The notes below the pieces were generated by a model. That model searched no databases, was not told the origin of the DNA, and saw only the letters and a program-made list of their open reading frames with translations. A program made the translations under genes and the position numbers. Shown in pieces: positions 1 to 64,000 of a DNA stretch of 64,000 bases. Every line of letters begins with the position of its first letter. Within the stretch, counting starts at the first letter, position 1. Origin of the DNA: Pseudaquabacterium terrae (lineage in GTDB: Bacteria > Pseudomonadota > Gammaproteobacteria > Burkholderiales > Burkholderiaceae_C); the NCBI RefSeq assembly GCF_013266755.1, contig NZ_JABRWJ010000002.1, forward strand, positions 682,001 to 746,000. The letters run 5' to 3'.

Positions 1-563
1 CCGCGGTACGGGATGTGCACGATGAACATGCCGGCCATCTGCTTGAGCAGCTCGCCGCCCATGTGCTGCGACGAGCCGGTGCCGGCCGACGAGAAGCTTA
101 AGCGGCCGGGATTGGCGCGCGCGTAGCTGATCAGGTCCTGGATCGTCTTGAACGGGCTCGAGGCCGGCACGACCACCGCGTTGCTGGTGGTGCCGATCAT
201 GGTCACCGGCGCGAAGTCCTTGGCCGCGTTGTACGGGATCTTCGGGTTCAGGACCGGGTTGATCGCCTGCGTCGAGATCGTGCTGCCGAGGATCGTGTAG
301 CCGTCGGGCGGCGCCTTGGCGACCATGTCGGCGCCGAGCACGCCGCCGGCGCCGGCCTTGTTGTCGATCACGAAGGTCTGGCCGAGCACATTGCCGATCT
401 TCGGGCTCAGCAGGCGCGCCAGGATGTCGGTGGTGCCGCCGGCCGCGAACGGCACGACGTAGCGGATCGGCTTGTTGGGCCACGGTGACTGCGCGCGAGC
501 GCCTGCGAACGGCGCGGCGGCGAGCAGGCCGAGCGAGGATTGCAGCAGGCGGCGGCGTTGCAT
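1..563 (-). CDS. Bug/TctC-type solute-binding protein, 3' end cut off by the window
   Basis: The first 187 residues of a periplasmic Bug (tripartite tricarboxylate transporter receptor-like) binding protein are present. It starts MQRRRLLQSS with a signal peptide ending near ARAQ, then shows the family hallmarks KPIRYVVPFAAGGTTDILAR and VIDNKAGAGGVLGAD and ends inside HIPYRG. Bug proteins bind organic acids, usually carboxylates, for uptake. An SD-like GGAGA precedes the ATG. It is the last visible gene of the leftward uronate operon (udh-dctPQM-lactonase), so a uronate- or hexarate-related ligand is an inference. No TctA/TctB membrane partner is visible. The C-terminal lobe lies beyond base 1. 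Confidence 0.9.
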   Translation of the reverse strand, partial: MQRRRLLQSSLGLLAAAPFAGARAQSPWPNKPIRYVVPFAAGGTTDILARLLSPKIGNVLGQTFVIDNKAGAGGVLGADMVAKAPPDGYTILGSTISTQAINPVLNPKIPYNAAKDFAPVTMIGTTSNAVVVPASSPFKTIQDLISYARANPGRLSFSSAGTGSSQHMGGELLKQMAGMFIVHIPYR

Positions 564-588
564 GGAAAGTCTCCTTTGACCGGCGCCT

Positions 589-1569
<981 letters not shown>

Positions 1570-1572
1570 GCG

Positions 1573-2862
1573 CTACTTCATCAGCCCCGGCAGCCACAGC
1601 GAGAAGGCCGGCACGTAGGTGACCAGCATCATCGTCGCGATCAGTGCGCCGTAGAACGGAGCGATCGAGCGCATCACCTCGCCGACCGAGATGCCGCCGA
1701 TCGCGCAGCCGACGAACTGCGTGGTGCCCACCGGCGGCGTGTTCAGGCCGAGCGCGCAGTTGATCAGCAGCATGATGCCGAACTGCGTCGGATCCATGCC
1801 GTACTGCTGGCAGATCGGCAGGAAGATCGGCGTGCAGATCAGGATCGTCGCCGCCATGTCGAGGAAGGTGCCGAGCACGAACAGCAGCACGTTGACCATC
1901 AGGAAGATCAGCCACGGCTGCTCGGTCACCTGCTTCATCAGCTCGCCCGTCTGCTGCGGCACTTCGTACAGCGCCATGAAGTAGCCGAAGGCGGCGGAGA
2001 TGCCGATCAGCAGCAGCACGACGCCGGTGGTCTTGCAGGCCTTGGCGCAGGCCTTGAGGAAGTTCTGCCACGACAGCGTGCGGTAGACGAAGACGGTGAT
2101 CAATAGCGCCCAGAACACCGCGGTCGCCGCCGACTCGGTGGCGGTGAAGACGCCCGACAGGATGCCGGCGAGGATGATCACGACGACCATCAGCCCTGGC
2201 AATGCGGCGATGAAGGCGAGGAGCACCGCGCCCCAGCCGGGGAACGCGCCATGCGTCGGATAACCGCGTTTGACGGCGACCCAGTACGCGGCGACCAGGT
2301 TCGCCACCGTCAGCAGCATGGCCGGGATGACACCAGCGAGGATCAGGTTGAACACGCTGACCGAGGCGATGCCGGTGGTGGCGAGCGCGAAGATGATCAG
2401 GTTGTGCGAGGTCGGCATCAGCGCGCCGACCAGCGCGGCATGCGTCGTCACGTTGACCGCGTAATCCGCGTGATAGCCCTCCTTCTTCATCAGCGGGATC
2501 ATCACCGAGCCCATCGCCGACACATCGGCCAGCGGCGAACCGGCCACGCCGCCGAACAGCGTGCAGCCGACGACGTTGCTCATGCCCAGCCCGCCGCGCA
2601 CGTGGCCGACCAGGCTGTTGGCGAAGCGCACGATGCGCTCGGCGATGCCGCCGTAGAGCATCAGCTCGCCGGCGAAGACGAAGAACGGGATCGCCAGGAA
2701 GCTGAAGACCTGCATGCCGCCGACCATCTTCTGGAAGACGATGGCCACCGGCAGCCCGGCGGCGACGATGGTGGCCACCGACGCCAGCCCGATCGAGAAG
2801 GCCACCGGCACGCCCAGCAGCAGCAGCAGCGTGAAGCTGGCGCCGAGCACGGTCAGTTCCAT
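1573..2862 (-). CDS. dctM: TRAP transporter large permease (DctM)
   Basis: This is the 429-residue DctM subunit of a TRAP transporter, the sodium-driven translocation channel in the inner membrane. The protein is a succession of hydrophobic helices from MELTVLGASFTLLLLLGVPV to the C-terminus. It shows the family stretch VVGCTLFGGVAGSPLADVSA and the conserved GLNTPPVGT motif near residue 360. The reading frame is open further upstream, but the upstream translation is arginine- and alanine-rich and belongs to the dctQ region, so ATG 2862 is chosen; it overlaps the dctQ 3' end by 10 nt. Its place between dctQ and the lactonase gene, downstream of udh, suggests uronate uptake. Confidence 0.9.
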   Translation of the reverse strand: MELTVLGASFTLLLLLGVPVAFSIGLASVATIVAAGLPVAIVFQKMVGGMQVFSFLAIPFFVFAGELMLYGGIAERIVRFANSLVGHVRGGLGMSNVVGCTLFGGVAGSPLADVSAMGSVMIPLMKKEGYHADYAVNVTTHAALVGALMPTSHNLIIFALATTGIASVSVFNLILAGVIPAMLLTVANLVAAYWVAVKRGYPTHGAFPGWGAVLLAFIAALPGLMVVVIILAGILSGVFTATESAATAVFWALLITVFVYRTLSWQNFLKACAKACKTTGVVLLLIGISAAFGYFMALYEVPQQTGELMKQVTEQPWLIFLMVNVLLFVLGTFLDMAATILICTPIFLPICQQYGMDPTQFGIMLLINCALGLNTPPVGTTQFVGCAIGGISVGEVMRSIAPFYGALIATMMLVTYVPAFSLWLPGLMK

Positions 2863-3299
2863 GCCGGCTCCACGATCGTGCCGCGCAGCAGCGCGACGAT
2901 GTGCTCGATCGAGAACAGCACGATCAAGGCGCCGGCGATCACCAGCGGCAGGTAGTCCAGCCCCGCGGGCACGGGCAGCATCGGCTTGCGCTCGCTCCAC
3001 TTCAGCGTCGTCCACATCCAGCCGCTGTGCAGCATCAGCGCGCCGAACAGCGCGACCAGCGCATGGATCAGCAGCTCGAGCTTCAGCCGCCAGGCCTCGG
3101 GCAGCAGCCCGATGACCGATTCGAGCCCGATGTGGCCGGCATCACGCACGCCGACCGCCACGCCGAGCGCGGTGACGTAGGACACCAGCAGCAGCGCCAG
3201 CGCCTCGGCCCAGGTCGGCGTGTCGTTGAAGAGGTAGCGGCCGATCACCTGGTACTGCACGCACAGGATCAGCGCCAGCAGCCCGGCGATCGCCAGCAT
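2853..3299 (-). CDS. dctQ: TRAP transporter small permease (DctQ)
   Basis: This is the small four-helix DctQ subunit, about 148 aa. The signature VIGRYLFNDTPTWAEALALL lies in the first third and is typical of DctQ. The start chosen is ATG 3299, preceded by AAGGG at 7-nt spacing. Homologues usually begin some 10-15 residues earlier, and no ATG, GTG or TTG lies in frame in the upstream 60 nt, so a non-standard start (CTG 3302) cannot be excluded. The upstream spacer is occupied by a GC-rich double-hairpin repeat (about 3340-3406) which overlaps the dctP stop codon and may adjust expression of the membrane subunits relative to the binding protein. Confidence 0.85.
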   Translation of the reverse strand: MLAIAGLLALILCVQYQVIGRYLFNDTPTWAEALALLLVSYVTALGVAVGVRDAGHIGLESVIGLLPEAWRLKLELLIHALVALFGALMLHSGWMWTTLKWSERKPMLPVPAGLDYLPLVIAGALIVLFSIEHIVALLRGTIVEPAWN

Positions 3300-3339
3300 C
3301 AGCGCGCCCTTGGAGAGCGTGGCGCAAAGGCTTAGAGCA

Positions 3340-3406
3340 GCCCTGGCGCTTCGCGCCTCCCCGCCAAGCGGGGGCTGAGCCCCTTCGGGCGGCCGGGCGG
3401 GGCTCA
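3340..3406 (-). repeat. Intergenic double-hairpin repeat, copy B
   Basis: The element has two adjacent GC-rich inverted repeats: a CCCCGC/GCGGGG hairpin near 3359-3373, and GAGCCCC (3377-3383) paired with GGGGCTC (3399-3405) around the loop TTCGGGCGGCCGGGC. The loop is shared with copies at 18256, 52559 and 54778, while the stem sequence differs and co-varies. It sits between dctP and dctQ and overlaps the dctP stop codon. Confidence 0.75.
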
Positions 3407-4375
3407 CTTGGTGTCCTGGATGGTCTTGACCAGGCGCTTCAGGTCGTCGGTGGTCATGAACTTGCTGTAGACCGGACTCATCACGCCCTGGAACGAGGCC
3501 TTGTCGACCTCGACGATCTCGGCGCCGCCGGCCTTGACGATGGCCAGCGACTTCGCTTCCTGCTCGTCCCACTTGCGGCGCTGGAAGGCGACCGATTCCT
3601 TCGCCGCGGCGCGGATCATGTCCTGCTCGGCCTTGGGCAGCTTGTCCCAGACGGTCTTGCTCATCAGCAGCATCTCGGGCGCCATCGAGTGCTCGGTGCG
3701 CGAGTAGTACTTGACCGCCTCGAAGTGCTTGAAGCCGTCGTAGCTCGGGATGTTGTTCTCGGCGGCGTCGATCAGCTTGGTCTTCAGCCCGGTGTAGACC
3801 TCGCCGATCGGCATCGGCGTGGCATTCGCGCCCATCGCACTGACCAGCGCCACCCACAGGTCCGACTGCTGCACCCGGATCTTCATGCCCTTGGCATCGG
3901 CCACCGTCTTCACCGGCTTGTTGCCGTAGATCGAGCGCGCGCCGGAGTCGTAGAACGCCAGGCCGATGAAGCCCTGGTCCTCGCAGCTCTTGAGGATCTC
4001 CTCGCCGGCGGGGCCGTCGAGCGCCTTGCGCATGTGCTCGACCGAGCGGAACAGGAACGGCATCGTCGGCACCTGCGTCTTGGCGCAGATCGAATTCATC
4101 GGGCTGATGTTGACGCGCGTCAAGTCCAGCGCGCCGATCTTCACCTGGTCGATCGTCTCCTTCTCCGAGCCGAGCGCGCCCTTGTTGAAGACCTTGATCT
4201 TGTGCTTGCCGCTGCTGGCCTTGGCGAGCAGCTCGCTCATGTGGCGCACTGCGGCGACGGTGGGGTAGTCGTCGCTGTTGTGCACGTCGGACGAGCGGAA
4301 CTCGACGGCGTGTGCGGCAGTGCCGATCGCGAGCGTGGCGGCCAGGGAAAGGGTGGTCTTCAGCGAGGGCTGCAT
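3404..4375 (-). CDS. dctP: TRAP transporter periplasmic binding protein (DctP)
   Basis: This is a 323-aa DctP-family solute receptor. The signal peptide is residues 1-23 ([20 protein letters not shown], then AHA). The mature protein starts [20 protein letters not shown]. It has the family motif around [14 protein letters not shown], which carries the ligand-carboxylate arginine, followed by [21 protein letters not shown] strong SD (GGAGG, part of AAAGGAGGTG on the plus strand complement) precedes the ATG. It lies 40 nt downstream of udh in the same direction, so the substrate is probably galacturonate or glucuronate. The receptor gene stands before dctQM, the usual TRAP order. Confidence 0.92.
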
Positions 4376-4415
4376 CGGTGTTTCCGAAAGGAGGTGGGGG
4401 GGAAAGGAAAGGGGG

Positions 4416-5237
4416 TCAGTCGTAGGGGCCGAGCTCGACGAACACGCCGCCGTGGTACAGCCGCGTCGGGTCGTCGGGATCGGGCACCGGCTGCGTCGCT
4501 TCGATCTCGGCGCGCCAGGGCTCCGAGCTGTCCTGCGGGCGGTAGCCGATGTGCGCGGCGAGGCGGTTGTCCCACCAGCGCGTGCGGTTGTCGCTCAAGC
4601 CGTAGACGATGCTGTGGCCGGCGTTCGGCGCGGTCAGCGCGGCGAGCACCAGGCGCTCCAGGTCGTCGTGGCTCAACCAGGTGGCGAGCATGCGGCGGTT
4701 CTCCGGCGCCGGCGTCGAACTGCCGATGCGCAGGCAGACGGTCTCGATGCCATAACGCTCGAAGTACATGCGCGACAGGTTCTCGCCGAAGGCCTTGCTG
4801 ACGCCGTACAGCGTGTCCGGCCGCGGCGGCGCCAGCGCATCGATCACCTCGTGCTGGCGGTAGAAGCCGACCACGTGGTTGGAGCTCGCGAAGACGATGC
4901 GGCGCACACCGTTCAGGCGTGCCGCTTCATACAGGTGATAGACGCCGGTGATGTTGGCGGCCTGGATCGGCTCCCACGCCGCCTCGACCGCGATGCCGCC
5001 GAGGTGCACCACCGCGTCGACCTCGCGCAGCAACTCGCGCATCGCGGCGCGGTCCTCCAGCGCGGCGGGCTGCAGTTCCTCGCCGTCGGCCGCGCTGCCG
5101 AGGTCGGCGCGGTCCGACAGCCGCAGCCGCTGGCAGTGGCGCCGCAGCCGCGGCCGCAGCACCCGGCCCAGCCCGCCGGCAGCGCCGGTGAGCAGCAGCC
5201 GATGGAACGGCGGGGTGGATGAGGAGGCGGAGGCCAT
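4416..5237 (-). CDS. udh: Uronate dehydrogenase (NAD-dependent)
   Basis: This is a 273-residue short-chain (extended SDR) enzyme. It has the NAD-binding GAAGGLG at about residue 17, the segment [13 protein letters not shown], the SSNHVVGFY segment, and the catalytic YGVSK. These features and the length fit uronate dehydrogenase, which oxidises D-galacturonate or D-glucuronate to the aldarolactone in the cytoplasm. It is the first gene of a leftward operon followed by dctPQM and an SMP-30 lactonase, which fits that pathway. The ATG at 5237 is chosen. It has no visible SD and directly abuts a GTTGT...ACAAC operator, so the mRNA may be leaderless or nearly so. An upstream TTG at 5291 is in frame but would translate through the operator. 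Confidence 0.88.
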
Positions 5238-5258
5238 AGTTGTCAGTTGTCGTACAAC
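5238..5258 (-). promoter_or_regulatory. Probable GntR/FadR-type operator of the udh operon
   Basis: Read on the coding strand, the 20-mer GTTGTACGACAACTGACAAC ends one base before the udh ATG. The 13-bp core at 5246-5258 has perfect GTTGT/ACAAC arms around a 3-bp centre, which fits the FadR-subfamily consensus TNGTNNNACNA. An 18/20 match in the same orientation lies upstream of the hexarate operon (25474-25493), and the core recurs just before the gntR gene (24601-24613). Confidence 0.7.
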
Positions 5259-5327
5259 TGGAATCTTGAGGGTGCCCGGCGGGGCGTTCAACCAGCGTTT
5301 TCCCTGGGAACGGGATCTGGCGCAACG

Positions 5328-5360
5328 GTTTTCGAATATTATCGAAACGATGTTCCAAAT
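5328..5360 (+). promoter_or_regulatory. Candidate KdgR-like operator before kdgK
   Basis: This AT-rich island in the udh/kdgK divergent spacer holds the inverted repeat TTTCGA-N6-TCGAAA (5330-5347). It overlaps GAAACGATGTTCC (5344-5356), which resembles the GAAACA-N-TG-TTTC pattern bound by IclR-family KdgR. A related site lies before kduI. The kdgK ATG follows 16 nt further on. Confidence 0.5.
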
Positions 5361-5375
5361 CTTCTAGGGGATTCC

Positions 5376-6320
5376 ATGAATCCGGTGCGACGGGTGGTGC
5401 TGTTCGGGGAATGCATGCTCGAGCTGCAGGGCGAGGCCTACGGCACGCTGCGCCAGACGTTTGGCGGGGACACGCTGAATACTGCTGTGTATCTGGCGCG
5501 GCTGGTGGGGGGAGGTGGGGTCGAAGTGGCGTATGCCACCGGCGTCGGCGTCGATACGCTCAGTGAGGGCTTGCTCACGCGCTGGCGCGAGGAAAACGTG
5601 GGCACGGGCCTCGTGCGCCGAATCGAAGGCCGCCTGCCGGGCATGTACATGATCGATGTCGATGCCCGCGGCGAGCGCCACTTCAGCTACTGGCGCGACA
5701 CCAGCGCCGCGAAGGCCTACTTCGACGGCGACGATCCGGCGCCGCTGGAAGCCGCGGCCGGCGCGATCGACCTGCTGTACCTGAGCGGCATCAGCCTGGC
5801 GATCCTGCCGCCGGCCGGGCGCGAGCGCTTGTTCGTGCTGATGGCCGCGCTGCGTGCGCGCGGCGCGGCGGTGGCCTTCGACAACAACTACCGGCCGCGG
5901 CTGTGGCCGGATGCGGCCGAAGCGCGCGACTGCTTCGCGCGCGCCTTCGGCCTGGCGAGCATCACCTTCGTGACGGCCGACGACCACCAGGCACTGCTCG
6001 GCCTCACGACGCTGGACGACGGCATCGCCGCAGCCCGCGCGCTGCCGACGCCGGAGCTGGTGATCAAGCGCGGCGCCGCAGCGACGCTGGTGCGCAGCGA
6101 CGGCCGGTGGGCCGAGGCGGCCACCGAGCCGGTGGCGCGCGTCGTCGACACGACAGCAGCCGGCGATTCGTTCGCGGCCGGTTACCTGAGCCGGCGGCTG
6201 CTCGGAGCGTCAGCGGTCGACGCTGCGCGCTTCGGCAATCGGATCGCTGCACGCGTGATCCAGCATCCGGGCGCCTTGATCGATCGCGAGGCGATGCGGG
6301 ACCTGGTTCCAGGCGGGTAG
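5376..6320 (+). CDS. kdgK: 2-keto-3-deoxygluconate kinase (PfkB family)
   Basis: This is a 314-aa ribokinase/PfkB sugar kinase. The N-terminal motif GECMLELQGEAYGTLRQTFG carries the Glu and substrate contacts typical of KdgK. GGDTLNTAVYLARL is the first PfkB signature. The C-terminal DTTAAGDSFAAGYLS contains the anion hole and the catalytic Asp (TAAGDSF). It phosphorylates 2-keto-3-deoxygluconate (KDG), the KduD product, to KDPG in the cytoplasm. ATG 5376 is preferred over an open upstream extension because AGGGG lies 6 nt before it and homology starts there. It diverges from udh across a spacer with two kinds of operator-like sites. KDPG aldolase is not in the window. Confidence 0.92.
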   Translation: MNPVRRVVLFGECMLELQGEAYGTLRQTFGGDTLNTAVYLARLVGGGGVEVAYATGVGVDTLSEGLLTRWREENVGTGLVRRIEGRLPGMYMIDVDARGERHFSYWRDTSAAKAYFDGDDPAPLEAAAGAIDLLYLSGISLAILPPAGRERLFVLMAALRARGAAVAFDNNYRPRLWPDAAEARDCFARAFGLASITFVTADDHQALLGLTTLDDGIAAARALPTPELVIKRGAAATLVRSDGRWAEAATEPVARVVDTTAAGDSFAAGYLSRRLLGASAVDAARFGNRIAARVIQHPGALIDREAMRDLVPGG

Positions 6321-6337
6321 CACCGTCGGAGCGCCTC

Positions 6338-9300
6338 TCACCGGGCGGGCATCAACGCACCGGCCGGCTCCGCATCGATGATCCGGCCGCGTCCTTGCTG
6401 CGCGTCACGCAGGATGCGTGCATCGATCGGATCGCGGTCCCACGGCCGGGCCCCAACGGCCGCCGGCAGTTCGCGCAGCACGCGCTCGGCCCGCAGCGGC
6501 AGCAGGCCCGGCGGCAGGTAGGGCGCGGCACCGGTGACGAGCCGGGCCGTGCGCGCCATGCCCTCGCCGCGGCGCAGCGCGGGCTCGTCGACGCCCGGCG
6601 CCAGCGGCTGGCCGTCACCCGGCACGGCAATGCGCACGGGTGCCGGCGCGCCGGCCGCGTCGAAGGCCAGGTTGTCCGCCATGAAGAGCTCGAGGTCGCC
6701 GACGCCTTCGAGCGCGAGGAACGGCGTGCCGGCCAGCGTGTCGGGCCCCGCGCGCAGCACATTGCCCTGCAGCGCCAGCCGGCCGTTGACCGGTGCCTGG
6801 CCGCTCCATTCATCCGCCAGCAGGTTGTAGTGCACTGCGCGCGTGCCGGGATTGACGATCAGGTTGTTGACCATCGCGCCACGCGCGCCGCCCTTGAACA
6901 GCGCATTGCGCTCGCGGTTCGAGACGTAGACGTTGCCATACAGCAGGATGCCGCTGGCGTTGTCGTGGATCAGCGTGCCTTTCGAATGCTCGCCCTTCTC
7001 GTGCACCGAGTGACTCAGGCCTTCGGCGATCAGGTTGTGGCTGTAGGTGATGCGGTGCGAGGTCGCGCGCCGCCAGGCTTCCGGCGGCGGCCCGCCGTCG
7101 AAGCGTGGGCCGGAGGCCGAGAGGTTCTCGTCGGTGGCCCAGGTGAAGCTGCAGTGGTCGACGATCACGTCGTGCGCGCCGTCGACGGTGGAGATGCCGT
7201 CGTGGTCGTTGCCCGACTTCTTTCGGCGGCCATAGGCTCCGGGGCGGAACGAGAGGTGCTGCACGATCACGTCGTGTGTCGCGACCTGCGTCTCGCCGCG
7301 GATCAGCGTGATGCCCGGCGCAGGCGCGCTGTCGCCCGCGATGCTCAGGTGCGGCCTGCGCAGCACCAGCTTGCCGCCCGCCAGGTCGATGCGGCCGGCG
7401 ACGTCGAAGACGACAGTGCGCGGGCCGTCCGCATCGATGGCTGCGCGCAGCGAGCCGGGACCGTCGGCGGCGAGCGTCGTCACGCGGATCACGCGGCCGC
7501 CTTCGCCGCCGCGGGTGCGGGTCCAGCCGGTCGGGCCGATCCCGCGGGCATCGAAGCCGGGCTCGGCCGCCGACCAGCCGCCCGGCGGCGCCACCCCGAG
7601 CGCGCGCAGCGCCTGCGCGGCGAGTTGGGCCATCGCGAACGCGCCTTGCGCGCTGAAGTGCGTGTTGTCGCGGATGCCTTCGGGATGGCGATCGAGGTCG
7701 CCGGGCTCCGCGTGCACGAAGAGTCGCTTCGACTCGTCCGGACCCAGGCGCTCCAGCAGCGCGGCGCTGGCGCGCTGCAAATCGAGCAGCGGCAGCTTCA
7801 GCTCGGCGGCGACCGCGCGGGCCATCGCCGGGTAGTCGCCGTGCGTGTCGCGCAGGCGGCCGGTCGCGTCGAACTCGCGGCGGGCGAGCGGCGTCGCCAG
7901 CAGCGGCGTCGCGCCGCGTTCGCGCACTTCCTGCGCGAAGCGGCGCAGGTTGTCGCGGTAGGCGCCGCGCGCATCGGCGAAGCGCTTCGGATCGTCGGCT
8001 TTCGCATCGTTGTGGCCGAACTGGATCAGCACCATGTCGCCGGCGCGCAGCTGGCTCAGCAGATGGGCCCAGCGGCCTTCATCGCGGAAGTTCTTCGTGC
8101 TGCGGCCGTTCATCGCGTGGTTCACGATGCGCTCCGGCTCGGCGACCAGCGTGCGGAACAGCGTTCCCCAGCCGTGCTCGAGGTTCGGCGGTGATGCCGG
8201 CTTGTCGGCCAGCGTCGAGTCGCCGACCAGGTGCAGCGCCGGGTGCACGCTGGCCAGCGGTCCCGGCCGGTGCACATGTGCGACGAGGCTCGCGAGGTAG
8301 GCCTCCAGCGGCGTGGTGCCGCTGCGCGGGTCGATGCGTGCGCCGTCGCGCGGATCGGCGCGATCGAGGCCGTGCGCCGTTTCCCAGGCGTCGGGCAAAC
8401 CGTCGCGGTCGCCGTCCGCCGGTGCGGGCAGTGATTGCAGCGCCGGCCAGCCGCCAACCTCGCGCTGGCTGTCGATCAGGCGGCCCGAGCGCTGGCGCAC
8501 GTGGCGCACGATCCGCAGGTCGACCAGGTCGCGCACGAGCGATGCGCCGGCATGCGCGAGCACGCGATCCTGGGCCGTGTCCGCCGCGTCGGGCGTCACC
8601 GCCCCGTTGTCCGGTGGCTCGGCCAGCCCGTAGCCGGACGGCAGTCCGTTCGGCAGATGCTTCGGATGCGCACGCACGAGACTGTACGGGTCGGCCGGGA
8701 TTACGCCGTTCATCGCATTGCGCGCAAAGTACGCGTGCGCAGCGGTGCTGCTTTCCTCGAACGCCAATGCCCCGGTCGACATCGGGCCGGCGATGTAGGC
8801 GTTGTCGGTGAAGCGGTAGGTCGAGCGCGTGTTCGTCGAGTCGAGGTTGTAGCCGGCGCGGTCGCGGCCCCAGCCGTAGAAGACATTGGCGCGGAAGTCG
8901 AACACCGCCCCCTGCGGGTCGATGTCGGGCTGGTGCCAGTTGCCCGGGCGCGGCATGCGGTCGAGGTGCAGCGCCCACAGGTTGTGGTGCATGCTGATGC
9001 GCGCACCGCGGCTGGCGCGCAGCAGCGTGCCGAAGCCATGCGCCTCGCCGCGCTTTGGTCGGTTGAGGTTCAGCGATTCGGTGATGAAGCTCCACTGCAC
9101 CGTCACGTCACCGAAGCTGCGCTCCGGCGTGTCGAAGCGCGCCGACAGCGACAGCGCCTCGTCGGTCGACCAACTCGCCGAGACGTGGTCGAGCATGATG
9201 CGGCGGCCGGCGACGACGCCGATCGCATCGCCGTCGACGCCGGATTCATCGCCGAGCCGCGAGCGGATGAAGCGCACGACCACGTCGTCGGCCGCGATCT

Positions 9301-9655
9301 CGAACGGCTGGTCGCGCAGCGTGATGCCGTCGCCGGGCGCCGTCTGGCCGGCAATCGTGATGCGGCCGTGGGTGATGCGCAGCGGCGTCTTCAGCGCGAT
9401 CGTGCCGGAGACTTCGAAGACCACCGTGCGTGGGCCGCTCGCCTCGACCGCGGCGCGCAGCGAGCCGGGGCCGCCATCGCCGAGGTGCGTGACGTGGAAG
9501 ACCGCACCGCCGCGGCCACCGAGTGCGAAGCGTCCGGCGCCCTCGGCGCCTGGGAAGGCGAGCGGCTGTGGCGCGGCCGGGGTCGTCGGCGGCGGCAGCG
9601 TGCAGGCGGCGAGCGCCGACGCCGCGGCCGCGGCCGCGAGCCGCCGCAGCGCCAT
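6338..9655 (-). CDS. Trimodular exported pectinase: pectate lyase - SGNH acetylesterase (CE12-like) - pectate lyase
   Basis: This 1105-residue lipoprotein-like enzyme has a lipobox, ASALAAC, at residues 13-19. Module 1 (about 31-400) is a right-handed beta-helix pectate lyase (PL1_2-like) beginning FPGAEGAGRFALGGRGG. A calcium-binding-like linker, DGDRDGLPDAWE, lies at 414-425. Module 2 (about 470-690) is an SGNH hydrolase with GDS at 478-480, NHAMNG at 512-517, GHND at 547-550 and DNTHFS at 663-668, as in CE12 rhamnogalacturonan or pectin acetylesterases. Module 3 (about 700-1105) is a second pectate lyase. It would act at the cell surface on acetylated pectin. Its ATG shares the A of the preceding gene's TGA, so the two are translationally coupled. 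Confidence 0.85.
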   Translation of the reverse strand: MALRRLAAAAAASALAACTLPPPTTPAAPQPLAFPGAEGAGRFALGGRGGAVFHVTHLGDGGPGSLRAAVEASGPRTVVFEVSGTIALKTPLRITHGRITIAGQTAPGDGITLRDQPFEIAADDVVVRFIRSRLGDESGVDGDAIGVVAGRRIMLDHVSASWSTDEALSLSARFDTPERSFGDVTVQWSFITESLNLNRPKRGEAHGFGTLLRASRGARISMHHNLWALHLDRMPRPGNWHQPDIDPQGAVFDFRANVFYGWGRDRAGYNLDSTNTRSTYRFTDNAYIAGPMSTGALAFEESSTAAHAYFARNAMNGVIPADPYSLVRAHPKHLPNGLPSGYGLAEPPDNGAVTPDAADTAQDRVLAHAGASLVRDLVDLRIVRHVRQRSGRLIDSQREVGGWPALQSLPAPADGDRDGLPDAWETAHGLDRADPRDGARIDPRSGTTPLEAYLASLVAHVHRPGPLASVHPALHLVGDSTLADKPASPPNLEHGWGTLFRTLVAEPERIVNHAMNGRSTKNFRDEGRWAHLLSQLRAGDMVLIQFGHNDAKADDPKRFADARGAYRDNLRRFAQEVRERGATPLLATPLARREFDATGRLRDTHGDYPAMARAVAAELKLPLLDLQRASAALLERLGPDESKRLFVHAEPGDLDRHPEGIRDNTHFSAQGAFAMAQLAAQALRALGVAPPGGWSAAEPGFDARGIGPTGWTRTRGGEGGRVIRVTTLAADGPGSLRAAIDADGPRTVVFDVAGRIDLAGGKLVLRRPHLSIAGDSAPAPGITLIRGETQVATHDVIVQHLSFRPGAYGRRKKSGNDHDGISTVDGAHDVIVDHCSFTWATDENLSASGPRFDGGPPPEAWRRATSHRITYSHNLIAEGLSHSVHEKGEHSKGTLIHDNASGILLYGNVYVSNRERNALFKGGARGAMVNNLIVNPGTRAVHYNLLADEWSGQAPVNGRLALQGNVLRAGPDTLAGTPFLALEGVGDLELFMADNLAFDAAGAPAPVRIAVPGDGQPLAPGVDEPALRRGEGMARTARLVTGAAPYLPPGLLPLRAERVLRELPAAVGARPWDRDPIDARILRDAQQGRGRIIDAEPAGALMPAR

Positions 9656-12600
9656 CACGGCGCCGGCACCCAGCCGCCCGGCGCGCCGGTGGCGATCGTG
9701 CTCTTGAAGAACACCTCGGCGCGTGTCGCCAGGCCGCTGGTGCTGTCGAGCGGCTTGGCGAGCTGCACGGTGGCCGGCTGGCCGTTGACGCTGACGGTCG
9801 CCGCACCCAGGCGGCCGCTCACATCGAGCGGCAGGCCGCCGAGGTCCATGCTGCCCCACTCGCGCCAGCCGGCCGCGTCGGTCGCGCCGCCGTTCGCGGT
9901 GCCGGCCCACGGCGGCGGGTTGCTGCCGCAGGCGCCCTGCGCCGTGCCGGTGCGGCTGGTGCCGGTTCCGACACACCAGCCCACGGGCAGGATGTGCGGC
10001 CCGATGCGCGTATTGATGAACGCGATGTTGTCGACATAGGTGCTGCTCGTCGTGCTGCCGCTGCGTGCCAGGTAGGCCTGCGTGACGCCGGCACCGGCGC
10101 TGAGCGTCGAGTCGAGGAAGACGAAGCCCGCATCGCCCGGTGTCGCGCGGGCCTGCAGGATGAAGCCCGGCGAGCTGCTCGAGGGATCGAAGACCGAACG
10201 GATCTCGCTCTGCTCGAACAAGGCCGCCATCGGGCCGCCCCAGATGAAGTCGACGTTGCCGGCGACCAGCGAGCGCCACACCCACACGTAGCCCTTCAGC
10301 TGCAGCGTGTCCTGTTCGGACAGGAAGTTCATCTCCTTCGCAAGCAAACGCGCCGCGGCCGGCGTCTGGCTGGTGTTGAAGTAGATCGCTTCGGCCTGGT
10401 TGTCGTAGAGGCCGCTGCGCGTGTGCGGATTCTCGAGCGTGAAGTTCTGCAGCGTCAGCAGGTCGGCGTTCTCGACCAGCAGCACCGCGCGCCCGCCGCC
10501 CAGCACGCGGTGGCCGGGCACGCGGCCGGACGTGGTGAGCGTGGTGCCGGCGCTGGTGGCCGTCGCGCCGCTACCGGAGTTCAGCGACTCGAAGTTCACC
10601 GCACCGACGCGCACACCGTCGCGGCTTTCGCCGACGATGCTCAGGTTGTGCACGTTGCGCAGCGTCGCGAGTTCCGGGTAGACGCCGTTCTTCAGCGTGA
10701 TGGTCTTCGGCGTTGCGACGGTATGGCAGCCCCACGCCGGCGCGCTGCCGGTGGAACACGAGGCCATCACCCAGTTCAGCGCGCCCTGCAGCGTGCGGAA
10801 GTCGGCGGTGCTGCCGTCGTCGTCCACCGTCACGCTGGACCGGCTGGCCGGGGCGCTGCGCGTCGTGAAGCTCCACTGCGCGCCGGCGAAGGGTGCGTTG
10901 TGCACCGTGCCGCCGAAGGCTGCGGCATCGATGGTCACGGTGTAGGTGGTGTCGAAGGCGAGGCGGTTGTTGTGCAGCTTGATGGTCGCGGTGTTGCCGC
11001 TGGTCGTCACCGGCCGGACCCAGACGAAGCGCGCGCGGCCGTCCAGCATTGCGCCGGCGGCCAGCGCGTCGATCTCGAGGTTGCTGCGTGGCAGGATGGT
11101 CTGCGTGTCGCCCGTCGACGGCGTGCTCGACAGGTCGATGCGGTCGACGATGGCACCGTCGCTCGCGCGGCGCACGGTGACGAAGCCGCTGGTGCCGAGC
11201 TTCGGTGCGCCGTCGAACGCGAGCAACAGCGCCGTGTCGACATGCACGCCGCCCGCGCCGGCCGCGGGCAGCAGCGTGCCTGGCGTCGCGCCGACGTTGC
11301 CGCTGCCGGTGATGGTGGTTTTCAGCTTGCCGGCGCCGGCCTTGGCGAGCGCATTGGCCTTGACCAGCGACGTCGGCCGCGGCGTGAACGGGTAGGGCAC
11401 GCTCCAGGCCACCGCCGACGACACCGGACAAGCGCCGAGCGCCGCGCCGTTCAAGAGCGAACCGGCGTCGGCAAAGGCGCTCGCCGCGTTGGCATTCAAG
11501 GTCTGCAGCACGCTCGCACAACCCGGCGCCGCACCGCTGATCGCGTAGACGTTCGCATGCGAGATCACCTGCGCGCCGGTGCCGATGCCCACGCTGTACG
11601 AATGCCCGTACACCGGCGCCCCCTTCGCGCCGGCGTGGTAGTTGTTGAACACGTGCACCTGGCCGAAGCGCACGCGCGGCGCGCGCTGGCCGACGGCATT
11701 GAACACGTTGTTGGCAATCGTCACCTTGAGCCGGCCGATGTCGGCGGTGAAGCTGTCGGAGTGGCCGATCAGCATCGTCTTGTCGTGGCGGTCGATCAGG
11801 TTGTACGAGACCGTCACGTGGTTCGCGCCGCGCGTGATGTCGATCGCGCCGTCGTGGCACTGCCGCGTCTTGCCGTTCTCGATGGGCAACTGGTCGTCGG
11901 TGACCGGCGCGTCGGTGATCGTGTTGCGGTCGATCCAGACGTGGTCGGCGCCGAGGATGGTGATGGCGTCGTAGGCGGCGTTCCAGTTGCCGGTGGCGCC
12001 GTCGTTCGGGTCCCACACCGGCGCGATGTCGCAGGGCGCGGCGAGGTGCAGGTTGCGCACGATGACGTTGGACACGCCGATGATCTCGATGCGGCCGTTG
12101 GCGAGGCCGGCGCCCGGGCCGCTGCCGATCAGCGTGGTGTTCGAGGGCAGCCGCACCATCGCGCGCTGGTCCTGGTCGGCGCGGCTCGCGTAGGGCAGGC
12201 CCTCGCTCATGTCGATGCTGCCGACCACCTTGATGATCTTCGGCTTGACGCCGCCGTTGTTGATCGCGGCCAGCAGCTGCGCGCGGTTCGACACCGCGTA
12301 GATCTGCTCGGCGCTGGCGGCCGCGCCGCCGCTGGTGCCGCCGGCCATCGCCGCCCAGCCGTCGGCCGGCGCGGACTCGCGTGCCGGATCGGTCTGCGCG
12401 GCCACCGGCAGCGCCAGCGCGGCCGCGGCCAGCACGCCGAGCGAACGGCGCCGCAGGCCGCTGCCGGCCGCCGCGCCGAGCGCCGCGGCGATCAGCGCGA
12501 TGGTTGCCGGCTCGGGCACGCTGTTCAGCTGCAGGTTCAGCGGACCGAAGCCGTCGCGCAGCTGCACGTCGGTCAACTTCAGCTTCAGCGCGTGGCCGCC

Positions 12601-13005
12601 GTCGATCAGCGTGGCATCGATGCTGCCGGCGGCGAGCATCGAGTGATCGACGCTGACGCTGCCCAGCGGCGCGAGCAGCCCGGCGAACGACAGCGTCAGC
12701 TCGGTGCTGCCGCTCCAACCCGTGCCGCCGTTGTCATACAGCTGCACGAGGCCGCTGCTGAACAGGTCGATCGCGAGCGTGAAGTCCGCGCTCAGCAGCT
12801 CCAGGTCGGAGTCGGTGAGCGTGACGACGTTCGAGCCGGCGCCCGGCTGGAAGCCCGTGTCCAGGCCCAGCAGGCTGGCCTGGCCGTCCTGCCGCGCAGT
12901 GACCAGCGTGCCCAAGGGCACTGGCGCAGCGGCCAGCGGCAAGCTCGCGCCGAGCAAGGCCGCCGCGGCGAGTGCGGCGGCCGCGAAGGAAGCGATGCGA
13001 TTCAT
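9655..13005 (-). CDS. PEP-CTERM-tagged segment fused to pectate lyase (PL1) and pectinesterase (CE8)
   Basis: This is a 1116-residue exported protein. A signal peptide (1-27) precedes a beta-rich domain (28-160) that ends with a complete PEP-CTERM-like signal: VPEPATIALIAAAL at 163-176, then an arginine cluster at 184-187. A second signal-peptide-like stretch follows at once (LGVLAAAALALPVAAQ, 189-204). Next comes a PL1 pectate lyase (about 215-570) with YDAITI, HDGAIDIT, KTMLIGH and RAPRVRFG, the last holding the catalytic Arg. An Ig/Big_5-like segment (about 595-716) precedes a CE8 pectinesterase (724-1116) with SEQDTL and GNVDFIWGG. It would demethylate and cleave homogalacturonan. The internal sorting signal suggests fusion of two ancestral genes by loss of a stop. 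Confidence 0.85.
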   Translation of the reverse strand: MNRIASFAAAALAAAALLGASLPLAAAPVPLGTLVTARQDGQASLLGLDTGFQPGAGSNVVTLTDSDLELLSADFTLAIDLFSSGLVQLYDNGGTGWSGSTELTLSFAGLLAPLGSVSVDHSMLAAGSIDATLIDGGHALKLKLTDVQLRDGFGPLNLQLNSVPEPATIALIAAALGAAAGSGLRRRSLGVLAAAALALPVAAQTDPARESAPADGWAAMAGGTSGGAAASAEQIYAVSNRAQLLAAINNGGVKPKIIKVVGSIDMSEGLPYASRADQDQRAMVRLPSNTTLIGSGPGAGLANGRIEIIGVSNVIVRNLHLAAPCDIAPVWDPNDGATGNWNAAYDAITILGADHVWIDRNTITDAPVTDDQLPIENGKTRQCHDGAIDITRGANHVTVSYNLIDRHDKTMLIGHSDSFTADIGRLKVTIANNVFNAVGQRAPRVRFGQVHVFNNYHAGAKGAPVYGHSYSVGIGTGAQVISHANVYAISGAAPGCASVLQTLNANAASAFADAGSLLNGAALGACPVSSAVAWSVPYPFTPRPTSLVKANALAKAGAGKLKTTITGSGNVGATPGTLLPAAGAGGVHVDTALLLAFDGAPKLGTSGFVTVRRASDGAIVDRIDLSSTPSTGDTQTILPRSNLEIDALAAGAMLDGRARFVWVRPVTTSGNTATIKLHNNRLAFDTTYTVTIDAAAFGGTVHNAPFAGAQWSFTTRSAPASRSSVTVDDDGSTADFRTLQGALNWVMASCSTGSAPAWGCHTVATPKTITLKNGVYPELATLRNVHNLSIVGESRDGVRVGAVNFESLNSGSGATATSAGTTLTTSGRVPGHRVLGGGRAVLLVENADLLTLQNFTLENPHTRSGLYDNQAEAIYFNTSQTPAAARLLAKEMNFLSEQDTLQLKGYVWVWRSLVAGNVDFIWGGPMAALFEQSEIRSVFDPSSSSPGFILQARATPGDAGFVFLDSTLSAGAGVTQAYLARSGSTTSSTYVDNIAFINTRIGPHILPVGWCVGTGTSRTGTAQGACGSNPPPWAGTANGGATDAAGWREWGSMDLGGLPLDVSGRLGAATVSVNGQPATVQLAKPLDSTSGLATRAEVFFKSTIATGAPGGWVPAP

Positions 13006-13020
13006 CGGCAGCCTCCGGCT

Positions 13021-15981
13021 TCAGAACTTGTAGCGCAGGCCGAGCAGGTACTCGCGGCCCGTGACGTGGTAGACCACCGAGCTGTTGCGTGCGCGGCTGA
13101 TGAACTGGTCGTTCGGGCGGTCGGTCAGGTTGACGCCCTCGAGCGTGAACTCGACCTGGTCGCTCCATTTGTACGATAGCGATGCGTCGATGTTGACGCT
13201 GGAGTTCTTGCCTTCGACGTCGTTGTTGTTCTGCCCGGGCACGCGCTGCAGGAAGCCCATGCGGTAGGCGCCGGAGACGCGGGCGCTGAACTTGCCGTCG
13301 TCGTAGTACAGCGTCGCGTTCCACGACTTGGGCGACAGGTTCAGCAGATCGTCGGTGATCGTCGCCCCGCCGTTCGGCGACACCAGGTACTCGATCTTCG
13401 ACTTGACGTGCGTGTAGTTCAGCAGCGTGCCGAAGTTGCGGCCGATGCCCGGCAGGAAGGTGAAGGGCTGCTGGATGTTGATCTCGAAGCCGTTCAACTT
13501 GCCGCCCTGGGTGTTGACCGGCGTGGTGACCTGGAACACCTCGTCGCCGGTGAAGTTCGACGGCAGCAGCGACAGCGGCAGCCCCGTGTCCTTGTACGGC
13601 ACGTTGGTGCGCAGGCTCTGGATGTAGGTGTTGATGTCCTTGTGGAACAGACCCAGGCCGACGAAGGCGTTGCGCGAGTGGTACCACTCGAAGCTGGTGT
13701 CGAAGGTCTTGGCGCGGAAGGGCTTCAGCAGCGGGTTGCCGCTGGTGATCGACAGCGTGCCGGTGGTGCTGATGGTGCCGCCCGGGTTCAGGAAACCCAG
13801 CTGCGGACGCGCCATGACCTTGGCCGCGGCGAAACGCACGACGAAGTCCTTCGTCAGGTTGGCCGACAGGTTCAGCGCCGGCAGCACGTCGTCGTAGCTC
13901 TGCGCCACCTGCACCTCGGTGCCGCCCGCGGTGGCCTGGTAGCCGGTGGCCACCTGCTCGGTCTTGACGTAGCGCACGCCGAAGTTGCCGCGCAGCGGAA
14001 TGCTGCCCAGCGCGGTCGTGAAGTCGGCCATCAGGAAGCCGCCGGTGTCCTTCTCGCTCACCGAGCGGTTGTTGCCTCGCGCGTTGCCGTTCGTGATCGA
14101 CGACAGCGTGAAGTCGCCGGGGCCGCCGACCGGGCCGCTCTTGAGGCAGTTGCAGTAGATGTCGTAGGTCTGAGCGATCGCGTTGAGGTTCGGGATCGCC
14201 CACGCGGTGGGTGTACCTGCCGGCAGGTCCAGGCCCTTGCCGAAGCCGCTGATCATCGTCACCAGATTGGCGATCGGCACCCCGGCGGCCGGCGCGAAGA
14301 TGGTGTCGTTCTGGTTGATGCGGCGGAATTCGTAGGTGTCGAAGTCGTACTTCTTGTAGTCGGCGCCGGCCTGCAGCGTCAGCTTGTCGGGCACGATCTC
14401 CCACGCCACGTCGGCATGCAGGATGTCGTTGCGGTTGTTCGAGCCCTGCGGGCGGATGCGGATCTCGCTGCTGGTGGTGTTGGCGATGGTGGTCGGCTGC
14501 GTGCCGCTGGTCACCTGCGGCACGCCGACCAGGGCGAGACTGCCCGTGCCGGCCTGCGTGGGATCGAACGGATAGCCGATCACCGGCAGGCGGCTGTTGT
14601 TGCGGAAGTCCAGCGTGTAGCCGTTGACGTTCAGCGCGTCCAGCGTCGTCGTCGTCTGCACCGGATTGCGGAACTTCGAATCGGCGCGGCCGAGCTTGGC
14701 ATTGACGGTGACGAAATCGCCGAAGCGCTGCTGCAGCGTCAGGCTGGGCTGCGTGAACTCGGTGCTCAGCTCGTCGAAGCGCGACTCGGCGCGGATGTCG
14801 ACGCCGTTGTAGCGGCCGAACTGCAGCGCACCGTTGGCGGCGTAGTCGGCCTGCAGCACGCTGGTTTGCGGCTTGCCGCCCTGGCCCGCGGTGCGGCTGA
14901 ACGAGATCGCCTCCAGGAAGTCTTCCTGCCGCGTCGCCTCGAGCTTGGCGTACAGCACGTCGAAGGTCAGCAGCGTGTTCTCGCTCGGCTTCCATTGCAC
15001 CGAGCCGGTCAGGCCCAGGCGGTCCTGGTCATGCGTCAGCCGGCCGTAGCGCGGCAGGCGCGGGTGGAAGTTCGCCGCGTTGCTCGATGCGTTGTAGGCG
15101 GCGATGGCCTCCGGCGTGCCGGGTATGCGTGCCACGCCCTGCGCGGCCGGGCCGCAGGTGGTGGCGGTGGAATTGCTCGGGTTCGCCGGCGTCACGCCCT
15201 GCGGCGCGCACCAGCCGCCGGACGACGGACCGTTGTCCCAGCGCACGGTGGAGAAGCCTTCCTCGAGCAGCTGGCGCTTCGAGTAGGCGCCCGACAGCAG
15301 CACGCCGAAGCTCTTGTCCTGGTTGGTGTTCGAGACCAGGAACGCGACGCGCGGATCGGTCTTGCCCGACAGGTCGTTGTAGCGGCCCTTCAGCGACGCG
15401 GTGGCCTTGAAGCCGCGCGGGAAGTCCAGCGGCCGCGAGGTCTGCAGGTCGACGGTCGCGCCGAGCGAGCCTTCGTCGACATCGGCGGACGAGCTCTTGC
15501 GCACGGTGATCGAGTTGAACAGCTCGGCGGCGAAGACGTTGAAGTCGAAGCCGCGCGAGCGGTTCGCGCCGCCCGACGAATCGGTGCCGCCGGTGGTGGC
15601 CAGCGCTTCGATGCCGTTGATGCGCACGCGCGTGAAGTCGAGGCCCAGGCCGCGCACGGTGATGTTGCGGCCTTCGCCGGCATCGCGGTCGATCACCACG
15701 CCGGGGATGCGCTGCAGCGATTCGGCGAGGTTGGTGTCCGGGAACTTGGTGATGTCCTCGGCCTTGATGACGTCGACGATGCCGCGGTCCTCGCGCTTGG
15801 CGTTCAGCGCGCTTTCGAGCGCGGCGCGCATGCCGGTGACGACGACCGTCTCGCCGCCGGACTGCGCGGGCTTGGCTGCCGGCGCGGTCTGCGCGTGTGC
15901 GGGGGCATTCAGCGCGGCAAGGACCGCCAACGTGACGGCGGTGGGCAGGGCTTGCGGGAAGCGCGGCGTGCGCATGCTCAT
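13021..15981 (-). CDS. TonB-dependent outer-membrane receptor for pectin oligosaccharides
   Basis: This is a 986-aa TonB-dependent receptor of the large Caulobacter/Xanthomonas type. The signal peptide ends near AHAQ (residue 31). GETVVVTGMRAALESALNAK starts the plug region, which continues with IKAEDITKFPDTNLAESLQR and PGVVIDRD. A 22-strand barrel follows, ending in the aromatic signature YLLGLRYKF. SD GGAGACAAG lies 4 nt before the ATG. It is the first gene of a leftward cluster with both pectinases, so galacturonan fragments are the likely ligand. That is inferred from neighbours, as receptor sequence alone does not give specificity. Confidence 0.88.
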   Translation of the reverse strand: MSMRTPRFPQALPTAVTLAVLAALNAPAHAQTAPAAKPAQSGGETVVVTGMRAALESALNAKREDRGIVDVIKAEDITKFPDTNLAESLQRIPGVVIDRDAGEGRNITVRGLGLDFTRVRINGIEALATTGGTDSSGGANRSRGFDFNVFAAELFNSITVRKSSSADVDEGSLGATVDLQTSRPLDFPRGFKATASLKGRYNDLSGKTDPRVAFLVSNTNQDKSFGVLLSGAYSKRQLLEEGFSTVRWDNGPSSGGWCAPQGVTPANPSNSTATTCGPAAQGVARIPGTPEAIAAYNASSNAANFHPRLPRYGRLTHDQDRLGLTGSVQWKPSENTLLTFDVLYAKLEATRQEDFLEAISFSRTAGQGGKPQTSVLQADYAANGALQFGRYNGVDIRAESRFDELSTEFTQPSLTLQQRFGDFVTVNAKLGRADSKFRNPVQTTTTLDALNVNGYTLDFRNNSRLPVIGYPFDPTQAGTGSLALVGVPQVTSGTQPTTIANTTSSEIRIRPQGSNNRNDILHADVAWEIVPDKLTLQAGADYKKYDFDTYEFRRINQNDTIFAPAAGVPIANLVTMISGFGKGLDLPAGTPTAWAIPNLNAIAQTYDIYCNCLKSGPVGGPGDFTLSSITNGNARGNNRSVSEKDTGGFLMADFTTALGSIPLRGNFGVRYVKTEQVATGYQATAGGTEVQVAQSYDDVLPALNLSANLTKDFVVRFAAAKVMARPQLGFLNPGGTISTTGTLSITSGNPLLKPFRAKTFDTSFEWYHSRNAFVGLGLFHKDINTYIQSLRTNVPYKDTGLPLSLLPSNFTGDEVFQVTTPVNTQGGKLNGFEINIQQPFTFLPGIGRNFGTLLNYTHVKSKIEYLVSPNGGATITDDLLNLSPKSWNATLYYDDGKFSARVSGAYRMGFLQRVPGQNNNDVEGKNSSVNIDASLSYKWSDQVEFTLEGVNLTDRPNDQFISRARNSSVVYHVTGREYLLGLRYKF

Positions 15982-16139
15982 GGTCTTGTCTCCTGATGTC
16001 GTTCAAAAGGCGCGGCCACGCGCAGGCAGCACCGGGCCGCCGGCGTCGAATGCCGGAAGTTCAAGCACAAGGGGCGCGCGCAGGGCGCCTTCCGAACCGA
16101 GGCGCGGGCGGCTGCAGTGCCGCACGCGCCGGATGGGCG

Positions 16140-16472
16140 CTAGAGGTAGTCCTCGCGCCGCGGGGAGAACTGGTCGAGCAGCGTGCTGCCGGCTTCGAGC
16201 GCGACCACGCCGTGCTCGACGTCGTGCGGCGCGATGAACGCGTCACCGACCTTCAACACGCGCTTGACGCCACCGACGGTGGCCTCGAACGAACCGCTGA
16301 CGACGAAGGCGATCTGGTCATGCACCTCGTGCGCATGCGGCGTGCCGACGGCACCGCGATCGAACTGCACCAGCACCGACATCAGCTGCGGCGTGTGGCC
16401 GACGATCTTGCGGCGGATGCCGTCGCCGAGCTCGGTCCACCGCGTGTCGTCGTTCGTGAAGTAGCTGCTCAT
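16140..16472 (-). CDS. kdgF: Cupin KdgF (unsaturated uronate linearisation)
   Basis: This 110-residue single-domain cupin matches the size and pattern of KdgF: YFTNDDTRWTELGDGIRRKI at the start, the metal-binding HAHEVHDQ, the later DVEHG, and a C-terminal QFSPRREDYL. KdgF converts 4,5-unsaturated galacturonate, released by oligogalacturonate lyase, into the linear 5-keto-4-deoxyuronate used by KduI. SD GAGGAGA lies 6 nt before the ATG. The gene is divergent from kduI across a 174-bp promoter region, and its 3' end faces the TonB receptor promoter in the same direction. Confidence 0.88.
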   Translation of the reverse strand: MSSYFTNDDTRWTELGDGIRRKIVGHTPQLMSVLVQFDRGAVGTPHAHEVHDQIAFVVSGSFEATVGGVKRVLKVGDAFIAPHDVEHGVVALEAGSTLLDQFSPRREDYL

Positions 16473-16523
16473 CCGGTCTCCTCTTCACTCTCCGCCTGCG
16501 GGCAATCCCGGGTTCGGCAAAGC

Positions 16524-16596
16524 TTGCGAAACGTTGATTTGCAGGTACTATAGCCGCACGAATTCTTTTTGAAACATCGGTTCAATCAAAAAGAAT
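16524..16596 (+). promoter_or_regulatory. kduI promoter with nested palindromic KdgR-like operator
   Basis: A sigma70-like pair (TTGCGA at 16524-16529 and TACTAT at 16546-16551, 16-bp spacer) is followed by an AT-rich operator. The inner inverted repeat is TTGAA-N7-TTCAA (16569-16585), close to the KdgR pattern TGAAACA-N-TGTTTCA. It is nested in a perfect outer repeat, ATTCTTTTTGA (16562-16572) paired with TCAAAAAGAAT (16586-16596). An operator just downstream of the -10 fits repression by the IclR-type protein encoded at 23732-24553. Confidence 0.6.
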
Positions 16597-16646
16597 AGCG
16601 ATTCCGGGAAAGTCCCGAGACGACCCCAAGGACCCAGGAGCCCCTG

Positions 16647-17483
16647 ATGGAAATCCGCCAACCGATCCACAGCGATCACGCCCGCACGCTCGACACCGCC
16701 GGCCTGCGCCGCCACTTCCTCGTCGAGAGCCTGTTCCAGCCGGAGCAGGCGACGCTGACCTACAGCCAGATCGATCGCATCATCGTCGGCGGCATCCACC
16801 CGGTGCGCGAGACGGTGCGCTTCGCGCCCGAGCTGGGCAAGCAGACCGGCACCGACTTCTTCCTGCAGCGGCGCGAGCTCGGGCTGATCAACATCGGCGG
16901 CGATGCGCTGATCGAAGCCGACGGCAAACGCTACGAGATCGGCCCGCGCGAGGCGCTCTACATCGGCCAGGGCGCGAAGGAGCTCAGCTTCCGCAGCGTC
17001 AACCCCGATGCGCCGGCCAAGCTGTACTTCAACTCGGCACCGGCGCACTGCCACTACCCGAACCGCAAGATCACGCTCGCCGAGGCCTCGCCGGAGACGC
17101 TGGGCGATGCGAAGACCAGCAACCGCCGCACGATCCACAAGTTCATCGTGCCCGACGTGCTGCCGACCTGCCAGCTGCTGATGGGCATGACGCAGCTCGA
17201 GCCCGGCAGCCTGTGGAACACGATGCCCTGCCACACGCACGACCGGCGCATGGAGGTCTATTTCTACTTCGACATGCCGGCCGACGGCGTCGTCTTCCAC
17301 ATGCTCGGCGAGCCGAGCGAGACGCGCCACCTCGTCGTGCGCAACGAGCAGGCGGTGATCGCGCCGAGCTGGTCGATCCATTCCGGCGTCGGCACGCAGG
17401 CCTACACCTTCATCTGGGGCATGGTCGGCGAGAACCAGGTCTTCAAGGACATGGACCACGTGCCGATGTCCACCTTGCGTTGA
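16647..17483 (+). CDS. kduI: 5-keto-4-deoxyuronate isomerase (KduI)
   Basis: This is a 278-residue cupin-fold isomerase of the KduI family (EC 5.3.1.17), full length. It interconverts 5-keto-4-deoxyuronate (DKI) and 2,5-diketo-3-deoxygluconate in the cytoplasm. The zinc-ligand segment [17 protein letters not shown] (two His and a Glu) and [20 protein letters not shown] near the C-terminus are diagnostic. AGGAG lies upstream of the ATG. It opens the rightward kduI-kduD-togMNAB-ogl operon behind the KdgR-like operator. Confidence 0.95.
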
Positions 17484-17488
17484 GCAGC

Positions 17489-18250
17489 ATGGTCCTGCAG
17501 CAATTCAGCCTCGGCGGCAAGGTCGCCATCGTCACCGGCTGCAATACCGGGCTCGGGCAGGGCATGGCGCTGGCGCTGGCCGAGGCCGGCGCCGACGTGA
17601 TCGGCGTCAACCAGAGCGAGCCGAGCGAGACGATCGCGCGCGTGCACGCCACCGGCCGCTACTTCCTCGACCTGCGTGCCGACCTGGGCGACACCGGCTG
17701 CATCGACGGTGTGCTGCGCGAGGCGGTGGCCTGGGGCGGGCATGTCGACATCCTCGTCAACAACGCCGGCATCATCCGCCGCGACGATGCGATCCGCTTC
17801 TCGGAGAAGGACTGGGACGACGTCATCAACGTCAACCTGAAGACGGTCTTCTTCTTCTCGCAGGCGGTGGCGCGCCAGTACCTGGCGCAGCAGTCCGGAG
17901 GCAAGATCGTCAACGTGGCATCGATGCTGTCGTTCCAGGGCGGCGTGCGCGTGCCTTCGTACACCGCCAGCAAGAGCGGCGTCGTCGGCATCACGCGGCT
18001 GATGGCCAACGAGTGGGCTGCGCACCGCATCAATGTCAATGCGATCGCGCCCGGCTACATGGCGACCAACAACACCGCCCCGCTGCGCGCCGACGCCGAC
18101 CGCAGCGCCGCGATCCTCGAGCGCATCCCCGCCGGCCGCTGGGGCGTGCCGGCCGACCTGGCGGGACCGGTGGTGTTCTTGGCGTCAGCGGCGTCCGACT
18201 ACGTCAACGGCTACACCGTGGCTGTCGACGGCGGCTGGCTGGCGCGCTGA
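17489..18250 (+). CDS. kduD: 2-keto-3-deoxygluconate (2,5-diketo-3-deoxygluconate) reductase KduD
   Basis: This is a 253-aa classical short-chain dehydrogenase. It has TGCNTGLG for cofactor binding (about residues 17-24), NNAG, the catalytic Ser region VASMLS, YTASK as the catalytic Tyr-Lys pair, and a C-terminal VNGYTVAVDGGWL. KduD (EC 1.1.1.127) reduces 2,5-diketo-3-deoxygluconate to KDG, the substrate of KdgK. It begins 5 nt after the kduI stop; ATG 17489 is chosen because the open upstream extension only shadows kduI. The close pairing with kduI fixes the assignment among SDRs. Confidence 0.94.
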   Translation: MVLQQFSLGGKVAIVTGCNTGLGQGMALALAEAGADVIGVNQSEPSETIARVHATGRYFLDLRADLGDTGCIDGVLREAVAWGGHVDILVNNAGIIRRDDAIRFSEKDWDDVINVNLKTVFFFSQAVARQYLAQQSGGKIVNVASMLSFQGGVRVPSYTASKSGVVGITRLMANEWAAHRINVNAIAPGYMATNNTAPLRADADRSAAILERIPAGRWGVPADLAGPVVFLASAASDYVNGYTVAVDGGWLAR

Positions 18251-18255
18251 AATGA

Positions 18256-18330
18256 AACCCCCACGTTCGCTTCGCTCACTGCCCCCCGAGGGGGCGCTCA
18301 GTACCTTCGGAACGGCCGGGCGGTACTGAT
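18256..18330 (+). repeat. Intergenic double-hairpin repeat, copy A
   Basis: The element starts CCCCCACGTTCGCTTCGC. It continues with a CCCCCC-GAG-GGGG hairpin (18282-18294) and then CAGTACC (18299-18305) paired with GGTACTG (18322-18328) around the loop TTCGGAACGGCCGGGC. The right arm ends at the togM ATG (18329), so the hairpin would cover the ribosome-binding region. It is closely similar to copy C (52559-52631) except in the stem, where changes on both arms keep the pairing. Confidence 0.8.
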
Positions 18331-19216
18331 GTACGAGAACCGACGCATCGGCTTCCTCTTCGTGCTGCCCTTCGTGCTGGGCGTGCTCGGCTTCAAGCTG
18401 TTCCCGTTCGTGATGAGCTTCGCGCTCAGCTTCACGCAGTACGACGTGTTCTCGCCGCCCGAATTCATCGGGCTGCAGAACTACGTCGAGCTGGCGACGC
18501 AGGACCGCATGTTCCGCAAGTCGCTCGGCGTGACGCTGCTGTTCGTCGTGCTCGCGGTGCCGTTGCGCGTGGGCTTCGCGCTGTTCATCGCGCACGTGCT
18601 GAACTTCAAGCTGCGCGGCATCAACTTCTTCCGCTCGGCCTTCTACCTGCCGTCGATCCTCGGCGGCTCGATCGCGGTGGCGGTGCTGTGGCGCTTCATC
18701 TTCTCGCAGCACGGGCTGGTCAACAGCCTGCTGGTTCGCGCCGGCTTCGAGCCGATCCTGTGGCTGGCCGACGAGCACTATGCGATCTGGACCATCGTCA
18801 CGCTGTTCACCTGGCAGTTCGGCTCGTCCATGGTGATCTTCCTGGCCGCGCTGCAGAACGTGCCGCAGAGCCTGTATGAAGCGGCGGAGATCGACGGCGC
18901 GTCGAAGTGGCAGCAGTTCACCCGCATCACCGTGCCGCTGATCACGCCGGTTATTTTCTTCAACCTGATCATGCAGATGGTGCACGGCTTCCAGGAGTTC
19001 AACGGGCCGTACATGGTCACCGAGGGCGGGCCGCTGCATGCCACCTACGTGCTGAGCCTGTACATCTACGAGGAGTGCTTCAAGTACTTCAACCTCGGCT
19101 ACGGCGCCGCGCTGTCGTGGGTGATGTTCGCGCTGATCGGAGCGCTCAGCGCCTTCAGCTTCTGGAGCTCGAAGTACTGGGTCTTCTACGCCGGCGAGAA
19201 GGAGGCGCGCCAGTGA
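18329..19216 (+). CDS. togM: Oligogalacturonide ABC transporter permease (TogM type)
   Basis: This is a 295-aa MalF/UgpA-type permease with six predicted helices, starting MYENRRIGFLFVLPFVLGVL. The EAA loop reads YEAAEIDGASKWQQFTRITV, the docking site for the ATPase. It sits between kduD and a second permease, followed by ATPase, binding-protein and ogl genes. This fits the TogMNAB importer of oligogalacturonides, though specificity is inferred from context. No SD is visible because the start codon immediately follows hairpin repeat A. Confidence 0.87.
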   Translation: MYENRRIGFLFVLPFVLGVLGFKLFPFVMSFALSFTQYDVFSPPEFIGLQNYVELATQDRMFRKSLGVTLLFVVLAVPLRVGFALFIAHVLNFKLRGINFFRSAFYLPSILGGSIAVAVLWRFIFSQHGLVNSLLVRAGFEPILWLADEHYAIWTIVTLFTWQFGSSMVIFLAALQNVPQSLYEAAEIDGASKWQQFTRITVPLITPVIFFNLIMQMVHGFQEFNGPYMVTEGGPLHATYVLSLYIYEECFKYFNLGYGAALSWVMFALIGALSAFSFWSSKYWVFYAGEKEARQ

Positions 19217-20061
19217 CCGCGGCCGCCAGCGAGCGCGCGACCGTCGTGTTGCGCTACGCCGCGCTCGGCCTGGTCGGGCTGATGATGCTGTACCCGATCC
19301 TGTGGCTCGTCGGCGCGTCGTTCAAGTCGAACGCCGAGATCTTCAGCGAGATCGGCTTCTGGCCATCGCGGTTCGATATCGCCGCCTACGTGAAGGGCTG
19401 GAAGACGAGCAGCGAGTACACCTTCGCGACCTACTTCCTGAACTCGTTCCTGATCGTCGTGCCGCGCATCGTCGTCACGGTGATCTCGTGCGTGCTGGTC
19501 GCGTATGCCTTTGCGCGCTGGGAGTTCCCGGGCCGCAAGTTCCTGTTCTCGGTGATGGTCACCACGATCATGCTGCCGCACATCATCCTGCGCATCCCGC
19601 AGTACCTGATGTTCAAGGAGTTCGGCTGGCTCGATGGCTACCTGCCGCTGATCGTGCCCTCGGCCTTCGCCACCGACACCTTCTTCGTCTTCATGCTGGT
19701 GCAGTTCCTGCGCGCCATCCCGCGCGACATGGAAGAGGCCGCGATCATCGACGGCTGCAACCCGCTGCAGCTGCTGCTGTACGTCATCGTGCCGCTGCTG
19801 AAGCCGGCGATCGTCTCGGTGATCGTCTTCCAGTTCATCTGGACGATGAACGACTTCATGGGGCCGCTGATCTACCTGTCGTCGGTGGAGAAGTACCCGG
19901 TGTCGCTGGCGCTGAAGATGACCATGGGCGCGACCGAGGAGGTCGAATGGGCCAGCGCGATCGCCATCTCGGTCGTCGCGCTGATTCCGTCGGTCGCGGT
20001 GTTCTTTGCGGCGCAGAAGCATTTCATCGAAGGGGCCACGTCCAGTGGCATCAAGGGCTGA
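19213..20061 (+). CDS. togN: Oligogalacturonide ABC transporter permease (TogN type)
   Basis: This 282-aa MalG-type inner-membrane permease has six predicted helices and the EAA loop MEEAAIIDGCNPLQLLLYVI. It starts with GTG 19213, overlapping the togM stop by 4 nt (GTGA), which indicates translational coupling with its heterodimer partner. The open frame upstream of this GTG is the shadow of togM. The C-terminus ends AQKHFIEGATSSGIKG, the usual MalG-family tail that contacts the ATPase. Confidence 0.87.
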   Translation: MTAAASERATVVLRYAALGLVGLMMLYPILWLVGASFKSNAEIFSEIGFWPSRFDIAAYVKGWKTSSEYTFATYFLNSFLIVVPRIVVTVISCVLVAYAFARWEFPGRKFLFSVMVTTIMLPHIILRIPQYLMFKEFGWLDGYLPLIVPSAFATDTFFVFMLVQFLRAIPRDMEEAAIIDGCNPLQLLLYVIVPLLKPAIVSVIVFQFIWTMNDFMGPLIYLSSVEKYPVSLALKMTMGATEEVEWASAIAISVVALIPSVAVFFAAQKHFIEGATSSGIKG

Positions 20062-20067
20062 ACAAAC

Positions 20068-21179
<1,112 letters not shown>

Positions 21180-21195
<16 letters not shown>

Positions 21196-22481
21196 ATCGC
21201 CGCCGCGTCCTGCTGTCGGCCGCCGGCCTCGCCGCGCCGGCGCTGGTCGGCGCGGCCGAGCCGGTGACGCTGCGTTTCCTGTGGTGGGGCGGCGGCGATC
21301 GCCACAAGCGCACGCTGGCGGCGATCGCCGCGTTCGAGGCGCGCAACCCCGGCGTGCGCATCCGGGCCGAATACATGGGCTCGGTCGGCTACCTGGAGAA
21401 GCTGACGATGCAGATGGTCGGCGGCACCGAGCCCGACCTGATGCAGATCAACTGGGCCTGGCTGAACATGTTCAGCCGCCACGGCAACGGCTTCCTCGAT
21501 CTCGGCACGCAGCGCGAGGCGCTGGCGCTGGACGAGTTCAGCGACGAGGACCTTCGCATCTGCACCGTCGGCGGCAAGCTCAACGGATTGCCGGTGTCGT
21601 ACACCGCGCGCATCTTCCTGTGGAACAGCGCGAGCTTCGGGCGCGCCGGCCTGCCGGTGCCGACGACCTGGGACGAGCTGTTCGCCGCCGGCGAGCCGTT
21701 CGGCCGCGCGCTCGGCGAACGCGCGTATCCGATCGACGGCGAGATCTACGACATGCTGCTGCTGGCCCAGGCCTATGTCTTCCAGCAGCACGGCAGCCCT
21801 TACGTGCACCCGAGCGAGCCGCGTGTCGCGATGAGCGCGGCCGCGCTGCTCGACTGGGTCAAGACCTACAAGCGGCTCTTCACCAGCCGCGCGGCGACGC
21901 CGGTGCCGTACCGCGCGAGCCTGGGCGGTGCCGAGAAGCCGCTGGAGCAGCAGCCCGACTGGGTGGTCGGCCGCTGGGGCGGCACCTACACCTGGGACAC
22001 CGTGCTGCGCTCGCGGCTGTCGACGCTCGATGCGCAGCAGAAGCTCGACGTCGGACCATTCCTGACGCTGCCCGGCGCGAAGAACAGCGGCATGTTCGGC
22101 CGACCGACGGCGCTGTTCGCGATCAGCAAGCGCACGCGGCATCCGGCGCTGGCCGCGCGTTTCCTGAACTTCCTGCTCGCCGATCCGGGGGCCGCGCGCC
22201 TGCTCGGCCTGACGCGCGGCGTGCCCTCGGCGGCCAGCGCCTACCGTGTGCTCGACGAGGCGCGGCTGCTGCCGGCGCTGGAGCTGAAGGCCTACCGCCA
22301 GATCGCTGCGCAGCGCGAGGCCGGGCGCATCGACCTGCCGTCGATGCGTTTCGAGGACGCGCGCTTCCGCCGCTTCCTGCGCGAGATCTTCGAGCTGCTG
22401 GGCTACGACCGCATCAGCGAATCCGACGCCGCGCGCCGGCTGATGGACGACGGCAACGCGCTGCTGGCGCGCATCAAGTGA
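21180..22481 (+). CDS. togB: ABC transporter sugar-binding protein (TogB type)
   Basis: This is a 433-aa extracellular solute-binding protein of the MalE-like family 1. An N-terminal signal, RRRVLLSAAGLAAPALVGA, is followed by VTLRFLWWGGGDRHKRTLAA, the common start of oligosaccharide binders, and EPDLMQINWAW. The GTG start lies inside the togA 3' end. Position between the ATPase and ogl argues for unsaturated or saturated oligogalacturonides as ligand. The protein would work in the periplasm, handing substrate to TogMN. Confidence 0.87.
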
Positions 22482-22492
22482 AGAACACCGCA

Positions 22493-23671
22493 ATGACCCC
22501 ACCGACCGGCAAACACACCGTCCGCACGCTCACATTCGACGTCAGCGAGGATCCCGACACCGGTGCCCGGATGACGCGGCTGACGCCGATCGACGTCACC
22601 TGCCACCGCAATTACTTCTACCAGAAGTGCTTCACGAACGACGGCCGCAAGCTGCTCTTCGGCGGCGAGTTCGGGCCCGACACCGACTGGCACTACCACC
22701 TGCTCGACCTGCAGACCGGCGCCGCGCTGCAGCTCACCGACCAGGCCGAGGAGAACACCTTCGGCGGCTTCCTGAGTCCCGATGACCGGCACCTGTACTT
22801 CGTGCGCGCGAAGCGGCAGCTGATCCGCCTCGAGCTCGACTCGCTGCGCGAGGAGGTGGCCTATGTCGTGCCCGACGGCTGGGTCGGCTACGGCACCTGG
22901 GTCGCGAACAGTGCCTGCACGAAGATGGTCGGCATCGAGATCCGCGCCAGCGACTGGTTCCCGCTAACCGACTGGCAGAAGTTCCGCGAGATGTTCTTCG
23001 CGAAGCCGCGCTGCCGGCTCATTCGCATCGATCTCGCGACCGGCGCGCGCGAGACCATCCACGAAGTGGATTGCTGGCTCGGCCACCCGCAGTACCGGCC
23101 GCACGACGACCGCACGGTCGCCTTCTGCCACGAGGGCAACCACGACCTGGTCGATGCGCGCATGTGGTTCATCGACGAGGACGGCACCAACCTGCGCTGC
23201 GGCAAGCGACACGCCGAGGGCGAAAGCTGCACGCACGAGTTCTGGGTGCCCGACGGGTCGGCGATGGTCTACGTCTCGTACTTCAAGGGCCGGCCCGAGC
23301 GCTGGATCCGCGCGCTCGACCCGCTGACCTTGCACGACCGGGCGCTGGCGCAGATGCCGCCGTGCTCGCACCTGATGAGCAACCACGACGGCACGCTGAT
23401 CGTCGGCGACGGCTGCGCCAGCCCGGCCGACGTCGACGACCAGGCCGGCTACGCGATCGGCGTCGATCCCTACCTGCACCTGTTCGATCTCAGCGCCGGT
23501 GCCGGCCGGGCGACGACGCGGCGCATCGCCCGCCACGACAGCTCATGGAGCGTCTACAAGGGCGACCGCCAGGTCACGCATCCGCATCCGTCGTTCACGC
23601 CGGACGAGCGGCAGGTGCTGTTCAGCTGCGACAAGGCCGGCGAGCCGGGGCTCTTCCTCGCCGACCTCTGA
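22493..23671 (+). CDS. ogl: Oligogalacturonate lyase (PL22)
   Basis: This is a 392-residue cytoplasmic seven-bladed propeller lyase of family PL22 (EC 4.2.2.6), which cuts short oligogalacturonides into monomeric unsaturated and saturated galacturonate. Diagnostic stretches are HRNYFYQKCFTNDGRKLLFG, FWVPDGSAMVYVSYFKG, SHLMSNHDGTLIVGDGC and the C-terminal HPHPSFTPDERQVLFSCD, rich in metal-binding His. There is no signal peptide, which fits cytoplasmic action after Tog import. ATG 22493 lies 11 nt after the togB stop. It is the last gene of the kdu-tog-ogl operon. Confidence 0.93.
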   Translation: MTPPTGKHTVRTLTFDVSEDPDTGARMTRLTPIDVTCHRNYFYQKCFTNDGRKLLFGGEFGPDTDWHYHLLDLQTGAALQLTDQAEENTFGGFLSPDDRHLYFVRAKRQLIRLELDSLREEVAYVVPDGWVGYGTWVANSACTKMVGIEIRASDWFPLTDWQKFREMFFAKPRCRLIRIDLATGARETIHEVDCWLGHPQYRPHDDRTVAFCHEGNHDLVDARMWFIDEDGTNLRCGKRHAEGESCTHEFWVPDGSAMVYVSYFKGRPERWIRALDPLTLHDRALAQMPPCSHLMSNHDGTLIVGDGCASPADVDDQAGYAIGVDPYLHLFDLSAGAGRATTRRIARHDSSWSVYKGDRQVTHPHPSFTPDERQVLFSCDKAGEPGLFLADL

Positions 23672-23673
23672 CG

Positions 23674-23689
23674 CGCTCCGATCGGAGCG
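23674..23689 (+). terminator. Perfect palindrome after ogl, terminator-like
   Basis: A 16-bp perfect palindrome, CGCTCCGATCGGAGCG, begins 2 nt after the ogl stop codon. No T-run follows, so it could be a weak terminator or RNA-stabilising hairpin at the end of the kdu-tog-ogl operon, or an operator for the next gene, which begins 42 nt later. Confidence 0.4.
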
Positions 23690-23731
23690 AGAATCCCAAT
23701 CCTGAAACGCCATACCAGAACAGTCGAAACG

Positions 23732-24553
23732 ATGGACGACGATAGCTACGACCCGAAGCAGCCGGAGTCCGTTGCCGCGGTGCTGAAGGTGTTCGCGATC
23801 CTGCAGGCGCTGTCCGAGCGTGACGAGACCGGCGTGTCCGAGCTCTCGGTGCGCCTGGCGATGCCCAAGGCGACGATCTACCGCTTCCTGCAGACGATGA
23901 AGAGCCTGGGTTATGTGCGCCAGGAGGCCGACAGCGAGCGCTACGGCCTGACGATGCGGATGTTCGAGCTCGGCACCAAGGCGCTGCAGTACCACGACCT
24001 GGTCGAGCTGGCGAAGACACGCATGCAGCTGCTGGCCGACGAGACCGGCGAGACGGTGCACCTGGGCATGCTGATCGACAGCGAGATCATCTACGTGCAC
24101 AAGGTCGACTCGCGCCACATGCTGGGCATGTACTCGCGCGTCGGCCGCCGCGCGCCGCTGCACTGCACGGCCATCGGCAAAGTGCTGCTGGCCTGGGAGC
24201 ATCCGGAGCGCCGCGAGCGCATCCTCGCCGGCTGCGACTTCCAGCGCTACCGCGACAAGACGATCACCGACCGCGGCGCGTTCGCGGCCGAGCTGGACCG
24301 GGTGCGCGCGCAGGGCTTCGGCGAGGACCGCGAGGAGTTCGACGACCACATCCGCTGCCTCGGCGTGCCGATCTTCGACCGGCTGAACCAGCCCGTCGCG
24401 GGCCTGAGCGTCAGCTTCCCGACCTTTCGCTTCGACGAGGCCAATGCGCCCGCGGTGGTCAAGGCACTGCAGCAGGCCAGCCGGCAGATTTCCGGCGAGC
24501 TGGGCTGCATGCACTTCCCGCTCGACCCACCGGCGGCGGCAGGGCGGCGATGA
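23732..24553 (+). CDS. kdgR: IclR-family repressor, KdgR-like
   Basis: This is a 273-aa IclR-family regulator. The winged HTH lies at about residues 14-75 (VAAVLKVFAILQALSERDET, then MPKATIYRFLQTMKSLGYVR). The effector domain has ETVHLGMLIDSEIIYVHKVD and MYSRVGRRAPLHCTAIGKVL, close to the KdgR pattern. KdgR represses pectin catabolism and is relieved by KDG. The gene lies just after ogl, and KdgR-like operator candidates occur before kduI and kdgK. Another regulatory ligand in the IclR family is possible but less likely here. The effector domain ends in a proline- and arginine-rich tail. Confidence 0.85.
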   Translation: MDDDSYDPKQPESVAAVLKVFAILQALSERDETGVSELSVRLAMPKATIYRFLQTMKSLGYVRQEADSERYGLTMRMFELGTKALQYHDLVELAKTRMQLLADETGETVHLGMLIDSEIIYVHKVDSRHMLGMYSRVGRRAPLHCTAIGKVLLAWEHPERRERILAGCDFQRYRDKTITDRGAFAAELDRVRAQGFGEDREEFDDHIRCLGVPIFDRLNQPVAGLSVSFPTFRFDEANAPAVVKALQQASRQISGELGCMHFPLDPPAAAGRR

Positions 24554-24600
24554 GCCCGCCTTACGCGGGATTTCCATGGTTGCGGGCAGCTAAGAGTTAC

Positions 24601-24613
24601 GTTGTCATACAAC
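24601..24613 (+). promoter_or_regulatory. GntR/FadR-type operator, autoregulatory
   Basis: GTTGT-CAT-ACAAC, perfect 5-bp arms with a 3-bp centre, ends one base before the gntR ATG (24615). It matches the FadR-subfamily consensus and the cores upstream of udh (5246-5258) and of the hexarate operon (25474-25493). Binding would cover both the transcription start and the translation start. Confidence 0.65.
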
Positions 24614-24614
24614 C

Positions 24615-25409
24615 ATGAGTGATTCGGTGCTCGCCCGGCGAGGCGACAGGGCAGATGCGGCACAAGCCGGCAGCGATCGGCCGCTGCGCCGCCGCCCGCG
24701 CACCTTGGCACTGGAGCTGGTCGATTCGCTCGGCGAGCGCATCCGCGACGGCCGCCTGGCCACCGGCGACAAGCTGCCGACGGAGGCGGCGATCATGGGC
24801 GAGTTCGGCGTCAGCCGCACGGTGGTGCGCGAGGCGATCTCGAAGCTGCAGGCCTCGGGCCTGGTCGAGACGCGCCACGGCATCGGCACCTTCGTCAGCG
24901 GCATGGGCGAAGCGGCTTTTCGCATCGGCGCCGACCAGCTGGCGACCTTGCGCGACGTGATCGCGGTGCTCGAGCTGCGCATCGGCGTCGAGACCGAGGC
25001 CGCAGGCCTGGCCGCGTTGCGGCGCAGCGAGGCCAACCTGGCGGTGATGCGCGAGGCGCTGGACACCTTCACGCAGGCGGTCGGCGAGGGGCGCGATGCG
25101 ATCGCCGCCGACCTGCAGTTCCACCAGGAGATCGCCCGCGCGACGCAGAACCTGCACTTCGTGCAGCTGATGTCGACGCTGGGCGCGTCCATCATCCCGC
25201 GCGCGCGGCTCACGCCGCCGGCCGATGCCCTGGCGCAGGACCCCGAGCGCCAGACCTATCTGCGCCGCGTCAACGCCGAGCACGAAAGCATCCTCGATGC
25301 GATTGCCGCGCAGGACCCCGATGCTGCACGCGCCGCGATGCGCACGCACCTGACCAACAGTCGCGAACGGCGCCGCCGCGCGGCGCAGCAGGCGGGCGCG
25401 GCCCCCTGA
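24615..25409 (+). CDS. GntR-family (FadR/FCD) regulator of hexuronate/hexarate genes
   Basis: This is a 264-aa FadR-subfamily regulator. The winged HTH spans about residues 30-98 (GDKLPTEAAIMGEFGVSRTV, then VVREAISKLQASGLVETRHG). The helical FCD effector domain covers 110-255, with metal-binding residues in the pattern DLQFHQEIARAT and NAEHESILDAI. It starts the rightward hexarate gene group and shares its operator motif with udh. A FadR-type regulator of hexuronate/hexarate catabolism in betaproteobacteria has been named GguR; this gene is a good candidate, but I assign no symbol because identity cannot be measured here. No SD precedes the ATG because the operator occupies the position. Confidence 0.82.
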   Translation: MSDSVLARRGDRADAAQAGSDRPLRRRPRTLALELVDSLGERIRDGRLATGDKLPTEAAIMGEFGVSRTVVREAISKLQASGLVETRHGIGTFVSGMGEAAFRIGADQLATLRDVIAVLELRIGVETEAAGLAALRRSEANLAVMREALDTFTQAVGEGRDAIAADLQFHQEIARATQNLHFVQLMSTLGASIIPRARLTPPADALAQDPERQTYLRRVNAEHESILDAIAAQDPDAARAAMRTHLTNSRERRRRAAQQAGAAP

Positions 25410-25473
25410 CGCGGGACAACGGGGCGACAAGCCCCGGCCAGCGGATCGGCCATTGGCACCAACTTCGTCTTAT

Positions 25474-25493
25474 GTTGTACGATGACTGACAAC
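25474..25493 (+). promoter_or_regulatory. GntR/FadR-type operator of the hexarate operon
   Basis: GTTGTACGATGACTGACAAC matches the udh operator (5238-5258, coding strand) in 18 of 20 positions, in the same orientation relative to its gene. It lies 16-36 nt before the first gene of the bug-gudD-bug-garL-garR operon, leaving room for an SD (GGAG at 25498-25501). Confidence 0.68.
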
Positions 25494-25509
25494 TGCTGGA
25501 GTTGTTCAC

Positions 25510-26478
25510 GTGATGCGGATTTCGAAGTGGCTCGCGCCGATGTTGCTGGCGGCGTCTTCCCTGCTGGGCACGGCACAGGCTTATCCCGACAAGACGATCA
25601 CCCTGATCGTTCCGTTCCCGCCCGGCGGCTCGACCGACAGCCTGGCGCGAGCGATCGCGCCGAAGCTGCAGGAGCGCCTGGGCCAGTCGGTGGTCGTCGA
25701 CAACAAGCCCGGCGCCACCGGCACGATCGGCGCGGCGCAGGTGGCGCGTGCGCCGGCCGACGGGCACACGGTGCTGGTCGCGTCGCTGGGGCCCTTCGTG
25801 ATCGTGCCGCACCTGCTCAAGAGCGTGCCCTACGACGCGCTGAAGGACCTGGACCTGCTGAGCGTCGCGGTGCAGGCGCCGAACGTGCTCGTCGTGCCGG
25901 CCGCGTCGCCGTGGAAGAGCGCGGGGGATGCGGTCGCGGCGATGAAAGCCGCGCCGAACAAGCACACCTTCGCCTCCTCGGGCAACGGCTCGTCGGACCA
26001 CCTGACGGTGGAAGTGTTCTGGCAGCAGACCGGCACCAGCGGCACGCACGTGCCGTACAAGGGCGGCGCGCCGGCGATCAGCGACCTGCTCGGCGGCCAG
26101 GTCGACGCCTCGTTCCAGAACGTCAACGCGGTGCTGCAGCACATCGCGAGCGGCAAGCTGCGCGCGCTGGCCGTCACCGGCGACAAGCGCTCGGCCGTGC
26201 TGCCGAACGTGCCGACGCTGGCCGAAGCCGGCATCCGCAACGTCAACGTCTATTCGTGGCAAGGCATTGCGGTGCCGCGCGGGCTGCCGGCGGACACCAA
26301 GGCCAAGCTGCACGCGGCGATCGTCGCGGCGCTGAACGACCCCGCCGTCAAGTCCAAGTTCACCGACATCGGCATCGAGGTCGTCGCCAACACGCCGGCC
26401 CAGGCCGTCGCCTTCCAGCAGCAGGAGCATGCGCGCTGGAAGACGGTGATCGAGACCGGCAAGATAACGGCCGATTGA
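25510..26478 (+). CDS. Bug/TctC-type periplasmic binding protein (hexarate operon)
   Basis: This 322-aa Bug-family receptor has a signal peptide ending near GTAQA and the family motifs [49 protein letters not shown] and [11 protein letters not shown]. The GTG at 25510 has the better SD spacing (8 nt after GGAG); ATG 25513 is in the same frame. It is the first gene of the hexarate operon, so galactarate or glucarate is a plausible ligand. No tctA or tctB gene accompanies it. It may use membrane components encoded elsewhere or act in sensing, as proposed for other orphan Bug proteins. Confidence 0.9.
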
Positions 26479-26479
26479 G

Positions 26480-27823
26480 ATGGCATCCTCCGACACCCCC
26501 CGCATCGCGTCGCTGCGCGCGATTCCCGTCGCCGGCCGCGACGGCATGCTGCTGAACCTCAGTGGCGCGCATGCCCCGTTCTTCACCCGCAACCTGGTGA
26601 TCCTGACCGACAGCGCCGGCCGCGCCGGCGTCGGCGAGGTGCCCGGCGGCGAAAAGATCCGCCAGACGCTCGAAGACGCCGCGCCGCTGCTGATCGGCCA
26701 GCCGGTCGGCGCTTACCGCAACCTGCTGCAGTCGCTCGAGAAGGCCTTCGCCGACCGCGACGCCGGTGGCCGCGGGCTGCAGACCTTCGACCTGCGCACC
26801 GCCATCCACGCGGTCACGGCCATCGAGTCGGCCCTGCTCGACCTGCTCGGCCAGCACCTGGGCGTGCCGGTCGCCGACCTGCTCGGAGAGGGCCGCCAGC
26901 GCGACGAGGTGCCGGTGCTCGGCTACCTGTTCTTCGTCGGCGACCGCAGGAAGACCGACCTGCCGTATGTCGATCCGGCCAGCGAACCCGATGCCCGCGA
27001 CGCCTGGTTCCGCCAACGCCACGAAGCAGCGCTGACGCCTGAAAGCATCGTCCGCCTCGCCGAAGCCGCGCACGCCCGCTACGGCTTCGAGGACTTCAAG
27101 TTGAAGGGCGGTGTGCTGCGCGGCGAGCAGGAAGTCGAGGCCATCCGCGCTTTGCACGAGCGTTTTCCGCAGGCCCGCGTGACGCTGGACCCGAACGGCG
27201 GCTGGCTGCTGAAAGACGCGATCCGCCTGACGCGCGACCTGCACGGCGTGCTGGCCTATGCCGAAGATCCCTGCGGCGCCGAGGACGGCTTCTCCGGCCG
27301 CGAGGTGATGGCCGAGTTCCGCCGCGCCACCGGCCTGCCGACGGCGACCAACATGGTGGCGACCGACTGGCGCCAGCTGGTGCATGCGCTGTCGCTGCAG
27401 TCGGTCGACATTCCGCTCGCCGATCCGCATTTCTGGACCCTGGCCGGCTCGGTGCGCGTCGGCCAGACCTGCCGCGACTGGGGCCTGACGTGGGGATCGC
27501 ATTCGAACAATCACTTCGACGTGTCGCTGGCGATGTTCACGCAGGTCGCCGCCGCGGTGCCCGGCCGCGTGACGGCGATCGACACGCACTGGATCTGGCA
27601 GGACGGCCAGCGGCTGACGAAGGAGCCGCTGCCGATCCGCGGCGGCCGCATCGCCTTGCCGCAACGTCCTGGCCTCGGCGTCGAGCTCGACATGGCCGAG
27701 GTCGACAAGGCGCATGCGCTGTACCGCCAGCATGGCCTTGGTGCGCGCGACGACGCGACCGCCATGCAGTACTTGATTCCCGGCTGGCGCTTCGACCCGA
27801 AGCGACCCTGCCTCGACCGTTGA
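26480..27823 (+). CDS. gudD: Glucarate dehydratase (enolase superfamily)
   Basis: This is a 447-aa enolase-superfamily acid-sugar dehydratase of the GlucD type. It has the catalytic FKLKGG (KxK), metal ligands in TLDPNGGW and YAEDPCG, the TNMVATD segment, and the SHSNNHFD His general base. It dehydrates D-glucarate (and often L-idarate) to 5-keto-4-deoxyglucarate (EC 4.2.1.40), which GarL cleaves. The start is 1 nt past the previous stop, so coupling is likely. A galactarate-specific dehydratase is not visible, so either this enzyme takes the product of the lactonase step or another enzyme elsewhere does. Confidence 0.93.
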
Positions 27824-27835
27824 GGAGACTCCTGA

Positions 27836-28810
27836 ATGCTGCGTAGAAACACCCTTCGTGCGCTCGGCCTGGCCGCCGGCGCGCTGCTGCTGTCCCCGCT
27901 GGCCGCGTTGGCGCAGGACTGGCCTGCGAAGCCGATCAAGATCGTCGTGCCCTACACGCCGGGCGGCTCGTCGGACATCATCGCCCGCGCCATCGCCACG
28001 CCCTTGCAGGAGGCGCTGAAGCAGACGGTGATCGTCGAGAACCGGGCCGGCGCCAATGGCAACACCGGCACCGATCTGGTCGCCAAGTCACCGGCCGATG
28101 GCTACACGCTGCTGCTGTGCGATGTCGGCGCGTTGTCGATCACGCCCTCGGTGTACCCGAAGCTGCCCTTCGATCCGTCGAAGGACCTGGCCGGCGTGAC
28201 GATGCTGGCCTACTCGCCGCACCTGCTGGTCGTGCACCCGTCGGTGCAGGCCGGCAATCTGAAGGACCTGGTCGCGCTGTCGAAGAAATCGAAGATCGAT
28301 TTCGCGGTCACCGCGATCGGCAGCGCGCCGCACCTGGCCGGTGTCGCGGTCGAGAAGGCCACCGCCGCGCAGTGGGCCTACATCCCGTACAAGGGCGGCT
28401 CGCAGGCCATCAACGACACGGTGGCCGGCCAGACGCATGTGCTGATGAACGGCATGCTGGCGACGCTGCCCTTCGTCAAGTCGGGTCAGCTGAAGGTGCT
28501 GGGCGTCTCGGCCGAGAAGCGCGTTGCGCTGCTGCCCGAGGTGCCGACGATCGCCGAGCAGGGCGTCAGCGGTTTCCAGTCCGGCACCTGGCAAGGCGTG
28601 CTGGTGCCGGCCGGCACGCCGTCGGCGGTCGTGCAACGACTGTCGGCCGAACTGACGCGCATCATCAACACGCCCGAGATCCGCAGCCGCCTCGCCGCGC
28701 AGGGCGCCGACGTCGTGACGATGACGCCGCCGGAGTTCGCGAGCTTCTTCGCCCGCGAGCGCAAGCACTGGGCCGACGTCGTCGCCCAGGGCGGCGTGAA
28801 GATCGAGTGA
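27836..28810 (+). CDS. Second Bug/TctC-type periplasmic binding protein (hexarate operon)
   Basis: This is a 324-aa Bug receptor with signal peptide [20 protein letters not shown] and cleavage near ALAQ. Motifs are [52 protein letters not shown] and [20 protein letters not shown] lies 4-5 nt before the ATG. It is distinct in sequence from the Bug protein two genes earlier, so it is an older paralogue rather than a fresh duplication. The ligand is unknown; location between gudD and garL suggests an aldarate or a related acid. Confidence 0.9.
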
Positions 28811-28826
28811 TGCAGAGGACCCGACG

Positions 28827-29600
28827 ATGAGCCCGTACACCGGCATTCCGAACCGCCTGCGCGCCGACCTGCGCGAGGGCAAGCGCCTGATCGGGCTGTG
28901 GGCCTCGCTGGCCAGCCCGATCACCACCGAGGTGGCCGGCGTCGCCGGCTTCGACTGGATCCTGCTCGACGGCGAGCACGCGCCGAACGACGTCGGCACC
29001 TTCATTCCGCAGCTGATGGCGCTCAAAGACAGCGTCAGCGCCCCGGTCGTGCGCCCGACATGGAACGACACGGTCGAGATCAAGCGCCTGCTCGACGCCG
29101 GCTTCTACAACTTCGTGATCCCGATGGTCGAGAGTGCCGACGCGGCGCGCGCGGCCGTGGCGGCGACGCGTTATCCGCCCGCCGGCAACCGCGGCGTCTC
29201 GGTCAGCCAGCGCAGCAACCGCTACGGCAGCGTGCCGGACTACTTCCGCATCGCCAACGACCACATGTGCGTGATCGTGCAGATCGAGAACCATGCCGGC
29301 GTGCAGGCGGTGGCCGACATCGCGGCGGTCGACGGCGTCGACTGCGTCTTCGTCGGACCGTCCGACCTGGCGGCCAACTTCGGCCACCTCGGCAATGCGG
29401 CCCATCCGGAAGTGCAGGCGGCGATCGAGCGCATCTTCGCGGCCGCGAAAGCCGCGGGCAAACCGAGCGGCATCCTCGCGCCGGTCGAAGCCGATGCGCG
29501 GCGCTACCTCGCCATGGGAGCGACCTTCGTCGCCGTCGGCAGCGACCTCGGCGTCTTCCGTGGCGCGACGCAGGCGCTCAGGGACAAGTACAAGGAGTGA
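28827..29600 (+). CDS. garL: 2-dehydro-3-deoxyglucarate aldolase (HpcH/HpaI family)
   Basis: This is a 257-aa class II, metal-dependent aldolase of the HpcH/HpaI/GarL family. Recognised elements are [10 protein letters not shown] near residue 50, [28 protein letters not shown], the metal-ligand VQIEN and [13 protein letters not shown]. It splits 5-keto-4-deoxyglucarate (2-dehydro-3-deoxyglucarate) into pyruvate and tartronate semialdehyde (EC 4.1.2.20). It lies between gudD and garR, exactly where the pathway needs it. A GAGGA-type SD is present before the ATG. Confidence 0.92.
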
Positions 29601-29604
29601 TTGA

Positions 29605-30501
29605 ATGAGCAAGCTCGGATTCGTCGGCCTCGGCATCATGGGCGCGCCGATGGCCGGCCATTTGCGCGCCGGTGGGCATGAGCTCTACGTGCACACGCGC
29701 AGCCAGGTGCCGGCGGCCTTGACCGATGCCGGCGCGATCGTCTGCCCGAGCGCGGCCGAGGTGATGCGCCGTGCCGACACGGTGTTCCTGATGCTGCCGG
29801 ACACGCCGGACGTCGAGAAGGTGCTGTTCGGTGCCGGCGGCATCGCCGAAGGCTTGGCCGGCTCGTCAGGCAAGACGGTGGTCGACATGAGCTCGATCTC
29901 GCCGATCGAGACCAAGACCTTCGCCGAGCGCATCGCCGCGCTCGGTGCCGACTACCTCGACGCGCCGGTCTCCGGCGGCGAGGTCGGCGCCAAGGCCGCG
30001 AGCCTGACGATCATGGTCGGGGGCAGCGAGGCCGCGTTCGCGCGCATGCAGCCGTTCTTCTCACTGATGGGCAAGAACATCACGCATGTCGGCGACGCCG
30101 GCGCGGGCCAGGTCACGAAGGTCGCGAACCAGATCATCGTCGCGCTGAACATCGCCGCGGTGGCCGAGGCGCTGGTCTTCGCCAGCAAGGCCGGCGCCGA
30201 TCCGGCCAAGGTGCGCCAGGCGCTGATGGGCGGCTTCGCCGCCAGCCGCATCCTCGAGGTGCATGGCGAACGCATGATCAAGCGGACCTTCAACCCGGGC
30301 TTTCGCATCGGGCTGCACCAGAAGGATCTGAATCTCGCGCTGCAGGGCGCGAAGGCGCTGGGGGTTGCGCTGCCGGGCACGGCGAACGCCGCGCAGTTGA
30401 TGCAGGCGTGTGCCGCGCAGGGCTGGGACCAGCTCGACCACTCGGCGCTGGTGCGGGCGCTGGAGCTGATGGCCAGGCACGAAGTGGCGCCTGCGGGCTG
30501 A
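29605..30501 (+). CDS. garR: Tartronate semialdehyde reductase (2-hydroxy-3-oxopropionate reductase)
   Basis: This is a 298-residue beta-hydroxyacid dehydrogenase. It has the Rossmann motif FVGLGIMGAPMAGHL at the start, DAPVSGGEVGAKAASLTIMV as substrate loop, GAGQVTKVANQI with the catalytic Lys, and a C-terminal KDLNLAL helix. It reduces the tartronate semialdehyde made by GarL to D-glycerate (EC 1.1.1.60). It follows garL by 4 nt. Its last 319 nt recur in diverged form at 32296-32614. Glycerate kinase is not in the window. Confidence 0.94.
   Translation: MSKLGFVGLGIMGAPMAGHLRAGGHELYVHTRSQVPAALTDAGAIVCPSAAEVMRRADTVFLMLPDTPDVEKVLFGAGGIAEGLAGSSGKTVVDMSSISPIETKTFAERIAALGADYLDAPVSGGEVGAKAASLTIMVGGSEAAFARMQPFFSLMGKNITHVGDAGAGQVTKVANQIIVALNIAAVAEALVFASKAGADPAKVRQALMGGFAASRILEVHGERMIKRTFNPGFRIGLHQKDLNLALQGAKALGVALPGTANAAQLMQACAAQGWDQLDHSALVRALELMARHEVAPAG
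30183..30501 (+). repeat. Direct repeat, copy 1 (garR 3' end)
   Basis: These 319 nt, covering the C-terminal 105 codons and stop of garR, align without gaps to 32296-32614 at roughly 91-92% identity by eye. Most differences are synonymous. The two copies bracket about 1.8 kb of unrelated and partly degenerate sequence. Confidence 0.85.
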
Positions 30502-30683
30502 GTCCTTTGTCGAGCCGGTCAGCGTCGGCGTCGGCCTGCAGGACTTCGGCGTCGTCGCCGCTTCAGCCGGCGCGTGTTCACCGCTACCCCTACGGCCCGA
30601 CACTGCGCGACTGGTCCGGGCAGTTCCAGCTCACCGAGATCCGGACGATGTCGCCGGCCTGGCGGAGTAGAGTCGGCGTTGCC

Positions 30684-30989
30684 ATGGCGCGCCTCGCCCC
30701 GCTCGCATCGCTGCTCACCGCGCTTGTCGGCGGCCTGGACATGAGCGCCGCCGAGATCTCCGCGGTCACCGGCCACGAGATCGCGCATGCGCTGCGCGAG
30801 CACTCGCGCGAGAAGGTGCCGCAGCAGGGGTTGTCGCAGGCCGTCGTCACCAGCATCGCGGTCTCGGACGCGCGCAATGCCGGCGCCTACGGCGCGCTCG
30901 CCGGCGTCGGCTCGCTGCTGTTCCGCGCGCTCGACGAGGCGGTGCCGAAGGTGATCGGGCTGTACGAGGCCGCGCTGAAAGCGCGTTAG
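30684..30989 (+). pseudogene. Remnant of an M48-family metallopeptidase
   Basis: The frame gives AEISAVTGHEIAHALREHSR, containing the zinc-binding HEIAH (HExxH) of M48 peptidases, and then an Ala/Gly-rich continuation to a stop. Intact M48 proteins have about 250 residues, with a signal peptide and about 90 residues before this motif. Here only about 80 residues of recognisable sequence remain, and the segment upstream does not match. The stretch 30502-30683, between garR and this remnant, shows no gene I can recognise. It is most likely a decayed fragment, although a short translated product is not excluded. Confidence 0.6.
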
Positions 30990-31107
30990 GCGCATGCGCA
31001 CCCGACCGAACCCTGGCCCTGTCGGCAGGCCCCAAGCCCACGCTGCAGAACGCGCCTCACCTCGAACCGTCGGCGCATGCTCGTCCCATTCTGGTGACGA
31101 GGGATTC

Positions 31108-32085
31108 ATGCGCAGGCGTCATGCTTCCGTGGCGATCGTTCTGCTTGCTCCGGTATACGGCACCTCCCGGGCGCAGCGGACCCGGGTGATCCGCATCGGC
31201 ATTCTGGCAACTCCGACTCCGGAGGCGTGGGAGCCGCGCCTCGTGTGGTTCAAGCAGGCGCTCGCCTCCCGCGGCTACGTCGAAGGCCAGGACTATGTCC
31301 TCGTGCCACGCTTTGCAAACAACAACATCGACCAACTCGACAGTCTCGCCGCCGAGCTGGTGCGGCTGAAACCGGACCTCATCGCGACTATTGGCGCAGC
31401 GCCGACGAAGGCCGTGATGAACCAGACGGGCACGATACCGATCGTGGTGATCGGCGCTGGTGACCCGGTCGGATCGGGTCTCGTCAAGAGCCTGGCGCGG
31501 CCTGGTGGCAATGTCACCGGAACCTCGAATTCGTTTACCGACCTGACACCCAAGACGCTGCAACTGTTGCGCGACACAGTGCGTGACCTGTCGCGCATCG
31601 CGGTCCTGGTCCTTCCCGGTCAAGCGTCACATCAGCAGGTTGTGCGGACCATGCACACACTCGCCCCCGGGATCGGTATCCGGGTGATTCCGGTGGAAAT
31701 CCCATCGGCGCGCGAGCTTGAACAAGGCTTTCGGACGATGACGCATCAGGGCGCGCAGGCGGTCGTCGTCGCGCACGCCTCGATATTCCTCGGCCTCAAG
31801 CGGCAACTGGCCGAGTTGTGCCTCGCAAACCGCTTGGCGGGAGCCAGCTTTGCGCCAGAGTACGCCGATGCCGGCCTGCTGATTGGCTACGGCCCGGATC
31901 CCGTTGAGTTTTACAATCGCACCGCGTACTTCATCGACCGCATCCTCAAGGGCGCATCGCCGGCAGACCTGCCGGTGGAACAGCCGACGAAGTTCGAGTT
32001 CGCCCTCAATCTACGCACCGCTCGTGCGCTTGGTATCAGCGTGCCACAAGCGTTGCGGTTACGCGCGGATCGCATTATCGAGTAG
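31108..32085 (+). CDS. ABC transporter substrate-binding protein (PF04392-type)
   Basis: This is a 325-aa protein of the ABC_sub_bind family, beginning MRRRHASVAIVLLAPVYGTS as a signal peptide. It contains IRIGILATPTPEAWEPRLVW, LAAELVRLKPDLIATIGAAP and PIVVIGAGDPVGSGLVKSLA followed by RPGGNVTG, the family hallmark. It ends in LRLRADRIIE, a typical terminus. Ligand unknown. The gene is visibly less GC-rich than its surroundings and stands alone, without permease or ATPase, between the two copies of the garR 3' end. Acquisition by transfer is likely. Confidence 0.85.
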   Translation: MRRRHASVAIVLLAPVYGTSRAQRTRVIRIGILATPTPEAWEPRLVWFKQALASRGYVEGQDYVLVPRFANNNIDQLDSLAAELVRLKPDLIATIGAAPTKAVMNQTGTIPIVVIGAGDPVGSGLVKSLARPGGNVTGTSNSFTDLTPKTLQLLRDTVRDLSRIAVLVLPGQASHQQVVRTMHTLAPGIGIRVIPVEIPSARELEQGFRTMTHQGAQAVVVAHASIFLGLKRQLAELCLANRLAGASFAPEYADAGLLIGYGPDPVEFYNRTAYFIDRILKGASPADLPVEQPTKFEFALNLRTARALGISVPQALRLRADRIIE

Positions 32086-32127
32086 CGGTCTCCCGACGCC
32101 ACCCACCAACCCCCAGGAGCGCAAGAC

Positions 32128-32235
32128 ATGCTCTCCATCACCAGTGCCGAGCAGTTCGCGCGCGATTGGCTCGCACTCCTGGACAGGCTCGCTCCGCTCG
32201 GTCTACCGCAACACGATGACCCGGCCTGCGAGTGA
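32128..32235 (+). CDS. Very short ORF, probable gene remnant
   Basis: An ATG behind a good SD (AGGAG, 7 nt) opens a 35-codon frame, MLSITSAEQFARDWLALLDR and so on, ending ACE-stop. The start looks genuine, but the product is too short for any family I recognise. It may be the 5' stub of a gene whose rest was replaced by the foreign garR 3' end that begins 60 nt downstream. Confidence 0.3.
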   Translation: MLSITSAEQFARDWLALLDRLAPLGLPQHDDPACE

Positions 32236-32295
32236 CGCCTGACCCCGATCGAGAGCCGTCGAGTCGGTCGAGCAATGGCTCGGCGTCCTGCCGCG

Positions 32296-32614
32296 CAGCA
32301 AGGCCGGCGCCGACCCGGCCAAGGTGCGCCAGGCTTTGATGGGCGGCTTCGCCGCCAGCCGCATCCTCGAGGTGCATGGCGAACGCATGATCAAGCGCAC
32401 GTTCAACCCGGGCTTTCGCATCGGGCTGCACCAGAAGGACCTGAACCTCGCGCTGCAGGGCGCGAGGGCGCTGGGGGTCGCGCTGCCGGGTACGGCCAAC
32501 GCCGCGCAGTTGATGCAGGCGTGTGCCGCGCAGGGCTGGGGCCAGCTCGATCACTCGGCGCTGGTCAGGGCGCTGGAGTTGCTGGCGGCGCACGAGGTGA
32601 CGCCGCAGACATAG
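32296..32614 (+). pseudogene. garR 3'-end fragment (second, diverged copy)
   Basis: The last 105 codons of a tartronate semialdehyde reductase gene are present, with no start and no N-terminal NAD domain. The alignment to garR (30183-30501) is gap-free. Differences are mostly at third positions (for example GCGCTG against GCTTTG, CGGACC against CGCACG), with few amino-acid changes until the last dozen codons. This pattern means the copy spent time under selection as a working gene before being truncated, so it is not a fresh tandem duplication of its neighbour. Confidence 0.8.
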
Positions 32615-32629
32615 CGAGTAATTTCAGGA

Positions 32630-32663
32630 CCATCGGAAAAAACTCGCGAGTTTTTTCCGATGG
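32630..32663. promoter_or_regulatory. Perfect 34-bp palindrome before the AAA-ATPase gene
   Basis: Each 17-nt arm reads CCATCGGAAAAAACTCG on its own strand, and the two meet without a loop at the centre (32646/32647). It lies 17 nt before the ATPase ATG and 15 nt after the garR-fragment stop. It could be an operator for a dimeric regulator or, as RNA, a very stable hairpin covering the leader. The A6/T6 tracts are exceptional in this GC-rich region. Confidence 0.7.
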
Positions 32664-32679
32664 ACGTAAGATCGCCCGG

Positions 32680-33825
32680 ATGCCTTCCGCGGACGACCCG
32701 TTTGCCATTGCCGCTCCAGCGCACCGCTATCTGCGGGCGCAGGTGGAGGAGGACTTGGCATTGAAGATGGTGTTCATCGGCGGCCCACGCCAGGTCGGCA
32801 AGACGTCGCTGGCCCGCTCGCTACTGCCGGACCCGGCCTGCGAGCTCAACTATGACGTCGCTGCGCACCGGTTGGCGCTGCTCCGCCACGAATTGCCGGC
32901 CACCGACTTCTGGTTCTTCGACGAAATCCACAAGTACCGTGGTTGGCGCAACTACCTGAAGGGACTGTTCGATCAGCACGGGGGCCGGCGCCGCATTCTG
33001 GTTACCGGTTCGGCCCGCCTCGACCTCTACCGTTTCGGCGGTGACTCGCTGCAGGGCCGCTACTTCTACTTGCGGCTGCATCCGTTCAGTGTCGCGGAAC
33101 TGGGTGGCCAAGCCGATGTTGTTCCGGCCCTGCTGGCCCTCGGCGGGTTCCCCGAGCCATTTCTCTCTGCGAGCGAACGCTTCGCGCGACGCTGGGCACT
33201 CGCGTACCGAGAGCGGCTGGTCCGAGAAGAAATCTCCGGCCTCGAGCAGGTGTCCGACCTCGGCCGGCTCGAACTGCTGGCGGCAACTCTGCCCGAACGC
33301 GTGGGCAGCCCTCTGTCGCTCAACTCCCTGCGCGAGGATCTGCAGGTGTCTCACCAGACCGTCTCACGCTGGGCGGACATGCTGGAGCGCGTGTACGGTA
33401 TCTTCCGCCTGGCCCCGTTCGGCGCGCCCAGACTGCGCGCCGTCAAGAAAGAGCGCAAGCACTACCACTACGACTGGTCGGTGGTCCCCGATGCCGGCGC
33501 CCGCTTCGAGAACATGGTGGCCAGCCACCTGTTGAAGTGGGTCGAGTTCCAGATCGACACCGAAGGCCGCGACCTGGAACTACGCTACTTCCGTGACATC
33601 GACGGCCGCGAAGTGGACTTTTTGATCACCGAGCGACGGCAGCCGATCGCGATGGTCGAGTGCAAGTTGGGCGACGACGTGGTGTCGCCAGGTTTGCGCT
33701 ATCTCAAGGCGCGCTTTCCGGACGTCATCGCATGGCAGGTTTCTGCGCATGGCGTGCGCGACTATCTCAGCGTCGAAGGCGTGCGCGTTGCACCTGCCGT
33801 GCGCCTGCTGCGCGAGCTGGTGTAA
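32680..33825 (+). CDS. AAA ATPase with DUF4143 domain
   Basis: This 381-residue protein belongs to the large AAA_14/DUF4143 family. It has Walker A GGPRQVGKTS (about residues 34-43), Walker B WFFDEIHK, sensor ILVTGSARL and a substrate region YFYLRLHPFSVAELG. The C-terminal DUF4143 domain has REVDFLITERRQPIAMVECK, a D-ExK arrangement as in PD-(D/E)XK nuclease folds. The biological role of the family is unsettled; it is common in accessory DNA. The start is supported by the end of the palindrome upstream and by homology beginning at MPSADDPFAI. It is monocistronic, and less GC-rich in codon use than its neighbours. Confidence 0.85.
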   Translation: MPSADDPFAIAAPAHRYLRAQVEEDLALKMVFIGGPRQVGKTSLARSLLPDPACELNYDVAAHRLALLRHELPATDFWFFDEIHKYRGWRNYLKGLFDQHGGRRRILVTGSARLDLYRFGGDSLQGRYFYLRLHPFSVAELGGQADVVPALLALGGFPEPFLSASERFARRWALAYRERLVREEISGLEQVSDLGRLELLAATLPERVGSPLSLNSLREDLQVSHQTVSRWADMLERVYGIFRLAPFGAPRLRAVKKERKHYHYDWSVVPDAGARFENMVASHLLKWVEFQIDTEGRDLELRYFRDIDGREVDFLITERRQPIAMVECKLGDDVVSPGLRYLKARFPDVIAWQVSAHGVRDYLSVEGVRVAPAVRLLRELV

Positions 33826-33841
33826 CCCAGCTACCGGCCCA

Positions 33842-34216
33842 TCACGCCGTGGCGGAGGGCTGAAGCCACGCGGAGCGCGTCACGGCCAGCGCCTGGCTGG
33901 TGTGGCGCTCGTCGATCCACGCGCGGCCCTGGTCCAGGGCGTAGCGGATCGCGGCGCGGTGGTCGTCGAACAGCGGCGTGAAGCGCAGCACGCGGTCGTG
34001 CGTGGCGCTGCCCTGGCCGCTGCGGATGGAGACCGATGCCGCATAGCGGCTATCGGGCAAACGACGCGTCAAGGTGGAAACGCGGTACTTGCCGATGTCG
34101 ATGGTCGTGTTCGAGTTGTTGATATCTTGCTTTCGTTGAATTGCGCTGGAACAGCGCTGCGAGCAGGCGACGCCGCGCTCCGCACATGCTCGCGCTGTGC
34201 TGAAAACACCAAGCAA
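33842..34216 (-). CDS. Conserved hypothetical protein
   Basis: This is a frame of up to 124 codons. The central part, GKYRVSTLTRRLPDSRYAAS and VSIRSGQGSATHDRVLRFTP with a following RYALDQGRAWI, resembles small proteins common in Burkholderiales. The ATG at 34216 gives an N-terminus (MLGVFSTARACAERG) that does not look like the family, which usually starts shortly before the GKYRVS segment. No other standard start is available, so the start is uncertain. Function unknown. It converges on the AAA-ATPase gene. Confidence 0.55.
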   Translation of the reverse strand: MLGVFSTARACAERGVACSQRCSSAIQRKQDINNSNTTIDIGKYRVSTLTRRLPDSRYAASVSIRSGQGSATHDRVLRFTPLFDDHRAAIRYALDQGRAWIDERHTSQALAVTRSAWLQPSATA

Positions 34217-34393
34217 TCAATGACGGGGGAGATTCGACCGGAACGACCCGCGGCGAGCGCGGCGGGTGTACAGAGGAGTGACCTGCGAAACGACGGTCTT
34301 GAGCGTGCCTACGGGGCGCATGGTACACGCCGGACCCCGTGTCATGGCCGCGATGCACGAATTGACCCTTTGCGGCGGACCGATCCGTGGATT

Positions 34394-34876
34394 TCAGCCC
34401 CTTTTCAGCGCCATTTCGAAGAATTGCATGCCTTCGACCGGTGCCTCGTAGTACGGCGCCGTCTCGGTGAAGCCGAAGCGCTGGTACAGGACCTGAGCGG
34501 CGCGGGTCCGGGGCACGGTGTTCAGCACCAGCCGGGCGTAGCCGAGCGAGCGGGCGCGGTCCATCAGCGATGCGACCAGCCGCTCGCCGAGCGCCGCGCC
34601 GCGGTAGGCTGGCCGCACGAACAGCCGCTTCACCTCGGCCACCGCATCCGAATGCCGCAGCAGGCCAACGCAGCCGGCGATCTCGCGCTCGGCCTCGGCG
34701 ACGAGGAACAGCCCTGACGGCGCGCTGAACAGCTGCTCGAGCGCAGCGGTCTCGGCGATGAAGCGTTCCGACAGTTCCATGTCGAGCCAGTCGACGTAGT
34801 CCTGGATGATGGAGCGCAGGCCAAGGCTGTCGGCCGGGAACGCGGCTTCGCGGATCTGCGGTGTGCGCTCGTGCAT
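34394..34876 (-). CDS. GNAT-family N-acetyltransferase
   Basis: This is a 160-aa single GNAT domain. Motif A is KRLFVRPAYRGAALGERLVA (the acetyl-CoA pyrophosphate loop R-x-x-x-A-L-G), and motif B is LVLNTVPRTRAAQVLYQRFG followed by FTETAPYY. It begins MHERTPQIREAAFPADSLGL. The substrate is unknown; the pattern is that of generic PhnO/RimI-like acetyltransferases. It lies 18 nt after the lipoprotein gene upstream and may be cotranscribed with it. The 177 bp beyond its 3' end (34217-34393) show no gene. Confidence 0.85.
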   Translation of the reverse strand: MHERTPQIREAAFPADSLGLRSIIQDYVDWLDMELSERFIAETAALEQLFSAPSGLFLVAEAEREIAGCVGLLRHSDAVAEVKRLFVRPAYRGAALGERLVASLMDRARSLGYARLVLNTVPRTRAAQVLYQRFGFTETAPYYEAPVEGMQFFEMALKRG

Positions 34877-34894
34877 GCGAAAGAACCGGGTTCC

Positions 34895-35434
34895 TCAAGT
34901 ACGCGGCGCCGCCGGCGCCACGCAGCCCGCCGCAGCACCCAGGCCCTTCAGATACGCACGCCGGATCGTGCCGGCGGCGATCGCCGAGCTGACTTCCTTC
35001 GAGTAGCGCTCGGCACCGCTCAATTTGCGCACCCAGCCGCGGAATGGCACGATGCCCTCGGCGGCGCTGCGCACCGCGCCGACGGCGGCGTCGCCGACCG
35101 CGCCGCTGCCGCGCTCGACCAGGCTCGGATTGCTCTCGGTGGCCGGCGTGTCGAGGTCGGCGCCGAGCGCGGCGTCGAGCGTGCGCACCTGCGCCGCCAG
35201 CGCCGTGCAATCACGCTCCGCCGGCAGTGCGTAGGGCGCCCGCTGCGCCGTGGCGAGCACCGCCGGGATGTCCGCGCGCACCAGGTTCAGGTCCGACAGC
35301 GGCGTGGTCGCGGCCTGGCCGAGCGGCGTGCTCGTCGTGCTCGGGGTGTCGCCGCCGCCGTTGCGGCGAGTGGCATCGGGGGTCGAGCAGGCGGCCAGCG
35401 CCGCCAGCAGCATCAACATCGAGATGGATTTCAT
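34895..35434 (-). CDS. Hypothetical lipoprotein
   Basis: This is a 179-residue protein with signal MKSISMLMLLAALAACSTPD and lipobox LAAC at 13-16. It has a Ser/Thr/Pro-rich linker and a domain with ERDCTALAAQVRTLDAALGA and FRGWVRKLSGAERYSKEVSS, and a C-terminal Cys and Ala-rich tail. Similar proteins of unknown function are common in Burkholderiales. Its ATG overlaps the stop of the upstream TPR-methyltransferase gene (ATGA), so the two are coupled. Confidence 0.8.
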   Translation of the reverse strand: MKSISMLMLLAALAACSTPDATRRNGGGDTPSTTSTPLGQAATTPLSDLNLVRADIPAVLATAQRAPYALPAERDCTALAAQVRTLDAALGADLDTPATESNPSLVERGSGAVGDAAVGAVRSAAEGIVPFRGWVRKLSGAERYSKEVSSAIAAGTIRRAYLKGLGAAAGCVAPAAPRT

Positions 35435-36774
35435 GCGCGCTCCTGGAGTGTGACGATCAACCCGGCGACCGGCTGGCGCTGGTCCTCGCGGATCGGTTGC
35501 TCTTCGATCAGCAGCACGTCGAAGCCGTGCCGCTCGGCCAACGCTTCGAGGTAGCGGCGCGACTGCGCGTAACGCGCGCTCGGCCGCAGCACGAAGTCCT
35601 GCGCATCGTCGGCGCGCTCGACCGAGAAGCAGAACAGGCCCCCCGGCTGCAGCACGCGCCGCGCGCCTTCGAACACCGCATCGAGCGCGCCAATGTAGAT
35701 GAACACGTCGGCGGCGACCAGCAGCGCGTAGCGTTCGGCGGTCTGCTGCAGGTGCCGCGCGATGTCGGCCTGCACCAGGCTGCGGTAGACGCCGCGCTCG
35801 CCCGCCTTCGCCAGCATCGGCGGCGACAGGTCGACGCCATCGAGCTGCTCGACCAGCGGCGCGAGCAGCGGCCCGCACAGGCCCGTGCCGCAGCCGAGGT
35901 CGAGCGCCGCGCCGAGGCGCCTGCCGGCCCCCTGCGCGGCCACCTGCGCGGCGACTTGCGCGCCGACCTGCTGCGCGATCAGCTGCGGTGCGCGGTAGTG
36001 CAGCGCCTGGACCAGGTGCGCGTCGAAGCTGCCGGCATAACCGTCGAACAGCCCGCGCACGTAGAGCGGCGGCGCCTGCACCGGCGCGGCGCCGCCGGTC
36101 ACCGACGCCAGCAGGTAGGCGTTCAGCGCGGCATCGCCGCCGAAGGCAAGTGCCTGGCGGAAGCAGTGCCCGGCCTCGTCGAGCTGCTGCCGGTCCTTCA
36201 GGATCGCGCCGCAGCCGCTCCACGCATCGGCGAGCTGAGGGTCGTGGACCAGCGCCTGCCGATAACTCGTCAAGGCCTCGTCATGGCGATCGAGCTCCTG
36301 CAGCGTCTGGCCACGCCGCCACCACGCCTCGGCGCGCTGCGGGTCGATCTGCAGCAGGCGATCGAAGCAGGCCAGCGCCTCGGCCGGGCGCCGCAGCCGG
36401 TTCAGCGTCAGCCCCTGGTGATAGCTTGCAGCGACGTGGCTCGGATCGTCCGGCTGCACCTTGGCGTAGGCGGCCAGGGCTTCGTCGTCGCGGCCCAGGT
36501 CGGCCAGCGCATGGCCGCGGTGGAACCAGGCTTCACCGAGCGTGGGTTCGGCGGCGAGCACGGTCGACAGACCCTCGAGTGCCTGCTGCGGCAAGCCCAG
36601 CTTCAGCCGCGTCTGGGCCAGGTTCAACAGCGTCGACGTGCGGCCCGGCACCAGCGCCAGCGACGCAGCGAACTGCTGCTGCGCCGCTTCGTAGTGCTCG
36701 GCCTCGAAGGCCCGCACGCCGTCGATGAAATGCCGGCGCGCGGCTTCGAACACATCGCTCCCGACATCGTTCAT
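35431..36774 (-). CDS. TPR-repeat protein fused to a SAM-dependent methyltransferase
   Basis: This is a 447-aa two-part protein. About six tetratricopeptide repeats cover residues 10-215 (for example GEAWFHRGHALADLGRDDEA). A class I methyltransferase follows, with motif I AALDLGCGTGLCGPLLAPLV (about 288-307), acidic LDGVDLSPPMLAKA and motif IV LLVAADVFIYIGAL. The TPR part probably recruits the partner or substrate. Its 3' end overlaps the lipoprotein gene by 4 nt, and its start overlaps the SRPBCC-NIPSNAP gene end by 4 nt, so five genes (37574 gene through GNAT) look like one transcript. Confidence 0.85.
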   Translation of the reverse strand: MNDVGSDVFEAARRHFIDGVRAFEAEHYEAAQQQFAASLALVPGRTSTLLNLAQTRLKLGLPQQALEGLSTVLAAEPTLGEAWFHRGHALADLGRDDEALAAYAKVQPDDPSHVAASYHQGLTLNRLRRPAEALACFDRLLQIDPQRAEAWWRRGQTLQELDRHDEALTSYRQALVHDPQLADAWSGCGAILKDRQQLDEAGHCFRQALAFGGDAALNAYLLASVTGGAAPVQAPPLYVRGLFDGYAGSFDAHLVQALHYRAPQLIAQQVGAQVAAQVAAQGAGRRLGAALDLGCGTGLCGPLLAPLVEQLDGVDLSPPMLAKAGERGVYRSLVQADIARHLQQTAERYALLVAADVFIYIGALDAVFEGARRVLQPGGLFCFSVERADDAQDFVLRPSARYAQSRRYLEALAERHGFDVLLIEEQPIREDQRQPVAGLIVTLQERA

Positions 36775-37574
36775 GCGTCACTCCCGTTCGAACCCCGCAG
36801 ATCCTCGACCGACTCCGGCGACAGCCACAGCACCGAGCTGAGATAGGACTCGATGTGCGCGAGGATGGCTTCACGCGGACCCTGCAGCCAGGCCCGCGAG
36901 CCGTAGAACGCATCCTGGCGCGCCTGCAGGTCGGCCAGGTCGTCGTAGGCGCGGACGAGGTGATAGCTGTCGGCCGCGTGCGCCGACGGACCGAAGGCCA
37001 CCACGTCGGTCGCCCAGTCGCGCAGCAGCGGCACCGCCTGCTGCAGCACCTGGGCGTGGAACGCCGCCTGCGTGCCCGGCTTCAGCTGGTACGAACGCAC
37101 CTCGACCAGCCGCGCTCCACCCGGCGCGCGCTGCGCCGCCAGCACCGCGGCCAGGCGATCGAGGTTCTGCTCGTTGGCCGGGCCGGCGAAGGGCGCGACG
37201 CGCGCGCATTCGGCGGCATCGTCGAACACCTGCTGCCAATCGATGCGCGTGCGGCCGCCGTCGTCGGTGAGCGTGATGGTCAGCGTGAAGGCGTGCACCG
37301 GCGCGACATGCCGCACGACGAAACGCGCTGGCCCGGCGAGCTCGGTGAAGACGCACTCGTTGGGGTAGTCGGTGCCGTCCGGCCCGTGCATCGTGAACAG
37401 CCAGCGCCCGCCGGGGCGCGGCTCGAAGACCTCGAAGGTATTGCGAAAGCCCGCCGGCCCCCACCAGCGCGCCAGCCGCGCCGGGTCGATGAAGGCGGCG
37501 AACACGCGCTCGCGCGGCGCGTCGAGCGCTCGGGTGGTGGCGAGGGTGCGGGCGTCGTCGTTCATGAGCGTCAT
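36771..37574 (-). CDS. SRPBCC (AHSA1-like) domain fused to a NIPSNAP domain
   Basis: This is a 267-aa protein. The N-terminal AHSA1/START-like fold (about 1-155) has RVFAAFIDPARLARWWGPAG and GGRWLFTMHGPDG. The C-terminal NIPSNAP ferredoxin-like domain (about 160-260) has VEVRSYQLKPGTQAAFHAQV. Each is usually a separate gene, so this is a natural fusion. ATG 37574 shares a base with the DUF1697 stop codon (TGATG); ATG 37565 is better spaced from the GGAG and may be used. Function unknown; both folds bind small hydrophobic or amine ligands in other proteins. Confidence 0.8.
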   Translation of the reverse strand: MTLMNDDARTLATTRALDAPRERVFAAFIDPARLARWWGPAGFRNTFEVFEPRPGGRWLFTMHGPDGTDYPNECVFTELAGPARFVVRHVAPVHAFTLTITLTDDGGRTRIDWQQVFDDAAECARVAPFAGPANEQNLDRLAAVLAAQRAPGGARLVEVRSYQLKPGTQAAFHAQVLQQAVPLLRDWATDVVAFGPSAHAADSYHLVRAYDDLADLQARQDAFYGSRAWLQGPREAILAHIESYLSSVLWLSPESVEDLRGSNGSDA

Positions 37575-38134
37575 CACTCCGGGGTTCCGAGCAGTCCGGC
37601 CAGCGCCTGCACCGTGCGCCAGTTGCGCCCGGTCGCCGGCAGGCCGACGCACTTGTCGATGAAATTGGGCGTCAGCTTCGAGGCGGGGATGCCGTGCGCG
37701 AAGTGGATCCACAGGCCGTCGCGCACGGTGCGGACGGTCTCGCCCGGCGCCGCACGTTCGCGCAGCAGCGCCTCGGCGGTGGCGACGGGCGCCTGGTTGG
37801 CCAGCAGCAGCATGACGCGGTTCGGCTCGCTCGCCGATGCCTCGGCGAAGGGGTTGTCGCGCAGGTACTGCTGCCAGCGCGCGGCATCGCGCACGATCAC
37901 GTCGCTGTGGAAGCCGAAGTGCTCGGTGATCGATTGCTCCAGGCGCTTCGCGGCCGCGGCCGGCGCGCCGCTGACGCTGGCGATCAGGTTGCCGCTGGCC
38001 AGGTGCGTCTTCGGCGCGCCGAAGCCCAGCGCCTCGGCGATCTCGCGCAACGCGGCCATCGGCAGCTGGCGCTTGCCGACGTTGATCGCGCGCAGCAGCA
38101 GCACGCAGCGGGCAGGGTCCTTGGCGGCAGGCAT
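37574..38134 (-). CDS. DUF1697-family protein
   Basis: This is a 186-residue DUF1697 protein, full length. The family start CVLLLRAINVGKRQLPMAAL is followed by HLASGNLI and later VRTVRDGLWIHFAHGIPASK plus NWRTVQALAGLL near the end. Biochemical role unknown. It is first in a leftward cluster with overlapping neighbours. The 197 bp upstream (38135-38331) hold no gene I can see. Confidence 0.85.
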   Translation of the reverse strand: MPAAKDPARCVLLLRAINVGKRQLPMAALREIAEALGFGAPKTHLASGNLIASVSGAPAAAAKRLEQSITEHFGFHSDVIVRDAARWQQYLRDNPFAEASASEPNRVMLLLANQAPVATAEALLRERAAPGETVRTVRDGLWIHFAHGIPASKLTPNFIDKCVGLPATGRNWRTVQALAGLLGTPE

Positions 38135-38331
38135 CGAGCGATGCTAACCGTCGCGACGTGCGGCGCGCGGCATCGCCCATCCGTGTTCTCACGCGCATGC
38201 ACCGAGGCGCGCGCGACGAGCGCCCCTTGTGTTTCATTTGAAATCGCCGCGCCGGGATCGGATACGGCGCGGCAACCATCGCCGCCGACAGTGGGGGCCA
38301 TCCCCAGCCACCACCGACCGGAATCACGACG

Positions 38332-38439
38332 ATGGAATCGACCCTCAGCTACCGCGGCGCGGTCTATCCCTGGCACTGCGACCACATGGGCCACATGAAC
38401 GTCATGTGGACCATGGGCAAGTTCGACGAGGCAGTGTGA
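38332..38439 (+). pseudogene. 5' stub of a hotdog thioesterase gene
   Basis: Thirty-five codons read MESTLSYRGAVYPWHCDHMG, HMNVMWTMGKFDEAV, stop. The DHMGHMN segment is the catalytic N-terminus of YbgC/4HBT-type acyl-CoA thioesterases, which are normally about 140 residues long. The frame breaks off after FDEA, where the family would continue with a TWN-type motif. The stub overlaps the GTG start of the next gene by 4 nt. The rest of the gene was probably deleted when the downstream signalling operon was joined here. Confidence 0.7.
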
Positions 38440-38816
38440 ACCGATTGCGCGTGCTGCTGCACGACGTCGAGCCGGCGCTCGCCGAACTGCTCGACGAATG
38501 GCTCGCCGAGCTGGGGACCGAGCCGCTACGATCCTGCAGCAGCGTCCCCGACGGCCGCTGCCACCTCGTGATCACCGCCGTGCACTACCCGCGCCAGACC
38601 GATGCGCTCGCGCTGCGGCAGCTCGCCGCCGCGCACGTCGCGCCGGTGCTGGTGCTGTCGCCGACCTTCTTCGCCGCGATCGAATGCCACGGCCCGGTGG
38701 CCGAGGCGCTGGGCGTTGCCGGCGTGCTGCCGCAGCCGGTCGGGCGCGAGGCACTGCAGGCGGCGGTGCGGCGGCTGCTGAAGCTGCCGGCGGTTGCGGT
38801 CGGAGACCCATCGTGA
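38436..38816 (+). CDS. Receiver-like protein lacking phosphorylation residues
   Basis: This is a 126-aa protein with the layout of a CheY-type receiver: VLLHDVEPALAELLDEWLAE at the start, CHLVITAVHYPR where the phospho-Asp strand should be, VAPVLVLSP at the Thr/Ser strand and VAGVLPQPVGREAL at the Lys strand. The acceptor Asp is replaced (Thr-Ala), and the conserved Lys is Gln. It begins with GTG and overlaps the histidine-kinase start by 4 nt, so it belongs to that operon. It may act as a phosphorylation-independent partner. The receiver assignment is by pattern, not alignment. Confidence 0.65.
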   Translation: MNRLRVLLHDVEPALAELLDEWLAELGTEPLRSCSSVPDGRCHLVITAVHYPRQTDALALRQLAAAHVAPVLVLSPTFFAAIECHGPVAEALGVAGVLPQPVGREALQAAVRRLLKLPAVAVGDPS

Positions 38817-41800
38817 CCACCGAAGGGGTCCGCTGGCGCCACCTGCCGTGGCTGGGCGGGCTGTTCATCGCCGTGATCGTCGCGCTGGCCGGCTACGACA
38901 TCTGGCGCGCCTACCACGCGACGATCGACACGACCACGCGTGAGCTGGAGGCCCAGGCGCTGGTGATCGGCGAGCAGACCGCGCGCAGCGTGCAGGCCAT
39001 CGACGTGGTGCTGCGCCACCTGGCGCGCGTGCACCGCGCCGGCGGCTTCGATGCGCTGGACGCCGCGCAGCTGCATGCGCTGCTGCGCGAGCAGGCAGTG
39101 GGCCTCGGCCAGGCCGAGGGCCTGGCGCTGCACGATGCGCAGGGCGCCACGCGCGCGCTGTCGTGGCTGCATCCGGTGCCGCCGGCCATTGCCAGCGCGG
39201 CCGTCCGTCCCGGCTTCCAGCGCATCCGCGACGATCCGACGACCGAGCTGGTGCTCGGCGCGACGACCACCGGCCGGCTCGACGGCCTGGCCTTCTTCCC
39301 GATGGCGCGCCGGCTGACGACGCCCGACGGCCGCTTCGCCGGCACGATCACTGCGCGCAGCCGCGTCGCCTACTTCGAGGACTTCTACCGCGACGTGCAG
39401 ATCGGCCCGACCGTGCGCATCGCGCTGCTGCATCACGACGGCACGCTGCTGGCGCGCTACCCGCCGCTGCCGGAATCGCTGGGCAAGCAGTTCCCGCAGG
39501 CGCTCGGCTACCTGGCCGCGATCCAGGCCGGCGGCAAGGCGCCGGCGCGCATGAAGAGCCCGGTCGACGGCCGCGACCGCTTCGGCGCGATGCGCCCGGT
39601 GCCGGACTACCCGCTGGTGATCGTCGTCTCGCGCGATGCCGATGCGGCGCTGGCGCCGTGGCGCGCGCAGGCGCTGGGCTCGGCGGCGCGCACGCTGGCG
39701 CTGGCCGGGCTGGCCGCCGTGCTGCTGGCCTTCGTCACGCGGCAGCTGAAGCGGCTGGACACGGCGCGCGCGTCGCTGGAGGTCTCGCAGGAACGCTACG
39801 CGCTGGCCGCCGCCGGTGCCGACGACGGCATCTGGGATTGGGACCTGGCCGCCGGCACCGCCTACGAGTCGGCGCGTGCGCGCGAGCTGCAGGGGCTGCC
39901 GCCGGGGCCCGAGACACAGCCGCTCACCGCGCTGCAGGATTCGCTGCAAGTGCATCCCGACGACGCCGAGCGCCGCCGCACGACGATGCAGCTGCACCTC
40001 GACGGCAAGACGCCGGCCTACGAGGTCGACTACCGCGTGCGCCATCCGGACGGTGGCTACCGCTGGATCCGCGTGCGTGCGCTGTGCATCCGCGATCCGC
40101 AGGGCAGGCCGCTGCGCATCGCCGGCTCGGTCAGCGACATCGATGCGCGCCAGCGCGCCGAGATGGCGCTGCGCGAGAGCCAGGAGCGCTTCGCGCTCGC
40201 CGTCACCGGCTCCGACGACGGCATCTGGGACTGGAACTACGCGGCCGGCCATGCTTTCGCGTCGGCACGCGGGCGCCAGATCCTCGGCCTGCCCGACGGG
40301 CCCGAGACGCAGTCCATCGACGAATGGTTCGCGCTGATGCGCGAGGCGCTGCATCCCGACGACCTGCCGCAGCGCGACGCGGCGATCGCCGACCACCTGG
40401 CCGGCCGCACGCCGGCTTACGCCGGCGAATGGCGCGTGCGCCAGGGCGACGGCAGCTACCGCTGGATCCGCGTGCACGGCGTGTGCATCCGCGACACCGC
40501 CGGCAAGCCCTACCGCATGGCCGGCTCGGTCAGCGACATCGATGCCGAGAAGCGCGCCGAACAGGGGCTCAAGCTCTCCGAAGAGCGCTACGCGATCGCG
40601 ATGAGCGGCTCGAGCGAGGCGCACTGGGTCTGGGACATCGCGGCCGACCAGGTCTTCGTCTCCGACTACATGCGCCAGCTGTTCGACCTGCCGCCGGAGA
40701 TGGTCAGCCCATCGATGCGCGCGCTGCTCGACCAGGTGCCGGTGCACGAGGCCGACCATGCGCGCGTCGGGCAGGCGGTGGCCGACCACCTGGCCGGGCG
40801 CACGCCGCAGCTGGACATCGAATACCGCATCGTGATGCGCGATGCGCAGGGCCAGGCCGCGCCGCGCTGGGTGCACACGCGCGCCACCTGCTTCCGCGGC
40901 CCCGACGGCCGCGCGCAGCGCCTGGCCGGTGCCTCGGTGGAAATCAGTGCGCGCAAGAACGCCGAGGCCGAGCGCGACCGGCTCGAGCTGCAGCTGCGCC
41001 AGGCGCAGAAGCTCGAAGCCATCGGCACGCTGGCCGGCGGCATCGCGCACGACTTCAACAACATCCTGTCGGCGATCCTCGGTTACGGCGAGATGGCGCA
41101 GAAGGACGCGCCCGAGCGCAGCGCGCTGCGCCGCCATGTCGACGCCATCGTCGCCGCCGGGCTGCGCGCGAAATCGCTGGTCGAGCGCATCCTCGCCTTC
41201 AGCCGCAGCGGCATGGGCGAACGCGTGCCGGTGCCGGTGCAGGCGGTGGTCGCCGAGGCGCTCGACGGCGTGGCGGCGACGCTGCCGGCCGGCATCGCGC
41301 TGGCGCGCCGGCTCGATGCCGGCGACGCCGCGGTGCTGGGCGACCCGACGCAAATCCACCAGGTCGTGCTGAACCTGTGCGCCAACGCGGTGCAGGCGAT
41401 GCGCGGCGAGGGCGTGCTGGCCGTGGCCGTCGAGCGGGTGCAGCTCGAGGGCGCGCGGCCGGTGGCCACCAGCGTGCTGCAGCCCGGGGGCTACCTGCTG
41501 CTGACGGTGCGCGACAGCGGCTCGGGCATCCCGCCCGGGCTGCTCGAACGCATCTTCGATCCGTTCTTCACGACCAAGGAGGTCGGTGTCGGCACCGGGC
41601 TCGGGCTGTCGCTGGTGCACGGCATCGTCACCGACCTGGGCGGCGGCATCGCGGTCGACAGCGTCGAGGGGCACGGCGCCACCTTCAGCGTCTACCTGCC
41701 GTGGCGCGGTGACACCGCGATCGCGCCGGCCGTCGCCGACGAGCCGATCGGCAGCGGCGCCGGCGAGACGATCCTGCTGGTCGACGACGAGGAGCCGCTG

Positions 41801-42141
41801 GTGCGTCTGGGCGAAGAGCTGCTGGCCGGCCTGGGTTACGAGCCGGTCGGCTTTGCATCGAGCAGCGCGGCGCTGCAGGCCTTTCGCGCCGATCCGCAGC
41901 GCTTCCACGCGGTGCTCAGCGACGAGGCGATGCCCGGGCTGACCGGCTCCGAGCTGGCGGCCGAGATCCGCCGCCTGCGGCCCGAGATCCCGATCGTGCT
42001 GATGAGCGGCTACGTCAGCGCCGCGCTGGCGGCGCGGGCGCGCGCGGCCGGCGTCGCGGAGGTGCTGGCCAAGCCGCTCGTGGCACGCGACATCGCGCGT
42101 GCGCTGGCCCAGGCGCTCGGCGCCGTCGACGTCTCTCAAGG

Positions 42142-42145
<4 letters not shown>
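38813..42145 (+). CDS. Hybrid sensor histidine kinase (PDC/dCache sensor, three PAS, receiver)
   Basis: This is a 1110-residue inner-membrane kinase. TM1 is at about 12-33 (WLGGLFIAVIVALAGYDIW), a periplasmic PDC-like sensor covers 35-280, and TM2 is near 290-308. Three PAS domains lie at about 325-445, 456-580 and 586-715. The HisKA motif GGIAHDFNNILSAILGYGEM carries the phosphorylated His near 743. The HATPase covers about 840-965, and a C-terminal receiver (ILLVDDEEPLVRLGEELLAG) about 985-1105. The first two PAS units are near-duplicates (DDGIWDW in both). GTG start with GTGA overlap upstream and ATGA overlap downstream. Signal unknown. Confidence 0.9.
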
Positions 42146-42918
<773 letters not shown>

Positions 42919-42934
42919 GGAATCGGGCGCTGCG

Positions 42935-43630
42935 TCATGGCGCCAACGCCTCCTCGGCCGCCGCCCGCGCATGGATCGCCGTGGTGTCGAACAGCGGCAC
43001 CGGCGAGTCCCCGGGCGTGACCAGCAGCGAGATCTCGGTGCAGCCGAGGATGATCGCCTGCGCGCCCTGGCCGGCGAGGTCCGCCATGATCCGCCGGTAG
43101 GCGCTGCGCGATGCTTCGGTGATCACGCCCAGGCACAGCTCCTCGTAGATGATGCGGTGCACGATCGCGCGGTCGTCCGGCTCCGGCACGATGATCCGCA
43201 GGCCGTGGCGTTCACTCAGCCGCTCGCGGTAGAAGTCCTGTTCCATCGTGAAGCGCGTGCCGAGCAGGCCCACCACCGTGTGGCCGGCCTGGCGGATCTC
43301 GGCGGCCGTCGTGTCGGCGATGTGGAACAGCGGGATGCCGACGGCGGCTTCGATCGCCGGCGCGACCTTGTGCATCGTGTTCGTGCACAGCACCAGGAAA
43401 TCGGCGCCCGCGGCCTGCAGCGCGCGGGCGGCGTCGGCCATCACCCGGCCGGCCGCGGGCCAGTCGCCGTCACGCTGCAGTTGTTCGACCTCGTGGAAGT
43501 CGACGCTGTACAGCACGATCCGCGCCGAATGCAGCCCGCCCAGTCGCTGCTTGATCGTCTCGTTGATCTGGCGGTAATACGGCACGGTCGATTCCCAGCT
43601 CATGCCGCCGATCAGGCCGATGGTCTTCAT
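42935..43630 (-). CDS. Aspartate/glutamate racemase family protein
   Basis: This is a 231-residue Asp/Glu racemase-fold protein. It starts MKTIGLIGGMSWESTVPYYR, the family signature. The catalytic cysteines lie in FLVLCTNTMH (about 83) and IILGCTEISLLV (about 195). This two-Cys, cofactor-independent arrangement is that of aspartate racemase (EC 5.1.1.13) and relatives; the exact substrate is uncertain. It converges on the OmpR-type regulator gene, 16 nt apart, and appears to be monocistronic. Confidence 0.88.
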   Translation of the reverse strand: MKTIGLIGGMSWESTVPYYRQINETIKQRLGGLHSARIVLYSVDFHEVEQLQRDGDWPAAGRVMADAARALQAAGADFLVLCTNTMHKVAPAIEAAVGIPLFHIADTTAAEIRQAGHTVVGLLGTRFTMEQDFYRERLSERHGLRIIVPEPDDRAIVHRIIYEELCLGVITEASRSAYRRIMADLAGQGAQAIILGCTEISLLVTPGDSPVPLFDTTAIHARAAAEEALAP

Positions 43631-43686
43631 GGGCGGATGCTAGCCGCACCGATGGCCGGCCCGTACTGCGCCGGCATACTCGACGC

Positions 43687-43905
43687 ATGAAGACGCGACT
43701 GCTCCTCTCCCTCGCCGCCCTCGGTCTGCTGGGCGCCGGATGTTCGACCTCCCATTGGTACAACCAGGTCCAGGGCGCGCAGTACGACAAGTGCGAATCG
43801 CTGGCCAACACGGAAGACCGGCGCCGCTGCAAGGAGGCGACGCGCCCCGACGCCGACAAGTACGCGAAGGAACGGGACGCGTCACGCGGCACCGCCAAGC
43901 CCTGA
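43687..43905 (+). CDS. Small Cys-rich lipoprotein
   Basis: This is a 72-aa lipoprotein. The signal MKTRLLLSLAALGLLGAGCS has lipobox LGAGC with Cys19. The short mature part carries KCESLANTEDRRRCKEATRP, a C-x(11)-C pair, and ends with a charged tail. Small lipoproteins with this CxxL..RRxC pattern are frequent in Burkholderiales and of unknown function. It diverges from the racemase gene, 56 nt apart. Confidence 0.75.
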   Translation: MKTRLLLSLAALGLLGAGCSTSHWYNQVQGAQYDKCESLANTEDRRRCKEATRPDADKYAKERDASRGTAKP

Positions 43906-44016
43906 ATTTGTCTCGTTTTCGGCGCGCGCCGGCTCAAGCGGCCGCGTGGGGGCGCCGATATGCCGGGGACACCCCCGGCCTTCGGCTTCCACCCCCCGAC
44001 CCGCGCAGATGTACCC

Positions 44017-47000
44017 ATGAGCAGCGAGCGCGCCGTCGAGCACAGCGATGAATTCGACCCGCTGGCCGCGCTGCGCGAGAGCGAGGCGCGCTTTCGCAGC
44101 CTGACCGAGCTGTCCTCCGACTGGTACTGGGAGCAGGGCCCCGATTTCCGCTTCTCGGTGCGCGCCACCGGCCCGTCGCCGCATGCCGCGCTGCACCCGC
44201 AAAGTGATCTCGGCAAGACGCGTTGGGAGCTGCCGACCGTCGGCGTCAGCGAGGCGCAATGGGCCGAGCACCGTGCGATGCTGCAGGCGTACCGGCCGTT
44301 CCGCGACTTCGTCTACCAGCGCCGTGACGAGACCGGCCGGCTGCGCTGGGTCAGCGTCAGCGGCCACCCGGTGTTCGACGAGCACGGCGCCTTCCGCGGC
44401 TACCGCGGCGTCGGCAAGGATGTCACCGAATCGAAGCGCGGCGGGCTGCTGCTGGCGCTGGAACATGCGGTGGCGCGCTGCCTGGCCGATGCCGACGACG
44501 CCGCGGCGGCGCTGCGCGCCGTGATGCAGGCGGTCTGCGAGGCCGAGAACTGGGAACACGGCGCCTACTGGCGCGTCGACGAAGCGGCCGGCCTGATGCG
44601 CATGGCCGGCGCCTGGCACCAGCCGAACGAGCAGCTCGCGCGCTACACCGAGAGCTCCAGCCACGTGGTCTGCGCGCCCGGCGTCGGGCTGGTCGGCATC
44701 GTCTGGCAATCCGGCGATCCGCTGTGGGTCGAGGACTTCGGCCGCGACGAACGGGTCTACCAGAAGAGCCTGGCGCGCGACATCACCCTGCGCGGCATGT
44801 TCGTGTTTCCGGTCAAGTCCGACGGCCGCACGCTCGGCGCCTTCGCCTTCTTCAGCCGCGAGGTGCGCGAGCCCGACCAGCGCCTGCTGGCCGCGGCGCG
44901 CGTCATCGGCAGCCAGGTCGGCCAGTTCCTGCATCGCAAGCACCGCGAAGCGGCGCTGCGCGACAGCGAGGCGCGCTTTCGCGGCCTGTGCGAGCTGTCG
45001 TCCGACTGGTACTGGGAGCAGGACGCCGAGCTGCGCTTCACGCTGATGTCCGGCGGCTTCCTGAACAAGGGCAACTTCCGCATCGACAACGCGCTCGGCA
45101 AGCGCCGCTGGGAGCTGCCGATCGTGCCCGACGACGCCGACTGGACGGCGCACCGCGCAACGCTCGAGGCGCGGCTGCCGTTCACCGACTTCGAATACCG
45201 CGTGCGCACCGACGATGGCTCGGTGCGTCACTACAGCGCGCGCGGCGAGCCGCTGTTCGATGCCCAGGGCGTCTTCACCGGCTACCGCGGTGTCGCCAAC
45301 GACATCAGCAAGCGCAAGCAGCGCGACGAGGAGCTGCGGCGCTTCCGCGCGGCGCTGGACACGACCGCCGACGTGATCCTGCTCGTCGATCCGGACGCGA
45401 TGCGCATCGTCGACGTCAACAGCACCGCCTGCGCGTTGTTGGGCTACACGCGCGCCGAGCTGCTGACGCTGGGCCCGCACGAGGTCTGCACGCTGACGCG
45501 CGAGGAGCTGGCGGCCGGCTATCACGCGCTGATCACCGGCACCAACCCGTTCGGCCAGATGCGGATCACGCTGCGCTGCCGCGACGGCAGCCTGCTGCCG
45601 GTGGAAGCGTCGCGGCGTGCGATTCCGTCGGGCGACGGCTGGATCATCGTCGGCATCGTGCGCGACATTCGCGCGCGCCTGGCGGCCGAGGCGACGATCA
45701 ACCGCCACGCGAAGCAGCAGAGCCTGATCGCCGCGTTCGGCCAGAAGGCGCTCGCCAACGTCGAGCTCGACGAGCTGCTGGTGCATGCGGCCGAGGTGGC
45801 CGCGCAGGGGCTGGCGGAAGACTTCAGCCTCGTGCTGCAGCTGTCGAGCGACGGCCGCTCGCTGCTGCTGCGCGCCGGCAGCGGCTGGCTCGACGGCGCC
45901 GAGGGGCGCCGCATCGCCGGGCTCGACGGCGCCCATGAAGACAGCGGCGTGATGGCACTGGCCGCGCCGCGGCTGGTCGACGACTACGCCGCCGCCGGCG
46001 CGGCGATCGCGCCGCCGCTGCTGGCGGCCAAGGGCATCCGCAGCAGCGTGTGCGTGCCGATCCACGGCATCGGCGGGCCCTACGGCGTGCTCGGTGCCTG
46101 TTCGCCGGCGCCGGGCCGCTTCGCACAGGAGAGCCTGCACTTCCTGAACAGCCTGGCCAATACGCTGGCGACGGCGATGGACCGCAAGGGGGCCGAGCAA
46201 CGCCTGAGTTATCTGGCGCAGTTCGACACGCTGACCGGCCTGGCCAACCGCAGCCTGTTCCTCGACCGCTTCGCGCAGACGCTGAAGCAGGCGCAGCGCA
46301 CCGGCTCCAGCGTCGGCGTGCTGTTCATCGACCTCGACCGCTTCAAGCTCGTCAACGACACGCTCGGCCATTCCAGCGGCGATGCGCTGCTGATCCAGGT
46401 CGCCGGGCGGCTGCAGGACTGCCTGCGCGCCGAGGATGCCGCCGGCCGCTTGGGCGGCGACGAATTCGCCTTCGTGCTGCCGCACCTGGCGCGGCCCGAC
46501 GATGCGGCGCTGGTGGCGCAGAAGGTCGTCGCCGCGCTGGCCCGGCCGTTCCGGCTCGAGGGCCAGGAGCTCTACGTCACCGCCAGCCTGGGCATCGCCG
46601 TCTACCCGGCCGACGGCGACGATGCCGACACCTTGCTGCGCAACGCCGACACGGCGATGTACCGGGCCAAGGAGGGCGGCCGCAACACCTACCAGTTCTA
46701 CCTGCCGGAGATGAATGCGCTGGCGCTGCAGCGGCTGCAGCTGCAGATGGAGCTGCGCGGGGCGCTGGAGCGGCGCGAGTTCTTGCTGCACTACCAGCCG
46801 AAGGTCGACCTGGCCAGCGGCCGCATCAGCGGCTTCGAGGCGCTGCTGCGCTGGCAGCACCCGGTGCGCGGGCTGGTGCCGCCGCTGCAGTTCATCTCGA
46901 TCCTCGAGGACACCGGGCTGATCATCCCGGTCGGCGAATGGGTCGTGCGCACGGTGTGCGAACAGCTCGCGCACTGGCAGGCGGTCGGCATCACGCCGCG

Positions 47001-47541
47001 GCCGGTGGCGATCAACCTGTCGGCACGCCAGTTTCAGCAATGCAACCTCGACACGACGATCGCCGCGATCCTCGACGAGACGGGCATCGACCCCGGGCTG
47101 CTCGAGCTGGAGCTGACCGAATCGATGCTGATGAGCAACCCGGACGACGCCGCGCGCATGTTGAACACGATGCGCGCGCACGGCGTGCGGCTGTCGGTCG
47201 ACGACTTCGGCACCGGTTACTCGAGCCTCGCGTACCTGAAGCGCTTTCCGCTCGACGCGCTGAAGATCGACCGTGCCTTCATCCGCGACGTCTGCACCGA
47301 TGCCGACGACGCGACGATCGCGCTGGCGATCATCAACCTCGCGCACAGCCTGAAGCTCAAGGTCATCGCCGAAGGCGTCGAGAGCGAGGACCAGCTGCAG
47401 TTCCTGCGCGCGCAGGGCTGCGACGAGATGCAGGGCTACTACTTCGCAAAGCCGCTGGCCATCGCCGACTGCACGCGCGCGCTGGTCGAGGATCGGCGGC
47501 TGCCGCGGTCGCAGCCGGCGCTGCACGCGGCCGTTGGCTGA
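44017..47541 (+). CDS. Diguanylate cyclase/phosphodiesterase with PAS and GAF sensors
   Basis: This is a 1174-residue cytoplasmic protein without membrane helices. The order is PAS (about 25-135), GAF (about 150-310), PAS (about 315-435), PAS (about 445-565), GAF (about 570-725), GGDEF (about 735-895) and EAL (about 910-1160). GGDEF is intact (RLGGDEFAFVL, near 812), as is EAL (EALLRWQHP near 940) with DDFGTGYSSL, so both synthesis and hydrolysis of cyclic di-GMP are possible. The first two PAS units repeat the same opening (LSSDWYWEQ). ATG 44017 is preferred to one 57 nt earlier. Confidence 0.9.
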   Translation: MSSERAVEHSDEFDPLAALRESEARFRSLTELSSDWYWEQGPDFRFSVRATGPSPHAALHPQSDLGKTRWELPTVGVSEAQWAEHRAMLQAYRPFRDFVYQRRDETGRLRWVSVSGHPVFDEHGAFRGYRGVGKDVTESKRGGLLLALEHAVARCLADADDAAAALRAVMQAVCEAENWEHGAYWRVDEAAGLMRMAGAWHQPNEQLARYTESSSHVVCAPGVGLVGIVWQSGDPLWVEDFGRDERVYQKSLARDITLRGMFVFPVKSDGRTLGAFAFFSREVREPDQRLLAAARVIGSQVGQFLHRKHREAALRDSEARFRGLCELSSDWYWEQDAELRFTLMSGGFLNKGNFRIDNALGKRRWELPIVPDDADWTAHRATLEARLPFTDFEYRVRTDDGSVRHYSARGEPLFDAQGVFTGYRGVANDISKRKQRDEELRRFRAALDTTADVILLVDPDAMRIVDVNSTACALLGYTRAELLTLGPHEVCTLTREELAAGYHALITGTNPFGQMRITLRCRDGSLLPVEASRRAIPSGDGWIIVGIVRDIRARLAAEATINRHAKQQSLIAAFGQKALANVELDELLVHAAEVAAQGLAEDFSLVLQLSSDGRSLLLRAGSGWLDGAEGRRIAGLDGAHEDSGVMALAAPRLVDDYAAAGAAIAPPLLAAKGIRSSVCVPIHGIGGPYGVLGACSPAPGRFAQESLHFLNSLANTLATAMDRKGAEQRLSYLAQFDTLTGLANRSLFLDRFAQTLKQAQRTGSSVGVLFIDLDRFKLVNDTLGHSSGDALLIQVAGRLQDCLRAEDAAGRLGGDEFAFVLPHLARPDDAALVAQKVVAALARPFRLEGQELYVTASLGIAVYPADGDDADTLLRNADTAMYRAKEGGRNTYQFYLPEMNALALQRLQLQMELRGALERREFLLHYQPKVDLASGRISGFEALLRWQHPVRGLVPPLQFISILEDTGLIIPVGEWVVRTVCEQLAHWQAVGITPRPVAINLSARQFQQCNLDTTIAAILDETGIDPGLLELELTESMLMSNPDDAARMLNTMRAHGVRLSVDDFGTGYSSLAYLKRFPLDALKIDRAFIRDVCTDADDATIALAIINLAHSLKLKVIAEGVESEDQLQFLRAQGCDEMQGYYFAKPLAIADCTRALVEDRRLPRSQPALHAAVG

Positions 47542-47559
47542 AGATCAAGGCCTGAGCGT

Positions 47560-47784
47560 GATCCGGCCCTGAGGCCGCCGACGCGGCGGTGGCCGAAGTG
47601 ACCCGTGCGTCCTCGAAACACAACGGGTCTTGCGTCACCGCGCCGAACAGGATCGTGTTGCTGGTGCCGTCGTTGACGCCGACGCGCACGCCGCGGAAGC
47701 ACACATCGAAGCGCGAAGTTTCGCCGAGCACGATGGTGTTGCTGGTGCCGTCGACGATCGCGCTGCCGATGTCGGATGATCCCG
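47560..47784 (-). pseudogene. Fragment with two DGTSNTI repeats
   Basis: Between the GGDEF-EAL gene and the LuxR-type gene, the minus strand encodes VDGTSNTIVLGE and, 24 residues later, NDGTSNTILFGA, in one frame. The same motif occurs in repeat-containing exported proteins and in DUF1559-type domains. No start codon with an SD is present; the frame starts right after the LuxR gene's stop and runs without stop into the antisense of the EAL gene. I read it as a leftover fragment. Confidence 0.35.
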
Positions 47785-47787
47785 GCG

Positions 47788-48858
47788 CTACACGACGTCG
47801 TCCAGCAGGCCTTCGCGGTCAGCCCGCAGCACGGCCTCGGCGCGGTTGGCGCAGCCCAGGGCGCGCAGCGCCAAGGCGACATGCATCTCCACCGTGCGCG
47901 GACTGAGGCCGAGTTCGCGAGCCACCTGCTTGTCCGTCATGCCCTGGGCCACCAGGCCAAGGATCTGCTTCTGGCGGCGGCTCAGGCGAGGCTTGTCCGG
48001 GCGAGCGCCACCGAGGAACGCCAGGGTCTCGGCGACGAACACACGGCCGGCCTCGCGGCGGGTCGGTAGGACATGGCTGTCGCTGTCGAGCGCGACGAAG
48101 CGGGCGCCCGGGATCCAGGCGACGAGCTTTCGGCTCTGGTCGGCCGTCACCATCTGGTCGTCGCGGGCATGGAACACCAGCGTCGGGCACTGCACCAGGG
48201 CACATTCCGCCTTCACGTCGATGGCGTAGTTGATGCGCATGTGGCGCTCGGCGACATCCGGCGTCATCGACAGCCTCATGCGTTCGCTGATGAGGTGCCG
48301 CGCGACGGGGTCGGCCGCATCCGAGCCCATCAGTTGCGCGAGGAAGATCTGCCGGAACGGCGACTTCTCCTGCGCCCAGCCCTGGCGGATGGTGGCCAGC
48401 ATCAGCTTGGCCTCCTCGAGCAGGTGCGGTGGCGTGGTCGGGGCGCTGAAGTAGGCCCGGGCGTAGCCGTTGACGAGGACCAGCGACGAGACGCGCTCCG
48501 GGTGCCGTGCGGCGTAGGCGATGGCCAGCGGCGCGCCGCAGGAGATCCCGAGCAGGGCCGCGGGTTCCGGGGCCATCGCGTCCATCACCGTTTCCAGATC
48601 GGCGACGAGCGTCTCGAAGCCGAACGGCGGCACGTCGCGCGTCGACAGGCCGCAGCCGCGCGGGTCGTAGCGCAGCAAGGTGTGGTGGTGACTCAGCGCC
48701 TCGATCGTCGACCAGGTGTCGGGCTCGCGCGCCTCGCACTCCACGTGGCTGACCCAGGTGCCCGCCCGCACAAGCCGGGGGCCGCTGCCCGTGATGGCGC
48801 AGGCCAGGGTCACGCGGTCCGGAGTCTGGCAGAAGCGAAGGTCCTGTCGTGGTTCCAC
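47788..48858 (-). CDS. Alpha/beta-hydrolase fused to a LuxR-type DNA-binding domain
   Basis: This is a 356-aa protein. The hydrolase part (about 10-285) has the nucleophile elbow LLGISCGAPLAIAYAARHPE, the acid in FHARDDQMV and the His in DSDSHVLP, so the triad is complete. The LuxR/GerE HTH occupies about 290-356: LSRRQKQILGLVAQGMTDKQ and LGLSPRTVEMHVALALRALG. The layout suggests a one-component regulator whose sensor is an esterase-like fold binding, and perhaps hydrolysing, its signal. No target gene is evident nearby. Confidence 0.85.
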   Translation of the reverse strand: MEPRQDLRFCQTPDRVTLACAITGSGPRLVRAGTWVSHVECEAREPDTWSTIEALSHHHTLLRYDPRGCGLSTRDVPPFGFETLVADLETVMDAMAPEPAALLGISCGAPLAIAYAARHPERVSSLVLVNGYARAYFSAPTTPPHLLEEAKLMLATIRQGWAQEKSPFRQIFLAQLMGSDAADPVARHLISERMRLSMTPDVAERHMRINYAIDVKAECALVQCPTLVFHARDDQMVTADQSRKLVAWIPGARFVALDSDSHVLPTRREAGRVFVAETLAFLGGARPDKPRLSRRQKQILGLVAQGMTDKQVARELGLSPRTVEMHVALALRALGCANRAEAVLRADREGLLDDVV

Positions 48859-48883
48859 GGCGGGGCCTCAAGCAGCCGACGAC

Positions 48884-49192
48884 TCAGCCATTGTGGGCGT
48901 GCGGCAGCGCGGCGGCAATCAGGACCTCCGCCTCCTCGTGCGCCTGCATCAGCACCCGGGGGCCGGGCTCCTGGTCGAAAACGTCGCCGGCGCCGAGCAC
49001 GATGTCGATCGGCTGGCCGTCGCGGGTGATCCACAACCAGCCGCGCACGACCTGCAGCCGCTGCCGCCGGTTCGACAGGGTCACGATCGCGCCGCGCCGC
49101 ATCGTGTGGCGCAGGGGCGCGGCCGGCGTCGCGCGGCGATCCGCCGTCGGGGCGACGAACCGGAAGCGAGGGAGGATGGCGTCCAGGTGCAT
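48884..49192 (-). CDS. DUF2917 protein
   Basis: This is a 102-residue protein with a central RRGAIVTLSNRRQRLQVVRG, WLWITRDGQPIDIVLGAGDV and FDQEPGPRVLM, the cupin-like DUF2917 pattern common in Burkholderiales. Function unknown. The gene is transcribed towards the LuxR-hydrolase gene. An inverted repeat with TACGGTA half-sites (49254-49297) stands about 60 nt before its ATG. Confidence 0.8.
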   Translation of the reverse strand: MHLDAILPRFRFVAPTADRRATPAAPLRHTMRRGAIVTLSNRRQRLQVVRGWLWITRDGQPIDIVLGAGDVFDQEPGPRVLMQAHEEAEVLIAAALPHAHNG

Positions 49193-49253
49193 GGTGGGCT
49201 CCTTGGGTACGGAGCCAGTCTGCGTGGCCGCCCGTCGACGCGGCAGACGGCCT

Positions 49254-49297
49254 CCTACGGTACGAGCCGGCGGCGGGTACGGTACGGCTACCGTAGG
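49254..49297. promoter_or_regulatory. Inverted repeat with TACGGTA half-sites before the DUF2917 gene
   Basis: CCTACGGTA (49254-49262) pairs with TACCGTAGG (49289-49297). A further GTACGGTACG lies between them (49277-49286). Several copies of one 7-bp half-site in 44 bp suggest an operator. The rest of the gap 49193-49432 shows no gene. Confidence 0.45.
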
Positions 49298-49432
49298 AAC
49301 GGCGGCTTCGGGATCTGCGGTGGCGCGGCTGGCTGGGTCACCCTGTCACTCGATGCAGATCGAGTTGACGGCGGGGGCGCCGCGGCGCGACGCAGGGTGC
49401 TGCGCTCCTCAGTCGCTGCGCGCCGGCCGCCC

Positions 49433-50632
49433 CTATTCCGCCCGCAACGCCTCCACCGGATCCAGCCGCGCCGCCCGCCGTGCCGGCAGCACGCCCGCCG
49501 CCAGCCCGATCACCAGCGCCACGCCTTCGGCCAGCACGATGAACATCGGCGGCGTCTGCACCGGCAGTGCCGGCACCACCAGGCGCAGCGCCTGCGCCAG
49601 CGTGATGCCGATGACCAGCCCGAGCAGCCCGCCGGCCGCCGACAACACCACCGCCTCGCCGAGAAACAAGCGCAGCACGGTGGCGCGGCGGGCGCCCAGC
49701 GCCACCAGCAAGCCGATCTCGGCCGTGCGCTCGGCCACCGCGATGGTCATGATGGTCACGATGCCGACGCCGCCGACCAGCAGCGAGATGCTGCCGAGCG
49801 CGGCCACCGCCATCGTCAGCACGTCGAGGATGTTCGACAGCGTGCGCAGCATGTCGGCCTGCGTCACCAGCGTGAAGTCCTCGCGGCCATGGCGCGCGGC
49901 GAGCACGGCCTTGGCAGCGTCGGCCACCTGGTTCGCATTGGCGCCCTCGGCGTAGCTGAGGTTGATCTCCATCAGCCCGTCGCGGTTGAACAGTTCGAGC
50001 GCCCGCGCGGCCGGGATGTAGGCCATGTCGTCGAGGTCGATGCCGAGGAACTGGCCGCGTGCTTCGAGCACGCCGATGACGCGGAACTGCATGCTGCCCA
50101 CCCGCAGCCGCGCGCCGAGCGGGCTGGCCACGCCGAACAGCTCGCGCTGCAGCTTGGCGCCGAGCACGACGAAGTTGCGCGCGCTGTCGGGGTCGTCGAG
50201 CGGCAGGAACTGGCCGCTCCTGATGCGCAGCTTGAAGGCGTCGATCAGCGTCGGCGTGGTGCCGTAGACCATCACGCGGCGCAGCCGGCCGTTGCCTTCG
50301 ACCTCGGCGTTGCCGGTCACCCCCGGCGTCACCTGCAACACCTGCGGCACGCGGCGCAAGGCCAACGCGTCGGCCAGCGTCAGCGGCCGCACCGAAGACG
50401 GAAAACCCGGGTTGGCCCCGCCGGTCATTGTCTTGCCCGGCGTGATGCCGATGACGTTGGTGCCGAACTGCGTGAACTCGGCCAGCACGAAGCGGTGCAG
50501 CCCCTCGCCGATGGAGGTGAGCAGGATCACCGCCGCGATGCCCACCGCGATGCCCAGCAGCGTGAGAAAACTGCGCAGCCGGTGCGCGGTGAGTGCGCGC
50601 CACGACATGCCGATCGCATCCTGCAGCCGCAT
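49433..50632 (-). CDS. MacB-type ABC permease (second of two)
   Basis: This is a 399-aa FtsX/MacB permease. The N-terminal helix is RSFLTLLGIAVGIAAVILLT, a large periplasmic MacB_PCD domain covers about 45-240, and three C-terminal helices include LGSISLLVGGVGIVTIMTIA, then the coupling segment VAERTAEIGLLVALGARR. It ends PARRAARLDPVEALRAE, the family terminus. With the upstream permease, ATPase and HlyD-like protein it would form a tripartite exporter of unknown substrate (peptide, macrolide-like or lipoprotein). The gene lies 13 nt after the first permease. Confidence 0.88.
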   Translation of the reverse strand: MRLQDAIGMSWRALTAHRLRSFLTLLGIAVGIAAVILLTSIGEGLHRFVLAEFTQFGTNVIGITPGKTMTGGANPGFPSSVRPLTLADALALRRVPQVLQVTPGVTGNAEVEGNGRLRRVMVYGTTPTLIDAFKLRIRSGQFLPLDDPDSARNFVVLGAKLQRELFGVASPLGARLRVGSMQFRVIGVLEARGQFLGIDLDDMAYIPAARALELFNRDGLMEINLSYAEGANANQVADAAKAVLAARHGREDFTLVTQADMLRTLSNILDVLTMAVAALGSISLLVGGVGIVTIMTIAVAERTAEIGLLVALGARRATVLRLFLGEAVVLSAAGGLLGLVIGITLAQALRLVVPALPVQTPPMFIVLAEGVALVIGLAAGVLPARRAARLDPVEALRAE

Positions 50633-50645
50633 GTGCTTGGTCTTG

Positions 50646-51850
50646 CTAACGCCGTCCGAGCGCGGCCACCGGGTCGAGCGCCGCGGCGCGCTGCGCCGGC
50701 AGCACGCCGAACAGGATGCCGGTGACCAGCGCGGTGGCCAGCGCCGCCAGCACCGCCCAGGTCGGCGGCCAGGCCGGGAAGACCGGGTAGAGCTGGCGGA
50801 TCACGAAGGCGCCGAAGTGGCCGACGCCGTAGCCGAGCACCGCGCCGGCCAGCGACAGCAACGCCGCTTCGGTGAGAAAAGCCGCGCGGATGGTGCGCGC
50901 GCTGGCGCCCAGCGCCTTCAGCAGGCCGACCTCGGCGCTGCGCTGCGTCACCGAGACCAGCATCACGTTCATCACCAGGATGCCGGCCACCGCCAGGCTG
51001 ATCGCGGCGATGCCGGCGACACCGGCGGTCAGGGCAGTGAGCACGCGGTCGAAAGTGGCGAGCACGGCATCCTGCGTGATCACGGTGACGTCGGCCTCGC
51101 CGTCGTGGCGCTGCTTGAGGATCTGAATCACCTGCGCCTTGGCGGCGGGGATGGCCTCGCGGCTCCTCGCCTCGACCAGGATGCGGAACAAGGTGTTCGA
51201 GTTGAACATCGCCTGCGCCAGCACCACCGGCACGATCGCCAGCTGGTCGGTGTTCATGTTCAGCCCCTGGCCTGCCGGGGCCAGCACGCCGATCACCCGC
51301 AGCCGGCGCTCGCCCAGGCGCATCCACTGGCCGAGTGCGGGTTGGGCGCCGAACAGTTCGCGCTTCAGTTCCGAGCCGAGCACGATCACTGAAGAGCTGC
51401 GGCTCCATTCGTCGTCGGGCAGGAAGCGGCCCTGCGCCAGCGGCAGGCGGCGCACCGCGACGAACTCGCTGGTCGTGCCGACAACAGTGGTCTCACGCAG
51501 CCGCCCGCCGGTGCTGGCATCGGACAATCCGACGATGATCGGCGCCAGCCTGCGCACGGCGGTGGCGCGCTGCAACGCGCGGGCGTCGGCGACCGTCAAA
51601 TCGCGCGTGGTGGTGGTGATCGCGCTGGCCGGGCTCAAGCCCCCGGTCTGCGAGCGGCCGGGCAGCACGATCACCAGGTTGCTGCCGATGGAAGAGAACT
51701 GGTCGACCACGTAGCGCCGGGCGCCGTCGCCGAGCGCGGTGAGCACCACCACCGCGGCAACGCCGATCGCCATCGCCACCATCATCAGCGCGGTGCGCAA
51801 CGGGCTGCCGCCGGCGGCGTCGCGGGCGAAGGCGAGGATGTCGCGGGCTC

Positions 51851-51854
<4 letters not shown>
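50646..51854 (-). CDS. MacB-type ABC permease (first of two)
   Basis: This is a 402-aa FtsX/MacB permease with the same layout as its neighbour: N-terminal helix MMVAMAIGVAAVVVLTALGD, periplasmic domain, and C-terminal helices around VTQRSAEVGLLKALGASART. It ends PAQRAAALDPVAALGRR. The two permeases are clearly different in sequence, so they probably form a heterodimer rather than being redundant. The start overlaps the ATPase stop by 4 nt (ATGA). Confidence 0.88.
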
Positions 51855-52546
<692 letters not shown>

Positions 52547-52558
52547 CGTGGTCCGGAT

Positions 52559-52631
52559 CAGTCGGCGCTGGGCCGTTCCCAAGCCGACTGAACGCCCCCT
52601 CGGGGGGCAGCGAGCAACGCGAGCGTGGGGG
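52559..52631 (-). repeat. Intergenic double-hairpin repeat, copy C
   Basis: On the coding strand it opens CCCCCACGCTCGCGTTGC. It then has a CCCCCC-GAG-GGGG hairpin and CAGTCGGC paired with GCCGACTG around the loop TTGGGAACGGCCCAGC. Copy A at 18256 has the same framework but CAGTACC/GGTACTG as stem. It lies between the HlyD-like gene and the ATPase gene. Confidence 0.8.
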
Positions 52632-52639
52632 CTGACATC

Positions 52640-53812
52640 TCAGCGCGCCTTGGCCGGCGCGGCCTCGACGGTCACGCGCGCGCCGGGCTTGACGCCTTCG
52701 CGTTCGAGCGAGGTCACGACCCGCTCGCCGGCGGTCAGGCCTTCCAGCACCTCGGCCTGCTCCCAGTTCGCCAGGCCCGTCTTCAGCCTGCGCTCGACCA
52801 GCTGGTCGCCCTCGACCACCAGCGCGCGGTTGCCTTCGCCGAGCGCCGCCGTCGGCACCCGCAGCACCTTGTCGCGCACATCGAGCACCACCTCGACATC
52901 GGCGCTGTAGCCCACCAGCAGCGGGCCGATCGCATCGCGCTGGTCGAAGCTGACGTCGATGTCGACCGTGCGCGCCTGCTTCTCGACCGCCGAGACAAAG
53001 GGCGCGATCCGCTTCACGTGGCCGGGGAAGGTCTGCCGCGGCAGCGCGTCGATCGAGATGCGCACCACCTGGCCGGGCTTGATGCGCGGCGCATCCACCT
53101 CGTCCAGCGGCGCCTTGACGTACAGGCAGGTGTCGTCGATGAGGTCGATCGCCGGTGGCGTCGGCACCCCCGGCGGCGAGGGCGTGGAGTATTCGCCGAC
53201 CTCGCCGACGATCTTGGCCACGGTGCCGGCGAAGGGCGCCAGCAGCAGCGTGCGGCTTTGCTCGACGCGCGTGACCTCGACCCGCGCCTGCGCCTGGCGC
53301 ACGTCGGCCTGCGCGGTGGCGCAGCTGCCACGGCGCGCGTCGGCCTCGCTGCGCGCGCCGTCTTCACGCGCGGTCGAGACGAAGCCCTGTTCGCGCAGCG
53401 CGGTCTGGCGCTGCGCCTCGCGCGCGGCCGCGTCGGCCATCGTGCAGGCTTCGGCCACCCGCTTGCGCGTGGTCTCGAGCTGCGCCTGCGCCAGCGCCTG
53501 CTGCGCCTGCTGGTCGTCGTTCCACAGCTTCATCAGCAGCTGGCCCTTCTTGACGCGGTCGCCCTCCTTGACCGCCAGCAGCTCGATGCGGCCGCCGCTG
53601 GTGGTCGACAGCTTGGTGCGCTGGCAGGCCTCGATGCTGCCGGCGCGCGTATTGGCGACGGTCGATTCGACCTTGCCCAGCGTGACCTCGGCCACCACCA
53701 CGGCAACCGGCTTGCTGCGGCTGAACCATGACACCGCGGCGATGAGGGCGCCGAGCAGGACCAGCATCACCAGGCCGCGGCGCCACCAGGGTGAAAGGGA
53801 AGGGGGCTTCAT
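52640..53812 (-). CDS. HlyD/MacA-type periplasmic adaptor
   Basis: This is a 390-aa membrane-fusion protein. One N-terminal helix (about 12-32, GLVMLVLLGALIAAVSWFSR) anchors it. Then come a lipoyl half-motif (VKEGDRVKKGQLLMKLWNDD), a coiled-coil hairpin rich in Ala, Gln and Arg (about 95-185), the second lipoyl half (LLLAPFAGTVAKIVGEVGEY), beta-barrel and membrane-proximal domains ending VTVEAAPAKAR. It is the first gene of the exporter operon, followed by ATPase and two permeases. An outer-membrane TolC partner is not encoded here. ATG 53812 is chosen by homology. Confidence 0.88.
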   Translation of the reverse strand: MKPPSLSPWWRRGLVMLVLLGALIAAVSWFSRSKPVAVVVAEVTLGKVESTVANTRAGSIEACQRTKLSTTSGGRIELLAVKEGDRVKKGQLLMKLWNDDQQAQQALAQAQLETTRKRVAEACTMADAAAREAQRQTALREQGFVSTAREDGARSEADARRGSCATAQADVRQAQARVEVTRVEQSRTLLLAPFAGTVAKIVGEVGEYSTPSPPGVPTPPAIDLIDDTCLYVKAPLDEVDAPRIKPGQVVRISIDALPRQTFPGHVKRIAPFVSAVEKQARTVDIDVSFDQRDAIGPLLVGYSADVEVVLDVRDKVLRVPTAALGEGNRALVVEGDQLVERRLKTGLANWEQAEVLEGLTAGERVVTSLEREGVKPGARVTVEAAPAKAR

Positions 53813-53905
53813 CGTGGCGGCGATTCTGCCCCCGGGACTGCCCCTGGCCCGGCCAACTCCAGCGGCCGCTGCGCGGCCTGTGCCGGGCGTGCCAGTCGGC
53901 CAGCG

Positions 53906-54012
53906 ACTACTTCGCAAAGCCGCTGGCCATCGCCGACTGCACGCGGGCGCTGGTCGAGGACCGGCGGCTGCCGGCGTCGGCCGTGCCGGCGCTGCGCGTG
54001 GTGGCCGGCTGA
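53906..54012 (+). pseudogene. Fragment of an EAL-domain gene 3' end
   Basis: The stretch encodes DYFAKPLAIADCTRALVEDR, then RLPASAVPALRVVAG and a stop. The first 68 nt (53906-53973) match the GGDEF-EAL gene end (47438-47505) in 66 positions. No other part of an EAL or GGDEF domain precedes it; 53820-53905 is not recognisable. It is a truncated copy of that gene or of a close paralogue. Confidence 0.7.
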
Positions 54013-54013
54013 G

Positions 54014-54131
54014 GCTCACGACCCACCCCGAATGAGGGGGTGGCGCAGCGCCGCTGCGTCCGCTGCACAGGCCTTCCCGTAGGTACCCCGCCGCTGCTCC
54101 TGGCGGCTCGCACCCGGAAAGGCTTGCCACC
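54014..54131 (+). promoter_or_regulatory. Structured leader before the PEP-CTERM gene
   Basis: Three hairpins can be drawn in 118 nt: CCACCCC (54023-54029) with GGGGTGG (54037-54043), then CGCAGCG with CGCTGCG, and GCCGC/GCGGC enclosed by AGGCCTTCCC near 54081, which pairs, with one mismatch and one wobble, with GGAAAGGCTT just before the ATG. The first could terminate upstream transcription; the last would lie in the mRNA leader. No known riboswitch consensus was recognised. Confidence 0.35.
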
Positions 54132-54743
54132 ATGAATCTCCGCCACGTCGCCGCAGCTGCGGCCTTCGGCTCTCTCACGCTTGGCGCACAGGCGGCACCC
54201 GTCGCCGACGCCGCCGGCGACTTCCTCGCCAGCTTCACCGGCACGCAGCAGGCGGCGCTCGACGTGCTGTCGTCCGACGTCAGCTTCGACGTCGTGCACC
54301 AGCGCTTCAACCTGCATGCCGTCACCAGCGGCGCGATCGCCGGTGCGCCCGGTGCCGCCTATGTCTTCGGCTTCGACCGCGGCGGCGCGGCGAACTCGCC
54401 CTTCGGCGCCATCGGCGCGCCCGGCATCGCCTTCAACGCGACCGCGGTGCTGCGCTCGAACGGCACCGGCAGCGTCGGCGCCAATCCGATCAGCGTGAAC
54501 ATCGTCGGCAATGAAATCTTCGCGACGGTGCTGGCCAGCCTGCTGCCGTCGAACGGCGCGGTCTTCGAGGACTACGAATGGGCGCTGTGGTCGATCGACG
54601 CGACGATCACCGGCCTGCCGCGCAACGCCGACTTCGCGCCGGGGGTCAATACGCTCGTCGCCGTCGTGCCCGAGCCGGCGAGCCTGGCGCTGGTGGCGCT
54701 GGGGCTGGCCGGCATCGGCGCGCTGCGGCGGCGCCGGGCCTAG
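54132..54743 (+). CDS. PEP-CTERM sorting-domain protein
   Basis: This is a 203-residue exported protein. The signal MNLRHVAAAAAFGSLTLGAQ is followed by a Gly/Ala/Ser-rich beta-type body of unknown function. The C-terminal tag is VVPEPASLALVALGLAGIGA followed by LRRRRA: the PEP motif, one hydrophobic helix and an arginine cluster. Exosortase would cut this tag and release the protein to the cell surface or extracellular matrix. No exosortase gene is in the window. Confidence 0.9.
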   Translation: MNLRHVAAAAAFGSLTLGAQAAPVADAAGDFLASFTGTQQAALDVLSSDVSFDVVHQRFNLHAVTSGAIAGAPGAAYVFGFDRGGAANSPFGAIGAPGIAFNATAVLRSNGTGSVGANPISVNIVGNEIFATVLASLLPSNGAVFEDYEWALWSIDATITGLPRNADFAPGVNTLVAVVPEPASLALVALGLAGIGALRRRRA

Positions 54744-54777
54744 ATGGAGCACCCGGCCCCGCGGGTACGCGTGGCCA

Positions 54778-54827
54778 CCCGCCAAGCGGGTTGCGCGGCC
54801 GCCTTGGGGCGGCCCGGCGCCGGCCGC
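54778..54827 (+). repeat. Intergenic double-hairpin repeat, copy D
   Basis: CCCGC-CAA-GCGGG (54778-54790) is followed by GCGGCCG (54795-54801) paired with CGGCCGC (54821-54827), enclosing TTGGGGCGGCCCGGC. The first hairpin matches copy B and the loop matches copies A to C. The stem is again different but complementary. It lies between two convergent genes and touches the thioesterase stop codon. Confidence 0.7.
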
Positions 54828-55258
54828 TAGGCCGACGCCTCGTCGCCGACCACCGACAGGATCGTCTCGCCGGTGGCCACCAGCCGCTCACCTTCGGCGT
54901 CATGCGCGAACAACTCGCAGGCGGTGAACACCTGCGAGCGGCCGGCCTTGATCACGCGGGCGCGGGCGCTGAAACGCTCGCCGACGGCGGGGCGCAGGCA
55001 GTTGACCGAGTAGTGCGACGCCAGCACGCGGCCGGCGACCGTGGCCGCGGCATAACCGCAGGCGGTGTCGATCAGGGCGCCGACCAGGCCGGCGTGCAGG
55101 AAGCCGGCGTACTGCCCGGTGTCGCGCTTGAACGGCATGCTGATCTCGGCGCGACCGGGCTCGGCCGCGGTCACCTCGATGCCGCACCAGCGGTTGAAGG
55201 CCGCCGTCTGGTTGACAGCGCGCAGTTGTTCGAGCGTGGCGCGTGGCGACGTGCTCAT
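54827..55258 (-). CDS. PaaI-family hotdog thioesterase
   Basis: This is a 143-aa hotdog-fold thioesterase of the PaaI type. The HGGxxxxxxD-like signature is here AGFLHAGLVGALIDTACGYA, followed by SVNCLRPAVGERFSARARVI. It would hydrolyse acyl-CoA esters in the cytoplasm; the substrate is unknown. ATG 55258 (MSTSPRATLEQL) is preferred to an earlier in-frame ATG that adds an arginine-rich tail. It stands alone. Confidence 0.85.
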   Translation of the reverse strand: MSTSPRATLEQLRAVNQTAAFNRWCGIEVTAAEPGRAEISMPFKRDTGQYAGFLHAGLVGALIDTACGYAAATVAGRVLASHYSVNCLRPAVGERFSARARVIKAGRSQVFTACELFAHDAEGERLVATGETILSVVGDEASA

Positions 55259-55353
55259 GGCGGGCTTTCGAAGTGATGCTGCGTGCACTCTAGGCCGGCG
55301 GCGGCGCCGTGCCTGTCGCCTGTGCGACGGCACATGGCCACGTCCTTATGGCG

Positions 55354-55869
55354 CTAGGACTGCGCGTCCTTGCGCGGCGACGCCAGGCCATGCTGCTCGT
55401 GCCACTCGGCCAGCGACATCGACGGGTAGGCGTTGAAGCGCTCGTCACCCGTGCGGCCCTCCGCCTCGACCCAGTTGGCCTTCGAGCCGAGCATCAGGTG
55501 CACGTGCGCCGGCGGCACCGGCAGCGGCGTGTCGATCGCGCCGGCGTGCGGATGCACGAGCTCGGGCCAGCGCGGGTCGTACAGCCACAGCGGGCTGCCG
55601 CAGCGGCCGCAGAAGTGCCGCTGCGCGCTGCTCTCGCGCTCGCCCCCGGGGGCACTGTCGTCGGGCAGGCGCGCCTGGTAGATGCGCAGCTCGCGCTTGC
55701 CCTTCACCACCTTCAGCGTCGAGGCATCGGCGCCGAGGTTGATCGCGAATCCGCCGCTGCCGGCGGTCTTGCGGCAGATCGAGCAGTAGCAGCGCATGAA
55801 AGGCACGGGGCTGTGCGCCCAGACGCTGAATTGCACGCGGCCGCAATGGCAGGAGCCTTCAAGTTGCAT
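55354..55869 (-). CDS. GFA-family (glutathione-dependent formaldehyde-activating-like) zinc protein
   Basis: This 171-residue protein carries the zinc pattern of the GFA fold: SCHCGRVQF at the start, RCYCSICRKTAGSGG, and FCGRCGSPLWLY. The family often binds zinc structurally, and glutathione activity is unproven for most members. It begins MQLEGSCHCGRVQFSV, supported by homology. It lies 17 nt downstream of the LysR-type gene in the same direction, so they may be cotranscribed. Confidence 0.87.
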   Translation of the reverse strand: MQLEGSCHCGRVQFSVWAHSPVPFMRCYCSICRKTAGSGGFAINLGADASTLKVVKGKRELRIYQARLPDDSAPGGERESSAQRHFCGRCGSPLWLYDPRWPELVHPHAGAIDTPLPVPPAHVHLMLGSKANWVEAEGRTGDERFNAYPSMSLAEWHEQHGLASPRKDAQS

Positions 55870-55886
55870 GGCGTCGGTTCTCCGGT

Positions 55887-56780
55887 TCAGGCGGGGTCGC
55901 CGAGCGAGGTGAGCCACTGCTCGAAGCGGCGGATCGGCACCAGGTCGGCCTTCCAGGCCGGGTAGCGCAGGTAGTAGCCCTTGTCGGCCGTCACGCCCAG
56001 CGGCGACAGTTGTACCAGCTGGCCAGCCGTGTGCGCGCTGCTGGCCGCGTAGTCGGGCAGCAGCGCGATGCCCAGGCCGGCGATCGCGCCGTTCAGCGCC
56101 ATCGACAGCAGGTCGTACTGCGGGCCGGCGCCCAGGTGATCCACCGGCACCGCGTCCTCCAGCCCGACCACGCGCAACCACGCCGCCCACCCGAGCGGCA
56201 CGCTGGCGACGCGGATCAGCGGCAGCGTGCGCAGCCAGCGCTTGAGGTCGCCGCTCTGCACACGGTGCGGCGCCGCATAGGGCCGCACCACAAGCGGCAG
56301 CACGCGCGTTGCATGCAGCCCCGGCGCCGGGCCGTCGCAGAACTCGATCGCCGCATCGTGCGGCGAGCCCGCCAGATCGACCGGGCCGACATGTGTCGCC
56401 AGGTTCAGCGTGATCTCCGGATGCGCGGCAATGAAGCCGGCCAGGCGCGGAATCAGCCAGTAGGCGCCGAAGCTCGACGCCACCGACAGGTTCAGGCTGC
56501 CGCCGTCGCCGCGGTGCATCGCCAGGTCCTGCGTCGCGCGCTCGATCTGGCGCAGCGCCGGCGAGATCGCCGCCCAGTAGCCGCGGCCGGCGGCGGTGAG
56601 CTGCAGCCCGGCCTTGCGGCGCAGGAACAGCGGCACGCCGAGCTGGGCCTCGAGGCCGAGGATCTGGTGGCTCACGGCCCCTTGCGTCAGGTGCACTTCA
56701 ACGGCGGCACGGGTGAAGCTCGAATGGCGCGCGCTGGCATCGAAGCAACGCAGCGCCCGCAGCGAGGGCAGGGTGCTCAT
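55887..56780 (-). CDS. LysR-family regulator (GcvA-like)
   Basis: This is a 297-aa LysR-type regulator. The HTH is at about residues 6-65 (LRALRCFDASARHSSFTRAA, then VEVHLTQGAVSHQILGLEAQ, LGVPLF), and a periplasmic-binding-like effector domain with SVASSFGAYWLIPRLAGFIA and LNGAIAGLGIALLPDYAASS follows. It diverges from the Bug gene at 56883 across 102 bp, the usual arrangement for a LysR protein and its target, so it probably controls the Bug/D-aminoacylase operon. Confidence 0.88.
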   Translation of the reverse strand: MSTLPSLRALRCFDASARHSSFTRAAVEVHLTQGAVSHQILGLEAQLGVPLFLRRKAGLQLTAAGRGYWAAISPALRQIERATQDLAMHRGDGGSLNLSVASSFGAYWLIPRLAGFIAAHPEITLNLATHVGPVDLAGSPHDAAIEFCDGPAPGLHATRVLPLVVRPYAAPHRVQSGDLKRWLRTLPLIRVASVPLGWAAWLRVVGLEDAVPVDHLGAGPQYDLLSMALNGAIAGLGIALLPDYAASSAHTAGQLVQLSPLGVTADKGYYLRYPAWKADLVPIRRFEQWLTSLGDPA

Positions 56781-56882
56781 GGATGAGAAAGTCTAATGCC
56801 TGCTGCAGAAGGATTCGATGGTCGACGCGGTGCCTCACCGATACATTGGCGCTCGACGAAGCAGCGTACGAGGAGTGTTGTC

Positions 56883-57878
56883 ATGAGTGATGTCGATGGA
56901 TTCGGGGCGCCCGGCCGGCGCCGCTGCCTGCAAGTGCTCGCCGCGGCAGCCACCGCACACGCGCTGCCGGCGCGCGCCGCCGGCTACCCCGACAAGCCGG
57001 TGCGGCTCATCGTGCCGTCGGCCGCCGGCGGCTCGCCGGACATGATCTGCCGCATCCTGGCCGAGGAGCTCGGCCGCACGCTCGGCCAGGCCTTCGTCGT
57101 CGACAACAAGCCCGGCGCCGGCGGCGCGATCGGCATGAGCGAGCTGGTGCGCGCCGCGCCCGACGGCTACACGATCGGCTACGGCAACGTCGGCACGCTG
57201 GCGATCAACCGCTCGCTGTTCACGAAGCTGCCCTACGACCCCGAGACGCTGACCGGCATCGCGCTGACCGGCACCGTGCACAACGCGCTGGTGGTGCGCA
57301 ACGGGCTGCCGGTGAAGAGCGTGCGCGAGCTGATCGAGCATGCGCGTGCGCGGCCCGGCAAGCTGATGATGGGCTCGGCCGGCAACGGCACCACCGGCCA
57401 CCTGGGCGGCGAGCTGTTCAAGGCGCTGACCGGGAGCTTCATCGTGCACGTGCCCTACCGCGGCAGCCCGGCCGCGATCCAGGACCTGATCGGCGGGCAG
57501 ATCGACCTGATGTTCGACAACCTCGCGTCGGCGGGCCCGCACATCCAGGCCGGCCGCGTGCGCGCGCTGGGCGTCAGCGGGCCGCGGCGCAGCGCGCTGT
57601 ATCCGGAGCTGCCGACGATCCAGGAGGCCGGCGTCAAGGGCTACGAGACGACCGCCTGGGGCGGGCTGGTCGGCCCGCCGGGCTTGAGTGTCGAGATCGT
57701 CGCGCTGCTGAACCGCGAGGTCAACCGGCTGGTCGCGCTGCCGGCCGTGCGCGACAAGTATGCGAAGCTGGCGGTCGAGACCCTGGCCTCGCCGCCGAGC
57801 CTGATCATGACGATGGCCAAGCTCGAGACGCCGCGCTGGGCCGAGGTCATCAAGCGTTCGGGAGCGAAGATCGAATGA
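56883..57878 (+). CDS. Bug/TctC-type periplasmic binding protein (D-aminoacylase operon)
   Basis: This is a 331-aa Bug receptor. The N-terminal signal includes RRRCLQVLAAAATAHALPAR (Tat-like arginines). Family motifs are [52 protein letters not shown] and LPTIQEAG. SD AGGAG lies before ATG 56883. The 3' end overlaps the following amidohydrolase by 4 nt, so the ligand may be an N-acylated amino acid or a related acid. No TctA/TctB partner is adjacent. Confidence 0.9.
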   Translation: MSDVDGFGAPGRRRCLQVLAAAATAHALPARAAGYPDKPVRLIVPSAAGGSPDMICRILAEELGRTLGQAFVVDNKPGAGGAIGMSELVRAAPDGYTIGYGNVGTLAINRSLFTKLPYDPETLTGIALTGTVHNALVVRNGLPVKSVRELIEHARARPGKLMMGSAGNGTTGHLGGELFKALTGSFIVHVPYRGSPAAIQDLIGGQIDLMFDNLASAGPHIQAGRVRALGVSGPRRSALYPELPTIQEAGVKGYETTAWGGLVGPPGLSVEIVALLNREVNRLVALPAVRDKYAKLAVETLASPPSLIMTMAKLETPRWAEVIKRSGAKIE

Positions 57879-59359
57879 AACCCGATACCGACATCATCGA
57901 CACCACGCAGGCCTTCGTGATCCGCGGCGCCGAAGTCATCGATGGCAGCGGCGCGCCGCGTTTCGAGGCCGACGTCGTTGTGCGCGGCGGGCTGATCGAC
58001 GCGATCGTTCCGCCCGGCAGCGCAAGCACGCCGCAGGTGCTCGACGGATCGGGCCTGATCCTGTGCCCCGGCTTCATCGACACGCATTCGCACGACGACC
58101 TGCTGGTGCTGCAGGCCACCGAGCCGCATCCGAAGCTGGCGCAGGGCGTCTGCACGGTGGTCACCGGCAACTGCGGCATCAGCTTGGCGCCCTTGCTGGT
58201 CGAGCATCCGCCGGCGCCACTGGACCTGCTGGACGCCGAGGGCGCACCGCGGCTGGCCGACTTCCGCGACTACCTGGCGCGGCTCGACGCGACGCCGCTG
58301 GCGCTGAACGTCGTGCCGCTGATCGGCCACAGCAACCTGCGCCTGAAGCACCTGGCCGACCTGCAGCGGCCGGCCGACGCCGCGCAGGTGGACGCGATGC
58401 GCGACGAGGTGAGCGCCGCGCTCGATGCCGGCGGATTCGGGCTGTCGACCGGTGTGTACTACCCGCCGGCGCGCGCCGCGACGACGGCCGAGCTGATCGG
58501 CGTCAGCGCCGCGCTGCAGGGCCGGCCCGGCGCGGTGCTGGCGATGCACCTGCGCGACGAGGCCGACCACATCGACGCGGCCATTGCCGAGGCGCTGGAG
58601 GTCGGCGCGTCGAACGGCGCGACGCTGGTGCTGTCGCACCACAAGGTGATGGGCCGCCGCAACCATGGCCGCACGCGGCAGACGCTGCAGGCGATCGAAA
58701 CCGCCGCCGGCCTGCAGTCCGTGTGCATCGACTGTTATCCGTATGCGGCCTCGTCGACGATGCTGCGCCTGGACCGCATCGCCGATTCGGACGACGTGCT
58801 GATCACCACGTCGGTGCCGCATCCGGAGCAGGGCGGCCGGCGCCTGGCGGCGATCGCTGCCGACTGGGGTGTTCCCCAGTCCGAGGCGGCGCAGCGCCTG
58901 ATGCCCGGCGGCGCGGTGTATTTCGCGCTGGCGGAAAGCGACGTCGAGCGTGTGCTCGTGCATCCGCTGGCGATGATCGGCTCCGACGGGCTGCCGCACG
59001 ATCGCCATCCGCATCCGCGGCTGTGGGGCAGTTTTCCGCGCGTGCTCGGCCACTACAGCCGCGAGCGCGGCCTGCTGCCGCTGGAGAGCGCCGTGCACAA
59101 GATGACCGGGCTGCCGGCGCGGCGCTTCGGCCTCGCCGACCGCGGGCGGGTGGCGGTCGGGCAGGCCGCGGACCTGGTGCTCTTCGATGCCGCGCGCGTG
59201 CGCGATGCGGCGAGCTACGAAGCCCCCGCGCAGGCGCCCGAGGGCATTCACGCGGTGCTGGTCAACGGCCGGCTTGCGCAGTGGCAGGGCCGCGCGGTCG
59301 ACCGCGCCGCGGGCCGCCGCCTGACCCGTCAGCGCGACGCCGACAAGGTCGCCAGGTAG
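57875..59359 (+). CDS. N-acyl-D-amino-acid deacylase-type amidohydrolase
   Basis: This is a 494-residue metal-dependent amidohydrolase of the D-aminoacylase family (EC 3.5.1.81). FIDTHSHDDL supplies the metal His pair. VVTGNCGIS has the metal-binding Cys typical of D-aminoacylases. MHLRDE, the His in LSHHKVM and MIGSDGLPHD (catalytic Asp) follow, and the C-terminal beta-sandwich part ends in VLVNGRLAQW. Dihydroorotase-like relatives are an alternative. It is the second gene of the LysR-linked operon (ATGA overlap with Bug). The last 31 nt overlap the convergent cytochrome gene. Confidence 0.85.
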   Translation: MKPDTDIIDTTQAFVIRGAEVIDGSGAPRFEADVVVRGGLIDAIVPPGSASTPQVLDGSGLILCPGFIDTHSHDDLLVLQATEPHPKLAQGVCTVVTGNCGISLAPLLVEHPPAPLDLLDAEGAPRLADFRDYLARLDATPLALNVVPLIGHSNLRLKHLADLQRPADAAQVDAMRDEVSAALDAGGFGLSTGVYYPPARAATTAELIGVSAALQGRPGAVLAMHLRDEADHIDAAIAEALEVGASNGATLVLSHHKVMGRRNHGRTRQTLQAIETAAGLQSVCIDCYPYAASSTMLRLDRIADSDDVLITTSVPHPEQGGRRLAAIAADWGVPQSEAAQRLMPGGAVYFALAESDVERVLVHPLAMIGSDGLPHDRHPHPRLWGSFPRVLGHYSRERGLLPLESAVHKMTGLPARRFGLADRGRVAVGQAADLVLFDAARVRDAASYEAPAQAPEGIHAVLVNGRLAQWQGRAVDRAAGRRLTRQRDADKVAR

Positions 59360-59709
59360 GCGATCACGTCGGCGCGCTCGGCCGCATCGCCGAGCCGGTA
59401 GCCCATGCGCTGGCCGGGGATCAGGCTCTCGGGATCGGCGAGCCAGCGCTCCAGCGTCTGCGCATTCCAGCGCAGGGCGCTGGTCTTCAGCGCCGGCGAG
59501 TAGTCGAAGTCCATGACGCCGCCGGCGCGGCGCCCGACCAGGCCGGCGTGGCGCGGGCCGATGCGGTCGGTCTCGACCGCATGGCAGCCGCCGCAGCGCG
59601 CTTCGTAGAGCTTCGCGCCGCGCACCGCATCCGGCCCGGCCACCGCCGGCAGCGCTGCCGCGGCCAGCAGGCCGGCCAGCAGCGCTGCCATGGGACGCGC
59701 TTTTGGCAC
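59329..59709 (-). CDS. Small periplasmic c-type cytochrome
   Basis: This is a 126-aa class I cytochrome c. A signal peptide (about 1-24, ending AVA) precedes AKLYEARCGGCHAVETDRIG, with haem motif CGGCH. The later IPGQRMGYRL supplies the axial Met. It resembles cytochrome c2/c550 carriers. It lies directly downstream of the ferritin-like gene (1-nt gap) in the same direction, and its 3' end runs 31 nt into the amidohydrolase gene on the other strand. Confidence 0.9.
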   Translation of the reverse strand: MPKARPMAALLAGLLAAAALPAVAGPDAVRGAKLYEARCGGCHAVETDRIGPRHAGLVGRRAGGVMDFDYSPALKTSALRWNAQTLERWLADPESLIPGQRMGYRLGDAAERADVIAYLATLSASR

Positions 59710-59710
59710 G

Positions 59711-60289
59711 CTAGGCTCCGAAGCTCAGCGCGCCGTTGGGCAGCGACTGTCCCAGCGCACCCATCAGCGCCGTGTAGTGCATCGTCTCGTCGGCGGCGAG
59801 CCGCGCTGCGACCTGGCCGAGCTTGTTGTCGCGGAAGGCCGGAATCACGCCGAGGTAGGCGTTGGTCGCGCCGAGCTCGAGCCGGGTGGCCAGCATCAGC
59901 ACGTCGGCCTGGTTCTTCAGCGCGCCGGCGTTGAGCGCCTTGGCGTAGTCGTCCATCTTCTTCTCGGCCACCGGCATGCCGCCCATCTTCTGGATCGTCG
60001 CGATCAGCGCGTCGCGGTGCGCCTTGTGGTGCGACTGGAAGGCGACCGCGACGTCGAGCACCGCCTTCTGCAGCAGGCCGCTCATCGCGCCGAGCTGGTA
60101 GGCGTTGATCGCCTCGTGCTCGAGGCCGAGCGCGACGTTCAGGATGCCGACGTCGGCGGCCATCGAAGTCGACGACTGCGCATGGGCGGCGCCCGAGCCG
60201 GCGAGCAGCCCGACGGCGGCGGCCGACAGGGTGATCTGGCTGGAACGCGAAAGGAACAGGCGCCGCGGCGGCGCAATCAGCTGGCTCAT
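59711..60289 (-). CDS. Exported ferritin-like (DUF4439-type) protein
   Basis: This is a 192-residue protein. The twin-arginine-like signal PRRLFLSRSSQITLSAAAVG ends near AHAQ. The mature part is a four-helix ferritin-like domain with GLEHEAINAYQLGAMSG, FQSHHKAHRDAL, LELGATNAYLG and ADETMHYTALMGAL, giving the carboxylate/His spacing of di-iron or manganese proteins. A link to electron transfer is suggested by the cytochrome gene that follows at once. The gap 60290-60508 holds a TGTCGA-AAACC-TCGACA inverted repeat (60320-60336) and no gene. Confidence 0.85.
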   Translation of the reverse strand: MSQLIAPPRRLFLSRSSQITLSAAAVGLLAGSGAAHAQSSTSMAADVGILNVALGLEHEAINAYQLGAMSGLLQKAVLDVAVAFQSHHKAHRDALIATIQKMGGMPVAEKKMDDYAKALNAGALKNQADVLMLATRLELGATNAYLGVIPAFRDNKLGQVAARLAADETMHYTALMGALGQSLPNGALSFGA

Positions 60290-60508
60290 GAATCTCTCCT
60301 GCGGGGGTCTTGGAAGGTGTGTCGAAAACCTCGACAGCAGGCCTTACGCGCGCCGCGGCGGATCGGATGCGGAAGTCCGCGACGGGCGTTGTAGGCCGCT
60401 TCCGACAAATCCGCGGCGCCTTGTCGCCAGTGGCGACGGGCTGCACCGGAATGGTCGCGCGCACGCCGCTTGCCTACGCTTCAGGCCACTACCTTGAAGG
60501 AGTTCACG

Positions 60509-61036
60509 ATGACTCGGACCAGAGACATTCCCAGCACCACCGACGCCAATCTCGATCCGCTGACCGGCGCACCCGGTTCGCACCCGGTGGGCACCGGCGT
60601 CGGCGCCATTCTGGGTGGCGTCGCCACCGGCGCGGCGGTCGGCACTGCGGCCGGCCCGGTCGGCACGGCCATCGGCGCGGCGGCCGGCGCGATCGTCGGC
60701 GGCCTCGCCGGCAAGGCCATTGCCGAGCAGATCGACCCGACGGCCGAAGAGACCTATTGGCGCGAAAACTATTCGAAGCGCCCCTACGTCGACTACGGCG
60801 CGCCGTTCGACGACTACTCGCCGGCCTACAACTACGGCGTCGATGCGTACAGCCGCTTCCCGGGCGAGCGTTATGAAGACATCGAGCCGCGCCTGGCATC
60901 CGATTGGGACAGCGTGCGCGGCGAGTCGAACCTGACCTGGGAACGCGCAAAGGACGCCACGCGCGACGCATGGCAGCGTGTCAGCGACACGATCGAACGC
61001 GCGACGCCGGGCGACTCCGACCGCGACGGCAAGTAA
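60509..61036 (+). CDS. Glycine-zipper protein
   Basis: This is a 175-aa protein. Residues about 27-72 form an Ala/Gly-rich glycine-zipper helix pair (GVGAILGGVATGAAVGTAAG). A polar, Tyr/Asp-rich region follows (YSKRPYVDYGAPFDDYSPAY), and the Trp-rich tail WERAKDATRDAWQRVSDTIE is repeated in stress proteins of Burkholderiales. ATG 60509 has AAGGAG 5 nt upstream. A membrane or envelope stress role is likely but unproven. Confidence 0.8.
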   Translation: MTRTRDIPSTTDANLDPLTGAPGSHPVGTGVGAILGGVATGAAVGTAAGPVGTAIGAAAGAIVGGLAGKAIAEQIDPTAEETYWRENYSKRPYVDYGAPFDDYSPAYNYGVDAYSRFPGERYEDIEPRLASDWDSVRGESNLTWERAKDATRDAWQRVSDTIERATPGDSDRDGK

Positions 61037-61054
61037 ACCCGCCCGGTGCGGTCC

Positions 61055-61396
61055 TCAGCGCAAGGGCCGCACTTCGATGCAATCGGTTCGCGCGGCAGGC
61101 ATCTGCTGTGCGATGCGGATCGCTTCGTTCAGGTCCTTCGCCTCGATCAGGAAGAAGCCGCCGAAGAGCTCGCTGGTCTCGGCGAACGGACCGTCGGTGA
61201 TCGACACGCGGCCGCCGCGCATGCGCACGCAGGTCGCCGTTTCCGGTGGCTGCAGTGCATGCGCGGCGATGCCGTGGCCCTGGCGTTGCAGCTGCGCGAA
61301 GTAGTCGACCTGCTCGCCCATGCAGGCTTCGAGCTCGGCGGGCGACTGCGTCTCGAGCCGGCCGTTTTCGCAGTAGACGAAACACAGGTAGCGCAT
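61055..61396 (-). CDS. YCII/DGPF-domain protein of the ECF42 module
   Basis: This is a 113-residue YCII-like protein with the DGPF motif as ITDGPFAETSELFGGFFLIE and EAIRIAQQMPA near the C-terminus. Such proteins are the conserved partners of ECF42-type sigma factors, one of which is encoded 0.6 kb upstream. It lies 16 nt after the VOC/PhnB gene, in one operon. Function is not established; roles in stress response or redox processing are suggested. Confidence 0.88.
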   Translation of the reverse strand: MRYLCFVYCENGRLETQSPAELEACMGEQVDYFAQLQRQGHGIAAHALQPPETATCVRMRGGRVSITDGPFAETSELFGGFFLIEAKDLNEAIRIAQQMPAARTDCIEVRPLR

Positions 61397-61412
61397 CGGG
61401 GCTCCTTGGATC

Positions 61413-61886
61413 TCAGGATTTCTCGTAGGCGGCGTGCAGGCCGGCGATGTCGAACTTGACCATGCCGAGCATCGCCTGCATCACGCGCTGTGCGCGCTGC
61501 GGATCGGGGTCGGTCAACAACTTCTCCAGCACCGACGGCACGACCTGCCAGGAGACGCCGAACCGGTCGGTCAACCAGCCGCACTGCTGCGTGCTGCCGC
61601 CTTCGGAGAGGCCCACCCACAGGTGATCGATCTCGGCCTGCGTCTCGCAGCGCACGACGAAGGAGATCGCCGGCGAGAACTTGAACATCGGCCCACCGTT
61701 CAGCGCGATGAACTCCTGGCCCTCGAGCTCGAAGCTGGCGGTCATCACGCTGCCTTTCGGGCCGGGGCCGGCTTCGCCATAACGCGCGACCTTGCCAGTC
61801 CTGGCGTTATTGAACAGACGGGTGTAGAGCTCGACGGCTTCTTCGGCTTGCGTGTCGAACCACAGGAACGGGGCGATCTTCTGCAT
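61413..61886 (-). CDS. PhnB-like VOC-fold protein
   Basis: This is a 157-aa protein of the PhnB/VOC (glyoxalase-fold) family. It begins MQKIAPFLWFDTQAEEAVEL and has FELEGQEFIALNGGPMFKFS and CGWLTDRFGVSWQVVPSVL. Members often lack glyoxalase activity; the role here is unknown. ATG 61886 follows AGGAC and a promoter-like ECF site. It is the first gene of the VOC-YCII pair placed behind the sigma factor. Confidence 0.87.
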   Translation of the reverse strand: MQKIAPFLWFDTQAEEAVELYTRLFNNARTGKVARYGEAGPGPKGSVMTASFELEGQEFIALNGGPMFKFSPAISFVVRCETQAEIDHLWVGLSEGGSTQQCGWLTDRFGVSWQVVPSVLEKLLTDPDPQRAQRVMQAMLGMVKFDIAGLHAAYEKS

Positions 61887-61936
61887 GGTGCTGTCCTCGT
61901 GAAGGGTATGCGGCCGACAGGTGGCTCGCGTCGCTA

Positions 61937-61963
61937 GACGAACGGCGGGTGCGTGATTCGACA
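61937..61963 (-). promoter_or_regulatory. Candidate ECF42-type promoter of the VOC/YCII operon
   Basis: On the minus strand TGTCGA (61958-61963) and CGTC (61937-61940) are separated by exactly 17 nt, 50 nt before the ATG at 61886. TGTCGA in the -35 and a CGTC-like -10 are, to my knowledge, the reported promoter elements of ECF42 sigma factors. The same combination occurs at 63311-63337. Confidence 0.65.
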
Positions 61964-61992
61964 TCGCGCGCCGTCTTTTTTTCGAGCCGCCT

Positions 61993-63252
61993 TCAGGCCG
62001 GCGGCAACGCGGCCAGCCGGCGCTGCAGGAAACGCCGCTCGGGCTCCTGCTGCGCCAGCGCCAGCGCGGCTTCGTAGGCACGGCGCGCCTCGGCGAAGCG
62101 GCCGAGCCGGCGGCACAGCTCGGCGCGCGACGCCTGCGCCAGGTGGTATTGCGCCAGCTCGCCGCGCGCCAGCAGCGCGTCGATCAGCGCCAGCCCGGCG
62201 GCCGGCCCGTCGCGCATCGCCAGCGCCGCCGCATGGTTCAACGCGACCACCGGCGAGGGCTCCTGCTGCAGCAGCAGCTCGTACAGGGCGACGATCTGCG
62301 GCCAGTCGGTCGCCGCCGGCGTCGCTGCCGCGGCGTGCAGTGCGGCGATCGCCGCCTGCAGCGTGTACGGCCCGGCGCGGCCGGCGCGCAGCGCGCGCTG
62401 CACCAGGCCGCGGCCTTCGGCGATCAGTGCACGGTCCCAGCGGCCGCGGTCCTGGTCGTCCAGCAGCACCAGCTCGCCGTCGGCCGTGCTGCGCGCGGCG
62501 CGGCGTGATTCGTGCAGCAGCATCAACGCCAGCAGCGCGGGGAGCTCGGCGCCGGCGGCCTCCGGCGGCAGCAGCTCGAGCAGCAGCCGGCCGAGCCGGA
62601 TCGCCTCGGCCGACAGGTCGTGGCGCGTCAGCGCCGGCCCGGCGGCCGGTGAATAACCTTCGTTGAACACGAGGTAGACCACGCGCAGCACCGGCTCCAG
62701 CCGCGCCGGCCACTCGCCGTCGGCCGGCACCTGGTACGGGATGCGGGCCTCGCGGATCTTGGTCTTCGCGCGCACGATGCGCTGCGCCAGCGTCGGTGCG
62801 CCGGTCAGGAAGGCATGGGCGATCGCCTCGGTCGTCAGCCCGCAGACCTCGCGCAGCGTCAGGGCCACTTGCGCGTCCGGCGCCAGCGCCGGGTGGCAGC
62901 AGGTGAAGATCAGCCGCAGCCGGTCGTCCTCGATCGGCTCGCGCTCGTTGGGTGCATCGCCCAGGCTGGCCGGGTCGACCGCGTCCGCATCGTCGGCGAG
63001 CGGCTCGAAACGCGCGCCGCGGCGCAGCGCATCGATGGCCTTGTAGCGGCCGGCCGAGACCAGCCAGGCGCGCGGGTTGTCCGGCAGGCCGTCGCGCGGC
63101 CAGTGTTCGAGCGCGGCACGAAAGGCCTCGTGCAGCGCCTCTTCGGCGCGGTCGAAGTCGCCGAGCAGCCGCACCAGCGTCGCGAAGATGCGGCGCGACT
63201 CGCTGCGGTAGATCGCATCGATCGTGGCGTGCAGCTCGGCGGATGCGCTCAT
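61993..63252 (-). CDS. ECF42-like RNA polymerase sigma factor
   Basis: This is a 419-aa sigma factor, much longer than standard ECFs (about 180). Region 2 starts near residue 12 (YRSESRRIFATLVRLLGDFD with RAEEALHEAF). Region 4 is at about 120-180 (REVCGLTTEAIAHAFLTGAP, then TLAQRIVRAKTKIREA). The C-terminal helical extension, DUF6596 and TPR-like (about 190-405), contains FNEGYSPA and YELLLQQEPSPVVALNHAAA. This plan and its DGPF neighbour define group ECF42. No anti-sigma gene is visible, which is normal for the group. Confidence 0.9.
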   Translation of the reverse strand: MSASAELHATIDAIYRSESRRIFATLVRLLGDFDRAEEALHEAFRAALEHWPRDGLPDNPRAWLVSAGRYKAIDALRRGARFEPLADDADAVDPASLGDAPNEREPIEDDRLRLIFTCCHPALAPDAQVALTLREVCGLTTEAIAHAFLTGAPTLAQRIVRAKTKIREARIPYQVPADGEWPARLEPVLRVVYLVFNEGYSPAAGPALTRHDLSAEAIRLGRLLLELLPPEAAGAELPALLALMLLHESRRAARSTADGELVLLDDQDRGRWDRALIAEGRGLVQRALRAGRAGPYTLQAAIAALHAAAATPAATDWPQIVALYELLLQQEPSPVVALNHAAALAMRDGPAAGLALIDALLARGELAQYHLAQASRAELCRRLGRFAEARRAYEAALALAQQEPERRFLQRRLAALPPA

Positions 63253-63310
63253 GCAACGGAGTGTGCCGTGGCCCTGGGGTACGGGGGTTTCCCGCGACGG
63301 CTAGCATGGC

Positions 63311-63337
63311 TGTCGATTTGCAGCCGCGTCCTTCGTC
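63311..63337 (+). promoter_or_regulatory. Candidate ECF42-type promoter of the MFS exporter gene
   Basis: TGTCGA (63311-63316) and CGTC (63334-63337) with a 17-nt spacer lie 36 nt before the MFS ATG. The arrangement is identical to the site before the VOC/YCII operon on the opposite strand, so the exporter may be under the same sigma factor. Confidence 0.65.
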
Positions 63338-63373
63338 GTGCAGGCAGATCCCACTTCAGCACGAGAGCGCAAC

Positions 63374-64000
63374 ATGACGCATCCCCCTCCCGGCCCGCGG
63401 GCGACCCGGCGCGAATGGATCGGCCTGGCCGTGATCGCGCTGCCCTGCCTGGTCTACGCGATGGACCTGACGGTGCTGAACCTGGCGCTGCCGGCGCTGA
63501 GCGCGGAGCTCAAGCCGTCGAGCGCGCAGCTGCTGTGGATCGTCGACATCTACGGCTTCCTCGTCGCCGGCTTCCTGATCACGATGGGCACGCTCGGCGA
63601 CCGCCTCGGCCGGCGCAAGCTGATGCTGATCGGCGCCGCGGCCTTCGGCCTCGCGTCGGCGGCGGCCGCGTTCGCGCGGAGCGCCGAGATGCTGATCTTC
63701 TGGCGCGCCGTGCTCGGCATCGCCGGTGCCACGGTGGCGCCCTCGACGATGTCCCTGATCCGCAACATGTTCCACGACGAGCAGCAGCGCCGCTTCGCGA
63801 TCGGCGTGTGGATCGCGAGTTATTCGGTCGGCGGCGCGATCGGCCCGCTGGTCGGCGGCGTGCTGCTGCAGTTCTTCCACTGGAGCGCCGTGTTCTGGCT
63901 GGCGGTGCCGGTGATGGGCCTGCTGCTGCTGCTGGGCCCGGCGCTGCTGCCCGAGTACCGCGACCGCCAGGCCGGCCGCATCGATGCGGCGAGCGTCGTG
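63374..64000 (+). CDS. MFS drug-exporter (DHA2/EmrB-like), 3' end cut off by the window
   Basis: The first 209 codons of a 14-helix-type major facilitator transporter are present. ALPCLVYAMDLTVLNLALPA is helix 1 with the Asp typical of DHA2 pumps. GDRLGRRKLMLIG is motif A between helices 2 and 3, and AIGPLVGGVLL is the motif C-like helix 5 segment. It probably exports hydrophobic cations or antimicrobials. It diverges from the sigma-factor gene and has its own ECF42-like promoter. The gene continues past base 64000. Confidence 0.9.
   Translation, partial: MTHPPPGPRATRREWIGLAVIALPCLVYAMDLTVLNLALPALSAELKPSSAQLLWIVDIYGFLVAGFLITMGTLGDRLGRRKLMLIGAAAFGLASAAAAFARSAEMLIFWRAVLGIAGATVAPSTMSLIRNMFHDEQQRRFAIGVWIASYSVGGAIGPLVGGVLLQFFHWSAVFWLAVPVMGLLLLLGPALLPEYRDRQAGRIDAASVV

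What the first reader, a model, noticed from the sequence alone, without database searches (positions are those of the whole stretch)
9655..13005. Internal PEP-CTERM sorting signal followed by a second signal-like helix and PL1-CE8 pectinase
Seen: VPEPA plus hydrophobic helix plus RRR cluster at residues 163-187, immediately followed by LGVLAAAALALPVAAQ and then pectate lyase and pectinesterase modules, all in one open frame. Established: PEP-CTERM signals are normally C-terminal and cut by exosortase. Inference: either a stop was lost between a small PEP-CTERM gene and an exported pectinase gene, or the signal is used internally to split a polyprotein into two exported parts.
Basis: partly seen in the sequence, partly recalled or inferred. 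Interest (0 to 1): 0.75.

Follow-up and report, generated by a model that had tools for sequence, protein, structure and literature searches.

The report
Two exported proteins in one chain
In this bacterium a surface-type protein and a pectin-cutting enzyme, separate genes in most relatives examined, are fused end to end through their membrane signals, and the same kind of joint turns up with other proteins, which hints at a little-known way of making two exported proteins from one gene.

Summary
One frame of 1116 codons (9655-13005, minus) encodes signal peptide, small beta domain, PEP-CTERM signal (163-187), a second signal peptide (188-203), then PL1 and CE8 pectinase modules. It is no sequencing slip: a separately assembled genome, Aquabacterium humicola (88% identical), has the same fusion. 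In 29 of 31 pairs examined the halves are two adjacent genes. The joint has been kept: residues 146-189 are the longest identical run between the two species, and the 25 PEP-CTERM codons differ at 9 third positions and nowhere else. The joint recurs. Around this genome's 40 best PEP-CTERM matches 41 signals were counted; 3 are internal, and all 3 run straight into a signal-peptide-like segment. In all I found 13 such proteins, in 9 families and 9 genomes, with partners such as a lipoprotein, a cyanophycinase-like protein and a sugar dehydrogenase; 13 of 13 internal signals have the second signal, against 3 of 172 C-terminal ones read past their stop. Most likely these are secretory polyproteins: the PEP-CTERM helix stops transfer, its arginines double as the next signal's n-region, and signal peptidase frees the second half. 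Processing is inferred, not shown.

The parts
9655..13005 (-). fused ORF, 1116 aa: PEP-CTERM protein plus PL1-CE8 pectinase
   Evidence: same fusion in A. humicola (G003/L192)
12925..13005 (-). first signal peptide, about residues 1-27 (cut site judged by eye)
   Evidence: sequence; helix 4-18 in the model
12520..12924 (-). small all-beta domain, residues 28-162, function unknown
   Evidence: AlphaFold2 model, pLDDT 89-97 in the blocks from 31 to 160, strands from 34 to 162; no PDB match at E 0.001 or below
12445..12519 (-). PEP-CTERM signal, residues 163-187, internal
   Evidence: PF07589 and TIGR02595 over cut-off; 25 of 25 residues identical to G003 with 9 third-position changes
12397..12444 (-). 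second signal peptide, residues 188-203, without a convincing start codon of its own
   Evidence: sequence; stands where the split pectinases have their N-terminal signal peptides; start-codon scan
11323..12393 (-). PL1 pectate lyase module, residues 205-561
   Evidence: PelA 1ooc/1pe9 E 1.5e-89; PF00544
10861..11010 (-). Big_5 Ig-like domain, residues 666-715
   Evidence: PF13205 E 2.5e-7
9949..10716 (-). CE8 pectin methylesterase module, about residues 764-1019
   Evidence: 2ntb/1qjv E 1.4e-8, 3uw0 E 2.8e-6; PF01095 26.5 bits, cut-off 27
13021..15981 (-). TonB-dependent receptor just upstream in the same direction
   Evidence: TIGR01782 675 bits, cut-off 310
6338..9655 (-). next gene, PelZ-like multidomain protein with a lipobox by eye; its ATG overlaps the fused ORF's stop (TGATG)
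   Evidence: NF041900 460 bits, under its cut-off of 840; sequence

Best explanation
A secretory polyprotein. The chain is exported by its first signal peptide; the beta domain goes to the periplasm; the PEP-CTERM helix stops transfer with its RRR cluster in the cytoplasm; the same RRR cluster then serves as the n-region of the second signal peptide, which restarts export. Signal peptidase I cuts after about residue 203 and frees the pectinase, while exosortase XrtA handles the N-terminal half at its PEP motif. The gene arose when the boundary between two adjacent genes was deleted. Shown: the frame, the parts, the split state of relatives, the conservation, the recurrence. Inferred: topology, both cuts, and equal dosage of the two products.
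For: Same fusion in two genomes assembled apart. 29 of 31 pairs split; the fused pair is one clade beside split G013 (100/99; midpoint root). The longest identical run of the protein is 146-189, and the 25 PEP-CTERM codons show 9 third-position and no other changes. One XrtA match in the genome. Recurrence: 13 internal PEP-CTERM signals in 9 families, 13 of 13 followed by a signal-like segment, against 3 of 172 C-terminal ones on read-through (which extends: 11 of 11 against 3 of 165); in this genome, in stretches brought in by Pfam alone, 3 of 3 against 1 of 38, Fisher 3.8e-4. From VPEP to the predicted second cut, chosen by eye, there are 40-45 residues in 11 of 11 and 41 and 43 in family I (counted). 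Four families (A, B, F, I) are fused in two genomes each. In I the split relative G494 has MNTSRIAAALLAAGLASGAQA as its second gene's own signal where fused G479 has RRRRVAAAALIGASLASGAHA. In G the second half has a free-standing relative (35% identity) with its own signal peptide at that place.
Against: No expression or protein data. The second signal was judged by a simple rule of mine, not by a trained predictor. Only 2 of 31 pectinase pairs are fused. In family B the PEP segment is loosely kept between the two species (13 of 25 residues, dN 0.47, dS 0.73) and the second signal has dN 0.46 above dS 0.32, so strong constraint on the joint is shown for A only. Outside this genome most finds came through a profile, or a whole-chain query, that itself contained a second signal, which favours such finds. 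Families C, D, E, G and H are known fused from one genome each.
Confidence: 0.62

Rival explanations
1. The enzyme stays uncut: a single membrane-tethered pectinase held by a two-helix hairpin, with or without loss of the N-terminal half by exosortase.
For: Nothing here shows cleavage; the c-region (PVAA|Q in G000, PAAA|Q in G003) is acceptable but unproven.
Against: Split relatives make a pectinase with an ordinary signal peptide at the same place; small or aliphatic residues at -3 and -1 are kept in both fused species.
Confidence: 0.14
2. An accident without use: two genes ran together, the N-terminal half is a relic and the PEP-CTERM no longer matters. Haft et al. 2006 (PMC1569441, section 5 read) suggested that the very few PEP-CTERM signals with dramatically longer tails may be non-functional.
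For: The fusion is rare in this family (2 of 31); the N domain evolves faster than the enzyme (dN/dS 0.36 against 0.20); in family B the joint is loosely conserved.
Against: In A the PEP-CTERM lies in the longest identical run after the fusion; no stop or frameshift breaks the N half in either species; the joint recurs, with a second signal in 13 of 13.
Confidence: 0.12
3. Two products by internal start: ribosomes also begin inside the fused frame and make the pectinase separately.
For: In-frame ATG, GTG or TTG codons lie near most joints; by eye some give a good signal peptide: B of G000 (ATG), E (TTG), F of G197 (ATG), H (ATG). Four-base Shine-Dalgarno-like runs stand before some candidates in D, F, G and H.
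Against: In A, G003 has no ATG, GTG or TTG between the GTG of VPEP and the mature enzyme, and no Shine-Dalgarno-like run stands before any of A's candidates in G000 or G003.
Confidence: 0.1
4. Sequencing or assembly artefact (missed stop or indel).
For: None found; possible in principle for the singletons C, D, E, G and H.
Against: For A, G003/A. humicola shows the same joint inside a 2.3 Mb contig; in G000 it lies inside an 879 kb contig.
Confidence: 0.02

Closest known systems
PEP-CTERM proteins sorted by exosortase A (XrtA)
   Same: N-terminal signal peptide, beta domain of no recognised family, VPEP motif, hydrophobic helix, arginine cluster; XrtA in the genome
   Different: The signal is internal, followed by 929 more residues with a second signal peptide. 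Haft et al. 2006 (PMC1569441; section 5 read, other passages by find) report that 87% have fewer than ten residues after the model's end, median three.
Cytochrome b/c1 precursor FbcH of Bradyrhizobium japonicum (recalled; no paper on it recognised in the listings)
   Same: As recalled: one bacterial gene, two exported products, split by signal peptidase at an internal signal peptide after a membrane helix
   Different: There the first product is a polytopic membrane protein; here it is an exported surface-type protein with an exosortase signal, and the joint recurs among unrelated partners
Viral envelope polyproteins with internal signal peptides (general knowledge; examples seen only as listing and abstract starts)
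   Same: Stop-transfer helix followed by an internal signal cut by signal peptidase
   Different: Eukaryotic viruses and ER; here the Gram-negative inner membrane
PL1 pectate lyase and CE8 pectin methylesterase of the Dickeya type (1ooc, 2ntb; organism recalled)
   Same: Both catalytic modules recognised by sequence
   Different: Both on one chain, and behind a PEP-CTERM protein

Membership tests
PEP-CTERM protein | PEP-CTERM model match over the curated cut-off | tested here: met
   PF07589 21.6 bits (20.7), TIGR02595 19.1 bits (16)
PEP-CTERM protein | signal lies at the extreme C-terminus | tested here: not met
   929 residues follow; so the whole ORF is not an ordinary PEP-CTERM protein, only its N-terminal 187 residues look like one
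PEP-CTERM protein | exosortase in the same genome | tested here: met
   one XrtA match
PEP-CTERM protein | cut or transferred by the exosortase | not testable with these tools
   needs an xrtA deletion
secretory polyprotein split by signal peptidase | two separately encoded counterparts in relatives, one chain here | tested here: met
   29 of 31 pairs split, fused pair one clade
secretory polyprotein split by signal peptidase | internal segment with signal-peptide features | tested here: met
   own rule only; stands where split relatives have N-terminal signals
secretory polyprotein split by signal peptidase | two mature products observed | not testable with these tools
   no protein data
PL1 pectate lyase | PL1 domain match | tested here: met
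   PF00544 E 7.3e-53; 1ooc E 1.5e-89
CE8 pectin methylesterase | CE8 domain match over cut-off | tested here: inconclusive
   PF01095 26.5 bits against 27, but 2ntb/1qjv E 1.4e-8

The most novel reading that the evidence does not exclude
A class of bacterial secretory polyproteins exists, so far seen in the window's own family of Burkholderiales, in which an exosortase sorting signal and a signal peptide share one basic cluster and act as a reusable joint. One ribosome then delivers an exosortase-sorted surface protein and a second exported protein (enzyme, lipoprotein or another PEP-CTERM protein) in equal number at the same place, with signal peptidase I or II and the exosortase doing the cutting. 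Adjacent PEP-CTERM genes that lie close to or overlap the next exported gene are its raw material.
Probability: 0.48. Interest if true: 0.82.

Novelty: new variant of a known kind. Interest (0 to 1): 0.7.

Why it matters
PEP-CTERM signals are taken to be C-terminal, and the few with long tails were suggested to be non-functional (PMC1569441, section 5 read). A joint that recurs in 9 families, is shared by two genomes in 4 of them, and in one lies in the longest identical run of the protein says otherwise. It also gives a handle on where and when the exosortase acts: in these chains the exosortase motif and the predicted signal peptidase site lie 40-45 residues apart in one molecule, so order and dependence of the two cuts can be read off a single gel. 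Annotation may misname such ORFs.

Tried and rejected
Sequencing error: rejected for A by G003. A single lost stop: unlikely, because the split genes looked at near it are in other frames. Internal start for the pectinase: no candidate codon in G003 between VPEP and the mature enzyme. Function of the N domain: the AlphaFold2 model is good (mean pLDDT 87.4) but Foldseek gives nothing at E 0.001 or below; the best hits, GH98 enzymes, have TM about 0.25 and E about 0.005, so I make no claim. Constraint on the joint as a general rule: clear for A, not for B, and the first PEP-CTERM of F is too close to tell (dN 0.04, dS 0.05).

Orthologue searches: C, no whole chain in the 2 other genomes of its genus, which hold separate relatives of the cyanophycinase part. 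D, no whole chain in the 41 others of its genus; G494 has a relative of the first half. Going over again for this report led to family I, which I had missed; the probability of the novel case goes from 0.45 to 0.48 for that. G, no fusion in the 148 other genomes. H was not searched for orthologues. E is split in G197 and G512.

Dropped before counts: of 54 genome-contig loci, 5 in the family's range without an N partner just upstream (L201, L206, L215, L220, L221; L221 has an N relative elsewhere in the locus) and 21 distant ones (L225-L245). In some searches signals were picked by a motif rule of mine that drops helices with charged residues or low hydrophobicity, so signals of other shape were missed; one search missed family H for that reason. 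Searches used loci L040-L069, L091-L191 and L246-L308 (97 also L329-L338), not all loci held. One search scored only 17 candidates a genome in 399 genomes and cut its list, so it is no census. Of 48 Pfam matches in this genome the 8 weakest (E 0.8 to 9.3) were not inspected.

Literature: PEP-CTERM with exosortase gave 39 papers (listing and abstract starts seen); PEP-CTERM with polyprotein 0; exosortase with polyprotein 0; PEP-CTERM with stop codon and signal peptide 1, the Haft paper; PEP-CTERM with pectate lyase 2, listing and abstract starts; bacterial polyprotein phrases 2, both off topic; signal peptidase with internal signal or bacterial polyprotein 62, 15 listed. Only open-licence PMC papers were searched, so absence from print is not shown.

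Full report
What is there. The minus-strand frame 9655-13005 holds 1116 codons and starts at an ATG with GGAGG before it. From the N-terminus: a signal peptide, a small beta domain, a PEP-CTERM signal at 163-187 (PF07589 21.6 bits, TIGR02595 19.1 bits, both over cut-off), SLGVLAAAALALPVAA|Q as a second signal-like segment at 188-203, a PL1 pectate lyase (PelA 1ooc, E 1.5e-89), a Big_5 domain and a CE8 pectin methylesterase (2ntb E 1.4e-8; PF01095 half a bit under its cut-off). The neighbours are a TonB-dependent receptor, a PelZ-like protein whose start overlaps the fused ORF's stop, KduI (428 bits, cut-off 250) and a KdgK-like kinase (345 bits, under its cut-off of 400): a pectin-use locus. 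The genome gave one exosortase match, XrtA.

It is a real fusion of two genes. In a named collection 54 loci matched; 28 have the N partner just upstream, and of these only A. humicola is fused. Adding G013, G144 and the window, 29 of 31 pairs are split, 12 of the 29 with a four-base ATGA overlap. The nearest split relative, G013, instead has a gap of about 180 bases. A tree of 35 second halves gives the fused two as one clade, next to split G013, inside Sphaerotilaceae (support 100/99; root at the midpoint only). From VPEP to a conserved Asp at the start of the enzyme the fused chains have 43 and 44 residues; the 29 split pairs sum to 46-65, median 51. So stop, start and part of the tails went, and the arginines of the first signal now stand where the n-region of the second should be.

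The joint is kept. Between G000 and G003 the 25 PEP-CTERM codons differ at 9 third positions and no others (dN 0, dS 0.52), against dN/dS 0.36 in the N domain and 0.20 in the second half; the second signal itself has 10 of 15 residues identical. The longest identical run in the whole protein is 146-189, 44 residues; other parts have runs of 35, 34 and 33, so the joint is first among several rather than alone. The 30 aligned N partners, the two fused ones included, all keep V, P and the last P of the motif; two have VPLP.

The joint recurs. In this genome a Pfam search gave 48 matches down to E 9.3; I inspected the 40 best. By a motif rule 41 signals lie in those stretches: 38 C-terminal with at most 24 residues after, 3 internal. 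The two others are B, PEP-CTERM joined to a protein with lipobox LTGC by eye (996 aa), and G, PEP-CTERM joined to a TIG plus beta-helix protein (838 aa). B is fused in G003 too (68% identity); in G027, G081 and G004 it is two genes with an ATGA overlap and in G016 two genes without that overlap; G012 was fetched but my motif rule found no signal there. A profile made from the joints led to C in G081 (cyanophycinase model 93 bits, under its cut-off of 126.6), D in G442 and E in G358 (two PEP-CTERM proteins in a row). E is split with ATGA in G197 and G512, which both carry F, a fused relative of E. H, in G081, joins a PEP-CTERM protein to a GSDH sugar dehydrogenase (PF07995 72 bits, cut-off 25) that ends in another PEP-CTERM. 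I, in G479 and G487, joins two proteins of which the second ends in a PEP-like VPEA or VPEV tail; in G494 the same pair is split by a TGA, and the second gene there has its own Met and signal peptide.

Controls. Of 185 distinct signals in the stretches used, 13 are internal with at least 100 residues after; 13 of 13 run into a signal-like segment, against 3 of 172 C-terminal ones read past their stop (before family I, 11 of 11 against 3 of 165). Outside this genome the queries favoured such finds, so the fair figure is this genome's 3 of 3 against 1 of 38 (Fisher 3.8e-4).

How it most likely works. From VPEP to the predicted second cut there are 40-45 residues in 11 of 11 and 41 and 43 in I (counted): about what two membrane helices with a short basic turn need (inference). 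The PEP-CTERM helix is held to be a stop-transfer helix with basic residues inside (PMC1569441, section 5 read); a signal peptide needs basic residues inside at its start. Joined, one cluster does both. Signal peptidase I (or II for B) can then free the second half without the exosortase, and the exosortase can still see its motif at the outer face. I hold this at 0.62. Uncut hairpin, useless accident and internal start remain (0.14, 0.12, 0.10). Internal start is weakest for A, where G003 has no usable codon, and strongest for E, H and single members of B and F.

Against it. Nothing is known of expression. The joint of B is loosely kept (13 of 25 residues; second signal dN 0.46, dS 0.32). Five families are known fused from one genome each. 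The signal rule is crude. The N domain has a good model but no recognisable relative, so what the pair gains from being one chain is unknown; equal dosage and co-delivery are guesses.

Novelty. Parts and cutting enzymes are known; bacterial polyproteins cut at an internal signal have a precedent as I recall (FbcH). PEP-CTERM signals as internal joints did not show up in the searches I ran (listings, and one section of one paper), and the founding paper leaned the other way. New variant of a known kind.

Noticed in passing
L034/L193 (Pelomonas sp. Root1237), junction of the two genes: The codons of the PEP-CTERM arginine cluster spell AGGAGG eight bases before the ATG of the pectinase, so one stretch could be both sorting signal and ribosome-binding site.
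   Followed up: partly
window 9653-9657: The fused ORF's TGA and the next gene's ATG overlap as TGATG, so the downstream PelZ-like protein is probably translationally coupled.
   Followed up: no
L295 (G512:C9) and L296 (G197:C23): The two halves of this fused chain look alike by eye, as if a tandem duplicate had been joined by the PEP-CTERM and signal-peptide joint.
   Followed up: partly
L199 (Rubrivivax rivuli) and L202: The N partner carries VPLP in place of VPEP, a motif that another exosortase type is named for (XrtD, VPLPA-CTERM, in the list).
   Followed up: no
L329 (G479:C283) and L331 (G487:C18): Downstream of fused family I a frame reads like a TonB-dependent receptor by eye, as also stands beside the pectinase fusion.
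   Followed up: no
window 6338-9655: A single minus-strand protein matches the pectate lyase PelZ model in three stretches and a pectin acetylesterase model in one, all under cut-off.
   Followed up: no
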